Source: Burkholderia cepacia ATCC 25416 (GTDB lineage: Bacteria; Pseudomonadota; Gammaproteobacteria; Burkholderiales; Burkholderiaceae). From it: DNA of 64,000 bases. The notes beneath the pieces were generated by a model. That model saw only the letters and a program-made list of their open reading frames with translations, had not been told where the DNA came from and made no database searches. A program made the position numbers and the translations under genes. Numbering within the stretch: position 1 is the first letter of the stretch; every line of letters starts with the position of its first letter. Positions 1 through 64,000 of this stretch are shown here, piece by piece. Location: contig NZ_CP012983.1 of NCBI RefSeq assembly GCF_001411495.1, positions 248,001-312,000 of the forward strand, given 5' to 3'.

Positions 1-1
1 C

Positions 2-460
2 ATCGAACTCCTGATGGCGGCGGTCACGCTGATATTCGTCGGCCTGTGGGTGGCCGGCGGCGCGCAGCTGACGGTCCGTCCGCGTTCGCGACCGAAGGCC
101 GTGACCGCCGGTCTCGCGTCGGGCGTCACGACGATGGTCGCGCATTCGGGCGGGCCGCCGCTCGCGATGTACCTGCTGCCGCTCGGTCTCGGCAAGGAGA
201 TGTACGCGGGAACGACGAGTCTTTTCTTTACCGTGGGCAACGCGCTCAAGGCGGTGCCCTGGATGCTGATCGTGCGGCCGACCATGAACGTCTGGGCATT
301 GATGGCGGTCTGCCTGCTCGCCGTTCCGGCCGGCGTGGTATTGGGCTGGCGGCTGCACGGCAGGCTGGACCAGCGCCTGATCTATCGGATCTGCTACGGA
401 TTGCTGGCGGTGACCGCGCTGAAACTCTTCTGGGACGGCGTTTCCGGCTATCTCGCGTGA
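2..460 (+). CDS. TSUP (TauE/SafE) family membrane transporter, 5' end cut off by the window
   Basis: This is the C-terminal part of a sulfite exporter TauE/SafE-type permease, a family of inner-membrane carriers for small sulfur-containing or organic anions. The frame is open to the first base, so the true start lies outside the window. The visible part has about four hydrophobic segments. It also carries the family-typical Gly/His-rich stretch around AHSGGPPLAMYLLP, which resembles the conserved repeat of TSUP proteins. The protein ends with a short hydrophobic helix followed by TGA. The substrate cannot be told from sequence. The next gene is on the same strand about 100 bp later and has its own ribosome binding site. 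Confidence 0.8.
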   Translation: MELLMAAVTLIFVGLWVAGGAQLTVRPRSRPKAVTAGLASGVTTMVAHSGGPPLAMYLLPLGLGKEMYAGTTSLFFTVGNALKAVPWMLIVRPTMNVWALMAVCLLAVPAGVVLGWRLHGRLDQRLIYRICYGLLAVTALKLFWDGVSGYLA

Positions 461-562
461 AGCGGGCGCACTGGCGCCCGTTCCCGGTGCCGGTGCGAAG
501 TTCTTGCGAGTGACCAGTAATCAGTAGTGCAGATGTCGTTCGTCCGACCAACAGGAGCGTGT

Positions 563-1900
563 ATGTCGACTGATACTTCTTTGCGGACGCCGTCGCGGCG
601 TCATTTCATGGGCGTAGCCGCGACCGCCGCGGTGGCGGGTTCGTTGAGCCGCCTCACGTTTGCCGAAACCGAAACCGAAGCGAGCAGGGCCGTCGTGGGC
701 GTTGCCCGACCGGCCGGCGGCGACGCGTCCGCCGTGCGCCCGCTGCGGGTGCATGCGCCGGACGTGCAACTTGCCGAGCTGCGGCGGCGGATCAACGCAA
801 CGCGCTGGCCCGAACGGGAAGCGGTCGCCGACGCATCGCAGGGCGTGCCTCTCGAGACGATGCAGAAACTCGCGCGCTATTGGGCGACCGACTACGACTG
901 GCGCAAGGTCGAAGCGACGCTGAACGCACTTCCGCAGTTCGTCACCCGGATCGACGGGCTCGACGTTCATTTCATCCACGTTCGCTCGAAACATCCGGAT
1001 GCGTTGCCCGTCATCGTCACGCACGGATGGCCCGGCTCGATCATCGAGCAACTGAAGATCATCGGGCCGCTGACCGATCCGACGGCCCATGGCGGCACGG
1101 CATCGGACGCGTTCGACGTGGTGATTCCATCGTTGCCGGGCTACGGGTTCTCGGGCAAGCCCGCTGCGACCGGCTGGGATCCCGTGCGCATTGCGCGCGC
1201 GTGGATCGTCCTGATGAACCGCCTCGGATACCGGCGTTACGTGGCGCAGGGTGGCGACTGGGGTAATGCCGTGACCGAGCAGATGGCGCTGATCGCGCCG
1301 CCGGAGCTCGTCGCGATTCACACGAACATGCCGGCCACGGTGCCGGACGATATCGCGAAGGCACTCAAGTCCGGTGAGCCCGCGCCCGCCGGTTTGCCGC
1401 CGGACGAACGGCACGCGTTCGAGCAGCTCGATCGTTTCTACAGGCACGGCCTCGGCTATGCGCAGGAAATGGCGAACCGCCCGCAGACGCTGTACGGCAT
1501 CGAGGATTCACCGGTCGGACTCGCCGCATGGATGCTTGACCACGACGCGAGCGGCCTCGCGCTCATCGAGCGCGTTTTCGATGGCCATACCGAGGGACTG
1601 ACGCGCGACGACGTGCTCGACAACGTCACGCTCTACTGGCTGACCCGCACGGGCGTCTCGTCGGCGCGCCTGTACTGGGAGAGCAAGCTTGAATTCTTTG
1701 CGCCGAAGCATGTGACCATTCCGGTGGCCGTGAGCGTGTTTCCGGATGAAATTTACGCCGCGCCGAAGCGCTGGGCGCAGGCCGCATATCCGAAACTGAT
1801 TCACTACAACCGTTTGCCCAGTGGCGGGCATTTCGCGGCCTGGGAGCAGCCGAATGCGCTGTCGGAAGAACTGCGTGCGAGCTTCCGGTCACTGCGCTGA
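563..1900 (+). CDS. Tat-exported epoxide hydrolase (EHN family, alpha/beta hydrolase)
   Basis: A 445-residue epoxide hydrolase that opens epoxides to diols. The N-terminus has a twin-arginine signal (SRRHFMG followed by an alanine-rich hydrophobic stretch), so export folded to the periplasm is predicted. The mature part begins with the EHN domain, including the conserved TRWPE segment. The alpha/beta hydrolase core follows, with HGWPGS as oxyanion-hole motif and GGDWGN carrying the nucleophilic Asp. GGHFAAWEQP near the C-terminus carries the catalytic His. An ATG 36 bp upstream is in frame, but the ATG used here follows AGGAG at 553-557 and places the twin-arginine motif correctly. Tat-exported members are common in Burkholderia. 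The natural substrate is unknown. Confidence 0.88.
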   Translation: MSTDTSLRTPSRRHFMGVAATAAVAGSLSRLTFAETETEASRAVVGVARPAGGDASAVRPLRVHAPDVQLAELRRRINATRWPEREAVADASQGVPLETMQKLARYWATDYDWRKVEATLNALPQFVTRIDGLDVHFIHVRSKHPDALPVIVTHGWPGSIIEQLKIIGPLTDPTAHGGTASDAFDVVIPSLPGYGFSGKPAATGWDPVRIARAWIVLMNRLGYRRYVAQGGDWGNAVTEQMALIAPPELVAIHTNMPATVPDDIAKALKSGEPAPAGLPPDERHAFEQLDRFYRHGLGYAQEMANRPQTLYGIEDSPVGLAAWMLDHDASGLALIERVFDGHTEGLTRDDVLDNVTLYWLTRTGVSSARLYWESKLEFFAPKHVTIPVAVSVFPDEIYAAPKRWAQAAYPKLIHYNRLPSGGHFAAWEQPNALSEELRASFRSLR

Positions 1901-1930
1901 ACGCATTCGCGCGATCGTATGATTCGCGGA

Positions 1931-2578
1931 TCACGCCACACCTGCCATCCTCGACGCGTCGACCACCATCTGCACGCCGAGCCCGCCGAGGATGAGCCCC
2001 ATCGCCCAGCGCTGGGCGAGCAGCAGCGTCGGGCGCCCGTGCAGGAACTTCGCGATGCTGCTGGAACAGATCGCCACCGTCCCGTTCGCGCAGGCGAATG
2101 CGGCGATCAGCAGCGAACCGAGAAACAGCGACTGGCCGAGCACGCTGCCGTTCCGGTAGTCGATGAACTGCGGTAGCAACGAAATGAACAGCATCGCGAG
2201 CTTCGGGTTCAGCACGCTGGTCGTCGCGCCCATCGCGAGCAGCCGCAGCGGCCGCTCGCTGGGCAACGCCCGCACCTCGAACGGCGAGCGGCCGCCGGGC
2301 CTGACGGCCTGCCATGCCAGATACAGCAGGTATGCCGCACCGACCACGGCCAGCCCGCTGCCCGCATAGGGCACGCTCATGAACAGCGTCGTGATGCCGA
2401 ACGCCGCGCCGAACATGTAGAACAGGTACCCGATCATCACGCCGCCGAGTGAAATGAGCCCCGCCGTGCGGCCCTGCGCGATCGAGCGCGACATCACGTA
2501 GACCATGTTCGGCCCGGGCGTGACCGCGAGCATGCCGCCGATGACGAGAAACCCGTAGAGCGATCCGGACGTATGCAT
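1931..2578 (-). CDS. LysE family amino acid exporter
   Basis: A 215-residue inner-membrane exporter of the LysE/RhtB family, which pumps out amino acids or homoserine lactones. It has about six hydrophobic segments. The family signature TPGPNMVYV sits in the first third, and NPKLAMLF in the middle is the typical NPK motif. I chose the inner ATG because AGGA lies 10-13 bases upstream of it; a start 14 codons earlier is possible. It is divergent from a LysR regulator, the usual arrangement in which the regulator senses the exported compound. The substrate is not predictable. Confidence 0.88.
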   Translation of the reverse strand: MHTSGSLYGFLVIGGMLAVTPGPNMVYVMSRSIAQGRTAGLISLGGVMIGYLFYMFGAAFGITTLFMSVPYAGSGLAVVGAAYLLYLAWQAVRPGGRSPFEVRALPSERPLRLLAMGATTSVLNPKLAMLFISLLPQFIDYRNGSVLGQSLFLGSLLIAAFACANGTVAICSSSIAKFLHGRPTLLLAQRWAMGLILGGLGVQMVVDASRMAGVA

Positions 2579-2655
2579 GTCTGACGATTCCTGCAACGAG
2601 TGAGTGCTGACGGGAATCATTGTCCGATCGTGGAGGCGAACAGTAAAACGGGATA

Positions 2656-2676
2656 AACTGAATCGATTGATCAGTT
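2656..2676. promoter_or_regulatory. Candidate LysR operator between the LysE exporter and its regulator
   Basis: A perfect 6-bp inverted repeat (AACTGA and TCAGTT, 9-bp spacer) lies 13 bp before the LysR start and 78 bp before the exporter start. Position and spacing fit a LysR-type site acting on both divergent genes. Binding is inferred. Confidence 0.4.
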
Positions 2677-2688
2677 TTTCTGAATACG

Positions 2689-3540
2689 ATGAAAAAGCTC
2701 GACCTCGATGTGCTCGCGATGGTGGTGGCCGTCGCCGAATCCGGATCGTTCGCTCAGGGCGCGCAGGCCGTGCACCGGTCGCCGTCGGCGGTGAGCATGC
2801 AGATCAAGGCGCTGGAAGATGCGCTCGGCAAGCCGCTCTTCATCCGCGACACGCGCAACGTGACGCCGACCGGCGAAGGCACGATGCTTGCGGAATACGG
2901 CCGCCGGATGCTGGCGATGCGCGACGAGGCCTGGGCGTCGGTCGTGCGCCCGGAGATTCGCGGCCGCGTGACGATCGGCGTGCCCGACGACTACATTTCG
3001 TCGCTGCTGCCGCAGGTGCTCGGCAAGTTCGCCGCGATGCACCCGCGTGTGGAAGTGCGCGTGATCGGCCAGCCGAGCAGCGCGCTCGTGCCGATGCTGA
3101 AGGACAACACGGTCGACCTCGCGTGCCTCACGCGGATCAAGGGCGTGACCGGCGAGCTGATCCGGCTCGAACCGCTCGTGTGGGCCGGGTCGCCGAAACG
3201 CAACGTATGGGAGGAGCGGCCGCTGCCGGTGGCCTTTTTCACGCACGGCGGCAGCATGGCGCGCGATCAGGCGGTCAAGGCGCTGAACCGGCGGAAGATC
3301 CCGTACCGGATGTCCTACGAGAGCCCGAGCCACCTCGGCCTCCTCAGCATGGTGGAGGCCGGGCTCGCGGTCGCGCCGCTGGCGCGCTGCTGCATTCCCG
3401 ATCATCTCGTGCAGCTGTCGGAAAGCCACGGGCTGCCGCCGCTGGGCGAACTCGAGGTCGTGCTCGCGCGCAGCGCGCAGTCCGCGCGCCCGCCGTGCGA
3501 CTACCTGGCCGAGCAGATTCTCGGCGAATGGCGTACCTGA
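2689..3540 (+). CDS. LysR family transcriptional regulator
   Basis: A 283-residue LysR-type regulator. The N-terminal winged helix-turn-helix is at residues 1-60 (AQAVHRSPSAVSMQIKALED is the recognition segment). It is followed by a periplasmic-binding-like effector domain starting near GRVTIGVPDDY. It faces the LysE exporter, with an inverted repeat between them, so it most likely controls that exporter in response to an amino-acid-like ligand. No usable ribosome binding site is obvious, but the start gives the standard LysR N-terminus. Confidence 0.9.
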   Translation: MKKLDLDVLAMVVAVAESGSFAQGAQAVHRSPSAVSMQIKALEDALGKPLFIRDTRNVTPTGEGTMLAEYGRRMLAMRDEAWASVVRPEIRGRVTIGVPDDYISSLLPQVLGKFAAMHPRVEVRVIGQPSSALVPMLKDNTVDLACLTRIKGVTGELIRLEPLVWAGSPKRNVWEERPLPVAFFTHGGSMARDQAVKALNRRKIPYRMSYESPSHLGLLSMVEAGLAVAPLARCCIPDHLVQLSESHGLPPLGELEVVLARSAQSARPPCDYLAEQILGEWRT

Positions 3541-3568
3541 ACGCGGGCAGCCCGCCGGCGGCCGTGTT

Positions 3569-4459
3569 TCAGCACGACTTCAGCAGCCATTCGCGGAACG
3601 CGACGAGCGACGGCAGTGTCTCGTTCCCCGGCGGATAGACGAGGTAGTAACTGCGCTGGCTGGTGATCGCGTCGCCGATCGACACGAGTTCGTTGCGGCC
3701 CAGCTCGTCTTCCACCAGCACCTTCGGCACCAGCCCGATTCCCATCCCGGCCCGCACGGCCTGGATCAGATGCGACGTCAGCTCGAAGCTCGGGCCGATG
3801 CGCATCTGCCGATGGTCGAGCCGATAGTGCGAAAACCACTCGGCCCATGCCTGCTGGTTGCTCGTCACGCCGAGCAGCGTCTGCTTCGCGGCCCACGCCG
3901 GCGAACGCGCGTCGGCCTTGCGGCGGCTGCCGGTGTCCGGCGGCGCGATCGCGATCAGGAACTCGTTGTACAACCGGTGCGCGTGCAGGCCAGGCCAGTC
4001 GCCCGCGCCGACGGTGATGGCCGCATCGAGGTCGTCGTTGAGGAAATCGATGGCGCCGATCCGCGAATGGAGGTGCACGGTCACGCCCGGATGCGCGGTG
4101 TAGAAGTCGTGCAGGTGCGGCAACAGCCATTTCGAGCCGAACGTCGGCAAGGTGGCGAGCCGCAGCGTGCCGGCGCCCGCCTGATGGGACATCGCTTGCA
4201 GCGTCGCACCGCGGATGCGCCCCAGTGCGCCGCTCAGCTCGGCGAAGTAGCGGCGCCCGACCTCGGTCAGCTTCACGGAGCGGCCCTCGCGCCGGAACAG
4301 CGGCACGCCGAGTTGATCCTCGAGCGTCTGGACTTGCCGGCTGATCGCGCTCTGGCTCAGCGACAGCTCCTCGGCCGCGCGCGTGTAGCTTTCATGCCGC
4401 GCGGCGGCCTCGAACACGAGCAGCAGCGACATGGACGGGGTGAGGCGACGGTAATTCAT
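3569..4459 (-). CDS. LysR family regulator, GcvA-like
   Basis: A 296-residue LysR regulator of the GcvA/AmpR branch. This is judged from the N-terminal pattern RRLTPSMSLLLVFEAAARHESYT and the helix-turn-helix ELSLSQSAISRQVQTLEDQ. The effector domain begins at TLRLATLPTFGSKWLLP, which is typical of the branch. It is divergent from the YdiJ-type dehydrogenase, and two perfect palindromes lie in the intergenic region, so it probably regulates that gene and itself. The effector could be a 2-hydroxy acid, by analogy with the neighbouring enzyme; this is inference. Confidence 0.88.
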   Translation of the reverse strand: MNYRRLTPSMSLLLVFEAAARHESYTRAAEELSLSQSAISRQVQTLEDQLGVPLFRREGRSVKLTEVGRRYFAELSGALGRIRGATLQAMSHQAGAGTLRLATLPTFGSKWLLPHLHDFYTAHPGVTVHLHSRIGAIDFLNDDLDAAITVGAGDWPGLHAHRLYNEFLIAIAPPDTGSRRKADARSPAWAAKQTLLGVTSNQQAWAEWFSHYRLDHRQMRIGPSFELTSHLIQAVRAGMGIGLVPKVLVEDELGRNELVSIGDAITSQRSYYLVYPPGNETLPSLVAFREWLLKSC

Positions 4460-4482
4460 GAGTTTTATGCAATATTCGCCGG

Positions 4483-4529
4483 GTGAGAATTCGTTTGTTT
4501 CTCACGGAAATTCCAAAGATACTGGAATT
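4483..4529. promoter_or_regulatory. Two tandem palindromes in the LysR/ydiJ intergenic region
   Basis: The first dyad is GTGAGAA (4483-4489) with TTCTCAC (4499-4505), 9-bp spacer. The second is AATTCCA (4509-4515) with TGGAATT (4523-4529), 7-bp spacer. Their centres are 25 bp apart and both lie between the two start codons. The layout fits a LysR recognition site plus activation site, but the two arms differ in sequence, so two different regulators are also possible. Confidence 0.45.
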
Positions 4530-4612
4530 CCCGGTCGCGCGGAAACTTGCCAAAAAGTCATGTTTTGGAGCGCGCGAACCGGCCGGCTCCACCCACACTG
4601 CGCTTTTGCCCC

Positions 4613-7600
4613 ATGTCGATCGCCTCGTTGCCCCGCCCCGCCAGCCCGCCCGCGAATGCGTACCGTGACTTTCTCGCCGCGCTGCGGGCCGCCGGATTCG
4701 CCGGGGAGATCCGCGCGGACCATGCGAACCGGACGGTGCAGGCCACCGACAACTCGATCTACCAGCGCCTGCCGCAAGCGGTGATCTGCCCCGCGCATGC
4801 CGACGACGTCCAGCTGCTGGCACGGCTGCTCGCCGAGCCCGCGCATCGCGACGTCGCGGTGGCCGCGCGCGGCGGCGGCACGGGCACCAACGGGCAGTCG
4901 TTGACCGACGGCGTGGTCGTCGACCTGTCGCGGAACATGAACCGGATCCTCGAAATCGACGTCGAGCGCCGCCGGGTGCGCGTGCAGGCGGGCGTCGTCA
5001 AGGATCAGCTCAATGCGGCGCTGAAGCCGCACGGGCTGTTTTTCGCGCCGGAACTGTCGACGTCGAACCGCGCGACCGTCGGCGGGATGATCAACACCGA
5101 CGCGAGCGGGCAGGGCAGCTGCACGTACGGCAAGACGCGCGATCACGTGCTCGAACTGGATTTCGTGCTGATGGGCGGCGAGCGGCTGCACAGCGACGCA
5201 CTCGATGACGAAGAACTGGAGCGCCGCTGTGCGCGGCAGGACCGCATCGGCAAGGTGTACCGCACCGCGCGACGCATCAGCGACGACAAGGCCGCGCTGA
5301 TCGAAGCGAAGTTTCCGAAGCTCAACCGCTGCCTGACCGGCTACGACCTCGCGCACCTGCGCGAACCCGACGGCCGCTTCAACCTGAACAGCGTGCTGTG
5401 CGGCGCCGAAGGTTCGCTCGGCTTCGTCGTCGAGGCGAAACTCAACGTGCTGCCGATCCCGAAGTATTCGGTGCTGGTCAACGTGCGCTACGCGGGCTTC
5501 ATGGATGCGCTGCGCGACGCGCGCGCCCTGCTCGCGCACGAGCCGCTGTCGATCGAGACGGTCGACTCGAAGGTGCTGATGCTCGCGATGAAGGACTTCG
5601 TGTGGAGCAGCGTCGCCGAGTATTTCCCGCAGGACGACGCGCGTCCGACGCTCGGCATCAACCTGATCGAATTCAGCGGCGACGACGCGGACGACGTCGA
5701 CGCACGCGTGCGTGCGTTCGTCGAGCATCTGCGCACCGATACCGGCGTGGAGCGCCTGGGCCACACGCTCGCGGCCGGCGACGACGCGGTGAAGCGCGTG
5801 TATGCGATGCGCAAGCGCGCGGTCGGCCTGCTCGGCAACGTGCAGGGCGAGGCGCGCCCGCAGCCGTTCGTCGAGGACACCGCGGTGCCGCCCGAGAACC
5901 TCGCCGCGTACATCGCCGAATTCCGCGCGCTGCTCGACGGTCACGGGCTGCAGTACGGGATGTTCGGCCACGTCGACGCGGGCGTGCTGCACGTGCGCCC
6001 GGCGCTCGACATGAAGGACCCGAAGCAGGCGGCGCTGGTGCGGCCCGTGTCGGATGCGGTGGCCGAACTCACGCAGCGCCACGGCGGCCTGCTGTGGGGC
6101 GAGCACGGCAAGGGCGTGCGCTCCGAATATGCACCTGCGTTCTTCGGCGAGCTGTATCCGTCGCTGCAGCAGCTGAAGGCCGCGTTCGATCCGTACAACC
6201 AGTTCAACCCGGGCAAGATCGCGACGCCGCCGGATCACACGATGCGGCTGCTGAAGATCGACGAAGTGCCGACGCGCGGCGACCACGACCGGCAGATCGA
6301 CGAGCGCGTGTGGCAGAGCTACGGCACGGCGATGCACTGCAACGGCAACGGCGCGTGCTACAACTTCGATCCGGACGACGCGATGTGCCCGTCGTGGAAG
6401 GCGACGCGCGAACGCGTGCAGTCGCCGAAGGGGCGTGCGTCGCTGATGCGCGAATGGCTGCGCCTGCAAGGGCAGGCCGGCGTCGACGTCGTCGCGGCGG
6501 CGCGCGCACGGCAGCCGTTCCTGCGCGGCCTGGCTGGGCGCTGGCGCAACAGCCGCGCGGCGCGCAACGGCGAGGCCGATTTCTCGCACGAGGTGTACGA
6601 CGCAATGGCCGGCTGCCTCGCGTGCAAATCGTGCGCCGGGCAGTGCCCGGTCAAGGTCAACGTGCCCGAATTCCGCTCGCGGTTTCTCGAGCTGTATCAC
6701 CAGCGCTACCTGCGGCCGGTGCGCGACTACCTGATCGGCTCGCTCGAATTCACGATGCCGTGGATGGCGCGCGTGCCCGCGCTGTACAACGGGCTGATGC
6801 GCGCCGGCTGGGTGCGCACGCTGCTCGAGCGGCACGTCGGCATGGTCGACAGCCCGCTCCTGAGCCGCTTCGATCTCGCCGCCGTGATCCGCGAATGGCG
6901 CGTGAAGCCGGCCGACCCGCAGGCGCTCGCCGCGCTGAGCGACGCGCAGCGCGCACGCAGCGTCGTCATCGTGCAGGACACGTTCACGCGCTATTTCGAT
7001 ACCGAGCAGCTGGCGACGCTGATCGAGCTGGCGGCGCGCACGGGTTTTCAGGTGTGGCTCGCGCCGCTCGCGCCGAACGGCAAGGCGCTGCACGTGCAAG
7101 GTTTTTTGCGCGCGTTCGAGAAGGCGGCGATCCGCAATGCCGGGCAGCTGGCGGCGCTGGCGCGCTCGGGTGTCGCGCTGGTCGGCCTCGATCCGGCGAT
7201 GACGCTCACGTATCGGCAGGAATACCTGAAGGTGACGGGGCTCGCCGATGTGCCGAAGGTGGCGCTGCCGCAGGAATGGCTGCTGCAGGCGCTGCCGGAA
7301 GCGGACTCGGGCGCCGTGCCGCGCGTCGCCGGTTCGTACCGGTTGCTGCCGCACTGCACCGAGAAGACCAATGCGCCCGACAGCGGCAAGCAATGGGCAC
7401 AGGTGTTCGCACGGCGCGGGCTGCGTTTGCAGGTGCAGGCAACCGGGTGCTGCGGGATGTCGGGCACCTACGGGCACGAAGCGCGCAATCTCGAGACGTC
7501 GAAGACGATCTACGCGCAGTCGTGGGCGGCGCACGTCGATGCGGCGGATGGGGAAGGCGAGGCGCTGGCGACCGGTTATTCATGCCGCAGCCAGGTGAAG

Positions 7601-7672
7601 CGGATGTCTTCGAAGCAGGTGCGCCATCCGTTGCAGGCGCTGCTCGATCACGTGCGGGCGGCGGGAGGATGA
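4613..7672 (+). CDS. ydiJ: FAD- and Fe-S-containing D-2-hydroxyglutarate dehydrogenase, YdiJ type
   Basis: A 1019-residue flavo-iron-sulfur dehydrogenase that oxidises D-2-hydroxy acids, in E. coli D-2-hydroxyglutarate. The length nearly equals that of E. coli YdiJ. Domains in order: FAD-binding type 4 (about residues 45-270, with RGGGTGTNGQS), FAD-linked oxidase C-terminal domain (to about 560), a Cys-rich cluster segment around CNGNGACYNFDPDDAMCP, a 4Fe-4S motif CLACKSCAGQCP, and a C-terminal CCG-type domain with LLPHCTEKT and GCCGMSG. The chosen ATG gives MSIASLPRP; an upstream in-frame ATG would run through the palindromes. It is divergent from a GcvA-like LysR. The exact hydroxy acid is inferred from family only. 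Confidence 0.9.
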   Translation: MSIASLPRPASPPANAYRDFLAALRAAGFAGEIRADHANRTVQATDNSIYQRLPQAVICPAHADDVQLLARLLAEPAHRDVAVAARGGGTGTNGQSLTDGVVVDLSRNMNRILEIDVERRRVRVQAGVVKDQLNAALKPHGLFFAPELSTSNRATVGGMINTDASGQGSCTYGKTRDHVLELDFVLMGGERLHSDALDDEELERRCARQDRIGKVYRTARRISDDKAALIEAKFPKLNRCLTGYDLAHLREPDGRFNLNSVLCGAEGSLGFVVEAKLNVLPIPKYSVLVNVRYAGFMDALRDARALLAHEPLSIETVDSKVLMLAMKDFVWSSVAEYFPQDDARPTLGINLIEFSGDDADDVDARVRAFVEHLRTDTGVERLGHTLAAGDDAVKRVYAMRKRAVGLLGNVQGEARPQPFVEDTAVPPENLAAYIAEFRALLDGHGLQYGMFGHVDAGVLHVRPALDMKDPKQAALVRPVSDAVAELTQRHGGLLWGEHGKGVRSEYAPAFFGELYPSLQQLKAAFDPYNQFNPGKIATPPDHTMRLLKIDEVPTRGDHDRQIDERVWQSYGTAMHCNGNGACYNFDPDDAMCPSWKATRERVQSPKGRASLMREWLRLQGQAGVDVVAAARARQPFLRGLAGRWRNSRAARNGEADFSHEVYDAMAGCLACKSCAGQCPVKVNVPEFRSRFLELYHQRYLRPVRDYLIGSLEFTMPWMARVPALYNGLMRAGWVRTLLERHVGMVDSPLLSRFDLAAVIREWRVKPADPQALAALSDAQRARSVVIVQDTFTRYFDTEQLATLIELAARTGFQVWLAPLAPNGKALHVQGFLRAFEKAAIRNAGQLAALARSGVALVGLDPAMTLTYRQEYLKVTGLADVPKVALPQEWLLQALPEADSGAVPRVAGSYRLLPHCTEKTNAPDSGKQWAQVFARRGLRLQVQATGCCGMSGTYGHEARNLETSKTIYAQSWAAHVDAADGEGEALATGYSCRSQVKRMSSKQVRHPLQALLDHVRAAGG

Positions 7673-7719
7673 TCGGGCGTCGCATGGCGCGGTGCCCTTG
7701 AGACGAATTCCGTTCCGGC

Positions 7720-7747
7720 GGCAAGCGGCAAGCGGCAAGCGGCAAGC
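7720..7747. repeat. Four tandem copies of the heptamer GGCAAGC
   Basis: Four perfect head-to-tail 7-bp units lie in the short gap between ydiJ and the next, convergent gene. This is one of three heptamer arrays in the window. Such arrays can change length by replication slippage; no function is apparent. Confidence 0.9.
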
Positions 7748-7776
7748 GTTGAGCCGCTGTCGACGCATGCCCGCGC

Positions 7777-8079
7777 TCAGGCGTCGGCCTTCGCCGTTTT
7801 TCTGGAACGCGGCTTGTCCGCCGCAGGAAATACGCCGCCGCCGCGCGGCCGTTTCGGTTCGATCCGCATCTGCCGGATCACGCGCCGGAAATCGATCTCG
7901 TGCGCGGCCAGCGTGCCGATCAGTTTCGCGATGACCGCGAGGTGGGACGGGACGGTGCCCTTGCTCGAATAGTTCGTGATCGAACTTTCGTTCATCCGGA
8001 TCAGGCGGGCGAACTCGCGCGCCGTCAACTGTGCCTTCCTCAACTCCTGTTGGAATTCCGCATACGCCATTGCGCACAT
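7777..8079 (-). CDS. Small helix-turn-helix (XRE-like) DNA-binding protein
   Basis: A 100-residue protein whose first 70 residues look like a helix-turn-helix: LTAREFARLIRMNESSITNY matches the scanning and recognition helices of Cro/C1-type domains. The tail is basic and low-complexity (KRPRGGG and PRSRKTAK). GGAGA lies nine bases before the ATG; a second ATG three codons later is possible. Target genes are unknown. It stands alone between two convergent or unrelated genes. Confidence 0.7.
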   Translation of the reverse strand: MCAMAYAEFQQELRKAQLTAREFARLIRMNESSITNYSSKGTVPSHLAVIAKLIGTLAAHEIDFRRVIRQMRIEPKRPRGGGVFPAADKPRSRKTAKADA

Positions 8080-8166
8080 GATGCTTCGTCTCCGTGAATC
8101 AGAAATCGGCCCGCGCGGCGCCGGCGCCGACGGGTGGCGTTCCCGTCGTGCCGGCGCCGCGGCGGG

Positions 8167-9321
8167 TTACATCTTCACCTGGTCGAGGAAGGTCTTCTTG
8201 CCGCTCTTGTAGCCGTAGATCGAGATGATCCCGTGCGTCAGGTCGCCCTTCGCATCGAAGGTCGTCGTGCCGATCACGCCGTCGTACTTCGTCGCCGGCA
8301 TCGCCGCGAGGATCTTCGCCGGGTCGGTCGAGTTCGCGCGCTTCATCGCGTCCACAGCGATGTAGACCGCGTCATACGCGAACGGCGCATCGAACTTGAT
8401 GCCCTGGTTGAAGCGCTTCTGGTACTTCGCGAGGAAGTCCGCGCCGCCGGGCATCTTCTCGAGCGCGGCGCCCGCCTGCGAGCACAGCACGTTGTCGGCC
8501 GCCGGGCCGGCCAGTTCGGCCAGCGAGTCGGTGCACACGCCGTCGCCCGACAGGATCTTCGCGCGCAGGCCGAGCTGCTTCGCCTGCTTCGCGAGCGGGC
8601 CGCCGGTGGCGTCCATGCCGCCGTACATGATCGCGTCAGGGTTCTCGCCCTTGACCTTCGTCAGGATCGCGCGGAAGTCGACGGCCTTGTCGTTGGTCGC
8701 GTCGTGCGACAGCACCTTCAGGCCGAGCGCCTTCGCCTTCTTCTCGAACTCGTTCGCGAGGCCCTGGCCGTATGCGGTCGAATCGTCGATCACCGCGACG
8801 CTTTTCACGCCCTTCGCCTGCGCGTAGCTCGCGAGCGCCGGGCCTTGCTGCGCGTCGGTCGCGACCACGCGGTACGTCGTCTTGAAGCCTTGCTGCGTGT
8901 AGGTCGGGTTCGTGGCCGACGGCGAGATCTGCACGATGCCCGCGTCGCTGTAGATCTTCGACGCCGGGATCGACGTGCCCGAGTTCAGGTGGCCGATCAC
9001 GGCGACGACCTTGTCGTCGACGAGCTTCTGCGCAACCTGCGTGGCCTGGCGCGGGTCGGCCGCGTCATCCTGCGCATCGAGTTGCAGCGTGATCTTCTTG
9101 CCGCCGATCGTCAGGCCCTTCGCGTTGATTTCCTCGACCGCGAGGCGCGCGCCGTTCTCGTTGTCCTTGCCGAGGTGCGAGATGCCACCCGTCGTCGGTT
9201 CGACGCTGCCGATCTTGACGACCTGGTCGGCCATCGCGCCCGACGCGGCCGCGAATGCGGCGGCAGCCAGTGCGACGGTGATCAGGGGTTTGCAGCGCAT
9301 GCCGACAGTGCTTCGTTCCAT
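8167..9321 (-). CDS. Branched-chain amino acid-type ABC transporter substrate-binding protein
   Basis: A 384-residue periplasmic binding protein of the LivK/LivJ type. It has a signal peptide (residues 1-31, ending near AMA-DQ) and the classic start of the mature part, VVKIGSVEPTTGG. The segment GARLAVEEINAKG and later NPTYTQQGFKTTYRVVATD are typical of the family. GGAGA is well placed nine bases before the start codon. No permease or ATPase genes are next to it, so it must work with components encoded elsewhere. Ligand could be leucine, isoleucine, valine or another amino acid. Confidence 0.9.
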   Translation of the reverse strand: MERSTVGMRCKPLITVALAAAAFAAASGAMADQVVKIGSVEPTTGGISHLGKDNENGARLAVEEINAKGLTIGGKKITLQLDAQDDAADPRQATQVAQKLVDDKVVAVIGHLNSGTSIPASKIYSDAGIVQISPSATNPTYTQQGFKTTYRVVATDAQQGPALASYAQAKGVKSVAVIDDSTAYGQGLANEFEKKAKALGLKVLSHDATNDKAVDFRAILTKVKGENPDAIMYGGMDATGGPLAKQAKQLGLRAKILSGDGVCTDSLAELAGPAADNVLCSQAGAALEKMPGGADFLAKYQKRFNQGIKFDAPFAYDAVYIAVDAMKRANSTDPAKILAAMPATKYDGVIGTTTFDAKGDLTHGIISIYGYKSGKKTFLDQVKM

Positions 9322-9958
9322 CTGCCATCTCCGATTTGAATGATCTTTCTATTGGACGTCTCGACCGTCCGACGGTGAGGCCGGGGCGATCGGATGAGTC
9401 TCCATACCCGTCATGGGTTTCACTTGCATCGTGTCCTGCCCGTCGGCGTGATGCCCGGATGAGCGGCCCGGGGCCTGACAGCGCGCAATTCGTATGAATA
9501 TATATGAAGCCGATTTTGCGCGCTGCAGCGAATCGCGTCACGGGGCCGGTGCGGCAAGGCCGGCGCCCGAAATCCGAAGGCGCCGGATGCCGGAAATCGT
9601 GCGCCGCGGCACGCGATGGATTGCGATTCGCTGTCGACGGCCTTACGGCCGCATCCATTATTCGGCCGGCGGCCGGGGCGAAGCCATGGACACTGATGCG
9701 CGGTCAATCCGGAACTGTTCGGTCGATTTGTCTGCACAGTTTGGACGGTTGTGATTGCGCGTCCGGTTGAACTGCCAGGTTTCATCGGGATCGATGCCTC
9801 TATTGATGCAACTAACGGTCAAGCCTCGGCGGCGCTGGCGAACTGGCGCGAGTCGATAGCCCGCGCCATCCGATCGGCTTTGCAGATGTCGGGGTTCATC
9901 CGACCGGCTCGCTTGCGGATCGTCGGGCCGACTGTGCCGGCCCGATGCGGCGTTGCGC
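9322..9958. other. Gene-free stretch upstream of the Liv-type binding protein
   Basis: About 640 bp without a convincing gene. It should contain the promoter of the binding-protein gene, which reads leftwards. Several short open frames exist but lack a ribosome binding site, a recognisable domain or convincing codon use. I see no RNA gene or repeat in it. Confidence 0.6.
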
Positions 9959-10858
9959 CTAAGCGCGTCCGCGCAACGCCACGAAGATCACGCCGGCGAT
10001 CGCCAGCAGGCCGCCGCACACCGTCTCGATCCCGGGCCGCTCGCCCGTCAGCGCCATCGACAGGGCCGTCGCGACCGCCGGCGTCAGATAGAGGAAGTTG
10101 GCGGCGCGTGCCGCGCCGAAGTAGCCGAGTGCGAAGGTCCAGGTCGCGTAACCCAGCGCGGCCGGGAAGATGCCGAGCATCAGGACGGCCAGCGTCGTGT
10201 CGCGCGATCCGCTCTCCAGCGCCCCGAGCGCGCCGGGCAGCCACGGCGTGAGCAGCAGCGCGCCGGCCAGCAGCGTGTAAGCGGTGCAGGCCAGCGCGCC
10301 GTATACCGGAATCAGCCGCCGCTGCAGCACGAAATAGCTGGCCGAACACAGGGCCGCGCCGAGAATCAGCGTGCTGCCCGCGCCGAGGACGAGGCCGCCC
10401 GGCTGCCCGCGGGCGATCACCGCGATGCCGGCGAGGCTGACGAGCGAGCCGAGCCAGCCCCAGCGATTGAAGCGCTCGCCGAGAAACACGGCGGCCAGCA
10501 GGGCCGTGAAGATCGGCAGGGTGTTCACGATGAAGCTCGCCGCGCCGGCGGACACGGTTTGCTCGCCGGTATTGAGCAGCGCGTTGTACAGCGCGATGCC
10601 GAGAAAGCCGCACAGCAGGAAGCGCAGCGCATCGCTCCGGGTCGGCACGCGCGGCCGCCGCGCCACCAGCCACGCGACGATCAGCACGGCCGCGGTGGCG
10701 AAGCGTGCCGCCGCGAGCTGAAGCGGGGTCAGGCCATGCAGGCCGATCCGGATGAACGGGAAAGCGGACGCCCACGAAACGATCGTGAAGGCGACCGCGC
10801 CGGCCGCGACCAGCGGCTGCCGCGCAGCGCGCGACGACGGTGTGGAGAGTGTGTTCAT
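9959..10858 (-). CDS. EamA/DMT family metabolite exporter
   Basis: A 299-residue inner-membrane protein with about ten hydrophobic segments arranged as two EamA repeats. The first begins at SWASAFPFIRIGLHGLTP and the second near LVLGAGSTLILGAALC. Members export amino acids or other small metabolites. It is divergent from a LysR regulator 57 bp away, the common exporter/regulator pairing. The substrate is unknown. Confidence 0.88.
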   Translation of the reverse strand: MNTLSTPSSRAARQPLVAAGAVAFTIVSWASAFPFIRIGLHGLTPLQLAAARFATAAVLIVAWLVARRPRVPTRSDALRFLLCGFLGIALYNALLNTGEQTVSAGAASFIVNTLPIFTALLAAVFLGERFNRWGWLGSLVSLAGIAVIARGQPGGLVLGAGSTLILGAALCSASYFVLQRRLIPVYGALACTAYTLLAGALLLTPWLPGALGALESGSRDTTLAVLMLGIFPAALGYATWTFALGYFGAARAANFLYLTPAVATALSMALTGERPGIETVCGGLLAIAGVIFVALRGRA

Positions 10859-10915
10859 GCGGCGATGATGCGGCGTCGCGAGATGTTAAGCTAGCGCACA
10901 GATCAGCATCCGGAT

Positions 10916-11908
10916 ATGAAGATGATTCACAGCTCGAGCCGGCGGCCGGTCGGCGCTGCAGCCCGCGCGAAACAGCGCGCGGCGGCGTTGCCCGCCGCGG
11001 CGCCGACGCCGACGCCGGGTTCGCGGCCGCCGCTCGCGAGCCTGGAGACGGTGTGCACGGTCGCGCGCGAGGGTTCGTTCCTGGCCGCCGCCGACGTCTC
11101 CGGCGTGACGCACGGCGCGATCAGCCGGCGGGTGGCCGCCGTTGAAAACTGGCTCGGCCTGAAGTTGTTCGAACGTCATGCGCGCGGCGTGCGCCTGACG
11201 CCGGACGGGCAGCGCTTCGTTGGCCGGATCGAACAGGCGTTCGCGATCATCGACAGTGCGGCCGATCAGTGGCGTTCGCCGCGTGCGCCGCGACTGGTCA
11301 GGATGAGCGTGGTGCCGGCATTCGCGCAGCTGTGGCTGTTCGAGCGGCAGCATGCGCTCGAGAGCGAGGCACCCGCGTTGCAGATCGAACTCGGCATCGA
11401 TCTTCGCAACGTGGATATCGCCGGCGGCGAAGCGGACCTGTCGATCCGGTACGGGCGCGGCAACTGGCGCCAGCTCGAAACCCGTGCGTTCATGCCGGAG
11501 CGGCTCTATCCGGTCGCGCATCCTCGGCTCGCCGCGCAACTGGCTGCGGAGCGCCGCCGGCGCGGCGATGCCGCGTTGCTCGACATGCCGTTGCTGCACG
11601 ATTCCGATGTGACCGGCTGGCGCACGTGGTTCGATGCCCTGGGCGTGCCGTTCAAGCCGCGCGCGCAGGATCGCCGGTTCGAGGATTACAACCTCGTGCT
11701 GGCCGCGGCCGAGGCCGGGCTCGGGGTGGCGCTGGCGCGCGTACCGCTTGCCGACGCCTATCTCAAGCGCAGCGAACTCGTGCGCGTGAGCCGCCTCGAG
11801 GTCGATTCGGTGCTCCGGTATTACTTCGTGCACGCGAAGGGGGAGAATCGGCCGGAGGTGCTGGCGTTGATGGAGCGGATGCGGGCGGCGGTGGCGGCAG
11901 GCACCTGA
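10916..11908 (+). CDS. LysR family transcriptional regulator
   Basis: A 330-residue LysR regulator with an unusually long, basic, Pro/Ala-rich N-terminal extension (about 40 residues) ahead of the winged helix-turn-helix (AAADVSGVTHGAISRRVAAV). The effector domain contains DIAGGEADLSIRYGRGNW, characteristic of the GcvA-like branch. It is likely the regulator of the divergent DMT exporter. A second ATG two codons in is equally possible. The extension could mean the true start is further inside, but no better-placed ribosome binding site is evident. Confidence 0.85.
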   Translation: MKMIHSSSRRPVGAAARAKQRAAALPAAAPTPTPGSRPPLASLETVCTVAREGSFLAAADVSGVTHGAISRRVAAVENWLGLKLFERHARGVRLTPDGQRFVGRIEQAFAIIDSAADQWRSPRAPRLVRMSVVPAFAQLWLFERQHALESEAPALQIELGIDLRNVDIAGGEADLSIRYGRGNWRQLETRAFMPERLYPVAHPRLAAQLAAERRRRGDAALLDMPLLHDSDVTGWRTWFDALGVPFKPRAQDRRFEDYNLVLAAAEAGLGVALARVPLADAYLKRSELVRVSRLEVDSVLRYYFVHAKGENRPEVLALMERMRAAVAAGT

Positions 11909-12096
11909 TCGAAATGGAAATGGTCGTGGCGACCCGCCACGGCGGGCCGGCTGCTGCGAAGGACGCGGTGCGCGATTCGAGGCACTAGGCCGGCAGCGCC
12001 GGATCGACGACAATGCGTCCGCGAAAAACGATGAGGTGGAGAGATGAACGAAAATCGAAAATGTATGCATCCGTGCGGGTGCAAGCGAGGTCAACA

Positions 12097-12765
12097 ATGA
12101 ACAGGCCGGACAAATCGTCGAAAGCGCGTGCAGCGCTCGACCAGCTGTTTTCGGGCATGGCGCCCACGGACGAGACGCGCGCGTCGCGTCCCGGCAACCC
12201 GTTCGAAGCGAACGCAAACGAGGCATCCGCCGGCACGGGCGTGCGCGGCGGGATCGAAGTCACGCTGTCGACCCGGATTCAGCTGCGCGGTTATCCGAAT
12301 GCGGACGCATTCATGAAGCGCATGGCCGAAGCGTGGGGGCTGGATTGGGGGATGTACGACAGCGTCAAGGCCATCGCGACGCTGCCCGCCGGATGGCGAG
12401 CGCGCCGGCTTCCGGAAGTCACGCAGATCGTCGACGGGCACGACGTGCTGCGCGCGGAGAGCAGCCTGCAGGGCGGCGAGATGTCGTACCTGAAAGTGCA
12501 TCCGCGGTACTACATCGACGCACGCAAGGGGTTCGGCTGGGGCAAGTCGTCGAAGGCGTCCGACGATCCGGATCTCGACGGCCCCGACTGGAACTGCTTC
12601 GTGGTCGATCGCGAGAAGTCCGTCGAAGTGCATGAATTGACGACCTCGTCGCTGAAAGCCGACATGGACAACGCACGGGCGACGTTGCTGAAATGGCTGG
12701 ACGAAAACTATCCGAAACATCGCGATCCGTTCGCTTACTGGACGGATTGCGAACGGGCGTCGTGA
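12097..12765 (+). CDS. Hypothetical cytoplasmic protein
   Basis: A 222-residue protein I do not recognise. It has no signal peptide or membrane segment and is rich in charged and aromatic residues (for example AEAWGLDWGMYDSVKAIATL and KGFGWGKSSKASDDPDLDG). Codon use is like that of its neighbours and GCGAGG lies six bases before the ATG. Longer in-frame starts exist upstream but lack a ribosome binding site. The regular alternation of charged and hydrophobic residues suggests a folded globular domain. The next gene follows closely on the same strand and may be cotranscribed. Confidence 0.7.
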   Translation: MNRPDKSSKARAALDQLFSGMAPTDETRASRPGNPFEANANEASAGTGVRGGIEVTLSTRIQLRGYPNADAFMKRMAEAWGLDWGMYDSVKAIATLPAGWRARRLPEVTQIVDGHDVLRAESSLQGGEMSYLKVHPRYYIDARKGFGWGKSSKASDDPDLDGPDWNCFVVDREKSVEVHELTTSSLKADMDNARATLLKWLDENYPKHRDPFAYWTDCERAS

Positions 12766-12877
12766 TGTGGCGTGGCTGCCCGGTTCGGCATCGCGGGCAC
12801 ATGCTGCCCGACCGGCGCCGGAGCGGGGGCGGCACACGCTGCTTCGATTCCTCGGCCGGTTGCGCCGGGGGCGCCAA

Positions 12878-13333
12878 TTGAAACGCGCCAGTGTCGTCCC
12901 GATTCTCTGGGCGGCATTCGCCGCGGCGGTCGGCTCGACTGTCGTCGAACTGCTGCTCTGGCCGATCGCCGGCGATGATGCGATCGGGAACCTGCTGCGC
13001 GACGCACGCCTCACGGCCGCCATCGTGATGGGGCGCCGCGTGCTCGACGCGTCCGCCGGCTTCGATCCGCTGGTCATGGCGGTGGCGACCCTCGTGCATA
13101 TGGTGCTGTCGCTGGTCTATGCGGCGGTGCTGGTGAAAACGATCCGCACCCTGTCGCTCGCGGCCGCGCTCCTCGCAGGCGGCGCGTTCGGCCTCATCCT
13201 GTACGGCGTCAACCTGTACGCCTTCACCGCGATCTTCCCGTGGTTCGTTCCGGTTCGTGGTGCGATCACGCTGGTGGCCCATCTGGTATTCGGGATCAGC
13301 GCGGCGGCGGCCTACCGCTTCGCGAGGCGCTAG
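12878..13333 (+). CDS. Small membrane protein with four predicted helices
   Basis: About 151 residues when read from a TTG preceded by a G-rich stretch (CCGGGGGCG). The protein then starts LKRASVVPILWAAFAAA, a good first membrane helix. Three further hydrophobic segments follow (VMAVATLVHMVLSLVYAAV, LSLAAALLAGGAFGLILYG and a C-terminal one). A GTG at 12767 would add 37 arginine-rich residues and overlaps the stop of the upstream gene, but has no ribosome binding site. Similar short proteins in Burkholderia are often labelled sodium:proline symporter, which the size does not support. Function unknown. Confidence 0.6.
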   Translation: MKRASVVPILWAAFAAAVGSTVVELLLWPIAGDDAIGNLLRDARLTAAIVMGRRVLDASAGFDPLVMAVATLVHMVLSLVYAAVLVKTIRTLSLAAALLAGGAFGLILYGVNLYAFTAIFPWFVPVRGAITLVAHLVFGISAAAAYRFARR

Positions 13334-13339
13334 GCCGGC

Positions 13340-13367
13340 GCCAGCCGCCAGCCGCCAGCCGCCAGCC
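13340..13367. repeat. Four tandem copies of the heptamer GCCAGCC
   Basis: Four perfect 7-bp units directly after the stop codon of the small membrane protein. This is the second heptamer array in the window, again just behind a gene end. Confidence 0.9.
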
Positions 13368-13578
13368 GCGGCATCGACTGTCGAAGGTTCCCGCGTTGAT
13401 CAATCGCACCAGACCCCTGGAATAAGCACGCGCGCCGCATCGTTTAGCCGGCAGGAGACCCTGTACGTAGCGGCGGCGCGTTACCGCCGCGTGGTGAATC
13501 GTGCGTGAGCGATTCGATGTGTCGGGCACCGCCAACGGTGCCCGCGATCTAGCGGTCGGGGGCAATCAGGAGCCGATC

Positions 13579-14088
13579 ATGGGCAACTTGTTTCGATCCG
13601 GGATAGGTATCGTCTGTCTCGGCTGTTCCGCGGCGGTCTTCGCGCAAACGTACGACGATCTGGCGGGCGACACGGCCAACTGCCGTGCAGTCGTCGCGCG
13701 AGCGAACATCGACGGCACGGACCAGCAAATCGTGGGGCGTGCATGCCTGCAGGACGACGGCACATGGCAGTTCGTGCAGAGTCCCGATGGTAGTGTTTTA
13801 TGGTATCCGTCGGTGGACTACCCGTATGCCGACCTGGGGTACTGGGGGCCGCCGCTGTTCATCGGCGCGGGCGTGGGCTTCGTCTTCATCGATCGTTTCC
13901 ACCACTTCCACCATTTCCACCATTTCGATCCGGTCGTTCACGTCAACGGGATGGAACATCGCCGCTTTGGCGTGCCGACCGGTGCCGGTTTTCGCCATGG
14001 CGCGTTCCCGGTCGGCGCGCATCGCGAATTCGGCGGGATGCATGCGTTCGGTGGCATGAACGGGGCGGGGGGCATGCGGCGACATTAG
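13579..14088 (+). CDS. Exported protein with a Phe-His-His repeat
   Basis: A 169-residue predicted secreted protein with a signal peptide ending near AAVFA-Q. A small domain with two Cys residues follows (DTANCRAVVARANIDG and GRACLQDDGTWQF), resembling surface-antigen-type or outer-membrane lipoprotein modules. Next come a hydrophobic YWGPPLFIGAGVGFVFI segment and a striking FHHFHHFHHF run, then a Gly/Met/His-rich tail. CAGGAG is well placed before the ATG. The His clusters suggest metal or proton binding, which is inference. An earlier in-frame start lacks a signal peptide. Confidence 0.75.
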   Translation: MGNLFRSGIGIVCLGCSAAVFAQTYDDLAGDTANCRAVVARANIDGTDQQIVGRACLQDDGTWQFVQSPDGSVLWYPSVDYPYADLGYWGPPLFIGAGVGFVFIDRFHHFHHFHHFDPVVHVNGMEHRRFGVPTGAGFRHGAFPVGAHREFGGMHAFGGMNGAGGMRRH

Positions 14089-14146
14089 GCTCGCATTTCC
14101 GGCTCGATCGTGCGCCTTCTTCCAGCTGCGTCAGGCATGGGTGCGC

Positions 14147-15310
14147 TTACAGGATCGACGCGAGTCTCGGCACCCGGAGCAGGAGGCCGGCAATCAGGTA
14201 GCACGTGACGCAAGCGACACCGCCGGTCACGGCGAATTTCAGGAACGGCGACACCGGCACGGTTCGCCATACGAGGGCGATACCCACCAGCACCGGGGGA
14301 TGGATGATGTAGATCGTGTACGCGCGTCGGGACAGCGACTGCCATGCGCCCGTCAGTCGATCGAAGCGCCGCTGGAAACGGCTGGCAAGAAACAGGCTCG
14401 TTCCCCACGCGACCAGCGGCTCCCAGAATGCGTAGATCACCTCCTGCGGGTGGCCGCGCAATGCAGGAACGTGCTTGGCGAGCAGGTAAGCGACCGGCAG
14501 GACAGGGAGTGCCAGCAGTGCGATGCGCCACCACAGTCTGACCTGCCGTGCCGGCAGATGCTCGATCCAGTGCACGCGCGCGGTCCGGCACCCGGCTGCG
14601 TACAACACGACGTAGCTCGCGAAGTAGCCGAGCTGCAGCCCCCATACGTTGATACCTACCGGCCATCGGGACCGCAACGCCAGTGCCGCGATACCCGTGA
14701 GCAACGCCGCGGCGGCCAACGTCCTGTCGGACGGAAAGGGGTTCCGGTCGGGGCGGTTCGTATCGCGCGCCACGGTGCGCCGGAAGGCGATGTGCCAGAG
14801 TGCTGCAGCTGCGCTGAACATCAGCAGCGCCTCGGCGAACCACATCGGGCCGTTCTCGAACGTGCCTTTCCGCCACAGGCGGCCCAGCGTATCCGCGAAC
14901 GGGTGGCCTGCGCCCGATTGCGCCAGGGCGATCGTTGCCGGGCCGATCACGAAGCCGTACACCAGCAGAGGCAGGCCGAGCCTGATGAACCGGTCGGCGA
15001 GGAAACGTGCGGCGCCCTTGCGATCGATGGACGGCGACGTGTAATAACCGGCCAGGAAAAAGAACAGGCCCATGAAAAAGGCCTGATTGATCGCGCAGAA
15101 GAGCGTCAGCAGTGCGGATTCCACGGACGGGCCGGCAGCCACCTCGTGGTAGTACCACCCGCCGAGCGCGCCGTATGTGATCGCGCAGTGGTGAAAGACC
15201 ACCAGCAACGTCAGGCACGCGCGCAACGCGTCGAGGCCGGCGTTTCGATGGACGGCTGCCGCCGTGTCCTGCCGAGAAGCGAAGTCGACCGGGACGTCCT
15301 GAGCGCTCAT
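14147..15310 (-). CDS. Acyltransferase 3 family membrane protein
   Basis: A 387-residue integral-membrane O-acyltransferase with about ten membrane segments. The family-typical N-terminus RNAGLDALRACLTLLVVFHHC carries the catalytic-type His. Members transfer acetyl, succinyl or other acyl groups to sugars of glycans, or modify small molecules. The family start (MSAQDVPVDF) was preferred over an ATG 42 codons upstream with a basic, low-complexity leader. No glycan genes lie next to it, so the acceptor is unknown. Confidence 0.85.
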   Translation of the reverse strand: MSAQDVPVDFASRQDTAAAVHRNAGLDALRACLTLLVVFHHCAITYGALGGWYYHEVAAGPSVESALLTLFCAINQAFFMGLFFFLAGYYTSPSIDRKGAARFLADRFIRLGLPLLVYGFVIGPATIALAQSGAGHPFADTLGRLWRKGTFENGPMWFAEALLMFSAAAALWHIAFRRTVARDTNRPDRNPFPSDRTLAAAALLTGIAALALRSRWPVGINVWGLQLGYFASYVVLYAAGCRTARVHWIEHLPARQVRLWWRIALLALPVLPVAYLLAKHVPALRGHPQEVIYAFWEPLVAWGTSLFLASRFQRRFDRLTGAWQSLSRRAYTIYIIHPPVLVGIALVWRTVPVSPFLKFAVTGGVACVTCYLIAGLLLRVPRLASIL

Positions 15311-15464
15311 CACGTTGCCTGCGTGGTTGGTCAGCCATGACCCGCCTGGCGACGATCCTGGTCGCGACGACGCATGCGAATCCGGCGGGCGTACAGGTCG
15401 GCACCCTACACCGTTGTTCTTACAACCATCCAACAAGCCGCCCCGCCGTTGGCGCGGCGCCCGC

Positions 15465-16109
15465 TCAGTCGAGCTTGCCGCGCAGGTCGTCGAACGGAAT
15501 CATCACGTGCGTGCGATACGCGGGCCGCGCTTTCAGCCGTTCGTACCACGCCTGCACGTGCGGCAGGTCCGGCCGGGCGATGTCGAGCTCGAAATAGCGA
15601 TACAGATGCGTGCCGGCCGCGATGTCGGCGAGCGTGAGCGTGTCGCCCGCGAGAAACGGTTGCCCGGCCAGCACCGCATCGAGCGTCCGGAAGTATTGCG
15701 CGCACTGCGCGATGCTTTGCTCGACGCGCGCCGTGTCGCGCTGCTCGGGCGGCGTCCGGTAGAAGCCCCGGAACACGCCGTTCAGGAACGTCGGCTGCAG
15801 CGTGGTTTGCGACCAGTCCATCCAGCGGTCGGCGCGCGACTGTTCGGCCGGATCGTCGTGCCAGAAGCTGGGGCGCCCGTAACGCGCGGCGAGGTAACGC
15901 AGGATGCTGTGCGATTCCCAGACGACCGTGCCGCCGTCGTCGATCACGGGCACGCGCCCGTGCGGGTTCATCGCGAGAAAACCGGGCGTGTCGAGCACGC
16001 CGAACTGCCCGCCGGCCGGCACGTGCCGATGCGCGAGCGCGAGCTCGTCGACGAGCCACATCACCTTCTGGACGTTGAATGCACTGCGGCGCCCCCATAC
16101 GGTCAGCAT
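15465..16109 (-). CDS. Glutathione S-transferase family protein
   Basis: A 214-residue glutathione transferase. The thioredoxin-like N-terminal domain (1-80) has SAFNVQKVMWLVDEL at the active-site loop (Ser in place of Tyr or Cys) and GRVPVIDDGG with the conserved cis-proline. VWESHSILRYLAARYG binds the glutathione gamma-glutamyl part. An all-helical C-terminal domain follows, with LADIAAGTHLYRYF. AAGGAGG lies directly before the ATG. Likely role is detoxification of electrophiles. It is followed in the same direction by nothing closely linked; the porin behind it has its own leader. Confidence 0.9.
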   Translation of the reverse strand: MLTVWGRRSAFNVQKVMWLVDELALAHRHVPAGGQFGVLDTPGFLAMNPHGRVPVIDDGGTVVWESHSILRYLAARYGRPSFWHDDPAEQSRADRWMDWSQTTLQPTFLNGVFRGFYRTPPEQRDTARVEQSIAQCAQYFRTLDAVLAGQPFLAGDTLTLADIAAGTHLYRYFELDIARPDLPHVQAWYERLKARPAYRTHVMIPFDDLRGKLD

Positions 16110-16228
16110 GCCGGCCTCCTTGTGTCGTGCGGAACTTGAACGCGGACAGTGTAAACGCCGCAGGCGCGCACCGCGGTGCGCGCCTGCCGGCTGTCGTCCG
16201 TCGCTGTCGTCGCCTGGCGGCGACGCGA

Positions 16229-17401
16229 TCAGAACTTGTGGCGAATCCCGACGATCGCGAGTTCCTGCGTATCGGTGCCGGAGTTCACGCCGTACGAGCC
16301 GACCGACGCGGCGGCCTTCACGACCGCGCCGTTCGCGTTGAGCGTGTTGCCGCTCGCCTTCTGGTAGCCGAACAGCGCATACAGGTCGGTGCGCTTCGAC
16401 AGCGCGTAATCCGCGCCGAGGTTGACCTGGTTGTAGTGCGCGGAAGACGGGCCCGTCAGCGACGTGTAGTTGTAGCCGACACCCGCGCGCAGCGCCGGCG
16501 AGAACTGCCAGTTGAAGAACGCGGAGCCGTTGTTGAACTTCGCGTTCTGGCTGAACGCCGACAGCGTGTCCGCGCCGTACTGCGTATTCGAATACGCGAG
16601 GCCGAAGGTGGCGGGCCCGGCCACGTACTGGCCGGCCACACGCACGATCTGGATCGACTTCGCGCTCGAGAAGCCCTGGTTGATCACGGTGTTGAACAGC
16701 GTGTCCGAGCTGCTCGACCACGTGCGCACGCCGTTCGTGACCGAGGAGCCGCCGTTCGCGTAGAAGAAGCCGGCGCCGAGCGACAGCGGGCCGTTCGCGT
16801 AGCTTGCGCCGAAGCTGTACGTGCGGCCGCTGCCGGTGGCGCCCGCGACGCCGCCGAAGCCGTACAGGCCCTCGAACTGGAAACCCGAGATCAGCGGGCT
16901 CGTGTATTTCACCGAGTTGCTGACGCGCAGGCTGTTGTCGTAGTTGTCGAGGTCGCCCGGCGTCGCGAACACGCCGCCGAAGTAGTTGTCCTGCGTGAGG
17001 CCCTGCACGAGGTCGACGACCGGATCGTACTGGCGGCCGAGCGTGACGGTACCGTACGTGCTGCTTGCGAGGCCGACGACGGCCTTGCGGCCGAATTCGC
17101 GTCCGCCCTGGCCGAGTGCGCCCGTGCCGATGTTGAAGCCGTTTTCGAGCTGGAACAGCGCGGCCAGGCCGCCGCCGAGATCCTCGGTGCCGCGCAGCCC
17201 CCAGCGGCTGCCCGACAGGTTGCCGCTGCTGAACTTGACGAGGCTCGACGCGTTGCTGCCGTTCGCGTTCTGCGCGTTGTGGACATAGGCGATGCCCGCA
17301 TCGGCGATGCCGTACAGCGTGACGCTGCTTTGCGCGTGGGCGCCGGCGGCGAAGAGCGCGGCCGGCAGCGCGAGCAGTGCGAATGAACGGACTGGTTTCA
17401 T
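16229..17401 (-). CDS. Gram-negative porin (Burkholderia/Bordetella type)
   Basis: A 390-residue trimeric outer-membrane porin of the OmpC/Neisseria-like family. The signal peptide ends at GAHA-QSSVTLYG, and SSVTLYGIADAGIAY is the hallmark first strand. Alternating beta strands follow, and the protein ends in a C-terminal phenylalanine (GIRHKF), the outer-membrane assembly signal. The start after GGGGAA was chosen over one 25 codons upstream because it gives a clean signal peptide. Substrate selectivity cannot be read from sequence. Confidence 0.93.
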   Translation of the reverse strand: MKPVRSFALLALPAALFAAGAHAQSSVTLYGIADAGIAYVHNAQNANGSNASSLVKFSSGNLSGSRWGLRGTEDLGGGLAALFQLENGFNIGTGALGQGGREFGRKAVVGLASSTYGTVTLGRQYDPVVDLVQGLTQDNYFGGVFATPGDLDNYDNSLRVSNSVKYTSPLISGFQFEGLYGFGGVAGATGSGRTYSFGASYANGPLSLGAGFFYANGGSSVTNGVRTWSSSSDTLFNTVINQGFSSAKSIQIVRVAGQYVAGPATFGLAYSNTQYGADTLSAFSQNAKFNNGSAFFNWQFSPALRAGVGYNYTSLTGPSSAHYNQVNLGADYALSKRTDLYALFGYQKASGNTLNANGAVVKAAASVGSYGVNSGTDTQELAIVGIRHKF

Positions 17402-17657
17402 TGTTGGATTCCCCGTTGGTCGATTGGTCTGACGAGTCGGTGAACGATACGGACAGCACATCGTCGAGGGAACCAATAAATTGTCGGATCGTTATGAGGC
17501 GGCGCGGAGATGGATGCGCGCGCAACCGGCCGGCGAGCGGTGCATGGGGACGTTATGCGTCATACGCTGGATGAACGATGCGCACATGTGCATCGCGCGC
17601 GCTGCATCGCGACGACGGCTGCAGGGCGTTCACTGTGCGCGCGATCCTGCGCGCGGG

Positions 17658-18170
17658 TCAGTGGTGTTGGTTGCCGGCGCCGAACAGGCGCGGCTGCGCG
17701 GCGTTCAACGCGTCGTCCGCTTCCGGCTGCCACGGGAAAACCCCGTCGCGGTCGGGCCACAGCAACTGGACGCACGGGAACGCGTCGTTGCCGTAGAACC
17801 AGCGGTTCCAGCCGAGATGGGCTTCGTAGTGCGTCTTCTCGACCGGCATCAGCAGCGCGTTCGCGTTGCCGAAGACGGAATCCGTGACCTCGCCGACCGG
17901 CGGCGGCGTGCCGGCTGCGACCATCCGGTAGATGTCCCACAGCACGTCATGGACGATGCGCGCCGGCATCGAGAACACGATGAGTTCCGGAAAACCGTGG
18001 TTGACCCACAGCCCGGTCGTGAAAGAAAACCCGGGTGCGTCCCCTTCCGCGAACACTTCCGTGCGGAACCACCCGTGCTGACGAATCCGCTGCAAGAATC
18101 GCTGCTCGTCTTCCTCGAGCACCGAATCGGGCGCGTCGAGCGCGGTGGCGATATCCGGTCGCGTGGTCAT
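17658..18170 (-). CDS. DUF4262 domain protein
   Basis: A 170-residue cytoplasmic protein recognised as DUF4262 from the pattern GFSFTTGLWVNHGFPELIVFS and the later YEAHLGWNRWFY. AAGGAGCC is well placed before the ATG. The molecular role of the family is unknown. It sits between the porin and the ABC exporter, all on the minus strand but with gaps large enough for separate promoters. Confidence 0.8.
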   Translation of the reverse strand: MTTRPDIATALDAPDSVLEEDEQRFLQRIRQHGWFRTEVFAEGDAPGFSFTTGLWVNHGFPELIVFSMPARIVHDVLWDIYRMVAAGTPPPVGEVTDSVFGNANALLMPVEKTHYEAHLGWNRWFYGNDAFPCVQLLWPDRDGVFPWQPEADDALNAAQPRLFGAGNQHH

Positions 18171-18294
18171 GCGGGGCTCCTTGGATCTGCGTCGGGCGAC
18201 GGGAAGCCGGGGGCCGGCATCCCGCCGGCGGGAATGCGACCGTCGCCGAACCGGCCGGCGATCGCCGTGCGCCATGTTGCCACAGCGGTCCCGC

Positions 18295-20148
18295 CTACTG
18301 CTCCGCTTTCTCCACCTCCGCCGTTTCGCCGAGGAACCCGCCGCTCTGGTGCGCCCACAGCGCAGCATAGATGCCGCCGGCCTGCAGCAGTTGCTGGTGC
18401 GTGCCTTCCTCGACGATGCGCCCTTCGTCGAGCACGATCAGCCGGTCCATCGCCGCGATGGTCGACAGCCGGTGCGCGATCGCGATCACCGTCTTGCCGC
18501 TCATCAGGCCGTCGAGGCTGCGCTGGATCGCGACTTCGACCTCGGAATCGAGCGCGCTGGTCGCTTCGTCGAGCACGAGGATCGGCGCGTCCTTGAGCAT
18601 CACGCGCGCGATCGCGACGCGCTGCCGCTGGCCGCCCGACAGTTTCACGCCGCGTTCGCCGACCTCGACGTCGTAGCCGCTGCGGCCGTGGCGGTCGCGC
18701 AGCCGGTCGATGAATTCGGACGCCTCCGCGCGCACGGCCGCGTCGTGCATCTCGCGCTCGGTGGCGTCGGGGCGCCCGTACAGGATGTTCTCGCGCATCG
18801 TCCGGTGCAGCAGCGACGTATCCTGCGTGACCATCCCGATCGCGCCGCGCAGGCTGTCCTGCGTGACGTGCGCGATGTCCTGCCCGTCGATCCGGATCGT
18901 GCCGCCGCCCACGTCGTAGAAGCGCAGCAGCAGGTTCACGAGCGTCGACTTGCCGGCACCCGAGCGGCCGATCAGGCCGATCCGCTCGCCGGGCCGGATC
19001 GTCAGGTTCAACCCGTCGAACACGGCACGGTCGTTGTCCTCGTGCGCGAACTGCACGTTGTCGAACACGATCCCGCCGCGCTGCACCGCGAGCGGCTTCG
19101 CATCGGGCGCGTCGACCACGCTGCGCACCTTCGTCAGCGTATTGATGCCGTCCTGGATCGTGCCGACGTTCTCGAACAGCTCGGTCATTTCCCACATGAT
19201 CCAGTGCGAATAACTCGACAGGCGCAGCGCCATCGCGATCACCGCCGCGACGACGCCCGCGCTCGCCTCGCCGTGCATCCACAGATACAGCGCGAGGCCG
19301 GTCGAGCCGACCAGCAGCAGCGTCGACAGCAGGTGATTGACGATCTCGAACGCGCTGACGAGGCGCATCTGCGCGTCGCCGGTCGCCTTGAACGCTTCCA
19401 TCGCGCGCCGCGCGTGGTCGGCTTCCCGCCGCGTGTGCGAGAACAGCTTCACGGTCGTGATGTTCGAATACGCGTCGGTGATGCGGCCCGTCATCAGCGC
19501 GCGCGCATCGGCCTGGCGGCTGCCGACGGCGCCCAGGCGCGGCACGAAGAACGCGCATGCCGCGCCGTAGCCGAGCGCCCACAGCGCGAGCGGGATCATC
19601 AGCCGCCAGTCGAAGCTGGCCGCGAGCGCGAGGATGCCGATCAGGTACGCGGCGACGCCGATCACGACGTCGACCGACATGAACAGCGCATCGCGCACCG
19701 CGAGCGCGGTCTGCATGATCTTGGTCGTCACGCGGCCCGCGAATTCGTTCGCGTAGAACGACAGGCTCTGGTCGAGCATCAGCCGGTGAAACAGCCAGCG
19801 CAGCCGCATCGGGAAGTTGATCGCGAGCACCTGGTGCTTGACCATCGTATGCAGCGCGATCAGCAATGCGCTGCCGGCGAGGATTGCCGCGAAAGCGGTG
19901 AGCGTGCCGAAGTGCCGGCCGCCGAAATCCGCCGGCGTCGCGGACGCGAGCCAGTCGACCACGCGGCCCATCATCGCGAACAGCGCGGCTTCGTACGCGG
20001 CCAGCGCGGCCGACGTGAGCGCGATCAGCAGGATCCAGCTGCGCGCGCCTTTCGTGCACGCCCAGACGAACGAGAAGAATCCCTTCGGCGGCGTGACGGG
20101 ATCTTCGAGCGGGAAAGTCGGCAGGCGCCGTTCAAACCACGAAAACAT
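18295..20148 (-). CDS. ABC exporter, fused permease and ATPase (MsbA/multidrug type)
   Basis: A 617-residue half-transporter. The membrane domain (about 1-330, six helices) is followed by the nucleotide-binding domain (about 365-600). The latter shows Walker A GRSGAGKST, signature LSGGQRQRVAIAR, Walker B ILVLDEATSALD and H-loop AIAHRLST. It should function as a homodimer exporting lipids, peptides or drugs. GGAGAGG lies before the ATG. An upstream in-frame start would overlap the next gene and lacks a ribosome binding site. Cargo is unknown. Confidence 0.92.
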   Translation of the reverse strand: MFSWFERRLPTFPLEDPVTPPKGFFSFVWACTKGARSWILLIALTSAALAAYEAALFAMMGRVVDWLASATPADFGGRHFGTLTAFAAILAGSALLIALHTMVKHQVLAINFPMRLRWLFHRLMLDQSLSFYANEFAGRVTTKIMQTALAVRDALFMSVDVVIGVAAYLIGILALAASFDWRLMIPLALWALGYGAACAFFVPRLGAVGSRQADARALMTGRITDAYSNITTVKLFSHTRREADHARRAMEAFKATGDAQMRLVSAFEIVNHLLSTLLLVGSTGLALYLWMHGEASAGVVAAVIAMALRLSSYSHWIMWEMTELFENVGTIQDGINTLTKVRSVVDAPDAKPLAVQRGGIVFDNVQFAHEDNDRAVFDGLNLTIRPGERIGLIGRSGAGKSTLVNLLLRFYDVGGGTIRIDGQDIAHVTQDSLRGAIGMVTQDTSLLHRTMRENILYGRPDATEREMHDAAVRAEASEFIDRLRDRHGRSGYDVEVGERGVKLSGGQRQRVAIARVMLKDAPILVLDEATSALDSEVEVAIQRSLDGLMSGKTVIAIAHRLSTIAAMDRLIVLDEGRIVEEGTHQQLLQAGGIYAALWAHQSGGFLGETAEVEKAEQ

Positions 20149-20244
20149 TGAAACCTCTCCTTGATGCGGCCACGCCTGCCGGCGCGGCCGTATTGCCTGT
20201 TTCAGGTGCGGCGCCTTCGCTGCGCCGCGGTACTGCACACGTGT

Positions 20245-21264
20245 TCACTGCGACCGGATCCACGCCTCGATCGGGGCGAGCGTGCCCGGCGCATACGCAT
20301 GGCGGCCGAGCGCCATGTACAACCATGTCTTCCACGTCGGCCAGTCGGACTCGAGCTGGTAGTCGAACCAGCCGGCGCGCAGCAACCCATGCGTCGCACC
20401 GGGCACGACCATCACGCGCCGGTCGGGCCGGTTCGCGAAGGCATGCGTGTAGGCATTCGCCTCGTCGACCGGATCGACATTGCGGTCCTGCGCGCCCCAC
20501 ACGGCCAGCACGGGCCCCTGCATCGCCGCGAGCGCCTGCGACGAATCCTCCAGGTAGTTGCGTGCGATGAAGCCGAAGCGGCGCGGCTCGATGTCGGGGC
20601 GCCGCTGCGGATCGGCGGGTACGTCCGTCCGGCCGAAGATTTCGTCGTTGTCGCGTCGCTCGGCGGCCAGTGTCGCATCGATTCGATCCGGCTGCAGACC
20701 CGTTGCCTGGAGCTGCTGCCGCGTCAGGTAGGTGCCTTGCCGGCGCCAGCTGACGGCGCCGCCGACGATCACCGAGAACGCCGGTCGCACCGCATTCGCG
20801 ACGCGCGGCACGACCCAGCCGCCTTGCGAGAAGCCGAGCAGGCCGATCTTGTGCGCGGGGCCGACGACGGCGCGCACGCGCGCCATCGCGGCGATCGTTT
20901 CGTTCGCACGATCCTGCATCGATTGCGCGAGCCAGTCGCCGCCGCTGCGGCCGGTGCCCTGCTTGTCCCATGCGAACACGCCGATGCCGGCGTCGAGCAG
21001 GCTGTTGACGAGCGGCAGCATCGCGTCGTCGGAGAAGCGGGTGCGCGGCCCGTCACCGTGCACGAGCAGTACGATCGGCGCGCCGGGCGCATGGGCCGGC
21101 AGCGCGAGCGTGCCGACGAGGCCGGCGCCGTTGGCGCGGAACGTGAGCGACGACACGTTCGCGCCCTTCAGCTCGAAGTCGGCGAGGCCGCGCAGCACGA
21201 GCGCACCGGCCGCGACGAGCACGAACAGGACGAGCGCGATGCCGGCAATGACGATTCGTTTCAA
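20245..21264 (-). CDS. Membrane-anchored alpha/beta hydrolase (serine esterase or peptidase type)
   Basis: A 339-residue hydrolase with an N-terminal hydrophobic anchor or uncleaved signal (residues 4-26). The fold motifs follow: LLVHGDGPRTRF near the oxyanion hole, LGFSQGGWV with nucleophilic Ser in GFSQGG, VWGAQDRNVDP with the acidic residue, and GATHGLLR with the catalytic His. It resembles the BAAT or dienelactone-type hydrolases. It is divergent from a TetR regulator, which probably represses it. Substrate unknown. Confidence 0.87.
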   Translation of the reverse strand: MKRIVIAGIALVLFVLVAAGALVLRGLADFELKGANVSSLTFRANGAGLVGTLALPAHAPGAPIVLLVHGDGPRTRFSDDAMLPLVNSLLDAGIGVFAWDKQGTGRSGGDWLAQSMQDRANETIAAMARVRAVVGPAHKIGLLGFSQGGWVVPRVANAVRPAFSVIVGGAVSWRRQGTYLTRQQLQATGLQPDRIDATLAAERRDNDEIFGRTDVPADPQRRPDIEPRRFGFIARNYLEDSSQALAAMQGPVLAVWGAQDRNVDPVDEANAYTHAFANRPDRRVMVVPGATHGLLRAGWFDYQLESDWPTWKTWLYMALGRHAYAPGTLAPIEAWIRSQ

Positions 21265-21362
21265 GAGGCCCTCGGTACGGTGGCGTGAGCGGATGCCGCA
21301 GGCGGCATGTGCGGGGGCACGCTGCCTTGACGCCTGCAGGACGTCGCCACGATAATAGATCG

Positions 21363-21377
21363 ATTAATCAGTCTAAT
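21363..21377. promoter_or_regulatory. Imperfect dyad, candidate TetR operator
   Basis: An AT-rich 15-mer with ATTA and TAAT as outer arms and partial inner symmetry (10 of 14 paired positions). It lies between the divergent hydrolase and TetR genes, 36 bp before the TetR start. A plausible operator shared by both promoters; binding is inferred. Confidence 0.4.
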
Positions 21378-21412
21378 AAAGATTCGAGTCATCGTCGAGT
21401 ACGGAGTGCCTG

Positions 21413-22009
21413 TTGAGAAAGATCGATCCTGAAAGAGTGGAAGCGAAGCGGCGCCAGATCCTGGATGCCGCGATCGACTGTTTTGCGCGCGACGGCTTTC
21501 ATGCGACGTCCACGGCCGCGATCTGCAAGGCGGCTGGCATGAGCCCCGGCAACCTGTTCCACTATTTTCCGACGAAGGCGGCGATCATCGAGGCAGTCGC
21601 GCAGGACGACCAGCGCGAGATGGCCGAACTGTTCGCGCGGTACGCGGACGCCGACGACGCGCTGGCCGCGATCGAGGAGATCGCACTGACGTTGATGGAA
21701 CTGTCGAGCGATCCCGTCTATGCGCGCATCTGCGTCGAGACCGCGGCGGAGGCGACGCGCAATCCGGACGTCGCCGCGCTGTTCGCGGCGAACGAGGCGC
21801 AGGTGAAAGGGCGGATGGTCGCGCTGATCAAGCGCGGTGTGGCGCAAGGGAAGATCGACGCAAGCCTGAAGCCCGATCTTGTCGCGACGTGGTTGCTCGC
21901 GCTCGCGGAAGGCGCGGTCGGGCGCGTCGTGTTCGAACCGGGGTTCAAGCCGCGCGCGCATCGGGCGATGTTGCGGACGATCATTCGGCGGATGTTGAAG
22001 CCGCAGTGA
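21413..22009 (+). CDS. TetR/AcrR family regulator
   Basis: A 198-residue repressor starting at TTG after a GGAG motif. The helix-turn-helix is within residues 10-55 (STAAICKAAGMSPGNLFHYFPTK, the standard TetR pattern). The C-terminal domain, including ICVETAAEATRNPDVA, resembles the C-terminal fold found in BetI and RutR-like proteins. It faces the membrane-anchored hydrolase with an AT-rich dyad between, so local repression is likely. The inducer is unknown. Confidence 0.9.
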   Translation: MRKIDPERVEAKRRQILDAAIDCFARDGFHATSTAAICKAAGMSPGNLFHYFPTKAAIIEAVAQDDQREMAELFARYADADDALAAIEEIALTLMELSSDPVYARICVETAAEATRNPDVAALFAANEAQVKGRMVALIKRGVAQGKIDASLKPDLVATWLLALAEGAVGRVVFEPGFKPRAHRAMLRTIIRRMLKPQ

Positions 22010-22150
22010 GGATCGCGGATCCGGTTTGACGCCCGCCCGGTTCGGGTGCAATGCGCCGCACCGAACCGGATGCGGGCATCCCGCGGCCATTGGCCGGCGA
22101 GCGCGGACAAGGCGTTCGGTGCGCTACGCATTGCGCCCTTAAAAAAGTTC

Positions 22151-22181
22151 TTGACTGTCTATCTATGAGTAGATAAAGTTC
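22151..22181 (+). promoter_or_regulatory. Promoter with TetR operator copy 1 (TATCTA/TAGATA)
   Basis: TTGACT (-35) is followed 17 bp later by TAAAGT (-10-like). Between them sits a perfect inverted repeat, TATCTA and TAGATA with a 4-bp spacer TGAG (22160-22175). The predicted transcription start falls at or beside the ATG at 22187, and no Shine-Dalgarno is visible, so the mRNA may be leaderless. Near-copies of this 31-mer occur before the Ohr gene. Confidence 0.65.
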
Positions 22182-22186
22182 GCTCC

Positions 22187-22753
22187 ATGGAAACGAAACC
22201 GACCGTCCGCGAACAGATTCTCGACCATGCGACCACGCTGATGATGCTGCGCGGTTACAACGGCTTCAGCTATCGAGACCTGTCCGACCTGGTGGGCGTG
22301 AAGACGTCGAGCATCCACTACTACTTCCCGTCGAAGGACGACCTCGTGCTGGAAGCGGTGGCGGCATATAGCGACGAAGTCCTCTCGGCCATGCGGGCGA
22401 TCGATCCGGCGTTGCCGGCCGACGTGAAGCTGAGCCTGTACACGAAGATGTTCGGCCGGACGCTCGGCGACGGCAACCTGATCTGCCTGTGCGGGATGCT
22501 CGCGGCCGACATCGAAACGTTGCCGGAGAATGTGCGGCAGGCGGTGCAGGCGTTCTTCAAGGCCAACGAGAGCTGGCTGGCGGAATTGTTGAAGCAGGGC
22601 GCGCGGGAAGGCACGCTGCAGTTCAGCGGCGAGCCCGAGACGGCCGCGCGCACGTTGTACGCGGCGTTCCAGGGCAGCGTGCTGGCCAGCCGGCTGTTTC
22701 ACACGCGGGCGCGCCTCGAAGATGTCGAGGCCGTCTGGAAAAAGCGGTCCTGA
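22187..22753 (+). CDS. TetR/AcrR family regulator of the adjacent Ohr/hydrolase genes
   Basis: A 188-residue TetR repressor. The helix-turn-helix lies at residues 8-52 (YRDLSDLVGVKTSSIHYYFPSKDD). The C-terminal domain has one conspicuous Cys-containing stretch, GNLICLCGMLAADIE, with two cysteines close together that could sense oxidants. Its promoter holds one copy of a TATCTA palindrome that recurs twice before ohr, so I infer autoregulation and control of the Ohr/hydrolase pair. Ohr genes are usually under a MarR-type OhrR, so TetR control is noteworthy. A terminator follows the gene. Confidence 0.9.
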   Translation: METKPTVREQILDHATTLMMLRGYNGFSYRDLSDLVGVKTSSIHYYFPSKDDLVLEAVAAYSDEVLSAMRAIDPALPADVKLSLYTKMFGRTLGDGNLICLCGMLAADIETLPENVRQAVQAFFKANESWLAELLKQGAREGTLQFSGEPETAARTLYAAFQGSVLASRLFHTRARLEDVEAVWKKRS

Positions 22754-22770
22754 CGGAGCGCGCATGCAGT

Positions 22771-22791
22771 GAGGCGGTTCGCCGCCTTTTT
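22771..22791 (+). terminator. Rho-independent terminator after the TetR gene
   Basis: GGCGG, loop TTCG, CCGCC, then TTTTT. It separates TetR transcription from the Ohr promoter. Confidence 0.75.
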
Positions 22792-22798
22792 ATTGAAT

Positions 22799-22829
22799 CT
22801 CACTGTCTATCTATGGGTAGATAGAGTTC
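22799..22829 (+). promoter_or_regulatory. TetR operator copy 2, upstream of ohr
   Basis: This 31-mer matches the TetR promoter segment at 27 of 31 positions. It keeps the perfect TATCTA/TAGATA dyad (22808-22823, spacer TGGG) and the AGTTC tail. The -35 equivalent is altered (CTCACT instead of TTGACT), so it looks like an operator rather than a second strong promoter. Confidence 0.65.
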
Positions 22830-22866
22830 TGGCGCAGATGGCTCGACCATCTGCATTTTTGGGGAT

Positions 22867-22892
22867 GTTTATCTATCTATGAGTAGATAAAC
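22867..22892 (+). promoter_or_regulatory. TetR operator copy 3, upstream of ohr
   Basis: It contains TATCTA and TAGATA with spacer TGAG (22874-22889). There is also a second, overlapping 8-bp inverted repeat, GTTTATCT and AGATAAAC, whose centre is shifted by two bases. It lies 85 bp before the ohr start. Confidence 0.65.
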
Positions 22893-22976
22893 AGGCGCGA
22901 TGCGGGCAGCAAGGCTGTCGGCACGCGATCCCCGGTTCGAAGGCTGTTTCATTCATTTGCTGAAAAGGAGTCTGTC

Positions 22977-23402
22977 ATGTCGATCGAAAAAGTGCTGTAC
23001 CGCGCCCATGCAAAAGCCACCGGCGGCCGTGACGGCCGTGCCACGGTGCCCGAGAGCAACCTCGACCTGAAACTGACCACGCCGCGCGAGCTCGGCGGCG
23101 CGGGCGGCGCAGGCGCGAACCCCGAGCAACTGTTCGCCGCCGGCTACAGCGCGTGCTTCATCGGCGCGATGAAGTTCGTCGCGGCCCGCGACAAGATCGC
23201 GATGCCCACGGACGCTTCCATCGAAGGCAGCGTCGGCATCGGCGCGATCCCGAACGGCTTCGGCATCGAAGTCGAACTGACGATCTCGCTGCCGGGCCTC
23301 GATCGCGACATCGCGCAAACGCTGATCGACCGTGCGCACCTCGTGTGCCCGTATTCGAACGCGACGCGCGGCAACATCGACGTCACGCTCACGCTTGCCT
23401 GA
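22977..23402 (+). CDS. ohr: Organic hydroperoxide resistance protein (Ohr/OsmC family)
   Basis: A 141-residue thiol peroxidase that reduces organic and fatty-acid hydroperoxides. Both catalytic cysteines are visible: Cys60 in GYSACF and Cys124 in HLVCPYSN. Length and the N-terminal [13 protein letters not shown] are typical of Ohr rather than OsmC. AAAAGGAG is well placed. It is followed after 58 bp, with no terminator, by an exported hydrolase, so the two are probably one operon. Two TATCTA palindromes upstream tie it to the neighbouring TetR regulator. Confidence 0.93.
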
Positions 23403-23460
23403 TCGGTCGCACTGCGAATCATCCATCGTCATTTACCGCCTGAAGCCAAGGAACACCATC

Positions 23461-24495
23461 ATGAAGATCGTCAAGCCGCTGCTGATCGCTGCCGCCGTCG
23501 CCGCTGTACTGTCCACCTCGACCACCGCATTCGCCGCCGGTGCCGATACCGTCCGTCCCGATACGGCGACGAGCGCTTTCCTCGCCGCGCTGAACGGCCA
23601 GAAGGGCCCGGGCCTCGAAACGCTGAGCCCCGCGAAGGCGCGCCAGGTGCTGGTCGACGCGCAGAACGGCACGAAGGTCGACCTGTCGGGGATCGACGTG
23701 TCGAACCGCACGATCGAACAGGACGGCCTGTCCGTACCGGTCACGATCGTTCGTCCGCAAGGTGCGACGGGCACGCTGCCGGTGTTCGTGTTCATCCACG
23801 GCGGCGGCTGGGTGCTCGGCGATTTTCCGACGCATGAACGCCTCGTCCGCGATCTCGTCGTGCAATCGGGGGCCGTCGCGGTGTTCGTGAACTACACGCC
23901 GTCGCCGGAAGCGCATTACCCGGTCGCGATCAACCAGGCGTATGCGGCGACGAAGTGGGTGGCCGCGCACGGCGCGGAGATCGGCGTCGACGGCAGCCGC
24001 CTCGCGGTGGTCGGCAACAGCGTCGGCGGGAACATGGCGGCCGTGGTGGCGCTGATGGCGAAGGACAAGGGTGGCCCCGCGATCCGCTTCCAGGGGCTGA
24101 TGTGGCCGGTCACGGACCACAACTTCAACACGGGTTCGTACAACGCGTATCAGCAAGGGCACTTCCTGACGCGGCCGATGATGAAGTGGTTCTGGGATGC
24201 CTATACGAAGAACGAAGCGCAACGCAACGAGATCTACGCGTCGCCGCTGCGCGCAAGCACCGCGCAGTTGAAGGGCCTGCCGCCCGCGCTGATCCAGGTC
24301 GCGCAGTTCGACGTGCTGCGTGACGAGGGCGAAGCGTACGGCCGCAAGCTCGACGCGGCCGGCGTCGATGCGACGACCACGCGCTACGACGGCACGATCC
24401 ATGATTTCGGTTTGCTGAACGCGCTGGCCGGCGACGCGCCGACGAAGGCCGCGACGAAGGCGATGGCGAATGAACTCGCGACGCGACTGAAGTAA
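23461..24495 (+). CDS. Exported alpha/beta hydrolase, hormone-sensitive-lipase family
   Basis: A 344-residue esterase with a signal peptide (residues 1-26, cut near AFA-AG). The HSL oxyanion motif HGGGW is at 113-117 and the nucleophile Ser187 is in GNSVGG. FDVLRDEG carries the acid and IHDFGLLNAL the His. It should act on short-chain esters in the periplasm. It is the second gene of the Ohr operon, suggesting a role in dealing with lipid-derived or peroxide-linked esters; this is inference. A terminator pair follows. Confidence 0.9.
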   Translation: MKIVKPLLIAAAVAAVLSTSTTAFAAGADTVRPDTATSAFLAALNGQKGPGLETLSPAKARQVLVDAQNGTKVDLSGIDVSNRTIEQDGLSVPVTIVRPQGATGTLPVFVFIHGGGWVLGDFPTHERLVRDLVVQSGAVAVFVNYTPSPEAHYPVAINQAYAATKWVAAHGAEIGVDGSRLAVVGNSVGGNMAAVVALMAKDKGGPAIRFQGLMWPVTDHNFNTGSYNAYQQGHFLTRPMMKWFWDAYTKNEAQRNEIYASPLRASTAQLKGLPPALIQVAQFDVLRDEGEAYGRKLDAAGVDATTTRYDGTIHDFGLLNALAGDAPTKAATKAMANELATRLK

Positions 24496-24505
24496 GCGAC
24501 GGGTT

Positions 24506-24580
24506 CGCACTCGCGCTGCCCGTGAGGCGGGGCAGCGCGAGTGCGCATGACGACGAGGCGGGCGCATGCCCGCCTTTGTT
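24506..24580 (+). terminator. Two consecutive hairpins after the hydrolase gene
   Basis: Hairpin 1 has a perfect 16-bp stem (24506-24521 with 24530-24545) and an 8-base loop. Hairpin 2 is GGCGGGC, GCAT, GCCCGCC (24557-24574), followed by TTTGTT. Together they make a strong transcription stop for the Ohr operon. Confidence 0.75.
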
Positions 24581-24892
24581 GCGTGCGGCGCGTGAACCGG
24601 GCGAATGTGCGGGCCTGCAACCCGCACGCCCCGCACGCCCCGATCGCCCGCGATTTTTCGTCCCGGTTCGGCAGCACGAGCTCCGTCGCGAATCGCGCCG
24701 CAGCGTCGGCTTCGCGTGGTGCTTCACGGCGTGCCCGTGACCACCCGCATCGTTGGCCCCGGCGCCCGCTAGGCCCCGCGCCGCGGGCATTGTTGGTACG
24801 ATCGCGCGTATCGTCCACGCCGGCGCCGCAAGCCGCCGGCCATCGGTCGCGCGGCCGTACGACAGCGCGGCCCCGTTCGGGAGAAGCGTTTC

Positions 24893-25264
24893 ATGCTGCA
24901 GGCGTTCGCGGTCTTGCTGACCTTCCAGTGTCTCGGGGAAGGCGTGTCTTACCTGTTCGGCCTGCCGGTGCCGGGCCCCGTGATCGGCATGCTGCTGCTG
25001 TTCGGCTTCGTGATGCTGCGCCCGCAGGTGGCCGACACGATCGAGCCGACCGCGCTCGAGCTGTTGCGCCACCTGTCGCTGCTGTTCGTGCCGGCCGGCG
25101 TCGGCATCATGGTGTCGGCCGACCGCGTGCGCGGCGATGCGCTCGCGGTCGTCGTCGCGCTGGCCGTCAGCACCACGCTCGCGATCGCCGTGACGGCGCT
25201 CGTGACGCGTGCACTGCTGCGGCGCCAGCGGCGCGCGGGCGATGCGGTGGAGGGCACGCAATGA
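24893..25264 (+). CDS. lrgA: LrgA/CidA family holin-like protein
   Basis: A 123-residue membrane protein with four hydrophobic segments. The family motifs are FQCLGEGVSYLFGLPVPGPVIGM and LSLLFVPAGVGIM. LrgA/CidA proteins affect murein hydrolase activity, autolysis and export of small metabolites such as pyruvate, usually with LrgB. Its stop codon overlaps the ATG of the next gene (ATGA), so the two are translationally coupled. The 397 bp before it hold the upstream terminator but no other gene. Confidence 0.9.
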   Translation: MLQAFAVLLTFQCLGEGVSYLFGLPVPGPVIGMLLLFGFVMLRPQVADTIEPTALELLRHLSLLFVPAGVGIMVSADRVRGDALAVVVALAVSTTLAIAVTALVTRALLRRQRRAGDAVEGTQ

Positions 25265-25995
25265 CGGCCTTCCCGAAACTCGGCGCGATCTGGGTCTATC
25301 TCGCCGCGAGCCCGCTGCTGGGCCTGACCATCACGCTGATCGCGTATCTGTTCGCGCAGGCCGTCTATGCGCGGGCGCGCTTCAACCCGCTCGCGAACCC
25401 GGTGCTGATCGCGGTTGCGCTGATCGTCGTGCTGCTGACGATCACGCACACGCCGTACCCGACGTATTTCGAAGGCGCGCAGTTCGTCCACTTCCTGCTC
25501 GGCCCCGCGACCGTCGCGCTCGCGCTACCGCTGTACCGGCAGTGGTCGAAGCTGCGCCGCGCCGCGGTGCCGCTGCTGGTCGGCCTGCTCGCGGGCTCGC
25601 TGACCGCGATCGTGTCGGCGGTCGGCATCGCGGCGCTGTTCGGGGCGTCGCACCAGACGGTCGCGTCGCTCGCGCCGAAATCGGCGACGACGCCGATCGC
25701 GATGGCCGTCGCGGCGGAAATCGGCGGGATTCCGTCGCTCACCGCCGTGCTCGTGATCTCGACCGGGATCTTCGGGGCCGTGTGCGCGCGCGGGATCCTC
25801 AACGCACTGCGCGTCGACGAACCGGCCGTGCGCGGGTTCGCGCTCGGCGTCGCGTCGCACGGGATCGGCACCGCGCGCGCGTTCCAGGTCAGCGAGGAGG
25901 CCGGTGCGTTCGCCGGGCTCGGGATGGGGTTGAACGGCGTGCTCACCGCCTTCGTCGTGCCGGTCCTGCTGCCGGTGCTGTCGCGCTGGATCTGA
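25261..25995 (+). CDS. lrgB: LrgB/CidB family membrane protein
   Basis: A 244-residue integral-membrane partner of LrgA, with about seven hydrophobic segments. The conserved ALFGASHQTVASLAPKS and TTPIAMAVAAEIGG and the later ASHGIGTARAFQ are hallmark LrgB motifs. The start overlaps the lrgA stop. No LytTR-type regulator is adjacent, so control of this pair is not evident. Confidence 0.92.
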   Translation: MTAFPKLGAIWVYLAASPLLGLTITLIAYLFAQAVYARARFNPLANPVLIAVALIVVLLTITHTPYPTYFEGAQFVHFLLGPATVALALPLYRQWSKLRRAAVPLLVGLLAGSLTAIVSAVGIAALFGASHQTVASLAPKSATTPIAMAVAAEIGGIPSLTAVLVISTGIFGAVCARGILNALRVDEPAVRGFALGVASHGIGTARAFQVSEEAGAFAGLGMGLNGVLTAFVVPVLLPVLSRWI

Positions 25996-26225
25996 GCGCC
26001 GGCCGGGCCAGGCCGGGTTATCGGTTTCCCTGATGGCGCGGGCGACGCGCCGGAACGACGGCGTACGCGGTGCCCACGTATCGTTGCCGTTATCGGGAGA
26101 ATTCAGGAACGCACAAGGACAAGTACATACTGTTCGGCTAACGTTGCATCGGCGCCGTTGTCGCAAGCGGTCGTGTGCGCGCCGGTGTTCTATCCACAAT
26201 CAACAATCGACAAGGAGGTCCGGCC

Positions 26226-26531
26226 ATGAAGAAGTCTCGCGTGGTTTCGGTGGCAGTGGCGGTAACGGCGTCGTTCGGTCTGCTGTTGGCAGCCGCGCCG
26301 GCGGCATACGCGCAGGATCCGGCGTCCGCGCCGACGCAGAAGCAGATCGACAAGGCGCAGAAGAAGGCGGCCCGCAAGGCCGCCCGGGCGCGTCACGCGT
26401 CGGACCTGAAGGCGATCGGCACGGGCAGCGGCTACCGGCTGACCAACGACCAGAGCAACTACCCGCAGAACGCCGCGCAGAAGGCGCCCGCGACGAAGGC
26501 GGCGCCCGCCGCTCCGGCGTCGGGCCAGTAA
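26226..26531 (+). CDS. Small exported basic protein
   Basis: A 101-residue protein with a clear signal peptide (residues 1-27, cut near AYA-QD). A lysine/alanine-rich stretch follows (KQIDKAQKKAARKAARARHA), then GSGYRLTNDQSNYPQN and an alanine/proline-rich tail. A perfect AAGGAGG lies nine bases before the ATG, so it is likely well expressed. It resembles small periplasmic proteins found across Burkholderia that carry a DUF4148-like segment; that assignment is tentative. Confidence 0.75.
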   Translation: MKKSRVVSVAVAVTASFGLLLAAAPAAYAQDPASAPTQKQIDKAQKKAARKAARARHASDLKAIGTGSGYRLTNDQSNYPQNAAQKAPATKAAPAAPASGQ

Positions 26532-26552
26532 CAACGGCCGGGCCTGGGCACA

Positions 26553-26589
26553 GCGCACGCGGCGCCGGGTCGACCGGCGCCGTGTGCGC
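26553..26589 (+). terminator. Long GC-rich hairpin after the small exported protein
   Basis: A 16-bp stem with one G-T pair (26553-26568 with 26574-26589) and a 5-base loop. It sits between convergent genes and so can serve both. It lacks a U-tract, so it may act as a bidirectional or RNA-stabilising hairpin. Confidence 0.5.
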
Positions 26590-26615
26590 GTGTGCGGGGC
26601 CGCGAAGGCGGCCTG

Positions 26616-27218
26616 TTACGACGCGAGCTTGCTGGCGAGTTCCGCGACGTGCTTGCCTTGATAGCGCGCGATGTCGAGCTCGTTCGCGCTCGGCTGGCGG
26701 CTGCCGTCCGCGCCCGCGAGCGTGGTGGCGCCGTACGGCGTGCCGCCGGTGATTTCGTTCATGTTGACGAGGCCGCTGCACGCATACGGCACGCCCACGA
26801 TCACCATCCCGTGGTGCAGGAGCGTCGTGTGGAACGACGTGATCGTCGTTTCCTGGCCGCCGTGCTGCGTGCCGGTCGACGCGAACACGCTGCCGATCTT
26901 GCCGACGAGCGCGCCCTTCATCCACAGGCCGCCGGTCTGGTCGAGGAACGTGCGCATCTGGCCGGCCATGTTGCCGAAACGGGTCGGCGTGCCGAAGATG
27001 ATCGCATCGTAGCCGGGGAGTTCGTCCACGGTCGCGACCGGCGCAGCCTGGTCGACCTTCACGCCGATCGCCCGGGCCTGGTCGACGGGAATCGTTTCCG
27101 GCACGCGCTTGAGCGTGACCTCGACGCCGGGCACCGATTTCGCGCCTTCCGCGATGTGCTGCGCCATCGTTTCGACGTGCCCGTAGGACGAGTAATAAAG
27201 AACGAGTACCTTGGCCAT
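26616..27218 (-). CDS. wrbA: NAD(P)H:quinone oxidoreductase WrbA
   Basis: A 200-residue flavodoxin-like enzyme that reduces quinones by two electrons and protects against redox stress. FMN-binding motifs: YYSSYGHVE (phosphate loop, 8-16), [22 protein letters not shown], and [13 protein letters not shown]. Length and motifs match WrbA closely. A terminator stands between it and the upstream pirin gene, so it has its own promoter. Its neighbours pirin and Ohr also fit a redox-stress theme. Confidence 0.94.
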
Positions 27219-27235
27219 GTTGCGAATCTCCGATT

Positions 27236-27262
27236 AAAAGGGCCCCGCGTTCAGCGGGGCCC
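27236..27262 (-). terminator. Rho-independent terminator of the pirin gene
   Basis: Read on the minus strand: GGGCCCCGC, 5-base loop, GCGGGGCCC, then TTTTAAT. It lies between the pirin stop and the wrbA start. Confidence 0.8.
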
Positions 27263-27279
27263 GGTTTCCCGAACGGGCT

Positions 27280-28005
<726 letters not shown>

Positions 28006-28071
28006 GATTTTTGTTCCTCAAGACGCCGGACCTCGGAAGTGGGACCGGCCGTTCGTTGAGGTGAATCTTAG

Positions 28072-28086
28072 GTCAATCGATTTGAC
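28072..28086. promoter_or_regulatory. Palindrome between pirin and LysR genes
   Basis: GTCAA and TTGAC with a 5-bp spacer, 67 bp before the pirin start and 48 bp before the LysR start. Fits a LysR site controlling the divergent pair. Confidence 0.45.
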
Positions 28087-28133
28087 AAATAAATGGCTGT
28101 AGAGATAATGACTGTCGCTATGGAGTGGACAAT

Positions 28134-29051
28134 ATGGAAATCAACGACCTGAGGATCTTCGTCGCGACGGTCGATGCGGGCAGCTTCACGGCGGCGGCCG
28201 ATCAACTGATGCTGTCCAAGCAGTTCGTCAGCCGGCGCACGATGGCGCTGGAGGCGTCGCTCGGCGTGCGGCTGTTGCACCGGAACACGCGCAACCTCGC
28301 GGTGACCGAATCGGGGCAGGAGTTCTATGCGCGCGCGCAGCGGATCCTCGCGGAAATCGCCGACGCCGAGCAGGCGATGTCGGTGCGCAGCACCGAGTTG
28401 CACGGGTCGCTGAAAATCAGCGCGCCGCTGTCGTTCGGGATCACGCACGTGTCGCCGCTGATCGCCGAATTCCTGTCCGCGCACCCGGCCGTGCGGCTGA
28501 ACCTCGACCTGACCGACCGGCGCGTCGACCTGATCGGCGAGGGCTTCGATCTCGTGCTGCGGATCGGCTCGCTCGAGGATTCGACGTTGATCGCCCGCCC
28601 GCTGGGCGCGTGGCGGATGGTCGCGTGCGCGAGCCCCGCTTATCTGAAGCGGCAGGGCACGCCGCAGACGCCGGCGGATCTCGCCGGCCACACGTGCCTG
28701 CTGTACGGGCGCGAGCGGCGCATCGGCTGGGAATTCCGCGTCGACGGCGCGGCGCGCACGTTCGACGTGCAGGGGCCGCTCGTCGCGAACAACGGCGAAG
28801 TGGTGCGCGACGCGGCGATCGCGGGGCTCGGCATCGCGCTGCTGCCGCACTTCATCGTCGGCGCGGCGCTCGACAGCGGCGCGCTCGTGCCGGTGCTCGA
28901 CGCGTATGCGCCTTCGCCGATCACGCTCAACGCCGTGTTCCCGCAGCATCGGGAGGGATTCGTCACGCTGCGCACGTTCATCGGGTTTCTCGCGGAACGG
29001 CTCGGGGAGGCCGCGCCCGCGGCGAAGGGCGGGGCGGGTCGGGCGCGGTAG
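28134..29051 (+). CDS. LysR family regulator of the pirin gene
   Basis: A 305-residue LysR protein of the CrgA/PA branch. The helix-turn-helix is AAADQLMLSKQFVSRRTMAL, and the effector domain starts at GSLKISAPLSFGITH. Start chosen at ATG with GGAG eight bases before it; a GTG three codons upstream would overlap that motif. It is divergent from pirin and probably activates it in response to a redox-related signal (inference). Confidence 0.9.
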   Translation: MEINDLRIFVATVDAGSFTAAADQLMLSKQFVSRRTMALEASLGVRLLHRNTRNLAVTESGQEFYARAQRILAEIADAEQAMSVRSTELHGSLKISAPLSFGITHVSPLIAEFLSAHPAVRLNLDLTDRRVDLIGEGFDLVLRIGSLEDSTLIARPLGAWRMVACASPAYLKRQGTPQTPADLAGHTCLLYGRERRIGWEFRVDGAARTFDVQGPLVANNGEVVRDAAIAGLGIALLPHFIVGAALDSGALVPVLDAYAPSPITLNAVFPQHREGFVTLRTFIGFLAERLGEAAPAAKGGAGRAR

Positions 29052-29079
29052 CGGGTCGGTTTGCGGGGAATGGAGGCCT

Positions 29080-29106
29080 TATTCTCCGCAGGATTTGCAG
29101 AGAATA
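29080..29106. promoter_or_regulatory. Fic operator 1: palindrome upstream of the -35 box
   Basis: TATTCTC and GAGAATA flank an inner GCA/TGC pair; the whole is 27 bp, centred at 29093. The left arm, TATTCTCCGCA, differs by one base from the left arm of operator 2. It abuts the -35 box of the fic promoter. Confidence 0.65.
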
Positions 29107-29136
29107 TTGAACCGTGCGGTGAATTGGTGGGATAAT
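29107..29136 (+). promoter_or_regulatory. Sigma-70-type promoter of fic, possibly leaderless
   Basis: TTGAAC, 18-bp spacer, GATAAT. Transcription would begin near 29142-29144, only two to four bases before the ATG at 29146. No Shine-Dalgarno is present, so a leaderless mRNA is likely. Confidence 0.55.
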
Positions 29137-29159
29137 CTCCGCATCATGAGCGGAGATTA
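29133..29159. promoter_or_regulatory. Fic operator 2: palindrome covering the start codon
   Basis: A perfect 10-bp inverted repeat (TAATCTCCGC and GCGGAGATTA, 7-bp spacer) overlaps the -10 box and the first five codons. Its centre is 53 bp from operator 1, about five helical turns, so the two sites lie on the same DNA face. Confidence 0.65.
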
Positions 29160-30267
29160 CACCTTCATCTGGGCGTCGGCCGACTGGCCCGCATGGCGCT
29201 TCGACCTGCCTGCACTGGCAACGCCACTCGCCGACGTCAGCCGTGCGCAAGGCATGCTGGCCGGGCGGCTGGCGGACGTCGGCCTGGCGCTGCGCGACGA
29301 GGCCAGCCTGGCCGCGCTGACGGAGGACGTCGTCAAGACCAGCGCGATCGAGGGCGAAAGCCTGAACGTGGCATCGGTGCGGTCGTCGATCGCGCGTCGG
29401 CTCGGCGTCGATATCGGCGCGCTGGCGCCGGTCGACCGCCACGTCGAGGGCGTCGTCGACATGGTGCTGGACGCGACCACCCATGCGGCGGCGCCGGTCA
29501 CCGAAGCCCGTCTGTTCGGGTGGCATGCGGCACTGTTCCCGACCGGCTACTCGGGGATGTCGCGGATCACGGTCGGTGGCTGGCGCACGGATGCGACCGG
29601 GCCGATGCAGGTCGTGTCCGGGCCGATCGGCCGGCAGCGCGTGCATTTCGAGGCGCCGCCCGCCGCGCGCCTCGCCGACGAAACCGGGCGCTTTCTCGCC
29701 TGGCTCAATGCCGCGCCGGTCGAGCCCCTGCTGATCCGGGCCGGCCTGGCCCACCTGTGGTTCGTCACGCTCCATCCGTTCGACGACGGCAACGGCCGCA
29801 TCGCGCGTGCGCTCGGGGATCTGGTCCTGGCGCGTGCCGACCGCAGTCCGCAACGCTTCTATAGCCTGTCGGCGCAAATCCAGCGCGAGCGCAACGCGTA
29901 TTACGACGTGCTGGAGCGTACGCAGCGCGGTTCGCTCGATGTCACGGAATGGCTCGCGTGGTTTCTGACCGCGCTCGGCCGGGCCATCGATCACGCGCAT
30001 GCGACGCTCGACGCCGTTCTGGTCAAGGCGCGCTTCTGGCAACGATGTGCCGGCGTCGTGATGAACGAGCGTCAGGCGAAGGTCATGAATCGCCTGCTCG
30101 ACGGCTTCGAGGGGAAGTTGACGAGCACCAAGTGGGCGGCGCTCGCGAAGTGCTCGCAGGATACGGCGCTGCGTGACATCACTGAACTCGTCGAGCGCGG
30201 CGTGCTGCAACGCTCGTCGTCCGGCGGCCGGAGCACGAGTTACGAGCTGGTGCCGTTCGACGGCTGA
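29146..30267 (+). CDS. Class II Fic protein (AMP transferase) with C-terminal winged helix
   Basis: A 373-residue Fic enzyme that moves AMP from ATP onto target proteins. The N-terminal region (1-60, with FIWASADWPAWRFD) looks like the DUF4172 module. The self-inhibition motif TSAIEG is at 65-70 (Glu69), making it class II. The catalytic HPFDDGNGRIAR is intact at 210-221. The C-terminal 65 residues resemble a winged helix (MNERQAKVMNRLL, WAALAKCSQDTALRDI, VERGVLQRS), so the protein may bind DNA. Two related palindromes at its promoter suggest autorepression. No antitoxin gene is adjacent, as expected for class II. Confidence 0.9.
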   Translation: MSGDYTFIWASADWPAWRFDLPALATPLADVSRAQGMLAGRLADVGLALRDEASLAALTEDVVKTSAIEGESLNVASVRSSIARRLGVDIGALAPVDRHVEGVVDMVLDATTHAAAPVTEARLFGWHAALFPTGYSGMSRITVGGWRTDATGPMQVVSGPIGRQRVHFEAPPAARLADETGRFLAWLNAAPVEPLLIRAGLAHLWFVTLHPFDDGNGRIARALGDLVLARADRSPQRFYSLSAQIQRERNAYYDVLERTQRGSLDVTEWLAWFLTALGRAIDHAHATLDAVLVKARFWQRCAGVVMNERQAKVMNRLLDGFEGKLTSTKWAALAKCSQDTALRDITELVERGVLQRSSSGGRSTSYELVPFDG

Positions 30268-30689
30268 CCGCCGTATTGCGTCGGCCCGCAGATCCGGAAG
30301 GCCGGCAGGCGCCACAACGCGATCACGCTGTGCGGCCTGTGCAAGGGGGCCGCGCGAGCCGCGGGCTCGACTGATCGTTGCGTGCGCATCGATCATTTCA
30401 GTCGATGCCGCCATGGAAGCCGCATTGCGAGCGGCATCGTGCAATGCGGCGAGGCCGCCGCGACGGTTGCGCCGACATCGAACGTCGATTGATCGGCGTC
30501 GCGCATTCGGGTTAGGCTTCGGCGAGCAACGGCATGCGCCCCATGCCGGGCCGGGCGTTTTTACCTCGAATACCGCGTGCAGGTAGCTTCTACAGGCTCG
30601 CGATCCAGCGACGATCCAAGCCGATGATCCTCCAGAACCGATCGAATGCTCGCGGGAAAACCGCGATTTCCGCCGACGGCGCATTGCAC
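30268..30689. other. Gene-free stretch between fic and the LprI-like gene
   Basis: About 420 bp. Short frames on both strands are arginine-rich shadows without ribosome binding sites. It probably holds the promoter of the next gene; I see no repeat or structured RNA that I can support. Confidence 0.5.
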
Positions 30690-31694
30690 ATGCGCGTGCG
30701 ATCCGTCGCGGCGGCCGTGCTGCTGACGCTGTTGCCGGCCGCCGCGCACGCGGCCGGCTTCGACTGCGCGAAGGCCGCTTCGTCAACCGAGAAGACGATC
30801 TGCGCGGATGCCGCGCTGTCGAAGCTCGACGGCGACCTCGCGGCGGCGTGGAAGCAGGCGCTCGCGAAAGGCGGCGACACGGCCGCGCTGAAGGCGGCGC
30901 AGCTGAAGTGGCTCAAGCAGCGCGACCGGTGCGGCGCCGACGAATTGTGCCTCGGCGACCGCTACCGCGAACGGCTCGCGAGCCTGAACGGCAGGCCGCT
31001 GGCCGCCGATCGCTGGCAGCAGACGTGGTATCTCGACAGTGGTAATCCGTCGTTCGGTGGTGTGCTGACGTTCACCGGCACGGCGCCACGTTTGCATTTC
31101 GAGCTGAGCGGCAACAACGGCGCGAATACCGGCGAACTTGGTGGCGATATCGAACTGCACGGCAATAGTGGCACGTTCAGTCACGATCAATGCCGTCTCG
31201 ACTTCAGCCTCAAGGGTGCACGCGTTCAGGTCGCGCAGCACGGCGCCGACGGCGAATGCGGCGCCGGTGCGGGCGTCGTCTACTCGGGCGATTATGTGAC
31301 GGCGTCGCAGATGCAGGCGAAGCCGCCGGCGGATCTCGTGAGCCTGGATGTGCTCGCGAATGCGCAGCAGAACGCGACCGCGCACAAGCTGCTCGGTGCC
31401 GATTACCAGACGCTCGTCGACATCGTCAATTACGGCGCCGAAGCAAGGGATCTCGACGGGCTGAACGCGCACGTGACGTCGTACTGGGTGCGCGGCATCG
31501 CGACGACGAACGCCGCGATCGTGATGCGCCGCGGCAATGATCTATGGATCGGGCTGCTCGTGTTCGACGCGCAGAGCAACGTCCGGATGCGCTATTACTC
31601 GAACGTGCCCGCGTGGAAGAAAACCGTGCCGAAGACGATCCAGGCGTGGCACGACAATCTCGACAAGACACTGCCGGTCGACGTGATGCAGTGA
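30690..31694 (+). CDS. Exported protein with N-terminal LprI/DUF1311-like domain
   Basis: A 334-residue predicted periplasmic protein. The signal peptide (MRVRSVAAAVLLTLLPAAAHAA) is followed by a LprI-type domain (GFDCAKAASSTEKTICADA, then four cysteines including RCGADELCLGDRY). That pattern is known from lysozyme-inhibitor-like proteins. The rest, about 230 residues, has beta-rich stretches (GVLTFTGTAPRLHFELSG) and a C-terminal YYSNVPAWKKTVPKTI segment I do not recognise. Start is uncertain: ATGs 22 codons upstream and here both lack a strong ribosome binding site, but this one gives the cleanest signal peptide. Confidence 0.75.
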   Translation: MRVRSVAAAVLLTLLPAAAHAAGFDCAKAASSTEKTICADAALSKLDGDLAAAWKQALAKGGDTAALKAAQLKWLKQRDRCGADELCLGDRYRERLASLNGRPLAADRWQQTWYLDSGNPSFGGVLTFTGTAPRLHFELSGNNGANTGELGGDIELHGNSGTFSHDQCRLDFSLKGARVQVAQHGADGECGAGAGVVYSGDYVTASQMQAKPPADLVSLDVLANAQQNATAHKLLGADYQTLVDIVNYGAEARDLDGLNAHVTSYWVRGIATTNAAIVMRRGNDLWIGLLVFDAQSNVRMRYYSNVPAWKKTVPKTIQAWHDNLDKTLPVDVMQ

Positions 31695-31712
31695 CGAGCG
31701 GGCCGGGCAGCC

Positions 31713-31740
31713 GAAGCCGCCCGGTGCGGCTTCATTTCTT
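31713..31740 (+). terminator. Terminator between convergent LprI-like and LacI genes
   Basis: GAAGCCGC, 5-base loop, GCGGCTTC, then ATTTCTTT. It slightly overlaps the 3' end of the convergent LacI gene. Confidence 0.65.
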
Positions 31741-32817
31741 TCCCGCTGCGCGCGCGTGCGCCGGTGGCGCAGCCGATCCCCGCGTACGCAATTCGGGCAG
31801 GACGGCATGACCGGGCCCCGTCGCGCCGTTCTCGAGCGCGTCGAGCAAGGCCTGTGCGGCCTGGCGCCCGATCGCGTCGGTGTCGACCCACATCGTTGTC
31901 AGCGGCGGCTGGATTTCGCGCGCGAGCGCGACGTCGTCGAACCCGGTGATCGACAATTGCGCGGGCACGTCGATGCCGAGCGCCTGCGCCTCGAGCAGCG
32001 CGCCCAGCGCGAGCGCGTCGTTCCCGCAGATCACGGCTGTCGGCCGCGTCGCCGCATCGCTGTTCGCGATCGCGCGCAGGCTCGCCCGCCCGAAGGCGAT
32101 CGTGGCCGCGCCCTCGTGCTGATGGACGGGGCGTACCGCGAGCCCGCGCGCGGCGAGCGTGTCGTGAATGCCGCGCAGGCGGGCCTGCACGCGGTCGTTG
32201 TCGGCCGACGGCTGCATGATGATCGCGAAATCGCGGTGGCCGAGGTCGAGCAGGTGGGTGGTGAGCCGCGCGAATGCCGCGCGGTTGTCGAAGCCGATGC
32301 AGCAGTGCGGGCTGTCGTCGCGATACGCATAAGTGACGACGTACGGCACGCGGTGCATCGCAAGGAGTTCGAACAGTTCCGGCGGATACGCTTCGCCGAC
32401 CAGCGACACGGCCTCCACGCCGCGCGACAGCATCGCGCGCACCTGGGCCAGCGCCTGCGCGGGATCGTAATTCGAGCAGCCGAGGAACAGCGTGATGCCG
32501 TGCTCGGCCATGACCGTCTGCATGCCCGCGACCTGCGACGCGAACACCTGGTCGTCGAGTGTCGGAATGATCGCGCCCGTGATGTGGGTGCGCGTGGACG
32601 CGAGCGCGCGGCCCGCCGCATTCGGAATCCAGTTCAGCGCGCGCGCCGCGTCGCGCACGCGCTGCTGCACGTCGGCCGATACCTTGCCGGGATCGTTGTA
32701 CACACGCGAGACGGTCGCGGTCGATACGCCGGCCAGCTTCGCGACATCGCCGAGCACCGAGCGGCCGCTGCCGCGGCGCGCCCGGGGCGCGCCGGCGCGG
32801 GACGGAGGCGTGCTCAT
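31732..32817 (-). CDS. LacI family transcriptional regulator
   Basis: A 361-residue LacI-type regulator. After a 20-residue basic leader comes the helix-turn-helix LGDVAKLAGVSTATVSRVYN and the hinge helix region RALAS. The periplasmic-binding-like core starts at HITGAIIPTLDDQVFA. It is divergent from ribokinase, MFS and DapA-like genes, and LacI-type operators lie in the gap. It should release DNA when a sugar or sugar derivative binds. The effector could be the substrate of the adjacent transporter. Confidence 0.92.
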   Translation of the reverse strand: MSTPPSRAGAPRARRGSGRSVLGDVAKLAGVSTATVSRVYNDPGKVSADVQQRVRDAARALNWIPNAAGRALASTRTHITGAIIPTLDDQVFASQVAGMQTVMAEHGITLFLGCSNYDPAQALAQVRAMLSRGVEAVSLVGEAYPPELFELLAMHRVPYVVTYAYRDDSPHCCIGFDNRAAFARLTTHLLDLGHRDFAIIMQPSADNDRVQARLRGIHDTLAARGLAVRPVHQHEGAATIAFGRASLRAIANSDAATRPTAVICGNDALALGALLEAQALGIDVPAQLSITGFDDVALAREIQPPLTTMWVDTDAIGRQAAQALLDALENGATGPGHAVLPELRTRGSAAPPAHARAAGKK

Positions 32818-32929
32818 CGGCCGGCTCCCGGCGGGGCGGCAGTGACGGCGCCCCGCGTTGTCAAATGCGTCATTGTTTACCCTCGATTCGTGGTGGCGCC
32901 GCTTGCATTCCCGCTCGACCCTGTGAGAA

Positions 32930-32943
32930 TGTAAGCGCTATCT
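32930..32943. promoter_or_regulatory. Degenerate LacI-type operator half
   Basis: TGTAAGCGCT matches the left half and centre of a LacI-family operator, while the right half (ATCT) is poor. It lies 113 bp before the LacI start and could be the autoregulatory or auxiliary site. Confidence 0.4.
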
Positions 32944-33035
32944 TGGCGTGCTTCCGCATTATGTCAGACACATATTCTATCCATATCGTGAGATTTTCAT
33001 CGACGACGGCCGATTCGGCCATTTTGTCCGCCGCG

Positions 33036-33053
33036 AATGTAAGCGGTTACATT
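33036..33053. promoter_or_regulatory. LacI-type operator just before the ribokinase start
   Basis: AATGTAAGCGGTTACATT is a palindrome with only the central positions unpaired and the typical CG centre. It ends five bases before the ribokinase ATG, leaving no room for a normal ribosome binding site, so repressor binding would block initiation directly. Confidence 0.65.
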
Positions 33054-33058
33054 GCAAA

Positions 33059-33985
33059 ATGAGCGATATCCTTTCACCGCGCATCGCCGTCGTCGGCAGC
33101 GTGAACATCGACCTCGTGACGCGCGCGCCGCGCCTGCCGGTGCCGGGCGAGACGCTGCTCGGCACGGATTTCCAGACCGTTCATGGCGGCAAGGGGGCGA
33201 ACCAGGCGGTCGCGGCCGCGCGGCTGGGCGCGTCGGTCGCGATGATCGGCTGCGTCGGCGACGACGCGTTCGGTGCGCGCCTGCACGATGCGCTGGCGGC
33301 CGAACGCATCGACGTGACGCACCTGGGCCGGATCGGCGGCACGGCGACCGGGGTGGCCACGATCACGGTCGACGCGGGCGGCGCGAACAGCATCGTCGTC
33401 GTGCCCGGCGCGAATGCGCGCCTCGACGCCGACCGGATCGACGCGGCGCGCGATGCGATCGCCGAGGCCGCGCTGCTCGTGTGCCAGCTCGAAGTGCCGG
33501 TTGCCGCCGTCGCGCGCGCCATCGCCTGTGCATCCGCGCACCACACGCCGGTGCTGCTCAACCCCGCGCCCGCGCAGCCGCTGTTCGACGCGCTGCTGGC
33601 ACGGGTCGACTACCTCGTCGTCAACGAAACCGAAGCCGAGTCGCTGACCGGCATCGCCGTCGGCGATGACGCATCGGCCGTGCGCGCCGCCGATGCGCTG
33701 TGCGCGAAGGGCGTCGGCAACGTGCTGGTGACGCTCGGCGCGCGCGGCGTCTGCTGGCGCGGCGGCGCCGGTAACGGCCGCTTGCGGGCGATGACGGTGG
33801 CCGCCGTCGATACGACCGCGGCCGGCGACACGTTCGTCGGCGGATTCGCGGCCGCCCGCGCGGGCGGCGCGTCGATGGACGACGCGATCGGCTTCGGCCA
33901 GCGCGCCGCCGCGATCAGCGTGACGCGCCACGGCGCGCAGACCTCGATTCCGACGCGCGAGGAAGTGGCGCGCCTCGAACCCTGA
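33059..33985 (+). CDS. rbsK: Ribokinase (PfkB family)
   Basis: A 308-residue sugar kinase. The N-terminus IAVVGSVNIDLV and the first signature GGKGANQAVAAARLG (about 40-54) are RbsK-like. The second signature DTTAAGDTFVGGFAA contains the catalytic Asp in the AGDTF segment, which normally reads GAGDTF. It phosphorylates ribose or a related furanose at O5. It is the first gene of a LacI-controlled operon with a transporter and a DapA-like lyase, so its true substrate may be a less common sugar. No ribosome binding site is visible because the operator occupies that position. Confidence 0.88.
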   Translation: MSDILSPRIAVVGSVNIDLVTRAPRLPVPGETLLGTDFQTVHGGKGANQAVAAARLGASVAMIGCVGDDAFGARLHDALAAERIDVTHLGRIGGTATGVATITVDAGGANSIVVVPGANARLDADRIDAARDAIAEAALLVCQLEVPVAAVARAIACASAHHTPVLLNPAPAQPLFDALLARVDYLVVNETEAESLTGIAVGDDASAVRAADALCAKGVGNVLVTLGARGVCWRGGAGNGRLRAMTVAAVDTTAAGDTFVGGFAAARAGGASMDDAIGFGQRAAAISVTRHGAQTSIPTREEVARLEP

Positions 33986-34045
33986 ATGCCGCATCAGACG
34001 GACAGGCCGGAACCGGCCGATACCAGTGACATGGAGACAACCGCA

Positions 34046-35365
34046 ATGAACGAAACCCCGACCGTCCCGCCCGCACCGCCGCGTATCCGGCGCGGGCAAC
34101 GCATCGCGCTCGCGCTGTTGATGGCGAGCGGCATCGTCAACTACCTCGATCGCGGCACGCTGGCCGTCGCGAGCGCGGCGATCCGCGGCGATCTCGGCTT
34201 GTCGCTCGCGCAGATGGGGCTGCTGCTGTCGGCCTTCTCGTGGAGCTATGCGCTGTGCCAGTTTCCGGTCGGCGGGCTCGTCGACCGCATCGGGCCGCGC
34301 CGGCTGCTCGGCGTCGGGTTGATCGTCTGGTCGTTCGCGCAGGCGGCGGGCGGCATCGTGTCGACTTTCGGCTGGTTCATCGTCGCGCGCATCGTGCTCG
34401 GCATCGGCGAGGCGCCGCAATTCCCGTCGGCCGCGCGGGTGGTGAGCAACTGGTTTCCGCTGCGCGCGCGCGGCACGCCGACCGGGATCTTCAACGCCGC
34501 GTCGCCGCTCGGCACCGCGCTCGCGCCGTTGCTGCTGTCGATCCTCGTCGCGTCGTTCCACTGGCGCTGGGCGTTCATCGCGACGGGGGCGCTCGGCCTC
34601 GTCGTCGCCGTCGTCTGGTTCGCGCTGTATCGCGATCCGGTGCGCGCGCAACTGTCCGCCGCCGAGCGCAACTACCTCGATGCCGACGCGCAAAGCGTGG
34701 CCGCGACACCGAAACTGACGTTCGTCGAATGGCGCAGCCTGTTCTCGCACGGCACGACCTGGGGGATGCTGATCGGTTACTTCGGATCCGTGTACCTGAA
34801 CTGGGTCTACCTGACCTGGCTGCCGGGCTACCTGACGATGGAACGCCACATGAGCCTGATCCGGACGGGCTTCGCCGCGTCGGTGCCGTTCCTGTGCGGG
34901 TTCGTCGGCTCGCTGGTGGCCGGCTGGGTGTCGGACCTGATCACGCGCCGCAGCCGCTCGCCGGTCGTGAGCCGGCGCAATGCGGTGGTGGTCGCGATGC
35001 TCGGGATGGTCGTCTTCACGATCCCGGCCGCGCTCGTGCAGAGCAACACGGTGGCGCTCGCCTGCATCTCGGTCGTGATCTTTCTCGCGAACGCGGCGTC
35101 GGCCTGCTCGTGGGCGCTCGCGACGGCGGCCGCGCCGCCGAGCCGCGTCGCGTCGCTCGGCGCGATCCAGAATTTCGGCGGCTTCGTCGGCGGTGCGCTT
35201 GCGCCGATCCTGACGGGCATCATTGCGCAGAAATGGTCGTTCGTGCCGGCGCTGCTGACCGCCGCGGCGATCGCGTTCGCGGGTGCGATCGCCTATCTGC
35301 TGCTGGTGCGCAAGCCGATTCCCGAGCAGGCCGCGAACGCCGCGCCCGGGCCGTTGCCCGCGTGA
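34046..35365 (+). CDS. MFS transporter, anion:cation symporter (ACS) family
   Basis: A 439-residue permease with twelve membrane segments. The first helix motif NYLDRGTLAVASAAI, the loop GLVDRIGPRRLLG, and the helix-4 region ARIVLGIGEAPQFPSAARV are typical of ACS members that import sugar acids such as glucarate, galactonate or hexuronates. The start was chosen for the GGAGA nine bases upstream. It lies between ribokinase and a DapA-like lyase, so it likely brings in the substrate of this operon. Confidence 0.9.
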   Translation: MNETPTVPPAPPRIRRGQRIALALLMASGIVNYLDRGTLAVASAAIRGDLGLSLAQMGLLLSAFSWSYALCQFPVGGLVDRIGPRRLLGVGLIVWSFAQAAGGIVSTFGWFIVARIVLGIGEAPQFPSAARVVSNWFPLRARGTPTGIFNAASPLGTALAPLLLSILVASFHWRWAFIATGALGLVVAVVWFALYRDPVRAQLSAAERNYLDADAQSVAATPKLTFVEWRSLFSHGTTWGMLIGYFGSVYLNWVYLTWLPGYLTMERHMSLIRTGFAASVPFLCGFVGSLVAGWVSDLITRRSRSPVVSRRNAVVVAMLGMVVFTIPAALVQSNTVALACISVVIFLANAASACSWALATAAAPPSRVASLGAIQNFGGFVGGALAPILTGIIAQKWSFVPALLTAAAIAFAGAIAYLLLVRKPIPEQAANAAPGPLPA

Positions 35366-35402
35366 GCCTACCCCCCGCATTCACTGAAGCAAGGAGAAAC
35401 AG

Positions 35403-36347
35403 ATGCAACAGCAGCAAGCGAACGTGACCATCGAAGGGATCGTCCCGGTGATGCTGACGCCGTTCGACGATGCCGGCGCGATCGACTACGCAGGGCTCGA
35501 GCGGCTGATCGAGTGGTATCTCGCGCACGGCGCGGATGCGTTGTTCGCGGTCGCGCAATCGAGCGAGATGCAGTTCCTGAGTCTGGCCGAACGCGCGGAG
35601 CTCGCGCGCTTCGTGGTCGAGCGGGTGGCCGGGCGCGTGCCCGTCGTCGCGTCCGGGCACATCAGCGACGATCTCGACGCGCAGGCCGCGGAGCTGTGCG
35701 CGGCGGCCGAATCGGGCGCGCAGGGCGTCGTGCTCGTGACCAACCGCCTCGATCCGCAGCGCCAGGGCAGTGCCGCGTTGCTCGACCACCTTCACCGGCT
35801 GCTTGCGCGATTGCCGTCGGACCTGCCGCTCGGGCTGTACGAATGTCCGGCGCCTTACCGGCGGCTGCTGTCGGATGACGAACTGCGCGCGTGCATCGAC
35901 ACGGGCCGGTTCGTGATGCTCAAGGACGTGAGCTGCGACCTGGAAACGGTGAAGCGGCGGGTCGCGCTCGCCGAGGGCTCGCCGCTGAAGATCCTCAACG
36001 CGAATGCCGCGATTGCGCGGGATGCGATGAAGGCGGGTTCCGCCGGCTTCAACGGCGTGTTCACCAACTTTCATCCGGATCTGTACCGGTGGTTGCGCAC
36101 GCAAGGGGATGCGCATCCCGAACTGGCCGACGAGCTTTCGACGTTCCTGGTCGTCTCGGCGGTGTCGGAGGCACTCGGGTACCCGGCGCTCGCGAAGCTC
36201 TATCACCAGCGGATCGGCACCTTCGCGTCGATCCGCTGCCGTGCGATCGACTACGACGTGCGTGAACGATTCTGGGCACTCGATGCGGTGCTCGACAAGA
36301 TCGTGGCCGGCACCGAGCATTTCCGTCGTCGGATCGCTGCGCAATAG
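35403..36347 (+). CDS. Dihydrodipicolinate synthase/N-acetylneuraminate lyase family protein
   Basis: A 314-residue Schiff-base aldolase/lyase. The TIM-barrel start GIVPVMLTPFDDAG is standard. The Tyr of the proton relay is in GLYECPAPYRR, and the Schiff-base Lys is in FVMLKDVSCD. The usual GTTGE motif reads VAQSSEMQFLS here, so it is not the lysine-pathway enzyme; more likely it cleaves or dehydrates a keto-sugar acid. AAGGAG is well placed. Third gene of the LacI-controlled operon, with 37 bp after the transporter stop. Confidence 0.88.
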   Translation: MQQQQANVTIEGIVPVMLTPFDDAGAIDYAGLERLIEWYLAHGADALFAVAQSSEMQFLSLAERAELARFVVERVAGRVPVVASGHISDDLDAQAAELCAAAESGAQGVVLVTNRLDPQRQGSAALLDHLHRLLARLPSDLPLGLYECPAPYRRLLSDDELRACIDTGRFVMLKDVSCDLETVKRRVALAEGSPLKILNANAAIARDAMKAGSAGFNGVFTNFHPDLYRWLRTQGDAHPELADELSTFLVVSAVSEALGYPALAKLYHQRIGTFASIRCRAIDYDVRERFWALDAVLDKIVAGTEHFRRRIAAQ

Positions 36348-36780
36348 GGCGCGTGGTGTGCCGTCCGTGTTCTGCGGTGCGCGACGGCATCGCGTGCCGT
36401 GCAGGCGGATGCTCGCGCGTGGGGGCGTCGGGAGGCGCACGGTGGCTGCAAGCACGGCCGGTTTGTCGCGATGCGTTGCGTTGTGTACGCGTCGCGACAA
36501 GCGGTGTTGGTGGCGTATCCGCGATCGCCGATGATGTGAACCCGGCGCGTGCTCGGCCCCAACGTATGGCCCGGCGAATCCATCGGGCGTTTCTATGCTG
36601 TCGAGGGCGGCAAGGGTACCTGTCGCGGCGGGGCCGCTGCATTCGTTGACGGTCAGGGTTGCCCGTCGTCATGAATGACGATGGGCTGTCGACACGGCGC
36701 CGACGCGCGGTCCCACCTTCATCCATTCCATCGCACTATCCCGTCGGCGAGCCGTGAGCTGTGAGCCGCGAGCGCCGAGC
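36348..36780. other. Gene-free stretch before the microsatellite mosaic
   Basis: About 430 bp after the DapA-like gene with no convincing coding sequence; frames on both strands are arginine-rich and lack starts with ribosome binding sites. No clear terminator could be picked out. Confidence 0.5.
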
Positions 36781-36926
36781 CTCAAGCCTCAAGCCTCAAG
36801 CCTCAAGCCTCAAGCGCCGGTGCCGGTGCCGGTGCCGGTGCCGGTGCCGGTGCCGAGCCGAGCCGAGCCGAGCCGAGCCGAGCCGAGCCGCGTCGAGCCG
36901 CGTCGAGCCAAGCCAAGCCAAGCCAA
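36781..36926. repeat. Mosaic of five simple tandem repeats
   Basis: In order: CTCAAGC x5 (36781-36815), GCCGGT x6 (36816-36851), GCCGA x7 (36852-36886), GCCGCGTCGA x2 (36887-36906), GCCAA x4 (36907-36926). The units have periods 7, 6, 5, 10 and 5 and all are perfect. The run sits 200 bp before a hypothetical gene whose frame stays open through most of it, so unit changes could alter its leader. Confidence 0.95.
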
Positions 36927-37129
36927 TCCCCAACCGCGGCGTCGCCGCTCGTCCGTCCGACGCGTTGCGCCCCACGATCTGCCGCCGCCGGCTGACCGGT
37001 GCATGTTCACGTCGGGCGACAAAAGCACACAAATCTGATCATCCCCCCTCATCGTTTCTTGTAACGATTCGTAATATTGCGCCGCCGAGCGCTTTTCCCG
37101 ACGAACCGTTGAATCCGCATCCGTTTCCC

Positions 37130-37777
37130 ATGCAACACGTCACGACGACAAGCCAGCCACCGATCCTGGCGGCACCGGTAGATCCCATGCTGCATGCCGT
37201 GATCGATGAGGTCGTCCACCGGAGCGTGTCGGAAGCGACGACGCGCAGCGGCTACATGCGATGTGCCGACTACGCGATCGTCGGCGCGCAGGTGCTGACG
37301 CTGCTGACCGGCAAGCCGTACCGGCCGTTCGCGGGTGGGGAGGTGCTGGATTTCGGCGGCGGCAACCTGTATGCGCTGTGCACGACGCGCGAGCGGCGCC
37401 GCACCGCGCGGCACCTGTCGCAGCTCGCGAGGTATCACTGCTGGATCGAGGCGCGTCATGACGATATCGGCGGCCGTGCGCGCAAGGAAATCGTCGATTT
37501 CACGCTGCGCCACGACGAGACCGTGGCGAGCCATCTGGGGATGCCGTACGCACGCGCGTACCAGGCGTATTTCTGGGGCTGGGACGACGAGCACGCGGTA
37601 CCGGCCGAACTGCACGGTCATCCGGTCTTCGCGAAACAGGGCCCCGTGTGGCGCTGGGCGGAGCGTGAATGCACGTCGCTGCTGCGCGCATACGAGCGCG
37701 AACGGCCAGGCTATTTCGGGCGTCAGGTGTCGCGTGCGATCGATTTGTTTGCCGATCGCGTCGAAGGTCTCGGCTGA
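37130..37777 (+). CDS. Hypothetical protein, possible transglutaminase-like cysteine enzyme
   Basis: A 215-residue cytoplasmic protein. The arrangement MRCADYAIVGAQVLTLL (Cys45), RYHCWIEARH (His103) and EIVDFTLRHDE (Asp123) resembles the Cys-His-Asp order and spacing of transglutaminase-like proteins such as DUF2026, including the H-x-W-x-E and D-F patterns. This is inference from pattern only. The frame is open for a further 120 codons upstream through the microsatellite, but codon use and low complexity there argue for the internal ATG. No ribosome binding site is obvious at this start. Confidence 0.65.
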   Translation: MQHVTTTSQPPILAAPVDPMLHAVIDEVVHRSVSEATTRSGYMRCADYAIVGAQVLTLLTGKPYRPFAGGEVLDFGGGNLYALCTTRERRRTARHLSQLARYHCWIEARHDDIGGRARKEIVDFTLRHDETVASHLGMPYARAYQAYFWGWDDEHAVPAELHGHPVFAKQGPVWRWAERECTSLLRAYERERPGYFGRQVSRAIDLFADRVEGLG

Positions 37778-37948
37778 CGGCACGGCCTGCCGCGATGGAG
37801 CGAACCGCGGAAGGGCGCCCGGCGCATGCTTGCGCACCGCCGGCGTCTGCGTGATGTGTCCAGGCGGGACGCCGTGCGCGGCGGCGCGAGCCGGTCGATC
37901 CATTGACCGGCCGCCGCCGCCGCGATCATCCGGCGGCCCGGGCGCGCA

Positions 37949-39451
37949 TCACTTGTTCGCCAGCGTGCCGCTGCTGTTGGCGCCGCCGAACAGCCGCGTC
38001 AGGTATTGCGTGTTCGAGTTCATCTTGGCCATCAGCGTATTGAGCGCCGTGAACTGCGCCTGATACTGCTTGGTCAATTGCGCGGCGTAGTCGGCCAGAT
38101 CCGTCTGCTGCTGCGTGACGCGCTTCAGGTTGGCACTCAGCGCGTTCGTGCGCACTTCGATCATCCCGCCTTTCTTCGTGAAGGGCGCGATCTGGTCGGT
38201 CAGTTGCTTGCCCATCCCGTTCGTCGAGTTGAACAGGCGCGCGACCCCTGACGGGTTGTTGGACAGCGCACTGTCGAGCTTCGCGCTGTCGGCCTTCAGC
38301 GTGCCGTCCTTCTCGAGCGAGATGCCGATCGCCATCAGGTTCGTGTGTCCGTTGCCGTTCTCGTTCGCGACACCGCGCGCGACGATCGACGCGAGCGAGT
38401 TGCGGATCGTGTTCAGCGTCGAATCGCCGATCAGCGCACCCTGCGAGCTCGCCCCTTCCGTGTAGCTCGACAGCGCGCCCATCGTCTTGACGACGGTGTT
38501 GTACAGGTTCACGAAGTTCGTGATCGTGGCCGCCTGCGACTTCGTATCGGTGCTGACCGTCAGCGTCTGCGTGTCGGTCGCGCTGACCGCGGCCGCCGAC
38601 AGGTTCAGCGTGACGCCGCTCAGCACGCCCGACACCGTGTTGCTCGCGCTGGTCGACGCGATGCCGTTGAGCGTGAACTTCGCGTCCTGCGCGACGGCGC
38701 TTTGCCGCCACGCGGCCGCGCTGTTCGCCGATTCGATCTTCGACGCGCCGCCCGTCGTGTCGGCAGTCGACGTGACGCCGAGGTTCGACAGCCCGTTGTC
38801 GTTGGCCACGTTGCCGACCGCGACGCTGATCGCGTTCGCCGAGCCCGTCTTCGTCGACGCGAGCACGAGGTGCGCGCCGTCGGTGCCGTTGATCACGGTC
38901 GCGCTGATCCCCGGGTTGTTCGCCGCGGAGTTGATCGCGGCCGCGATGCCCGACAGCGTGTTGTTCGTACCGGTGACGTCGACCTTGAACGACTGGCTGC
39001 CGAGCGACAGCGTCAGCGTGCCGGTGCCGAGCGCCTTGCTCCCGTCGAAGCCCGACGAAGCCAGCGCCTGCGCGGTCGCGGTCTGCGTGACGCCGATCGT
39101 GTAGGTGCCGGCCACCGCGCCCGCGCCCGCCGTCGCGGTCAGGCCCTTGCCGCTCGCGACCGCGGTGAACGTCGACTGCAGCCCGCCATTCGACAGCGAG
39201 GCGAGGCCCGCCTCGAGCGCACCCAGTGCGGACGACAGCGCGCCGAATGCGGAAATCTGCGTCGTGCCGGTGGTCTGCGACGCGGCGAGCGCGGCGGCCC
39301 GGCCGGCGGTTTTCGCGTTCACCAGCGTCTTGACGAGCGTGCCGACGTCCATCGACGGATTACCGGTCGAGCCGTTGATGATCGATTGCGCCGCCTGTTG
39401 CAACAGGCTGTTCGTGTTCGCGCCGCTGGTCACGGGCGTGTTCGTTGCCAT
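37949..39451 (-). CDS. fliD: Flagellar hook-associated protein 2 (filament cap), orphan copy
   Basis: A 500-residue FliD-like filament-capping protein, secreted through the flagellar export apparatus. The N-terminal D0/D1 part contains MDVGTLVKTLVNAKT and AFGALSSALGALEAGLASL. The middle holds repeated beta segments (GTLTLSLGSQSFKVDVTG and similar), and the C-terminal coiled region is LNTLMAKMNSNTQYLTRLF. There is no signal peptide, as expected. No other flagellar gene is near, so it is an orphan paralogue or an insertion-derived copy. A weak sigma-28-like promoter lies about 150 bp upstream. Confidence 0.88.
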   Translation of the reverse strand: MATNTPVTSGANTNSLLQQAAQSIINGSTGNPSMDVGTLVKTLVNAKTAGRAAALAASQTTGTTQISAFGALSSALGALEAGLASLSNGGLQSTFTAVASGKGLTATAGAGAVAGTYTIGVTQTATAQALASSGFDGSKALGTGTLTLSLGSQSFKVDVTGTNNTLSGIAAAINSAANNPGISATVINGTDGAHLVLASTKTGSANAISVAVGNVANDNGLSNLGVTSTADTTGGASKIESANSAAAWRQSAVAQDAKFTLNGIASTSASNTVSGVLSGVTLNLSAAAVSATDTQTLTVSTDTKSQAATITNFVNLYNTVVKTMGALSSYTEGASSQGALIGDSTLNTIRNSLASIVARGVANENGNGHTNLMAIGISLEKDGTLKADSAKLDSALSNNPSGVARLFNSTNGMGKQLTDQIAPFTKKGGMIEVRTNALSANLKRVTQQQTDLADYAAQLTKQYQAQFTALNTLMAKMNSNTQYLTRLFGGANSSGTLANK

Positions 39452-40457
39452 GGGTGGTCTCCGGTTGAATAACGATCCCGTGACGAGCGGCTGCCGGGTC
39501 GGCCTGCGGCGCTTCGAAGGCAGGGCGCGTCCGGCGCGACGCGTTCCCGGGGTTCACGGGAGTGTCGGGAAAACGTAAGGACGTGCGCTATCGTATATTT
39601 AAATCGGTATTACTTGGTAATTTTTTGTAATGCATGTTGAGAAAAATGCAGACGGGAACGGGGTGTTTGAGTGAGGGCTAAAGGTCTGCGATTTTTTGCC
39701 GTAAACACACCGTTTTGGCTGTATTTATTCAAGCATTTTTCACGGTGTTGAAAACTGGCAAAGGGCGAGAAGGATTGGTCAAGGTTTTGCGCTGATTCTG
39801 CTAAACATCGGATCGATCGACGGTGTGTGGAAAGGGTGTTTCCCAGTCGATGACGGGCTGAAATCCTTGTCTGACGGACGACATGCGTCACCGGCGATTC
39901 CAGTCCGCCTGCCCGCGAAACGTTTTCGTATTGCCGATGTTCGTTTCCGGGCCATGAGATTTTTTCTGAAACAGAATGCCCGGTAGATTGCAATGCGGGT
40001 CGAGTTGCGGGAATCAAGTCGGCCTTTGTGAATCGATATTGAACCCGCCGTTTAATGACAAGTTCGATATGCGCGGTTGTGACCGATTTGTGTCAATTGA
40101 AGCCGAAAATATCGATTGAATCAGGTGGCCTGAAAGAAGCGTGGCGTTTCCGTGTTCCGGAAACATGCGGCGGGTTGATTTGCACTGCCTGCCGACCTTT
40201 GCCTGTCGGCGCTTTTGTCGTCGATTGTCCACTTTAATGAGACAGCGAATCCTTCTTTGACGGATTGATGATTCGTGACGAGACAGTAGACTGCACCCGT
40301 GCTTCGCCAGAACCGATCGGAAGCGCGCCGGGAACGGCGCAACCCGACGGATTCTTCGGCGGCGGGCGCTCCGGCCTGCTGTCCGATCGTGCGAGGAGTG
40401 ATTCGGCGCCTCCCGGCACCGGATGCATCAAACCGTCAATTCAAGGGTGATATTGCT
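39452..40457. other. 1-kb gene-free region of visibly lower GC
   Basis: Between divergent fliD and doxX. From about 39590 to 40260 the base composition is clearly more AT-rich than the flanks, with runs such as TTTTTT at 39621-39626. Open frames of 60-135 codons on both strands have codon use unlike the neighbours and no domain I recognise. It must contain the promoters of both flanking genes. Confidence 0.6.
39601..39627 (-). promoter_or_regulatory. Weak sigma-28 (FliA)-like promoter for fliD
   Basis: On the minus strand CAAAAAAT, 11-bp spacer, ACCGATTT. Compared with the TAAAGTTT-N11-GCCGATAA consensus, this keeps the spacing and CCGAT but only 9 of 16 positions. About 150 bp before the fliD start. 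Confidence 0.25.
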
Positions 40458-40871
40458 ATGCGTTACGTTTCGCTGGAGTCGAAGAAGGACGAGCTGCTGC
40501 TGGCGGCTCGCGTGCTGTTGATGATCCTGTTCGTGCTGTTCGGCTGGCAGAAGCTGAACGGCTTCTCGGGCACCGTCGCGTACATGGCGTCGACGGGGAA
40601 CCCAGCGCCCGAACTGGCCGCGGTGATCGCGGTGGCGGTCGAGCTGGTCGGCGGCCTGCTGATCGCGGCCGGCTTCTATACGCGGCCGCTCGCACTGGTG
40701 TTCGCCGCCTATACGCTCGCGACCGCGCTGATCGGCCATCGCTACTGGGCGCTGCAGGGGATGGAGCAATACATGGCGATGATCAACTTCTACAAGAACG
40801 TGAGCATCATCGGCGGGCTGCTGTTGCTCGCACTGACCGGGCCGGGGCGGTATTCGCTCGACCGGAAGTAA
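40458..40871 (+). CDS. DoxX family membrane protein
   Basis: A 137-residue inner-membrane protein with four helices. The family pattern AARVLLMILFVLFGWQKL, the middle GFYTRPLALVFAAYTLATA and the C-terminal NFYKNVSIIGGLLLLAL are typical of DoxX/DoxD-like proteins. These are associated with redox reactions at the quinone level or detoxification. The chosen ATG follows AAGGGTG. A strong terminator follows. Confidence 0.9.
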   Translation: MRYVSLESKKDELLLAARVLLMILFVLFGWQKLNGFSGTVAYMASTGNPAPELAAVIAVAVELVGGLLIAAGFYTRPLALVFAAYTLATALIGHRYWALQGMEQYMAMINFYKNVSIIGGLLLLALTGPGRYSLDRK

Positions 40872-40901
40872 GGCGGGGCGGCGGTTCCGTTCGGCTCGGA
40901 G

Positions 40902-40936
40902 CCCGGTGCACGAAAGTGCGCCGGGTTTTGTTTTTG
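40902..40936 (+). terminator. Strong rho-independent terminator after doxX
   Basis: A 10-bp stem (40902-40911 with 40916-40925, one G-T pair) with a GAAA tetraloop, followed by TTTTGTTTTTG. Confidence 0.88.
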
Positions 40937-41077
40937 TGGGCGGGGCGTGACGTGTGGCGCGTGCGGCGTGGGTGCTGCGTTGCCAAACGAACAGGTTCCG
41001 GACATGATTGCGCGTGCACAGTGACGCTGTTCACGCCGCGGCGTCTCGCAGAAATCGTCTGCTTCAGGACATTGCCG

Positions 41078-41266
41078 ACGGAGAACGACGACTATCCGCG
41101 GTTTACCGAGGCATGGTTCGAGACGCTGTACCCGCACTACTTGCGCGCGTTTCCGTCATGTTCGATCGCGCACTTCGAGATGGACAGCGGCCGGGCGGCA
41201 CAGATGTCGGCCGCCGTCACCGTGCCGCGTGGTACGCAGCTTGACAGCCGGCCACTGATCGACGGC
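41078..41266 (+). pseudogene. tssF: Fragment of type VI secretion baseplate protein TssF
   Basis: About 63 codons match the region near residues 70-130 of TssF (ImpG/VasA): NDDYPRFTEAWFETLYPHYL, then AFPSCSIAHFEMD, then VTVPRGTQLDSRP. The full protein is near 600 residues, so this is a small internal piece. It has no start or ribosome binding site of its own. The flanking sequence in the same frame does not continue the family pattern. It is followed within about 100 bp by a VgrG-associated metallopeptidase gene, so both derive from a type VI gene cluster. Confidence 0.75.
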
Positions 41267-41367
41267 GTCGTGAAGCTTGCGCGGAAGGCGGTGACGGCGT
41301 GGATTGCCGAGTCAAGATCAACGGCGTGCAGACGAACCAGTTTCAGTTGGGAGAATCGGAGAAGTCG

Positions 41368-41907
41368 ATGACGGTCAAGGGACATGATCGGCCGTTGACG
41401 GCGGGCGAGATCGAGATGGCCCGGACCGTCTTCAAGGACAGCATCGATTACGACAAGGTGCGGGTGCATCGGGGGAGTTACTTCTGGTTCGACATGCAGC
41501 GCAAGAGAACCGCAGTTACTCCTGACGGGCACATGTATTTTCGCGACGAGGACTTTCTCGAGGACTTCTCCGCCGCGTCGGTGGCGGATGGCGACATGTC
41601 ATGGTTCATGCACGAGATGACGCACGTCTGGCAATACCAGCTCGGATATTCGATGCGCTGGCACGGGCTGACCGTCACCATTCGCGGCGAGCGTGCCTAT
41701 CAGTACACCATCACGCCTCAGAACGTTTTTCACGACTACAACATGGAGCAGCAGGGAAATCTGGTCGCGGATTATTTCGCGATTCATGTGCTCAAGAAAT
41801 ACCAGGCGATCATTCACCGCGGATACGTCGGCGCGCCGGAAGAACTCGACTGGGTGCTCGCGCCGTTGCTGCGGGATCCGAAGAATACGGACAATTTGCC
41901 GAAGTAG
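41368..41907 (+). CDS. VgrG-associated zinc metallopeptidase-like protein (type VI accessory)
   Basis: A 179-residue protein of the family often labelled vgr-related or Rhs-associated in Burkholderia. The N-terminal RPLTAGEIEMARTVFKDSID and VRVHRGSYF are characteristic. HEMTH at 82-86 is a zinc-protease HExxH motif, and the following NLVADYFAIH could supply further ligands. GGAGAA and GAAG precede the ATG. No signal peptide is present, consistent with delivery by a type VI spike. It is followed by a lipoprotein gene that could protect the producer. Frame and codon use are intact, so it may still be expressed. Confidence 0.8.
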   Translation: MTVKGHDRPLTAGEIEMARTVFKDSIDYDKVRVHRGSYFWFDMQRKRTAVTPDGHMYFRDEDFLEDFSAASVADGDMSWFMHEMTHVWQYQLGYSMRWHGLTVTIRGERAYQYTITPQNVFHDYNMEQQGNLVADYFAIHVLKKYQAIIHRGYVGAPEELDWVLAPLLRDPKNTDNLPK

Positions 41908-41984
41908 CGGGACGGGCGCCGTCGCACGGTGGCGATGTTTGAATTCCTGATTGACTCGAGTGGTTTCGATGCCGCGATGAATGG

Positions 41985-42491
41985 ATGCGAAGCGTGAGGG
42001 AAATTTTGCGAAGCAGTGCCGTGGCATGCCTATCGTGCTGGTTGTTTACCTCCTGTGCGGTTGCCACGTCGCACGGTCCGATTCGCCTGGACATCAGGCA
42101 GATCGACGGAAAACCGGCTGCTTGCCTGCCGGCAAGTGACGACACTGGTTCCGACCCGATCCAGATCCGCGGGGTCGATGTGACGAGACAAACCGGCCCG
42201 GTCAGTCCCGTTGTCACGTATTGGGCGCTGGAGGTTCCGGGGAGTGCGCCGCCGGTTTATCTGAAGCGAGGCGCGTGTCTCGTCTATGGCCAGACCGTGG
42301 CCGGTGCGGTTGTGCGTGCGGCGCCGAGGGCGCTGGACATCAACAAGTTCTACAGCATCTCGATCGTACCGGGAGGGGGCTATGGCCCGGTGTACAGCTC
42401 GGCGTTTTGCGTGATCAGGCAAGCGGGGGGCGGTGTCCGCATTGCGACGCCGGGGCAGGAAGGGAACCCGTGCGCGTCGGCAGGATACTGA
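41985..42491 (+). CDS. Predicted periplasmic lipoprotein, possible type VI immunity-type protein
   Basis: A 168-residue protein with an N-terminal hydrophobic signal and a lipobox-like LFTSC (Cys24). The mature part starts with RLDIRQIDGKPAACLPASDD and includes paired cysteines (GACLVYG, SSAFCVIRQ). It lies directly behind the HEMTH protein in the same direction, the usual position of an immunity protein, and resembles proteins annotated as putative type VI immunity periplasmic lipoproteins. That role is inference. A truncated second copy follows. Confidence 0.65.
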   Translation: MRSVREILRSSAVACLSCWLFTSCAVATSHGPIRLDIRQIDGKPAACLPASDDTGSDPIQIRGVDVTRQTGPVSPVVTYWALEVPGSAPPVYLKRGACLVYGQTVAGAVVRAAPRALDINKFYSISIVPGGGYGPVYSSAFCVIRQAGGGVRIATPGQEGNPCASAGY

Positions 42492-42677
42492 GCGGCGCAG
42501 TGGGCTTCGCGTCGTGGCGTTCCGGTCGCGAATGACGGCGCGGACAAGGTTGGGCCGGGCGCCGCTTACGGGTTTCACCATGGTTATGTCGGGCCACCTA
42601 AGCGCTTGTTCGCATTCTTGTGCCGTTCCGGGAGGATTCAGGTAGTGCAGACAGGCTTTTGAAGCAGCGCGCCGGGC

Positions 42678-42869
42678 TTGCTCGCGGCGCTGTCGTGCCT
42701 GTCGGACGCAATGGCGACGTCGGTGGCGCCCGTCGAACTGGAGATCAGGCAGGTCGACGGGAATCCTGCAGCCTGCCTGTCCGCGAATGACGAGCGTGCC
42801 GGAAGCGTCATCCGGATCCGCTCGGCGGGTGTCGCCAGGCCGACCGGCGCCGCGAGTCCCGACGTGACG
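42678..42869 (+). pseudogene. Truncated paralogue of the preceding lipoprotein gene
   Basis: About 64 codons align with the first half of the upstream lipoprotein: LEIRQVDGNPAACLSANDE against LDIRQIDGKPAACLPASDD, then IRIRSAGVARPTGAASPDVT against IQIRGVDVTRQTGPVSPVVT. After that the similarity ends abruptly. The signal-peptide region is damaged and lacks a good start. This is a decayed tandem duplicate, as often seen for immunity genes. Confidence 0.75.
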
Positions 42870-42960
42870 AGAAGACAGGCATGCAGCCGACGAGTGAGGG
42901 GAGTCGACATCGGTTGCCTGTTCTTGTATAGATTGGGGAATCCCCGTTCCCCTTTCACAG

Positions 42961-43914
42961 ATGGCTACCGTACCTCAATCGACCGTCCTTCTCATCGGCG
43001 CCGCCGGCCTCCTCGGCCGCGCGGTTGCCGCATCGCTGTCCCGCGAGTCTTCGTTAAACCTCGTCGCGACGATTCGCAACCCGCACGGCGCAGGCGCAAA
43101 ACGCCTTGCGTTGCCTGCGGAAAACCTCGCCGAACTCGACGTCCTCGACGAGCCGGCCCTCGAACACCTTTTCGCCACCCGCCAGCCGGCCGCCGTGATC
43201 ATCTGCGCGGCTGAACGCCGCCCGGACGTCTGCGAACGCGATCCTGACGGCGCACGCGCAATCAACGTCACCGCCCCGGCGCGCATCGGCGCGCTCGCCG
43301 CGCGCCACGGCGCATGGACGCTCGGTATCTCCACCGACTACGTCTTCGACGGCAAGGCCGCTCCGTACCGCGAGGACGCCACCCCGAATCCGCTGAACAT
43401 CTACGGCCGCACGAAGCTGGAAGGCGAGGCAGCGCTCCTCGCCGCGTCGCCGCTGTCGTGCGTGCTGCGCCTGCCGCTGCTGTACGGCCCGATCGTCGAC
43501 TGGAGCGAATCGGCCGTCACGAGTCTCGTGCCGGCGATCGCCGCGTCCGCACGGCCGGGCGCCGCCGCGGTCGGCATGGACGCCTGGGCGATCCGTTACC
43601 CGACCTATACGCCCGACGTCGCGGACGTCATCCGCGACCTGACATTGCGCCATCTCGCGGGTGCGTCGATCACGGGCATCCGTCACTGGTCGGGCGAGGA
43701 GCCGATGACGAAGTACGACATTGCGCAGCGGATCGCGGCCGCGCTCGGCATCGAAGCATCGCTCACGCGGATCGACCAGCCGACCGACGCGACGCCGCGT
43801 CCGTACGATTGCCATCTGGACGCATCGCGCGTGCGCGCAGCCGGGATCGATCACGCGACGCCTTTCGATATCGCGCTGCGCGCCGTCCTGCGCGATGCGC
43901 CGCAGACGCTGTAG
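42961..43914 (+). CDS. NAD(P)-dependent sugar-nucleotide reductase, RmlD-like SDR
   Basis: A 317-residue extended short-chain dehydrogenase. The Rossmann motif is GAAGLLGRAV (13-22), the conserved STDYVFDG comes near residue 122, and the catalytic YGRTK follows in NIYGRTKLEGE. The pattern is that of dTDP-4-dehydrorhamnose reductase and the related MAT2B subfamily. Outside an rml cluster its substrate is unclear; it may act on a sugar nucleotide or another keto compound. Confidence 0.87.
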   Translation: MATVPQSTVLLIGAAGLLGRAVAASLSRESSLNLVATIRNPHGAGAKRLALPAENLAELDVLDEPALEHLFATRQPAAVIICAAERRPDVCERDPDGARAINVTAPARIGALAARHGAWTLGISTDYVFDGKAAPYREDATPNPLNIYGRTKLEGEAALLAASPLSCVLRLPLLYGPIVDWSESAVTSLVPAIAASARPGAAAVGMDAWAIRYPTYTPDVADVIRDLTLRHLAGASITGIRHWSGEEPMTKYDIAQRIAAALGIEASLTRIDQPTDATPRPYDCHLDASRVRAAGIDHATPFDIALRAVLRDAPQTL

Positions 43915-44045
43915 GATCGGGCGCCGCGCCGCGCCACGCCGCGGCCCGCGCCGCGTGATCCGCAGCCGTCCACGGCGACAGCTGCGCGACGGAGGCGGCC
44001 CGCGCGCATCGGCCGGCCCATCATCGCCCACCCAGGAGCCCAGCC

Positions 44046-44954
44046 ATGCAACTGAAATGGCTCGAAGACTTCGTCGAGCTCGCGCGCACGCGCAGCTTCA
44101 CCCGCGCGGCGGAGAACCGGTTCGTCACGCATCCGGCGTTTGGCCGCCGTATCCGGTCGCTCGAGGAGTGGGTCGGCGCGCGCCTGATCGCGCGCACGAA
44201 GCCGCTCGAACTGACGGCGGCGGGCACCGTGTTTCTCGATGCGGCATCGAACGCGCTCGACGTCCTGCACGGCGCCCGCACGCAACTCCAGGAAGCGTCG
44301 CCGGTGCTGGAGAACAACCTGCGAATCGCGACCGGCCGCACGCTCTCGGCCACCTTCTTCCCCGACTGGTACGACGAGACCGTTGCGCGCGCCGGTTTTT
44401 TTACGGCGACCGTGTCGACCGGCAGCGCGGAGGAAGCGATCCTGCAGCTCACGGCCGGCGACGCCGACATGCTGATCGTCTATTCGAGCCCGCATACGCG
44501 GCTGCTGATCGATCGCGACCGCTTCGACTGGCTGTCCGTCGCGCGCGAGGTGCTGGTGCCGGTCAGCGCGTTCGATGCGCGCGGCAGCGTGCGCTACCGG
44601 CTGCCGGCCGGGCAGGCGCCGGTGCCGTGGCTCGCGTTCGCGCGCACGTTGACCCTGCGCGCGGTGCTGGCGCGCCATCTCGCCGAAATGCCCGGCCGCC
44701 CGACGTTGCGGCCCGTGTACCAGGCCGACTCGTACGAAGCGATCCTCGCGATGGCGCGCCGCGGGCTCGGCCTGGCGTGGCTGCCGCAGCGGCTCGTCGC
44801 CGACGACGTGCGGCGCGGCGAGCTCGCGATCGTCGGGGGCGCCGACTGGCAGATCGGCTTCGACATTGCGCTGTACCGTCGACGGAACGACCCGCACCCG
44901 GTACTGGACGCGATCTGGCGCACCGCGCCGGCCCGCGACGACGGCGCCGCATAG
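44046..44954 (+). CDS. LysR family transcriptional regulator
   Basis: A 302-residue LysR regulator beginning MQLKWLEDFVELARTRSFT, with helix-turn-helix AAENRFVTHPAFGRRIRSLE. This N-terminus (LKWLEDF and HPAFGRRI) marks a subgroup often located before MHS-type transporters. It precedes an MFS gene and an aspartoacylase-like gene on the same strand, which it probably controls. AGGAG lies well before the ATG. Confidence 0.9.
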   Translation: MQLKWLEDFVELARTRSFTRAAENRFVTHPAFGRRIRSLEEWVGARLIARTKPLELTAAGTVFLDAASNALDVLHGARTQLQEASPVLENNLRIATGRTLSATFFPDWYDETVARAGFFTATVSTGSAEEAILQLTAGDADMLIVYSSPHTRLLIDRDRFDWLSVAREVLVPVSAFDARGSVRYRLPAGQAPVPWLAFARTLTLRAVLARHLAEMPGRPTLRPVYQADSYEAILAMARRGLGLAWLPQRLVADDVRRGELAIVGGADWQIGFDIALYRRRNDPHPVLDAIWRTAPARDDGAA

Positions 44955-45134
44955 CCTCCGCGGGCAGCGCCCGCGCGGCCTGCGCGCCGATCGGCACGAT
45001 TGCGTGCCGAAACGGCACGAACGCCCGCCCCGCGTTGCCTACACTCCGCGCTTGACTGGCCCGAACGGCCGCCGGCAAAGCCGCGCGCCGTCTTTCAAAA
45101 TCCTGACGGCCAGCATTACCGGAGGAGCAAAGGG

Positions 45135-46463
45135 ATGACCCGCAATACACACGGCGCGACGCCGGCCCCGCACAACCCGTGGCGCGAGATCTGCGCCGCG
45201 AGCATCGGCAACGCGCTGGAGTTCTACGATCTGCTGATCTACGGTTACTTCGCGATCGTCATCGGCCAGCTGTTTTTCCCCACGCACGACGCGGCGACTT
45301 CGCTGCTGCTGTCGGTCGGCACGTTCGGCATTTCGTTCGTCACGCGTCCGCTCGGCTCGATCGTGCTCGGCAGCTACGCCGACCGCGCGGGCCGCAAGGC
45401 ATCGCTGACGATGTCGATCGGGCTGATGATGCTCGGCACCGCGATGATCGCGTTCGCGCCGACGTATGCGCAGATCGGCATCGCGTCGCCGTTGCTGATC
45501 ATCGTCGCGCGGATGCTGCAGGGTTTCTCGACGGGCGGCGAATTCGGCGCGGCAACCGCGTTCATGGTCGAGCAGGCCGATGCGAAGCGGCGCGGCTTCT
45601 TCGCGAGCTGGCAGATGTCGACGCAGGGGCTCGCGACGGTGCTCGCGGCCGGCGTATCGGCGCTGCTGAGCCTGCTGCTGACGACCGACCAGCTGCACAC
45701 GTGGGGCTGGCGCGTCGCGTTTTCGGTCGGGTTGCTGATCGGCCCGGTCGGGCTCTACATTCGCCGCAACATCGACGAACCGGCCGATTTCCGCCGGCTG
45801 GGTGAGCAAGGGCGCGCGAAGTCGCCGCTGCGCGACGTGTTCGTGCGCGATCGCGCGAACATGCTGCTCGGCGCGGGGGTGGTCGCGACGGCCACGGCCT
45901 TCAACTACGTGCACAAGCTGTACATGCCGACGTACGCGGTCAAGCAGCTGCATATCCCGGCCACGTCGTCGTATCTCGGCGCGGTCGTCACGGGCGCGAT
46001 GCTGATGGTCGCCGCGCCGGTCGTCGGGCATCTGTCGGACCGTTTCGGCCGCATCCGCGTGATGCTGATCGCGCTGATCCTGGTCGGCGCGACGACGTGG
46101 CCGCTGTTCGTCATGCTGAACCGCTATCCGACGGTCGAGACGCTGCTCGCGGTCCAGGCGCTGGTCGGCCTGTTGATCGCGGTGAGCCTCGCGCCGCTGC
46201 CGGCGCTGCTCGCCGACATCTTCCCGACGAGCACGCGCGGCACGGGCCTCGCGCTGTCGTACAACTTCTCGGTGACGCTGTTCGGCGGCTTCGCGCCGCT
46301 GATCGTGACCTGGCTGATCGACGCGACGCACAACAAGCTCGCGCCGAGTTTCTACGTGATGGCGACGGCCGTGCTCGGGATCACGTCGGTGATTTCGCTC
46401 GGCCGCCGGATGCGCGGCGCGGCGGCCGCCGCCGCGCCATCGACACGCGCGACCGGGGCGTGA
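45135..46463 (+). CDS. MFS transporter, metabolite:H+ symporter (MHS) family
   Basis: A 442-residue permease with twelve helices. The start WREICAASIGNALEFYDLLIYGYFA and the loop GSYADRAGRKASL are characteristic of MHS members (citrate, alpha-ketoglutarate, shikimate). FSTGGEFGAATAFMVEQA is the typical helix-4/5 motif. GGAGG is directly upstream. It is followed 81 bp later by an aspartoacylase-type hydrolase, so I infer uptake of an N-acylated amino acid or related dicarboxylate. Confidence 0.9.
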   Translation: MTRNTHGATPAPHNPWREICAASIGNALEFYDLLIYGYFAIVIGQLFFPTHDAATSLLLSVGTFGISFVTRPLGSIVLGSYADRAGRKASLTMSIGLMMLGTAMIAFAPTYAQIGIASPLLIIVARMLQGFSTGGEFGAATAFMVEQADAKRRGFFASWQMSTQGLATVLAAGVSALLSLLLTTDQLHTWGWRVAFSVGLLIGPVGLYIRRNIDEPADFRRLGEQGRAKSPLRDVFVRDRANMLLGAGVVATATAFNYVHKLYMPTYAVKQLHIPATSSYLGAVVTGAMLMVAAPVVGHLSDRFGRIRVMLIALILVGATTWPLFVMLNRYPTVETLLAVQALVGLLIAVSLAPLPALLADIFPTSTRGTGLALSYNFSVTLFGGFAPLIVTWLIDATHNKLAPSFYVMATAVLGITSVISLGRRMRGAAAAAAPSTRATGA

Positions 46464-46544
46464 CGCGCCGGCCGCAAACCCGATTCCGGCGCAGCCGGCA
46501 CACGCCGGCCGTGCCTTTTCCGAACCTTGTTGAGCCTTTCCGAC

Positions 46545-47528
46545 ATGACCACGCTTGAAGCCATCCGCGCCGCCTTGCCGGCCTATCCGATCGAAGTGGC
46601 CTTCCCCGACATCTCGCGCTGGCGCGCGGGCAATACGGGCATCGACTATCTGCATACGTTCGACAGCGGCCGGCCCGGCAAGCACGTGATGATCCTCGCG
46701 CTGACGCACGGCAACGAAGTCAGCGGCGCGATCGCGGTGGATACGTTGCTGGCCGCGGGCCTGCAGCCGATTGCGGGCCGGCTGTCGCTCGGCTTCGGCA
46801 ACGTGGGCGCCTACGAGCACTTCAGTGCGGAGAACGCCGATGCGACGCGCTACCTCGACGAGGACATGAATCGCGTGTGGACGCCGGCCGCGCTCGACGG
46901 CACGCGCGACAGCCGCGAGCTCGCGCGTGCGCGCGCGATGCGTCCGCTGCTCGATACGGTCGACCTGCTGCTCGACATTCATTCGATGCACGAGGCATCC
47001 GCGCCGCTGATGATGACCGGCCCGCTCGAGAAGGCGATCGCGCTGGCGGCCGCAATCGGCACGCCGGAGCACGTGATCATCGATCGCGGCCATGCGAACG
47101 GCACGCGGCTGCGCGACTACGGCGGCTTCGGCGACGCGGCGAGCGCGAAGAATGCGCTGCTGATCGAGACGGGCCAGCACTTCGCCGCGAGCGCGCGTGA
47201 CGTCGCGCTCGACAGCGCGGCGCGCTTCCTGCTGCATGCGGGCGTGGTTGCGCGCGACGACGTCGCGGCCTTCCTCACGCAGGCCGTGCCGGTGCGGCAG
47301 AAGTTCGTCGAGATCACGGAGCCGGTCGTCGCGCGTTCGATGGATTTCCGGTTCTCGCAACCGTTCACGGGGCTCGAGGTGATCGGGAAGGCCGGCACCG
47401 AAATTGCCCGCGACGGCGACCATGTGATCGTCACGCCGTACGACAACTGCGTGATCGTGCAACCGTCGATGCGGCATCTCGGCGTGAACGTCACGATGAT
47501 GCGGCTGGGGCGCTTGCTGGATCGGTGA
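46545..47528 (+). CDS. Succinylglutamate desuccinylase/aspartoacylase family hydrolase
   Basis: A 327-residue zinc-dependent deacylase of the AstE/AspA family. Zinc ligands are visible in LALTHGNEVSGA (His and Glu) and LLLDIHSMHE (His). ALLIETGQHF resembles the catalytic Glu segment. It removes an acyl group from an N-acyl amino acid. The MHS transporter just before it likely supplies the substrate. It is probably not part of an arginine succinyltransferase operon, since no ast genes are nearby. Confidence 0.88.
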   Translation: MTTLEAIRAALPAYPIEVAFPDISRWRAGNTGIDYLHTFDSGRPGKHVMILALTHGNEVSGAIAVDTLLAAGLQPIAGRLSLGFGNVGAYEHFSAENADATRYLDEDMNRVWTPAALDGTRDSRELARARAMRPLLDTVDLLLDIHSMHEASAPLMMTGPLEKAIALAAAIGTPEHVIIDRGHANGTRLRDYGGFGDAASAKNALLIETGQHFAASARDVALDSAARFLLHAGVVARDDVAAFLTQAVPVRQKFVEITEPVVARSMDFRFSQPFTGLEVIGKAGTEIARDGDHVIVTPYDNCVIVQPSMRHLGVNVTMMRLGRLLDR

Positions 47529-47669
47529 CGTCGCCTGTGGCGGACCGCCGGGAGGCGGCCCGCGCGGTCGCGCTTCTCAGCCGATGCGGGGTGCGCCATG
47601 CCGCATGCGATTCACGCGTCGGCGCGGGCGGCGCAGACCGAACAGCCAGGGCGCCCGTGCATCGATGTG

Positions 47670-48098
47670 CTATGCGTGTCGCTTCGGGTTCCACGCCTTG
47701 TGTACGAATTCGAGGCGGTTGCCGTCGAAGTCGGCTACGTTGGCGGCGTAGTAGCCGGGGGCGAAGTAGGTACGATCCGCCGGTTTCCCCTCGTCAATCC
47801 CGCCGGCCTTGATCGCGGCGGCGTAGGCCGCGTCGACCAGTTCATTGGTATCGCAGACGATCCCGACGTAAAGCCCGGTCTCGCCGGGATGGCGTTTGCG
47901 CAGCCAGATGCTCGATCCGACTCCCGCTCCCTTGCCGTACACGTCGTCGCCGATGCCGTAAAGATCGGGGACGCTTTCCGGGCCCGAGGCGGAGTCGTAG
48001 TTGCCGAAAATGCTCCAGCCGAGCGGCTTCAAGGCTTCAGCGTAGAAGGCCAGTGATTTTTCGATGTCGGTGACTGAGATGTAAACGTGGTCGATCAT
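47670..48098 (-). CDS. VOC superfamily protein (glyoxalase/bleomycin resistance fold)
   Basis: A 142-residue VOC protein. MIDHVYISVTDIEKSLAFYAEALKPLGW has the metal-binding His and the first beta-alpha-beta unit. The C-terminal YAANVADFDGNRLEFVHK carries the conserved DPDGN-like motif and Glu. Typical small dimeric metal enzyme or binding protein. Function cannot be refined from context. Confidence 0.88.
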   Translation of the reverse strand: MIDHVYISVTDIEKSLAFYAEALKPLGWSIFGNYDSASGPESVPDLYGIGDDVYGKGAGVGSSIWLRKRHPGETGLYVGIVCDTNELVDAAYAAAIKAGGIDEGKPADRTYFAPGYYAANVADFDGNRLEFVHKAWNPKRHA

Positions 48099-48527
48099 TG
48101 GGCGCCTTCGACGGGGATGGGTACGGTCTGCGCATGGCGATATCCGACAGCCGGGCGTCTGCTCATGGCTGGGCCCCGACGGTCGCCGACGCAGGGATGC
48201 CTGATGCTACGGCCGTGCATGCGCTTTCACAAGCCGCACATGGAATCACGCGCGAGCCTGGCGCAACGAACCGGGCATCCGGCTCGGCGTGAACGTCACG
48301 ATGATGCGATGGAGGCGACAAACGCCGGACGACGCCTGAATCGCAATGGCAAGCCGGCCGGCTTCGTCGGTACCCGGACGGGAATGGCAGATGGATGAAC
48401 AGGTAGCGGGCATGCAGGTGCGATGTCGCGCAGTATCGGCACCCCAGCCCGCGGTGGTGCTGGATTCAGACCGTCAATCCAGCACCGGGCTTCACGTATC
48501 GATAATCGTCGAGCGCTTCAAGATCGA
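48099..48527. other. Gene-free region containing a remnant of the aspartoacylase-like gene
   Basis: About 430 bp. At 48283-48308 a perfect 26-bp copy of the 3' end of the aspartoacylase-like gene (47479-47504) appears in the same orientation, with weaker similarity just before it. No intact gene is visible; frames on both strands are low quality. Confidence 0.6.
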
Positions 48528-48800
48528 TTAACGAATCGCAAAGCGGGTCGCCGGCGAGCCATTCGCGCAATTATTTCCATAGATAAACATATTTCTGTTT
48601 TCAGAATATGCCTGGTAAATAATTGAATAAACTTCCTTGGCACTGAACGAGTAGACGCCATCGTTGATCGTCACCAGCAGGTTGCCGGTGGTGTCGGTTT
48701 CGATCTTGTCGATCTTGCCGGCTTTGCAAAGTGCCTGTGCGGACGCGCACGTGGAGGCGAGCATCAGTGCTGAAAACAGCACGGTTGCAATCTTCTTCAT
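48528..48800 (-). CDS. Small secreted protein
   Basis: A 90-residue exported protein. The signal peptide (1-22) ends near SAQA. The mature part has two cysteines (ALCKAGKIDKIE and YGNNCANG) and alternating beta strands (NLLVTINDGVYSF, NRNMFIYG). AAGGAAAG precedes the ATG. Size and pattern resemble small beta-rich extracellular proteins, but I do not recognise the family. Its codon use is more AT-rich than its neighbours, a sign of possible transfer. Confidence 0.7.
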   Translation of the reverse strand: MKKIATVLFSALMLASTCASAQALCKAGKIDKIETDTTGNLLVTINDGVYSFSAKEVYSIIYQAYSENRNMFIYGNNCANGSPATRFAIR

Positions 48801-49426
48801 GACTTTCCTTTGGAATTGAATGAAATGATGCGATCTGACGACGTCGGCCACGTCCGGAAAGACATGTCTGTCCTTCCGGATTGCTGATTCGCAAGCGTCT
48901 GGAAATCAACGGGGCCTGGCAAGCTGGAACTTTGCGACAAAGCACGAATGAAATGATTCGTGCTGCGCCTCCGTTACCTCTTTGATTTTTGAATCGCGGT
49001 GTTGCGGCGCACAACACAGACTATTTATTTGGGTTTGAGGGCGCCAATCGAATTAATTTATCGTTAATGGAATTCGATAATTTTTTGTTTGAATTTGATT
49101 TAATTGAATTCTGGGTGGTGTTGTTTTTATTTTTTGATTGTTTCGATATTCAAATAATCGACGGCGAATATTGAGGCGATGATCGATGGTGGTGCCGGCG
49201 CGGCAGGCGAAGCGCATGGGCGTTCATAGGGGGGGCGATCGTTCGAGCGCGGGAGGAATCTCTGGCACGACGCGACTCGTGCCCGAACGGAAAGGCGCTA
49301 CACTGCGCGGGTTCCCGGGCACACCGGGAGCGCCAGGGCGCCGGGCACACGGTTTGCCGACGCGCGACGATGGTTTCGCCCGCACCCCGGCTCATTCGAA
49401 CAAATCACGAGAGCAAGAGAGGGCCC
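48801..49426. other. Gene-free region with a strongly AT-rich core
   Basis: About 620 bp. Roughly 49021-49170 is extremely AT-rich for this genome, with many ATT, TTT and AATT motifs. A 61-codon frame with a TTG start spans this block, but it has no ribosome binding site. The block would suit xenogeneic silencing by H-NS-like proteins, one of which is encoded 3 kb away. Confidence 0.7.
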
Positions 49427-49999
49427 ATGCTGACACGTCTTCGTATCGGACTCGATCGCGCGCGCGACCTGCGCGAAGCGGGACGACCGTCTCCCGTCCA
49501 CCCACGGCCGCAGGCGAGCGAACTGGTCGACCTCAGCGCGCAGCGCGCGATGTGGCGTGTCGCCGTTCCGGGCCAGGCCGACTGCTACATGGCGGCGACG
49601 CCCGCCGAAACGGAGCGCTACGTCGTGCATCTCGACGCGCAGACGTTCTACGGCCTGTGGCTCGGCACGAGCCCGAGATTCCCGCAGCCGAACTCGCAGG
49701 ACTGCGTGCCGCGCCGCGTCATGCCGCTCGACAGCAAGTACGCGTCGGCCGCCGCCGCGTTCCGGGCCGGCCGCCTCGAACCGGTGGCACTGCCGCCGGT
49801 CGGCTACTGGATCGAGGGAGGCGGGTACGAAGTCGCGATGAGCAATGGCATGACGCGCACCTTCTGGCTGCTCGCCAACCGCGTGCGGTCGTTTCCGGTC
49901 AGCGTCGACAACGCGACCTGGGCCACGATGCTGAACAACATGGCCGGTGTCGGCGTCGCGCCGATCGCGTACCGCGAACTGTTTTCCCGGCGCGCGTAG
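49427..49999 (+). CDS. Plasmid fertility inhibition factor (FiwA-like) family protein
   Basis: A 190-residue cytoplasmic protein. The pattern MWRVAVPGQADCYM, then TERYVVHLDAQTFYGLWL, then AMSNGMTRTFWLLANRVRSFPVSV matches my recollection of the plasmid fertility inhibition factor family, related to FiwA, which blocks conjugation of other plasmids. The link is by memory and moderate. GAGAGG is placed before the ATG. It lies directly before the retron candidate, so the two may form a small defence cluster. Confidence 0.6.
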   Translation: MLTRLRIGLDRARDLREAGRPSPVHPRPQASELVDLSAQRAMWRVAVPGQADCYMAATPAETERYVVHLDAQTFYGLWLGTSPRFPQPNSQDCVPRRVMPLDSKYASAAAAFRAGRLEPVALPPVGYWIEGGGYEVAMSNGMTRTFWLLANRVRSFPVSVDNATWATMLNNMAGVGVAPIAYRELFSRRA

Positions 50000-50038
50000 G
50001 TCGGTCGTCGCGATCCGGCCGCACCGGATCGCCCCGGT

Positions 50039-50066
50039 TTGACACGCCGCGTTCGCGGCCTTTAAA
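50039..50066 (+). promoter_or_regulatory. Sigma-70-type promoter before the retron RNA
   Basis: TTGACA, 16-bp spacer, TTTAAA (or 17 bp and TTAAAG). Transcription would begin near 50073-50076, just before the predicted msr-msd RNA. A perfect -35 box is rare in this window. Confidence 0.65.
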
Positions 50067-50080
50067 GTCGCATCGCGGGC

Positions 50081-50234
50081 CGGTGGGTCAAGCTCACGCC
50101 CGGAACAGGCAGCCGATGTTCCAGGACTACGGGGCTACCCCGTGGATCAGATCGACATCCCGATGCGTCGCAAGGAGCGCCGTTGCGCGTTGCGCAACGT
50201 GACTCCTCGCAATACCCGTCACGTTGGCTCATCG
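50081..50234 (+). ncRNA. Predicted retron msr-msd RNA
   Basis: Read from sequence: the left flank CGGTGGGTCAA (50081-50091) pairs with TTGGCTCATCG (50224-50234) over 11 contiguous bp (8 Watson-Crick, 3 G-U), like retron a1/a2. The next base, G50092 in AAGC, would be the branch guanosine, in the position seen in retrons such as Ec86. Two msr-type hairpins follow: GGAACA/TGTTCC (50102-50122) and ACGGGG-CTA-CCCCGT (50129-50143). Then comes an msd-type stem: AGGAG/CTCCT outside (50173-50177 with 50203-50207) and CGTTGCGC/GCGCAACG inside (50181-50199). The RT gene starts 19 bp later. Confidence 0.6.
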
Positions 50235-50252
50235 TCCCGCCCATCCTTTTCC

Positions 50253-51602
50253 ATGTCTTCATCCCTGCGCGATACCACCCGCACGATTGCCGAGGCGATG
50301 CTGGCCGGTGCGCCCGAACGTGCCGGCGTCCTGTCCCGGATGGCGGCGGTACTCGGCGGCGCGCCGCCGTGGACTCACGAAGTCGCGGACGCCGCGCTCG
50401 TGCGCTTCGGCGCGCGCTGGGCCGATGTCGACATCGATGCGCTTGCGGCGCACCTCGCCGATGCGCCGCCTTTCGTGCTCGCGTGGTACGGCAGCGATCG
50501 GCCCGCCGCGATCCGCGTCGTGCGGCGGCCGCTCGTCCAGCTGCCGTTGCCGGCGCCGCTGGCCGGCTGCGACGTGCCGCAATGGGCGACGCCCGGCGAT
50601 CTCGCCGACTGGCTCGGCGTGCGCGTGCCGGAACTCGACTGGCTGTCCGACCGTTGGCGCGTCGACGCGCGCAGCGGCGCCACGCCGTTGCATCACTACA
50701 CGTACGTGGCGCACGACAAGCGCAGCGGCGGGTGCCGACTGGTCGAGATCCCGAAGGGCCGGCTGCGCGAAGCGCAGCGCCGCATCCTGCACGGGCTGCT
50801 CGACCGCATCGCGCCGCACGGAGCGGTGCACGGTTTTCGCAAGGGGCACGGGATCGTGTCGTTCGCGGCGCCGCATGCCGATCGCGATGTCGTCGTCCGT
50901 TTCGACCTCGCGGATTTCTTCGTATCGATACGCGCCGCGCGCATTCACGCGCTGTTCGTCACGCTCGGATACCCGGCCGAAGTCGCGCGCACGCTTACCG
51001 GGCTGTGCACCAACCGCGTGCCGTCCGCGCGGCTGCTCGCACCGGACCTGCGCGACCGGTTCGACTGGATCGGCCGCCAGCGCTATCGAGAACGGCATCT
51101 GCCGCAGGGGGCGCCGACGTCGCCGGCGCTGGCGAACCTGAGCGCCTTCCGGTTCGACATGCGGCTCGCCGCGCTCGCGCGTTCGCTCGATGCAACCTAC
51201 ACGCGTTACGCCGACGATCTCGCATTTTCCGGCGGCGGCGCGCTGGCGCGCGACGTCGAGCGGTTGCAGGTGCGCGTTGCCGCGATCGCGCTCGAGGAGG
51301 GCTTTGCGCTGCACCTGCGCAAGACGCGCGTGATGCGGCGCGGCATGCGCCAGCAACTCGCCGGCGTGGTCGTCAATCGTCATCCGAACCTGGCGCGCGA
51401 TGAGTTCGATCTCCTGAAGGCCATCCTGACCAACTGCATCCGGAGCGGGCCGGCGGCGCAGAATCGCGATGCGCGTCCGGACTTCCGCGCGCATCTCGCC
51501 GGGCGCGTCGCGCATGCGGCCGCGCTGAACGCGGCGCGCGGCGCGAAGCTGCGCGCGCTGTTCGACAGGATCGCGTGGGACGCCTGCGACGTCGGTCTGT
51601 AA
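50253..51602 (+). CDS. Retron-type reverse transcriptase with N-terminal extension
   Basis: A 449-residue RT. The catalytic aspartates are intact: RFDLADFF (Asp218) and RYADDLAFSG (Asp321, Asp322). LPQGAPTSPALAN (283-295) is the standard motif. FAAPH (204-208) resembles the retron NAxxH motif, and QLAGVVVN (368-375) matches the retron VTG-type segment. The first 140 residues are an extension without a domain I recognise; myxobacterial retron RTs also carry an N-terminal extension. No maturase or endonuclease domain is present, so it is not a group II intron enzyme. A longer in-frame start at 50142 would overlap the predicted RNA, so the ATG here is preferred. The effector is not obvious. Confidence 0.88.
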   Translation: MSSSLRDTTRTIAEAMLAGAPERAGVLSRMAAVLGGAPPWTHEVADAALVRFGARWADVDIDALAAHLADAPPFVLAWYGSDRPAAIRVVRRPLVQLPLPAPLAGCDVPQWATPGDLADWLGVRVPELDWLSDRWRVDARSGATPLHHYTYVAHDKRSGGCRLVEIPKGRLREAQRRILHGLLDRIAPHGAVHGFRKGHGIVSFAAPHADRDVVVRFDLADFFVSIRAARIHALFVTLGYPAEVARTLTGLCTNRVPSARLLAPDLRDRFDWIGRQRYRERHLPQGAPTSPALANLSAFRFDMRLAALARSLDATYTRYADDLAFSGGGALARDVERLQVRVAAIALEEGFALHLRKTRVMRRGMRQQLAGVVVNRHPNLARDEFDLLKAILTNCIRSGPAAQNRDARPDFRAHLAGRVAHAAALNAARGAKLRALFDRIAWDACDVGL

Positions 51603-51639
51603 GCGGCCGAAAAGCGATCGACGAGCGGCCGAAAAGCGA
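51602..51639 (+). repeat. 16-bp direct repeat directly behind the RT stop
   Basis: AGCGGCCGAAAAGCGA occurs at 51602-51617 and 51624-51639 (22-bp period), and a third partial unit CAAAAAGCGA follows at 51641. The first copy begins on the last base of the stop codon. No function known. Confidence 0.85.
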
Positions 51640-51973
51640 CCAAAAAGCGACCGGGTCCGGATCGACGCCGGCCGACGACTTCTGCATCGCGATGCCGCGC
51701 ACTGCTATCATTCGCGCCATGCCGCGCCAGTGCCTGGTGCGGCGCCTACTTGCCGCAGTCGTTCGCCCGTGCCTTCGTATGCGGCGGGCTGCGCGTTGCC
51801 GGGCCGGTTCAGTCTGTCATCGATTGACGCGCGACGTCGTTTAGTGCGTATCGCGCAAGCCACGCCGGCTCAGGCAAACGATACATACATTTGACAGCAC
51901 CCATCGGCGGAACTTCGTGGTAGGTTCCGCCATCGGAGCTTTTTGCGAAAACATGCCCAAAGAGGATGAATAC
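51603..51973. other. Gap between the RT gene and the H-NS-like gene
   Basis: About 370 bp. Apart from the direct repeat and the H-NS promoter/hairpin there is no gene I can support; short frames on both strands are arginine/alanine-rich shadows. Confidence 0.55.
51891..51931 (+). promoter_or_regulatory. -35 box and hairpin or operator in the H-NS gene leader
   Basis: TTGACA at 51891-51896 is followed by a perfect 8-bp inverted repeat (GGCGGAAC at 51906-51913 with GTTCCGCC at 51924-51931). The -10 box is unclear. The dyad could be an operator or an RNA hairpin before the start codon. Confidence 0.4.
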
Positions 51974-52303
51974 ATGACCCAGGCCCTGCAGGAACTCGAA
52001 GCACAACTTCGGGACCTGAATATCAAGCTGTCGGATGCGAAGCAGAAGGAGAAGCAGGCCGCGCTCGCGGCATTCAAGGAACAGGTCGAGCTTTTGGGAA
52101 TTTCGCAGCAGGAAGTGCTGAGCGCGCTCGGTTATATCGTCCAGCGAAAACGCAAGGCGCCTGCCAAGTACTACGATCCGACGACCGGCCGCTCATGGTC
52201 GGGCCGCGGCCCGCGGCCGAAATGGCTCGAAGGCAAGGATCTCGACACGCTCGCCGTCGACCGCGAGGCCAAGACCTGGTGGCCCGGCGACGACCAGGGC
52301 TGA
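51974..52303 (+). CDS. H-NS family nucleoid protein
   Basis: A 109-residue H-NS-like protein. The coiled-coil N-terminus (ALQELEAQLRDLNIKLSDA) mediates oligomerisation. The C-terminal DNA-binding segment is TTGRSWSGRGPRPKWLEGKD, with the WSGRGPRPKWL motif of Burkholderia/Ralstonia H-NS proteins. GAGGA lies before this ATG; an ATG seven codons upstream is also possible. H-NS proteins silence AT-rich acquired DNA, and such a block lies 3 kb upstream. Confidence 0.88.
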   Translation: MTQALQELEAQLRDLNIKLSDAKQKEKQAALAAFKEQVELLGISQQEVLSALGYIVQRKRKAPAKYYDPTTGRSWSGRGPRPKWLEGKDLDTLAVDREAKTWWPGDDQG

Positions 52304-52600
52304 AGCCGGCCAGGCTGCCGGACCCTCCGGCGCCCTCCGGCTCGCGCAAGCGGGCCGGCCGGCAACCCGCTCCCCCTACGTAGTCGTTCATCCGGTGTCC
52401 GGCCTGGCCGCGACATCGCCGGCTTCACCGCCGACACCGGCCCGCCGTTTTTCTCTCCCGTTCATGACCCGCAGGTTGCCGCCATGCCGTCCCGCAGGCG
52501 GGTGCCGGCGCACGCGGAGCCTCGCCACTGGCCGACCTGCCGGCCCTTCGTTCGCGGGCACAGGCCTTAGAATGTCGCCGGACAATCGTGGCAGGACATC

Positions 52601-53848
52601 ATGGCAGCAAACATGAAATCTCCGACGCTCGGCGGCCCGTCGGCCCCGCGCGTCGAGCAGGTCGGCGCATACGCGTGGAAAGCGCTGGCCGGATCGGCGA
52701 TCGGCTATGCGATGGACGGCTTCGACCTGCTGATCCTCGGCTTCATGCTGCCGGCGATCACGGCGGCGCTGCACCTGACACCCGGGCAGGGCGGCGCGCT
52801 CGTCACCTGGACGCTGATCGGCGCCGTCGCGGGCGGCATCCTGTTCGGTGCGCTGAGCGACCGCTACGGGCGCGTGCGCGTGCTGACCTGGACGATCCTG
52901 CTGTTCGCGGTCTTCACCGGGCTGTGTGCGTTCGCACAGGGCTTCCGGGATCTGCTCGTCTACCGCACCATCGCGGGCATCGGGCTGGGCGGTGAGTTCG
53001 GGATCGGCATGGCGCTCGCGGCGGAAGCGTGGCCGGCCAGCAAACGCGCGCGCGTATCGTGCTACGTCGCGCTCGGCTGGCAGGCCGGCGTGCTGCTGGC
53101 CGCCCTGCTGACGCCGTTCCTGCTGCTGCACATCGGCTGGCGCGGGATGTTCCTGGTCGGCGTGCTGCCCGCACTGCTCGCGTGGGCGATGCGCAACAAG
53201 CTGCACGAGCCGGAGGCGTTCGTGCAGCGCGCGGCGCAGCCGAAGGCCAACGCGTTCCGCCTGCTCGTCGCGGACGGCCGCACCGCGCGCACGAGCCTCG
53301 GCATCGTGATCCTGTGTTCGGTCCAGAACTTCGGCTACTACGGGATCATGATCTGGCTGCCGACCTTCCTGTCGAAACAGATGGGTTTCTCGCTGACGAA
53401 GTCGGGGGTGTGGACGGCGGTGACGGTCGTCGGGATGATGATCGGCGTCTGGGTGTTCGGGCAGCTGGCCGACCGCATCGGGCGCAAGCCGACGTTCCTG
53501 CTGTACCAGCTCGGCGCGGTGGCGACGGTCATCGCGTATGCGCGGCTGTCGGACCCGACGGCGATGCTGTGGGCCGGCGCGCTGATGGGCATGTTCGTCA
53601 ACGGGATGGTCGGTGGCTACGGGACGCTGATGTCGGAGGGTTATCCGACGGCCGCACGCGCAACCGCGCAGAACGTGCTGTGGAACATCGGCCGCGCGGT
53701 GGGCGGCTTCGGCCCGGTCGCGGTCGGCGCGCTTGCCGCGCACTATTCGTTCCAGACGGCCATCGCCATGCTCGCCGGCCTCTACGTGCTCGACATGGTC
53801 GCGACGCTGTTTCTGATTCCCGAGCTCAAGGGCGTCGAGCTCGAATGA
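52601..53848 (+). CDS. MFS transporter, aromatic acid:H+ symporter (AAHS)-like
   Basis: A 415-residue permease with twelve helices. The first helix GYAMDGFDLLILGFMLPAITAAL and the loop GALSDRYGRVRVL have the D-G-(F/Y)-D and DRxGR motifs of the AAHS/sialate-type branch. YRTIAGIGLGGEFGIGMALAAEA is typical for helix 4-5. It likely imports an aromatic or other carboxylic acid. The next gene overlaps its stop by four bases, indicating translational coupling. Confidence 0.9.
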   Translation: MAANMKSPTLGGPSAPRVEQVGAYAWKALAGSAIGYAMDGFDLLILGFMLPAITAALHLTPGQGGALVTWTLIGAVAGGILFGALSDRYGRVRVLTWTILLFAVFTGLCAFAQGFRDLLVYRTIAGIGLGGEFGIGMALAAEAWPASKRARVSCYVALGWQAGVLLAALLTPFLLLHIGWRGMFLVGVLPALLAWAMRNKLHEPEAFVQRAAQPKANAFRLLVADGRTARTSLGIVILCSVQNFGYYGIMIWLPTFLSKQMGFSLTKSGVWTAVTVVGMMIGVWVFGQLADRIGRKPTFLLYQLGAVATVIAYARLSDPTAMLWAGALMGMFVNGMVGGYGTLMSEGYPTAARATAQNVLWNIGRAVGGFGPVAVGALAAHYSFQTAIAMLAGLYVLDMVATLFLIPELKGVELE

Positions 53849-54444
53849 GCGCGGCGATCGCGCGCAATCCAACCCCTTCTCCGGAAACCACGATGCAGCA
53901 GAAGAACAGGACGATCGGCGTGATGGGCTCGGGCAAGGAGCCGTGGCTCGCGTTTTCGGAGCCGCTCGGCGCATGGCTCGCGCGGGCCGGTTTCAACCTG
54001 CTGACGGGCGGCGGGCAGGGCGTGATGCTGGCGGTCGCGCGGGCGTTCGCCGGCGTGCCCGGGCGCGCCGGGCGATCGATCGGCATCCTGCCGACGCAGG
54101 CCGATCCGCTCGCGGGCTTCGTGCCGCTCGACGGCTATCCGCATCCGTTCGTCGACATCCCGATCCTCACGCCGCTGCCGCGCCGCGAGCCGGACGCCGA
54201 GCCGCACACGATCAACCGCAACTACGTGAACGTGCTGAGCAGCGACCTGATCGTCGCGCTGCCGGGCGGGCACGGCACGGCCGAGGAGATCGCGCTCGCG
54301 CGGCGCTGGCGCAAGCCGCTCGTCTGCTTCGGGCCGGAGGGGGCGTTTCGCGTGCTCGCGGCGGGCGCCACGTGCACGTCGTCGCTCGACGACGTGATCC
54401 GGTTCGTGGAAGACGCGTTTTCGGCGGAGCAGGTGTCGCGATAG
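53845..54444 (+). CDS. LOG/TIGR00725-like Rossmann nucleotide-binding protein
   Basis: A 199-residue protein of the SLOG/LOG superfamily. IGVMGSGKE is the nucleotide-binding loop, AGFNLLTGGGQGVM the second Gly-rich motif, and ALPGGHGTAEEIALA carries the PGGxGT-x-x-E motif. LOG-family enzymes hydrolyse nucleoside monophosphates or bind small nucleotides. The ATG overlaps the MFS stop (ATGA). A start 16 codons further in (53893) fits the family better, so the N-terminus is uncertain. Confidence 0.82.
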   Translation: MSAAIARNPTPSPETTMQQKNRTIGVMGSGKEPWLAFSEPLGAWLARAGFNLLTGGGQGVMLAVARAFAGVPGRAGRSIGILPTQADPLAGFVPLDGYPHPFVDIPILTPLPRREPDAEPHTINRNYVNVLSSDLIVALPGGHGTAEEIALARRWRKPLVCFGPEGAFRVLAAGATCTSSLDDVIRFVEDAFSAEQVSR

Positions 54445-54655
54445 CGCATCGAACGGCGTCGAGCGCATTCGTCTCGACGTCCGCTCGGCGCGGCCGGTTC
54501 CTGCTGTCGCCGGCCATGCGGCAGGTCGCGCGACGTCGCGTATGGGTCGAACGTCTGCCGCAACGACGCGAGCACGTGCGCGTCGGCGCCGTATGCGCCT
54601 CCGTCCGGACGGCCGCAGGTGCGGCACCGGATCGGGTCGCGTCGCGCGACGACGC

Positions 54656-55765
54656 TCATCGCCCCGTCTTCAACTGCGCCCACAGCCGGTTCTGCAGCCG
54701 GCGAATCTCGGGCGGCATCGGCTTGAGCAGCGTCATCCTGCTCAGCACCTCGTCGGCCGGATACACCGACGGGTCGCGTGCGATCGCGGGCTTCACATAC
54801 TGGCGCGCGGCCTTGTTCGCGGTCGGATAGAACACCGCGTTGGTGATGCCGGCGTTGACCTTCGGATCCTGCAGGTAGTTGATCCACTTCAGCGCGGCGT
54901 CGCGGTTCGGCGCATCCTTCGGGATCACCATCATGTCGAACCACAGCAGCCCGCCTTCCTTCGGGTTCGCGAAGCGGATCTCGTACGGGCGCTTCGCTTC
55001 GGCGGCGCGGCGGTGCGCAATGCCGACGTCGCCCGAATAGCCGAACGACACGCACAGGTCGTTGTTCGCGAGATCGTTGATGTAGCCCGACGAGTTGAAC
55101 TGCGTGATGTACGGGCGTACCTTCTTCAGCACCTCGTACGCCGCGCGGTAGTCGGCCGGGTTCGTGCTGTTCGGGTCCTTGCCCATGTATTGCAGCGTGG
55201 CCGCGAACACGTCGACCGCCTGGTCGAGGAACGATACGCCGCAGCTCTTGAGCTTCGCCATATTGGCCGGATCGAACACCAGCGCCCAGCTGTCGACCGG
55301 CGCCTTGTCGCCGAGCGCCTTCTTCACCGCCTGCACGTTGTAGCCGATGCCGTCGGTGCCGTAGGCCCATGGCACGCCGTACTGGTTGCCCGGATCGGCG
55401 TCGGCGACCATCTTCATCAGCAGCGGATCGAGGTTCGACAGGTTCGGCAGCTTCGACTTGTCGAGCGGCTGGTAGACGCTCGCCTGAATCTGCTTGGCCA
55501 TGTAGTTCGACGTCGGCACGACGATGTCGTAGCCGGAATTCCCCGACATCAGTTTCGCCTGCAGCGTGTCGTCGCTGTCGTAGTTGTCGTAGCGGACGTG
55601 GAGGCCCGTCTGCTTCTGGAAGTTCGGGACCGTGTCCGGGGCGATGTAGTCGGACCAGTTGTAGATGTTCAGTTCACCGGCCGCGTGGGCGGTCGTGCCG
55701 GCGGACGCGGCGGCCGACAGGGAGGCGGCGGTTGCAATGCTGCGGGCAAGCGTGCGGATTCGCAT
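54656..55765 (-). CDS. Polyamine ABC transporter substrate-binding protein (PotF/SpuD type)
   Basis: A 369-residue periplasmic binding protein. A signal peptide ends near AHA-AGELNIYNWSDYIAPDT; that opening (LNIYNWSDYI) is diagnostic for putrescine/spermidine binders. GYDIVVPTSNYMAKQI and VPWAYGTDGIGYN are further conserved parts. I chose the inner ATG with GGAAG upstream; one five codons earlier is possible. No transporter subunits are adjacent. An amine permease and aminotransferase lie 7 kb downstream, so polyamine use may be a local theme. Confidence 0.9.
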   Translation of the reverse strand: MRIRTLARSIATAASLSAAASAGTTAHAAGELNIYNWSDYIAPDTVPNFQKQTGLHVRYDNYDSDDTLQAKLMSGNSGYDIVVPTSNYMAKQIQASVYQPLDKSKLPNLSNLDPLLMKMVADADPGNQYGVPWAYGTDGIGYNVQAVKKALGDKAPVDSWALVFDPANMAKLKSCGVSFLDQAVDVFAATLQYMGKDPNSTNPADYRAAYEVLKKVRPYITQFNSSGYINDLANNDLCVSFGYSGDVGIAHRRAAEAKRPYEIRFANPKEGGLLWFDMMVIPKDAPNRDAALKWINYLQDPKVNAGITNAVFYPTANKAARQYVKPAIARDPSVYPADEVLSRMTLLKPMPPEIRRLQNRLWAQLKTGR

Positions 55766-56571
55766 GACGAAGTCTTCCATTTTCAGGGCGCGTGTCGATC
55801 CGCGATGCGCGGGCCGGTGCGCGACGGTTCATCGGATGAAGCGGGCGTGCGCGAGCACCGCTCGCGGTGAGCGAGCGTGGTGCGCGACGATCAGGAATCC
55901 GTTCGATTGCGGGCCGGCTCGCACGGAAACGAAGCGCGAGCGGATTCCGTCACCGGTCGGGCGACACGGCGGGCAGGTCGAACGGATACAGGAAAAGGGG
56001 TGAAGCGCTAAGGCAGCAGCGAGGCCACGTCGTCGGTATGGATCGCGACGTACGCACGCGCGGCGACGGCGTTGTGGCGGCGAACGGAGCGGCAGGACAG
56101 GATGGTGTAGATCGACAGATGCAGGCGAGGACTTTGCCAGCCGTCACGGTCGTCGGTGGACGCGATCGCGGCGCGCAGGTTTCGCGCATCGCCTCGTCTC
56201 CACCGCACCAGCGGGCCACGGAATCTCACGTTTACTCTCGACCGGGTTGTTGAAAGTATTGAACACCTGACGATTCGCCAGCGACTGCCATTTCAGGCCG
56301 CGGTCATCGAATTTGCCGCGATGCGTCATCGGTTTCGAGACGGGAACTGAAAGCTTGGCGGACCGCTGGATCGCCGAAAACATGACGCTTCCGTGAATCA
56401 TCAGGGAAATCGCTGTAAGGATGTCTCGGGATTTTCCCTAGTGATTCGCAGGCCGATGCAGGCGTTCGGCGTGATCGCGATAACGGATGAACCGCGCACG
56501 CGACGCGGCTCGAGCGGTCATGACGCGCGTCAAGTGATGAGAATATTCGACGGCATGCAGCCCATCGACCT
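55766..56571. other. Gene-free stretch between the polyamine binder and the MarR-GNAT gene
   Basis: About 800 bp. Frames of 60-110 codons on both strands have no ribosome binding sites and no domain I recognise. The region after 56220 is less GC-rich than its surroundings and may be the remnant of a lost gene. No tRNA, repeat or transposase piece could be supported. Confidence 0.5.
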
Positions 56572-57552
56572 TCAGCCGCCGGATGGCCCGGGCCGGCTGA
56601 AGCGCTGCTCGACCACCTCCGTGCCCCATTGCGTGCCCGCGGATTCGCTCGTCAGCGTGAAGCCGAACGACTCGTACAGGTGGCGTGCCGAATCGAGGCC
56701 CTTGAACGTCCACAGGTAGGTTTCGCGAAACCGCTGCGCGTCGACGAAGCGCATCGCTTCCGTCATCAGGCGGCGCCCGATGCCGGAGCCGCGCAACGCA
56801 TCGTTCACGATGAACCATCGCAGGTGCGCGACGCCCGTTGCCGGGTCGCCGTCGATCGCGAGCGACGCGAGCGTCCGTCCGTCTTCCTGGCACAGCCAGA
56901 GCGCCTTGCCGTCGGCCGGCAGCGCACCGGCGAACTCGGCCAGCTCGGTCGCCACCCGCTTTTCGAAAAAGGCGCCGAATCCCCAGTGTTCCGAATAGAA
57001 GCGCGCGTGAAGGCTCGCGATATCGCCGATGCAGCCCGGCTGGTAGCCTTCGCGGATCGATGGCGCATCGGGTGTCGCGGCGCTTGCCCTGGCGGCGTTG
57101 TCCTGCGCGAGCGCATCGGCATACAGCGCGAGCGAGCGCAGCAGCGCCTGTTGATCCGCCGGCACCATGCGGCGCAACGCATTCGACACCTGATCCGTCG
57201 CGAACGCGTCGATTCTTTTCTGGAGCTTCTTGCCGTCGGCGGTCAGGTACAGCTCGGTCGCGCGCGCATCGTCGCTCGACACGCGCCGTTCGACGATGCC
57301 GGCCGCCTCGAGCCGCGCGAGTTGCCGGCTCGTGTTCGATTTGTCCAGCCGCAGGATGTTGCCCAGATCGCGGGCGTTGATGCCGGGCGCCATCCCGATC
57401 TCGAGGATCGCGTGAACCGCCGAAGGCGCCCAGTCGCTGTCGGCCAGCGTCGCGCGCATGAAACCGAGCTCGCGAACCAGTTTGCGGGAGAAGTCGCGAA
57501 GCTCGAGGATGGTTGCTTCGCGAGGCTTGGCGGGAGCGTCGATGAGGTCCAT
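56572..57552 (-). CDS. MarR-type helix-turn-helix fused to GNAT acetyltransferase
   Basis: A 326-residue fusion. Residues about 20-150 are a MarR winged helix-turn-helix: GINARDLGNILRLDKSNTSRQLARLEAAGIVERR is split here into the recognition helix (DKSNTSRQLARLE) and the wing (RRVSSDDARATELYLT). The C-terminal half (about 165-320) is a GNAT domain with ALRGSGIGRRLMTEAM as the acetyl-CoA-binding loop and SARHLYESFGF as the closing motif. Such fusions link ligand sensing and acetylation. Two matching palindromes lie just upstream. The chosen start gives MDLIDAPAK; a start 11 codons upstream would lie within the palindromes. Confidence 0.87.
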   Translation of the reverse strand: MDLIDAPAKPREATILELRDFSRKLVRELGFMRATLADSDWAPSAVHAILEIGMAPGINARDLGNILRLDKSNTSRQLARLEAAGIVERRVSSDDARATELYLTADGKKLQKRIDAFATDQVSNALRRMVPADQQALLRSLALYADALAQDNAARASAATPDAPSIREGYQPGCIGDIASLHARFYSEHWGFGAFFEKRVATELAEFAGALPADGKALWLCQEDGRTLASLAIDGDPATGVAHLRWFIVNDALRGSGIGRRLMTEAMRFVDAQRFRETYLWTFKGLDSARHLYESFGFTLTSESAGTQWGTEVVEQRFSRPGPSGG

Positions 57553-57567
57553 GGTCAGTCCGGAACG

Positions 57568-57606
57568 GTTGCGGATCGCAATCAATAATAGTTGCGGGTC
57601 GCAACT
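57568..57606. promoter_or_regulatory. Two matching MarR-type operators
   Basis: GTTGCG and CGCAAT with 3-bp spacer (57568-57582), and AGTTGCG and CGCAACT with 3-bp spacer (57590-57606). Centres are 23 bp apart. Both lie within 55 bp before the MarR-GNAT start, so the protein very likely represses itself. Confidence 0.7.
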
Positions 57607-57828
57607 TGATCAAGGCGGATTTTCATCGGGACGCGTCGTGCCGAGCGGTGCTTGCGGGGCCGGCGTCGGCGCGGATCACGGGGACGGATGGGCGGGCGGT
57701 GAGTGGTATTGGCGCGGATGGCGGAGTGCCGGGCACCGGACGCATACTCGGTGCATCCGGACGCCCCGCCATGCGAGCGCGGATGTCGGCCGGTCATCGA
57801 TCCGCGGCGGCGGACAACGGAGCCCACC

Positions 57829-58203
57829 ATGAACAATCTGAAGCCGATGACGATTGCGTTGCTTGCCGGGTGCGGGATCGGTGCCGGTACCGTTCACGCG
57901 GCCGGCAGCATGGATGCGCCGCCCTGCAGCGCGGCGCATGCGGCGGATCAGGGCGGGATCGCCGCGATGCCGGGCACGTCGGTGCGCAGCTTTTCGACCG
58001 CCGGTTGCTCGGGCGCGGTGCTGCAAGGCGACCGGGCCACCGCGACGGTCAACGGCGACCGGATCGAGCTGCGGGACGGCATCGTCTACGTGAACGGCCG
58101 TTCGTACGGCGCCGTCACACCGGCGCAGACGGTCGAATACGAAGCCGCGCACGACCGGCGTACGTTGAAGGTCGACGGGAAACCCCGCACGCCGGTGCGC
58201 TGA
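57829..58203 (+). CDS. Small exported protein
   Basis: A 124-residue predicted periplasmic protein. The signal peptide ends near VHA-AGSMDAPPC. The mature part contains two cysteines (APPCSAAHAAD and STAGCSGAVLQG) that could pair, then beta-rich sequence (ATATVNGDRIELRDGIVYVNG). ACGGAG is well placed before the ATG. No family recognised. It reads towards the fusion gene, which is convergent. Confidence 0.7.
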   Translation: MNNLKPMTIALLAGCGIGAGTVHAAGSMDAPPCSAAHAADQGGIAAMPGTSVRSFSTAGCSGAVLQGDRATATVNGDRIELRDGIVYVNGRSYGAVTPAQTVEYEAAHDRRTLKVDGKPRTPVR

Positions 58204-58237
58204 GTCCGCGCCCGGGCCCGCGGCAACCGCGTCGCGC

Positions 58238-60673
58238 CTAGTCGACCAGCGTCAGCCGGCCGTCGCTGAGTTGCACCTCGCGCCCGATCCACGCCGCGTC
58301 GACGCGCGGCAGCACGGCCGACGGCTTGCGCAGTTCGCGCAGCAGCGTCGCGCCGTGCGACAGCCGGCCGCCCATGCGCGCGATCACCGCGCGTGCGGCC
58401 TGGTACTGCGCGTGCCGGCCCGGGTCGAGCGTGTCTTCGAGCAGGATGTCGCGGCCGAGCACGCCTTGCGTGTGGCCCGGATAGATCATGAAGCCGGCCG
58501 CCTCGTCGGTGCCTTCGCTGCCGTCCTGCCAGAAGCTGCCGTTGCGTTCGCGGCGATCGGGATAGGGCGCGAACCATGCGTCGCGGTCGGCGGCCGGCAT
58601 CGCGTGATGCAGGCGGAAGAACACGCGCATCAGGTTGTCGCGATACCACTCGCGCACCTGCAGATACCAGCCGCGCATGCCGGGCGCGCCGAGCGCGTGG
58701 AGCACGCGGACGGGCAGCGGCCAGTCGGGAAACGCCTGCAACGGCAGATCGGCGGGCGCGGGCCGTGCGGTGCCCGGATCGGTTTCCCACGGCAGGCGAT
58801 GCGGGCTGTTCTCGAGCCGGCCATACGCGGTCGGCGGACGGCCCCAGAGCGCGCCGCCGCTGCTGGCCAGCGATGACGCGATGCACAGGTTGCCCTGCAC
58901 GACGAACACGTAGAAGCGCGTGAACCAGTCGGCCAGCTGCCGGCCGTCGGCGCGTTGCTCGACGAGCGTCGCGAGTTCCCGGTCGAAGCGCTGCAGGCCG
59001 CGTTCGAGCGTCGGCAGATGCCCGCGTGCGGCGCGCAGCATGCGCCAGAACACCGGCAGCGAACGCAGCAGCCGCAGCGGGCGCCAGCGCAGCGGCGGGG
59101 TCGCGCCGCCGATCTCGCCGCTGTAGTTGCCGGCCGATACGCCCCAGTCGGCGAGACGGGCGAGGAACAGGTCGTTGTTGATGTACGACGCGCCGCCATA
59201 GAGCGCGGTGAATGGTTCGTTATCCTGCAATACGCGCGCATCCCAGCGCGCCATGATGGCCGGGATGCTGCCGGCCGCGCGCCGTTGGGCGTACTCGACC
59301 AGCCGGCTGGGCTGCGGCGGCAGGATCTCGGCGATGTTCGCGGCGGTCAGGTGCCGGTGCCAGCCGTAGCTGCTGATCGGGCGGTATTGCAGCAGCCACA
59401 GCTGCGTGCCGTCCCACGCCCATTCGACATCGCCCGGCACGTAGTGGAACGCGCGCAGCACGCGTTGCAGGAAGGTCCACAGTTGCGTCGCGTCCAGGCC
59501 ATGCGCGCCCGGGAACGTGCCGCGTTGCCAGGGCTCGCCGAGCCGCGACAGGATCGCGCGTTGCGGGCTCGCCTGGCCGTCGGCGAGCGATTCGAGGTGG
59601 CCTTCCACCCATTCGACTTCGACCGCGAGATGCCGCACGAACGCGATGCCCGACAGCACGGGCGTGATGAAGCGCTGTACGACCGTTTCCTCGAGGCCGC
59701 CGTCGAGCAGCTCGGCCGCGCGCGCGGCGGCCTGCGAGGCCGGTACGCGCAGGAACGTGGTGTGCAGGCCCGCGTTGGCCGCATCGGCCTGGTCTTCGCC
59801 ATGGCTCGACGAGCGGATCGCCCACTCGGCGTCGGGCTGGCTCGCGAGAAAGCCGGGCAGGCGCGGATCGTCGGCGCGGGTCAGCGACAGCGCGGGCGGC
59901 ACGGGCAGGCCGGCCATCGTCGCCAGCGCCAGGCGCCCGCCCTTGGTGTGCGCGACGAAGCCGGCGTCGCCCGCTTCGAGCCACTGCGCGAACGCAGCCG
60001 GTGCGTCGATCCACGGATAGTGTCCCCAGCCGGCCTGCAGCGTGACGGTGAGCTCGGCGCGCGCGAGGATGGCCGACCATGCGGCGGCCTGGCGCACGCC
60101 GAGCACGGCGTCCTGGTCGCCCCACACGAGTTCGATGCGATCGGTGACCCACTCGAGCAGCGGCAGCGCGGTATCCGCGCGCACGAGATCCCAGTGCGGC
60201 AGGAACGCGCGGCAGCGCGCGTAGCCGGCGCCCATGCGGCGGTACTGCGCGCGTGTCCAGGTCAGGTTCGAGAACTTGCGGGCGAACAGCGCCGGGTAGT
60301 GCGCGAGCAGCCAGTGAATGGTTTTGCGCAGCGGCTTCGGCGCCATCAGTTTCGGCAGGCGCCGTTCCCACAGAAATGCACCGACGGGCGCGAGCAGCAC
60401 GCTGCGGCCGAAGTGGCCGGGGCGCCGTTGCAACGCATGCAGCACCAGCAGCGCATTCACGCCGACCGCCATGATCGCGTGGCCCGGTTCGGTCGCGTCC
60501 AGCAGCGCTTGCGCATACGCGGCGAGATCTTCGCAGGGCGGCGCGGGATTGTCGCCGAAGCCCGGCAGTTCCAGCGGTACGGGCCGGTAACGGCGGAAGT
60601 GGGGCAGCGTGTCGTCCCACCAGTCGGCCGCGCTGCCGTTGCCGGCGAGGAGGTACAGGATCGGTTTGCTCAT
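58238..60673 (-). CDS. Fusion of alpha/beta hydrolase with PEP-synthase/rifampin-phosphotransferase-like domains
   Basis: An 811-residue protein. Residues 1-235 have an alpha/beta hydrolase fold: LLAGNGSAADWWDD, GDQD (Asp188) and GWGHYPW (His218). However, the usual nucleophile motif GxSxG reads GVNAL (71-75), with Asn instead of Ser. Residues about 244-432 match the ATP-binding domain of PEP synthase: KGGRLALATMAGLPVPPAL, WAIRSSSHGED, VQRFITPVLSGIAFVR, and VEWAWDGTQLWLLQYRPI. A central region of about 300 residues follows. The C-terminus (768-811) is the swinging phosphohistidine domain, GGRLSHGAT with His773. Order and size recall rifampin phosphotransferase. No ribosome binding site is clear at the start. 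Confidence 0.85.
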   Translation of the reverse strand: MSKPILYLLAGNGSAADWWDDTLPHFRRYRPVPLELPGFGDNPAPPCEDLAAYAQALLDATEPGHAIMAVGVNALLVLHALQRRPGHFGRSVLLAPVGAFLWERRLPKLMAPKPLRKTIHWLLAHYPALFARKFSNLTWTRAQYRRMGAGYARCRAFLPHWDLVRADTALPLLEWVTDRIELVWGDQDAVLGVRQAAAWSAILARAELTVTLQAGWGHYPWIDAPAAFAQWLEAGDAGFVAHTKGGRLALATMAGLPVPPALSLTRADDPRLPGFLASQPDAEWAIRSSSHGEDQADAANAGLHTTFLRVPASQAAARAAELLDGGLEETVVQRFITPVLSGIAFVRHLAVEVEWVEGHLESLADGQASPQRAILSRLGEPWQRGTFPGAHGLDATQLWTFLQRVLRAFHYVPGDVEWAWDGTQLWLLQYRPISSYGWHRHLTAANIAEILPPQPSRLVEYAQRRAAGSIPAIMARWDARVLQDNEPFTALYGGASYINNDLFLARLADWGVSAGNYSGEIGGATPPLRWRPLRLLRSLPVFWRMLRAARGHLPTLERGLQRFDRELATLVEQRADGRQLADWFTRFYVFVVQGNLCIASSLASSGGALWGRPPTAYGRLENSPHRLPWETDPGTARPAPADLPLQAFPDWPLPVRVLHALGAPGMRGWYLQVREWYRDNLMRVFFRLHHAMPAADRDAWFAPYPDRRERNGSFWQDGSEGTDEAAGFMIYPGHTQGVLGRDILLEDTLDPGRHAQYQAARAVIARMGGRLSHGATLLRELRKPSAVLPRVDAAWIGREVQLSDGRLTLVD

Positions 60674-61002
60674 GGAGGCTTCGTCGGCGGTCGATCGTCG
60701 CGGTGGCGCGCGCCCGGTTGGGGCGGCGCGGCCCGCGGATGCCGCTGCGCATGTTCGTGTCGTCTTGTTCGCGTTGCGCCGGTGCGAGTGGAATGGAAGC
60801 GTGGCCCCGCTCGGCTTGATGGTTGCGCGCATTCTACTTGAGTCGACCCGGACGATAACCGCCATCTCGAACGCGACTTCATGCAGACGCAGGTGATGCA
60901 TGACGTGTGCGGGAATGGCCGATGCCGTCAATGAATCCGGCTCGTGGCCGGTCGGCGCGAAGGCTTGTGCGGCGGGCCTTTCAACCGGGCGTCCATGGCG
61001 CG
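60674..61002. other. Upstream region of the fusion gene
   Basis: About 330 bp between the fusion gene start and the 3' end of the AraC gene, both on the minus strand. The fusion frame stays open through all of it, but the encoded sequence is Arg/Ala-rich and not conserved-looking. A -10-like TAGAAT reads on the minus strand near 60830-60836. No other gene seen. Confidence 0.45.
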
Positions 61003-62097
61003 TTACGCGTCGGATTCGGCGCCGGCGCGCGGCGGGTGCCCGGTCCAGCGTCGATACGCATGGCGGAAGCTGCGCGGCTCGCTGTAGCCGAGACGTTCCG
61101 CAATGGCCGCGACCGTCAGCTCCGGATCGTCGAGCATCCGCACCGCCTCGTCGCGGCGCACGTCGTCGAGCAGCGACTGGAACGTGAGGCCGTCCTTGTC
61201 GAGCCGACGGCGCAGCGTGCGCTCCGTCAGGTGCAGCGCGTTCGCGAGCGACGTTATCGACTTGAAACGCGTGAGGTCGCGCGCCATCAGCTCCTTCGCG
61301 CGATCGGCGAAACGCGTGCCGACCGACGCGGCCCACTGCCGTTCGAGCGCCTCGCACTGGCCGTGCAGCGCATTGAAGCTGACTTCGTTCGCGAGCAGCG
61401 GCATCTCGGTGCCGTTCACGGACGTGAACACGAGCCGGTTGTCACCGGCATTGAACGCGACCCTGCAGCCGAAGTGGCGCGTGTAGTCGGCCGCGTTGCG
61501 TGGCGTGCGGCGCGCGAGCTGTACCTGCGCGGGCCAGACCGGCTTGCCGACGAGGTCGGACACGATCAGGCGCAGGCTCGACAGGCACATGTCGATCTGG
61601 AACACCTCGAGATCGGGCTCGCCGTTGTAGCGGCTGATGGTCACGCTCATGCCGTCCGCATGCGCATCGATACGCACGTCGAAATACAGGCCCATGAACA
61701 GCGGAAACTGGCTCATGCACCGGAATGCCTGCATGACGGAACCGCTGATCAGCATCGCGTAGCCGGCGAGGCCGAGTGTCGATACGTGCAGCCGCGCGCC
61801 GATCGACAGCCCGATCGACGGCACGCCGCTGCGCTGCAGCAGGTTGCGGAAGCAGCGCTGCTCCTGGCCGCGATTCACGTGCAGGTTCGGCGACGCGACT
61901 TCGTCCGCGCCGAGCCCCGTGCCTTCGAGCAGCGCGGCACCGTCGATGTGCCGCACGCGGCACTCGTCCAGCGCGACCGCGATCGCGTGGACGGTGGCGG
62001 GAATGTCCTCCTGGCGTCCGGCCGGGCGCGCGAGGCCGAGCGACGAACGCAGGCTGCGCTCGGCCCGGCTCTGGTTTCGATGAGAGCGGGTGTCCAT
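61003..62097 (-). CDS. AraC family transcriptional regulator (OruR-like)
   Basis: A 364-residue regulator. The N-terminal 240 residues are an arabinose-binding-like ligand domain of the type in OruR and VirS relatives (GLSIGARLHVSTLGLAGYAM). The C-terminal AraC domain contains SLANALHLTERTLRRRLDKD and PELTVAAIAERLGYSEPRSF as the two helix-turn-helix units. It is divergent from an amine permease and class III aminotransferase, which it most likely activates when the amine or its product is present. Confidence 0.9.
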   Translation of the reverse strand: MDTRSHRNQSRAERSLRSSLGLARPAGRQEDIPATVHAIAVALDECRVRHIDGAALLEGTGLGADEVASPNLHVNRGQEQRCFRNLLQRSGVPSIGLSIGARLHVSTLGLAGYAMLISGSVMQAFRCMSQFPLFMGLYFDVRIDAHADGMSVTISRYNGEPDLEVFQIDMCLSSLRLIVSDLVGKPVWPAQVQLARRTPRNAADYTRHFGCRVAFNAGDNRLVFTSVNGTEMPLLANEVSFNALHGQCEALERQWAASVGTRFADRAKELMARDLTRFKSITSLANALHLTERTLRRRLDKDGLTFQSLLDDVRRDEAVRMLDDPELTVAAIAERLGYSEPRSFRHAYRRWTGHPPRAGAESDA

Positions 62098-62348
62098 GGT
62101 GCTGACGGGGCGACTGGGTCGCGTAGAACATAGCCGGAATGTCCGCAAAACGCCAGTGCGGCACAGCACCATGCATGACACGCCGGCGCGATACGCGGCC
62201 GGGTGTCCGGAAATATCCCCCGATTACGTCCGCATTTCTCATTCGTGGCGGAATTTTTGGCGCACCACACTTTCTTCCAGTCGTGCGCCGCCGGCCGTGC
62301 CGGGCGCACGAGTGTTGAAGCCGTGAACGCCACCTACGTGAGGACAGC

Positions 62349-63740
62349 ATGGACAACGACAGCCCCGGTCGATACGCATCGGCCGCCGCGACGCAGGACT
62401 TCGCAGCGCACGCGTTTCGCAGCGACGCGGACGACCGCCGCAAGCCGCACCTGCTTGGCCTCGCGACGCTGGTGATCTTCGGCCTCGCGTACATGCTGCC
62501 GATGACGGTGTTCACGACCTACGGGCTCGTCACGAGCGAGACGAACGGGCACCTGACGGCCGCGTATGCGGTCACGCTGGTCGCGATGCTGTTCACCGCG
62601 CGCAGCTATGGCCACATGGCGCGGCTGATGCCGAGCGCCGGGTCCGCCTATACGTTCGCGAGCCGCAATTTCGGCACGTCGGCCGGCTTCATGGTCGGCT
62701 GGGCGTTGCTGATGGACTACCTGTTCATCCCGATGATCAGCTACCTCGCGATCGGCATCTACATGAAGCAGATTTTTCCGATGGTGCCGGCCAGCGTGTG
62801 GATCGTCGGGAGCATCGCGCTGATCACCGGGCTGAACATCGTCGGCATCCGGCTCGTCAATCGCGTGAACCTGATCCTCATCGCGAGCCAGCTCGTGTTC
62901 ATTGCGATCTTCGTCATCGCATCGGCGCGGGTCGCGGCAGGCGAGGGGCTGTCGATGGCCGTCGCGTTGCCGTCGTCGGGCGATGCGCGCGCGATCTTCG
63001 CCGGGTCCGCGATCCTGTGCCTGTCGTTCCTCGGCTTCGACGCGGTCACCACACTGTCGGAGGAAACGCGCGAGCCGAAGCGCACGGTGCCGCGCGCGAT
63101 CCTGCTCTGCACGCTGGCGAGCGGCGTGCTGTTCATGCTGATCGCGTATGTCGGGCAGGTGGTGTTTCCCGACTGGCACGCATTCAAGGATCTCGATTCG
63201 GCCAGCCTCGAGCTGATGCGGCGCATCGGCGGCGGCACGTTGTCGGCGTTCTTCGTCGCCGTGTACGTGGCCGGCTGTTTCGCGAGCGCGATGGCCGGGC
63301 AGGCGAGCGTGACGCGCGTGCTGTTCGCGATGGGCCGCGACCGGGTGCTGCCCGAACGCGTATTCGGCCACCTGCATGCGCGGCTGCGCACGCCGGTTCG
63401 CGCGACGCTCGCGGTCGGCGTCGTGTCGCTGTCCGCGCTGTTCGTCACGCTCGATCTCGCGTCGACGATGATCAGCTTCGGCGCGCTCGTCGCGTTCGCG
63501 ATCGTCAACCTGTGCGTGATGCGCAGTTATCTGTGCCGCGCCGAGCATCGCCGCTTCGCGGGCTGGATCACGTTCGGCGTGATGCCGGCGCTCGGCTTCG
63601 CGATGAACGTGTGGCTCTGGTCGGGGCTGTCGCGCCAGACGTTCTACGTCGGCATCGGCTGGCTCGTGCTCGGGCTCTGCCAGCTCGCATGGCTGACGCG
63701 CGGTTTCACGCGCCCCGCGCCGACGCTGTCGATGAACTGA
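62349..63740 (+). CDS. APC family amino acid/amine permease (PuuP-like)
   Basis: A 463-residue importer with twelve membrane segments. The first helix is LGLATLVIFGLAYMLPMTVF. GSAYTFASRNFGTSAGFMVGW and the later LSFLGFDAVTTLSEETREPKR are family motifs of the amine/polyamine branch. Followed 50 bp later by an aminotransferase, and divergent from an AraC regulator. Together they suggest uptake and transamination of an amine such as putrescine or beta-alanine (inference). Confidence 0.9.
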   Translation: MDNDSPGRYASAAATQDFAAHAFRSDADDRRKPHLLGLATLVIFGLAYMLPMTVFTTYGLVTSETNGHLTAAYAVTLVAMLFTARSYGHMARLMPSAGSAYTFASRNFGTSAGFMVGWALLMDYLFIPMISYLAIGIYMKQIFPMVPASVWIVGSIALITGLNIVGIRLVNRVNLILIASQLVFIAIFVIASARVAAGEGLSMAVALPSSGDARAIFAGSAILCLSFLGFDAVTTLSEETREPKRTVPRAILLCTLASGVLFMLIAYVGQVVFPDWHAFKDLDSASLELMRRIGGGTLSAFFVAVYVAGCFASAMAGQASVTRVLFAMGRDRVLPERVFGHLHARLRTPVRATLAVGVVSLSALFVTLDLASTMISFGALVAFAIVNLCVMRSYLCRAEHRRFAGWITFGVMPALGFAMNVWLWSGLSRQTFYVGIGWLVLGLCQLAWLTRGFTRPAPTLSMN

Positions 63741-63790
63741 ATGACCGGGCGCGCCGCGCCGGACCTGAAACCCTGAAGGAGGAGTGAACC

Positions 63791-64000
63791 ATGAACGCTG
63801 TTGACGTCAATCTCGATGCGGACCTGCAGGCGCTCGGCAAGCGCCACCTGCTGATGCATTTCACGCACGCCGATGCGTATCGCGACCATGCGCTGACCGT
63901 GTTCGACCGCGGCGAAGGCTGCTGGCTCGTCGACCGCCACGGCAAGCGCTACTTCGATGCGCTGGCCGGGCTGTACTGCGTGCAGGTCGGCTACAGCCAC
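63791..64000 (+). CDS. Class III (aspartate family) aminotransferase, 3' end cut off by the window
   Basis: The first 70 codons of a PLP-dependent aminotransferase. LMHFTHADAYRDHALTVFDRGEG and WLVDRHGKRYFDALAGLYCV match the N-terminus of class III enzymes acting on omega-amino acids or diamines (SpuC/beta-alanine:pyruvate type). GGAGTG lies seven bases before the ATG. The PLP lysine lies outside the window. It follows the APC permease in one operon. Confidence 0.88.
   Translation, partial: MNAVDVNLDADLQALGKRHLLMHFTHADAYRDHALTVFDRGEGCWLVDRHGKRYFDALAGLYCVQVGYSH

Follow-up and report, generated by a model that had tools for sequence, protein, structure and literature searches.

A probable two-part retron with an unnamed N-terminal helical domain on its reverse transcriptase in Burkholderia cepacia ATCC 25416

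The third contig of the 8.6 Mb genome of Burkholderia cepacia ATCC 25416 harbors a locus that almost certainly represents a retron, in which a non-coding RNA (ncRNA) of retron anatomy is followed by, and judging from sequence comparison co-inherited with, a retron-type reverse transcriptase (RT). We consider it probable that this is a two-part ('solo') retron operating through the mechanistic steps outlined below, and most likely a single-protein retron whose N-terminal domain serves as an accessory or output module. All plain coordinates refer to the window, the whole stretch of 64,000 nt analyzed, and residues are counted from the ATG at 50253. The features of the locus are as follows:

50039..50068 (+): sigma-70-like promoter (TTGACA, 18 nt, TAAAGT) driving the ncRNA-RT unit
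50075..50240 (+): retron ncRNA (msr-msd), a1 to a2, 166 nt (covariation in 50 sequences; fold z -3.33; covariance model R1)
50075..50091 (+): a1, forming the 5′ side of the end stem (alignment A2 columns 13-29; helix 1, 99.0% of cells paired)
50092 (+): predicted branch guanosine (AGC), directly 3′ of a1 (CAAGC in 50/50 leaders)
50099..50125 (+): msr hairpin 1, GGAAC/GUUCC (helix 2; 95.6% of cells paired)
50127..50145 (+): msr hairpin 2, CUACGGGG-CUA-CCCCGUGG (helix 3; 100% of cells paired)
50146..50223 (+): putative msd template (from its position between msr hairpin 2 and a2)
50167..50213 (+): msd hairpin (helices 4 and 5; 96.9% and 99.7% of cells paired)
50224..50240 (+): a2, forming the 3′ side of the end stem (alignment A2 columns 166-182; helix 1)
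50253..51602 (+): retron-type RT, 449 amino acids (profile searches, structure model, tree)
50253..50588 (+): N-terminal extension, predicted to comprise a domain of five helices (residues 1-80) and an extended, basic linker (residues 80-112) (AlphaFold2)
50688..51587 (+): RT core, residues 146-445 (FAAPH 204-208, D218, YADD 319-322, LAGVVVN 369-375)

The only Pfam match of the 449 amino acid protein is RVT_1 (residues 156-362). Its top PADLOC profiles are RT_other (PDLC02949; Bitscore: 475.8; residues 6-444) and RT_outgroup (PDLC03740; Bitscore: 450.8), followed by RT_XIII (Bitscore: 299.6), which covers residues 104-440 only, and the NCBIfam retron models hit it below their cut-offs (retron St85: 148 vs 235 bits). 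In a PDB sequence search, each of the fourteen matches at E ≤0.01 is identified by its name or entry title as a retron RT, and the top 18 Foldseek matches of the RT model are likewise retron RTs, with Ec86 first. In retron RTs, region X carries the letters NAxxH and region Y the letters VTG. Both motifs are present in the window RT, as FAAPH and LAG respectively, and an alignment (A3) of 141 RT homologues shows no variation at H208, D218, Y319, D321, D322 or N375, with G371 conserved in 99%, while the residue preceding G371 is an alanine in the window RT and a threonine in 62% of the sequences. Regions X and Y are named as retron RT regions in part of PMC6868368. The alignment drew on 62 non-redundant sequences of at least 425 amino acids among the first 120 homologues, 46 of which were hand-picked, and on 115 of 425-500 amino acids among the second 120, 94 of which entered; the eight closest homologues are named Burkholderia cepacia and share 97-98% identity. 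The open reading frame, coordinates and motifs given in the original prediction, which had named Asp218, Asp321 and Asp322 as intact catalytic residues, were correct.

Phylogenetic placement, put forward in that prediction as a check and a possible refutation, does not refute it and locates the RT within the retrons by both profile and clade. In a maximum-likelihood tree of 34 RT cores, which contains several long branches and leaves the relations between clades unresolved, the window RT, its catalytic aspartates intact, groups with eleven RT_other rows in a retron clade (support: 100/96) and the six type XIII RTs form a clade of their own (support: 98/96), with the proviso that all labels except that of L003 are PADLOC best matches and PADLOC rests on earlier classifications, so that label and tree are not fully independent. 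Two rows of the tree, L002 and L003, are non-retron RTs encoded on contig 1 of the same genome in two near-identical 479 amino acid frames with RVT_1, perhaps group II intron-like RTs, the former matching no PADLOC family. Further retron RTs, with best PADLOC matches to types II, III, V, VI and IX, are found in other Burkholderia genomes (L089-L097).

A hairpin-rich leader had been proposed upstream of the RT gene, and the leader is indeed more structured than chance would allow. The 50075-50240 region folds with a z-score of -3.33 against shuffles, and 44 of 50 leaders have z-scores below -2 (median: -2.51; 30 shuffles each). The aligned set of 50 leaders, all distinct, covers Burkholderia together with further genera from the same family, L053 (contig end) and L074 (start anchor failed) having been left out. 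The RNAalifold consensus contains 45 pairs in five helices, which make up an end stem, two msr hairpins and a two-part msd hairpin. In the consensus 98.4% of 2247 cells are paired, as opposed to 94.9 ± 0.2% in shuffles, none of 500 of which reached as high a value. Covariation of the leader, the lack of which would have counted as refutation in the original prediction, is evident from 15 pairs with changes on both sides, where 6.1 are expected and 0/500 shuffles match, and from a covariation score of 0.151 (shuffled: 0.086 ± 0.004). When the pairing partners are slid, pairing falls to 39.5-44.5% of cells, although both the shuffle and the slide controls flatter the structure, which was itself derived from these same, related sequences.

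The covariance model R1 provides an independent test, as it was run on loci outside its training set. It recovers the RNA at L074 (Bitscore: 165.5), L099-L102 (Bitscores: 128-156) and L078 (Bitscore: 50.6; e-value: 1.8e-13), where the adjoining RT is about 40% identical, and also at L105 on an actinobacterial (Dietzia) plasmid (Bitscore: 28.2; e-value: 1.2e-6), all of them loci on which it was not trained. Five of the eleven inner positions of the 5′ end-stem arm of L078 differ from the consensus and all eleven are still paired, the single flagged mismatch of this stem lying in its outer part. R1 detects no ncRNA adjoining the Tsukamurella RT of the same clade (L103), nor a like ncRNA adjoining the six type XIII RTs (L080-L084 and L104).

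Upstream of the RNA, the perfect TTGACA noted in the original prediction is identical in all 41 distinct Burkholderia leaders and, with the TAAAGT located 18 nt downstream, forms the sole promoter-like site found in 49900-52000 (0.2 expected), from which transcription would start at about 50074. The arrangement of the RNA ahead of the RT is likewise that of a retron: the 16 pairs of the a1/a2 end stem, four of which show changes on both sides, enclose the msr and msd upstream of the retron-clade RT. Position 50080, however, is unpaired in the consensus and forms a C-U mismatch in the window's own end stem, which counts against the retron reading. The CAA of the CAAGC motif closes the a1 arm, and the motif is conserved in all 50 leaders as well as in L078, while it is altered in L105, the most distant ncRNA. 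By analogy with the AGC rule for the branch guanosine of retrons, as given in part of PMC6868368, G50092 is the predicted branch point. The msd hairpin shows changes on both sides at 6/15 pairs, and the msd template, folded as DNA, has a z-score of -2.10; the copied DNA would be at most about 78 nt.

Two other readings of the leader can be weighed against this RNA. It is very improbable that it constitutes a mere 5′ untranslated region, or a segment of a longer coding frame, ahead of a retron-like RT that makes no msDNA. An open frame does run across the leader in most Burkholderia (519 amino acids in most full-length rows), which this reading would explain, but it is interrupted by stops in five of the 41 distinct leaders and by frame-changing spacings, the leader shows compensatory base-pair changes, and the same RNA adjoins distant RTs. 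For the same reason the in-frame GTG at 50142, which lies inside the ncRNA, was rejected as a start codon, an in-frame stop occurring there in 5/41 distinct Burkholderia leaders, or 7/63 loci when duplicates are counted. As the distance from the ncRNA to the ATG also changes frame between leaders, the RT is most likely translated from the ATG at 50253. There is even less to recommend the radC-motif RNA (RF01754), which matches 50065-50205 over its full model but scores 22.1 bits, below its gathering score of 40; a search of L074, L078 and L105 against Rfam yielded nothing at E ≤0.5, and no Rfam family reaches threshold for the leader RNA. We regard this second identity as highly implausible.

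The protein extends well beyond the RT core at its N-terminus. The original prediction set this extension at the first 140 residues and found no domain known to it. The extension matches no named domain in sequence searches (residues 1-145) and no solved fold with confidence, yet it is spanned by the PADLOC RT_other and RT_outgroup models, and its boundary requires revision. In a profile comparison, residues 1-112 show no detectable similarity to six type XIII extensions (e-value: 0.88), and with residues 113-140 added the match is weak (e-value: 0.00085; probability: 9.6%), its convincing part being residues 113-140. The extension proper comprises residues 1 to about 112, and the helices at 114-131 resemble type XIII retron RTs.

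Structure prediction of the extension, likewise proposed at the outset, resolves it into a five-helix domain and a linker. The AlphaFold2 model of the whole protein has a mean pLDDT of 93.3, mostly above 90 in the extension, with helices at 5-16, 23-34, 39-58, 61-70 and 72-78, followed by the extended linker, two further helices (114-121 and 125-131) and the RT; modelled alone, the extension gives the same helices (mean pLDDT: 81.7). The predicted pI rises from an acidic 5.0 in residues 1-80 to a basic 10.2 in the linker and a strongly basic 11.1 in the RT core. The residues conserved in at least 70% of sequences in 1-80 (A13, A15, L17, G19, R29, L34, G35, W40, L44, which is V here, F52, L64, I68, which is L here, F74 and W78) look structural, that is, more core-like than active-site-like, and the 141-sequence alignment reveals no catalytic-looking conserved residues among residues 1-80. 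Across 39 ungapped Burkholderia sequences (L065 was skipped owing to a length change), differences from the window at codon positions 1/2/3 are 0.146, 0.143 and 0.235 within residues 1-145 as against 0.061, 0.039 and 0.211 thereafter.

A search for the N-terminal domain in 19 genomes gave matches in 13, all at the RT locus. At L074 (genome G258), the RT begins at an ATG that corresponds roughly to residue 93 of the window RT, 4 nt past the modelled ncRNA end (4064, minus strand), and the helical domain is absent, while the ncRNA and RT motifs are intact, making this a natural domain-deletion variant; the listed start of P0076 resembles that of L074. As L074 persists without it, the N-terminal domain is not strictly required for the ncRNA-RT pair to be maintained.

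No effector gene could be identified at the locus, in agreement with the original prediction, which had seen no toxin gene of a recognized type next to it: no neighbor recurs across contexts within flanks of 3 kb (divergent loci) to 5 kb. Of the two features by which the tripartite anti-phage types I-XIII are defined, an associated effector gene is thus absent within those flanks, and a named fused effector domain is absent from residues 1-145. Among 23 named loci with flanks of up to 5 kb, H-NS is found downstream in 22, MFS in 21 and an upstream PFIN gene in 14, whereas fifteen other loci (L061 and L064-L077; flanks of 3 kb or less) have none of these neighbors. Clustering of the flanking frames of 27 loci shows that nothing but the RT unit links the Burkholderia loci with those of the ubonensis-like and other-genus contexts, clusters otherwise falling within such groups, within the type XIII loci (L080-L082), and once between L040 and L068, far from the RT.

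The H-NS (51974-52303) and MFS (52601-53848) genes were rejected as partners, as they stay where the retron is lost and are absent from the fifteen other-context loci. The gene at 49427-49999, just upstream on the same strand, encodes a PFIN-domain (plasmid fertility inhibition) protein and is species-variable and missing from several species. As an effector it was likewise rejected, occurring in 14/23 named loci (58-95% identity; among the nine without it, L053 is truncated by the end of its contig) and being missing from all fifteen with other neighbors.

Full-length ncRNA is detected by R1, with stricter filters in the genus-wide scan, in 43 of 65 Burkholderia genomes, which are exactly the 43 with the long or two-piece RT matches described below, each copy within 25 nt of the RT match, and no full-length solo ncRNA copy was found in the 65. 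The 14 other R1 matches are short (22-30 bits); eleven hit the same msd hairpin on its opposite strand and three lie elsewhere. The RT search gives matches (E ≤0.001) in 47/65 genus genomes, some of which have only other retron types; 42 contain a single match of about 430 residues or more, with an internal TGA in G044, and in G057 the RT lies in two pieces on two contigs. Beyond the genus, 55 of 398 genomes in a draw from the family match at E 1e-40, in 4/25 genera, and 7/274 genomes of a class-level draw, the window's included, match RT_outgroup at E 1e-60, five of these (L080-L084) being type XIII by best profile and L078 RT_other.

Decayed or broken copies (loci L098, L118, L101 and L102) can also be observed. 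The 5′-truncated copy of G047 starts near residue 115, is preceded by unrelated sequence and lacks the ncRNA; G058 has an internal deletion that leaves only pieces matching residues 1-44 and 348-442, its ncRNA lost; and in G152 and G215 the RT is split over two frames and the ncRNA retained. Eleven genus genomes contain MFS but no full RT, of which eight were examined, namely G058 and seven RT-less genomes that keep H-NS, MFS and a short segment lying some 100 nt beyond the RT end. Among the latter, L111 retains 57 nt that match the RT 3′ end at 82%, and L113 part of PFIN. In our judgement, rather than by formal reconciliation, the locus appears to have been inherited vertically, with sporadic loss. 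A recent arrival as cargo of a phage or plasmid was considered and rejected: no DNA match to the locus was found among 50,697 phage records, RT protein matches occur in six of them but never reach 60% identity or 80% coverage, and at least 80% coverage is reached in only three of 23 matching PLSDB records, all Burkholderia (0.88-1.26 Mb). Two named records place the locus on chromosome 3, and in the three PLSDB records DNA of this replicon size is classed as plasmid.

Comparison with known systems shows both likeness and difference. Type XIII retrons (L080-L084 and L104 by PADLOC), to which Mx162 presumably belongs, resemble the window RT in their long N-terminal extension and in the stretch past residue 112, but they fall into a separate clade, the window RT scores far lower against RT_XIII than against RT_other, and its residues 1-112 show no detectable similarity to their extensions. 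In the single-gene retrons I-C, XI and XII, one protein accompanies the ncRNA, as here. Their fused domains are C-terminal and of named folds, whereas the extra domain of the window RT is N-terminal and unnamed. Ec86 (Eco1, type II) is the closest solved RT fold (7v9x chain A; Foldseek e-value: 1.1e-18; TM to target: 0.82) at 22% identity; it was solved with a separate effector according to the entry title, while none is found at the window locus, and its deposited chain of 320-349 residues is too short for an N-terminal domain of the window type. A long N-terminal extension is reported for myxobacterial retron RTs in part of PMC6868368.

The window RT shares its best profiles and its clade with PADLOC RT_other and RT_outgroup, whose output gives no type number, effector or ncRNA. 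The RT class is already catalogued, though uncharacterised and without a type number; the ncRNA is newly described here. A literature search of titles and abstract starts, outside which the main classification paper lies, yielded no description of this RT-ncRNA pair.

Several type XIII loci merit note in their own right. The type XIII-scoring RTs of L080, L082 and L083 are about 600 amino acids long, with both N- and C-terminal extensions, the latter ending, by eye, in one hydrophobic, membrane-helix-like stretch, and possibly represent RT-fused membrane effectors. A similar neighboring frame (L080 3420-4166, L081 1-1194, L082 3223-4119) is a candidate partner or just local synteny. Furthermore, Methylobacterium bullatum encodes a 641 amino acid frame (L104 1961-3883) that matches RT_XIII over residues 44-512 and contains extra sequence past the RT.

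Drawing on retron biochemistry, we suggest that a single transcript would arise from the promoter at 50039, and that the RT would bind the msr and prime 2′-5′ from the 2′-OH of G50092, with copying of the RNA that begins near 50223 and proceeds back to msr hairpin 2. The resulting branched msDNA would carry a hairpin DNA no longer than about 78 nt and remain in complex with the RT. More speculatively, given that a separate effector gene has not been retained, the five-helix domain, carried on a basic linker, may represent an output or partner-binding module, on which a host or phage protein docks or which acts when the msDNA is disturbed.

What such a complex does may be viewed in other ways. 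The msDNA-RT complex may serve a chromosomal or regulatory role rather than phage defence, as could the myxobacterial retrons, which part of PMC6868368 reports to be vertically inherited. We regard this as possible, if short of an even chance. The presence of the locus in 43/65 genus genomes, mostly at one syntenic site (H-NS in 22/23 and MFS in 21/23 named loci), is unlike the usual island-like pattern of defence systems, and the lack of an effector gene in the flanks, the scarcity of phage matches, the relics left where the locus is lost and a 2019 review that rates the functional role of retrons as poorly understood point in the same direction. Loss is frequent, however, with 22/65 genomes lacking the ncRNA, the faster change of residues 1-145 at codon positions 1 and 2 fits an interaction under conflict, and the chromosome 3 and plasmid-listed records indicate that the locus may sit on a less essential replicon. 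It is rather unlikely that the N-terminal domain is itself the toxic effector of a defence retron, held inactive by the msDNA. PADLOC does include single-gene fused-effector retrons (RT-Toprim I-C, RT-Protease XI and RT-TIR XII), and neither a separate effector gene nor the domain elsewhere in the 19 genomes was found, but the missing catalytic-looking residues and confident fold match, as well as the domain-less L074 with its ncRNA and motif-intact RT, argue against this.

The single-protein retron with an accessory or output module remains the most likely reading. A broader proposal, that the orphan helical domain replaces the effector in a lineage spanning Actinomycetota to Pseudomonadota and that the system has been domesticated in Burkholderia, its msDNA having a role beyond mobile phage defence, is offered tentatively and with some doubt. 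Some retrons without a clear effector-gene association are described, in part of PMC8867640, as maybe recruited for other functions. The role of such effector-less retrons becomes a directly testable question here, in a compact system with a defined RNA that is apparently kept by descent and for which natural variants, intact, without the N-terminal domain, decayed and lost, exist in or near one genus. If msDNA is made, an RT and ncRNA native to the high-GC Burkholderiales may furthermore be useful for genome editing in these organisms.
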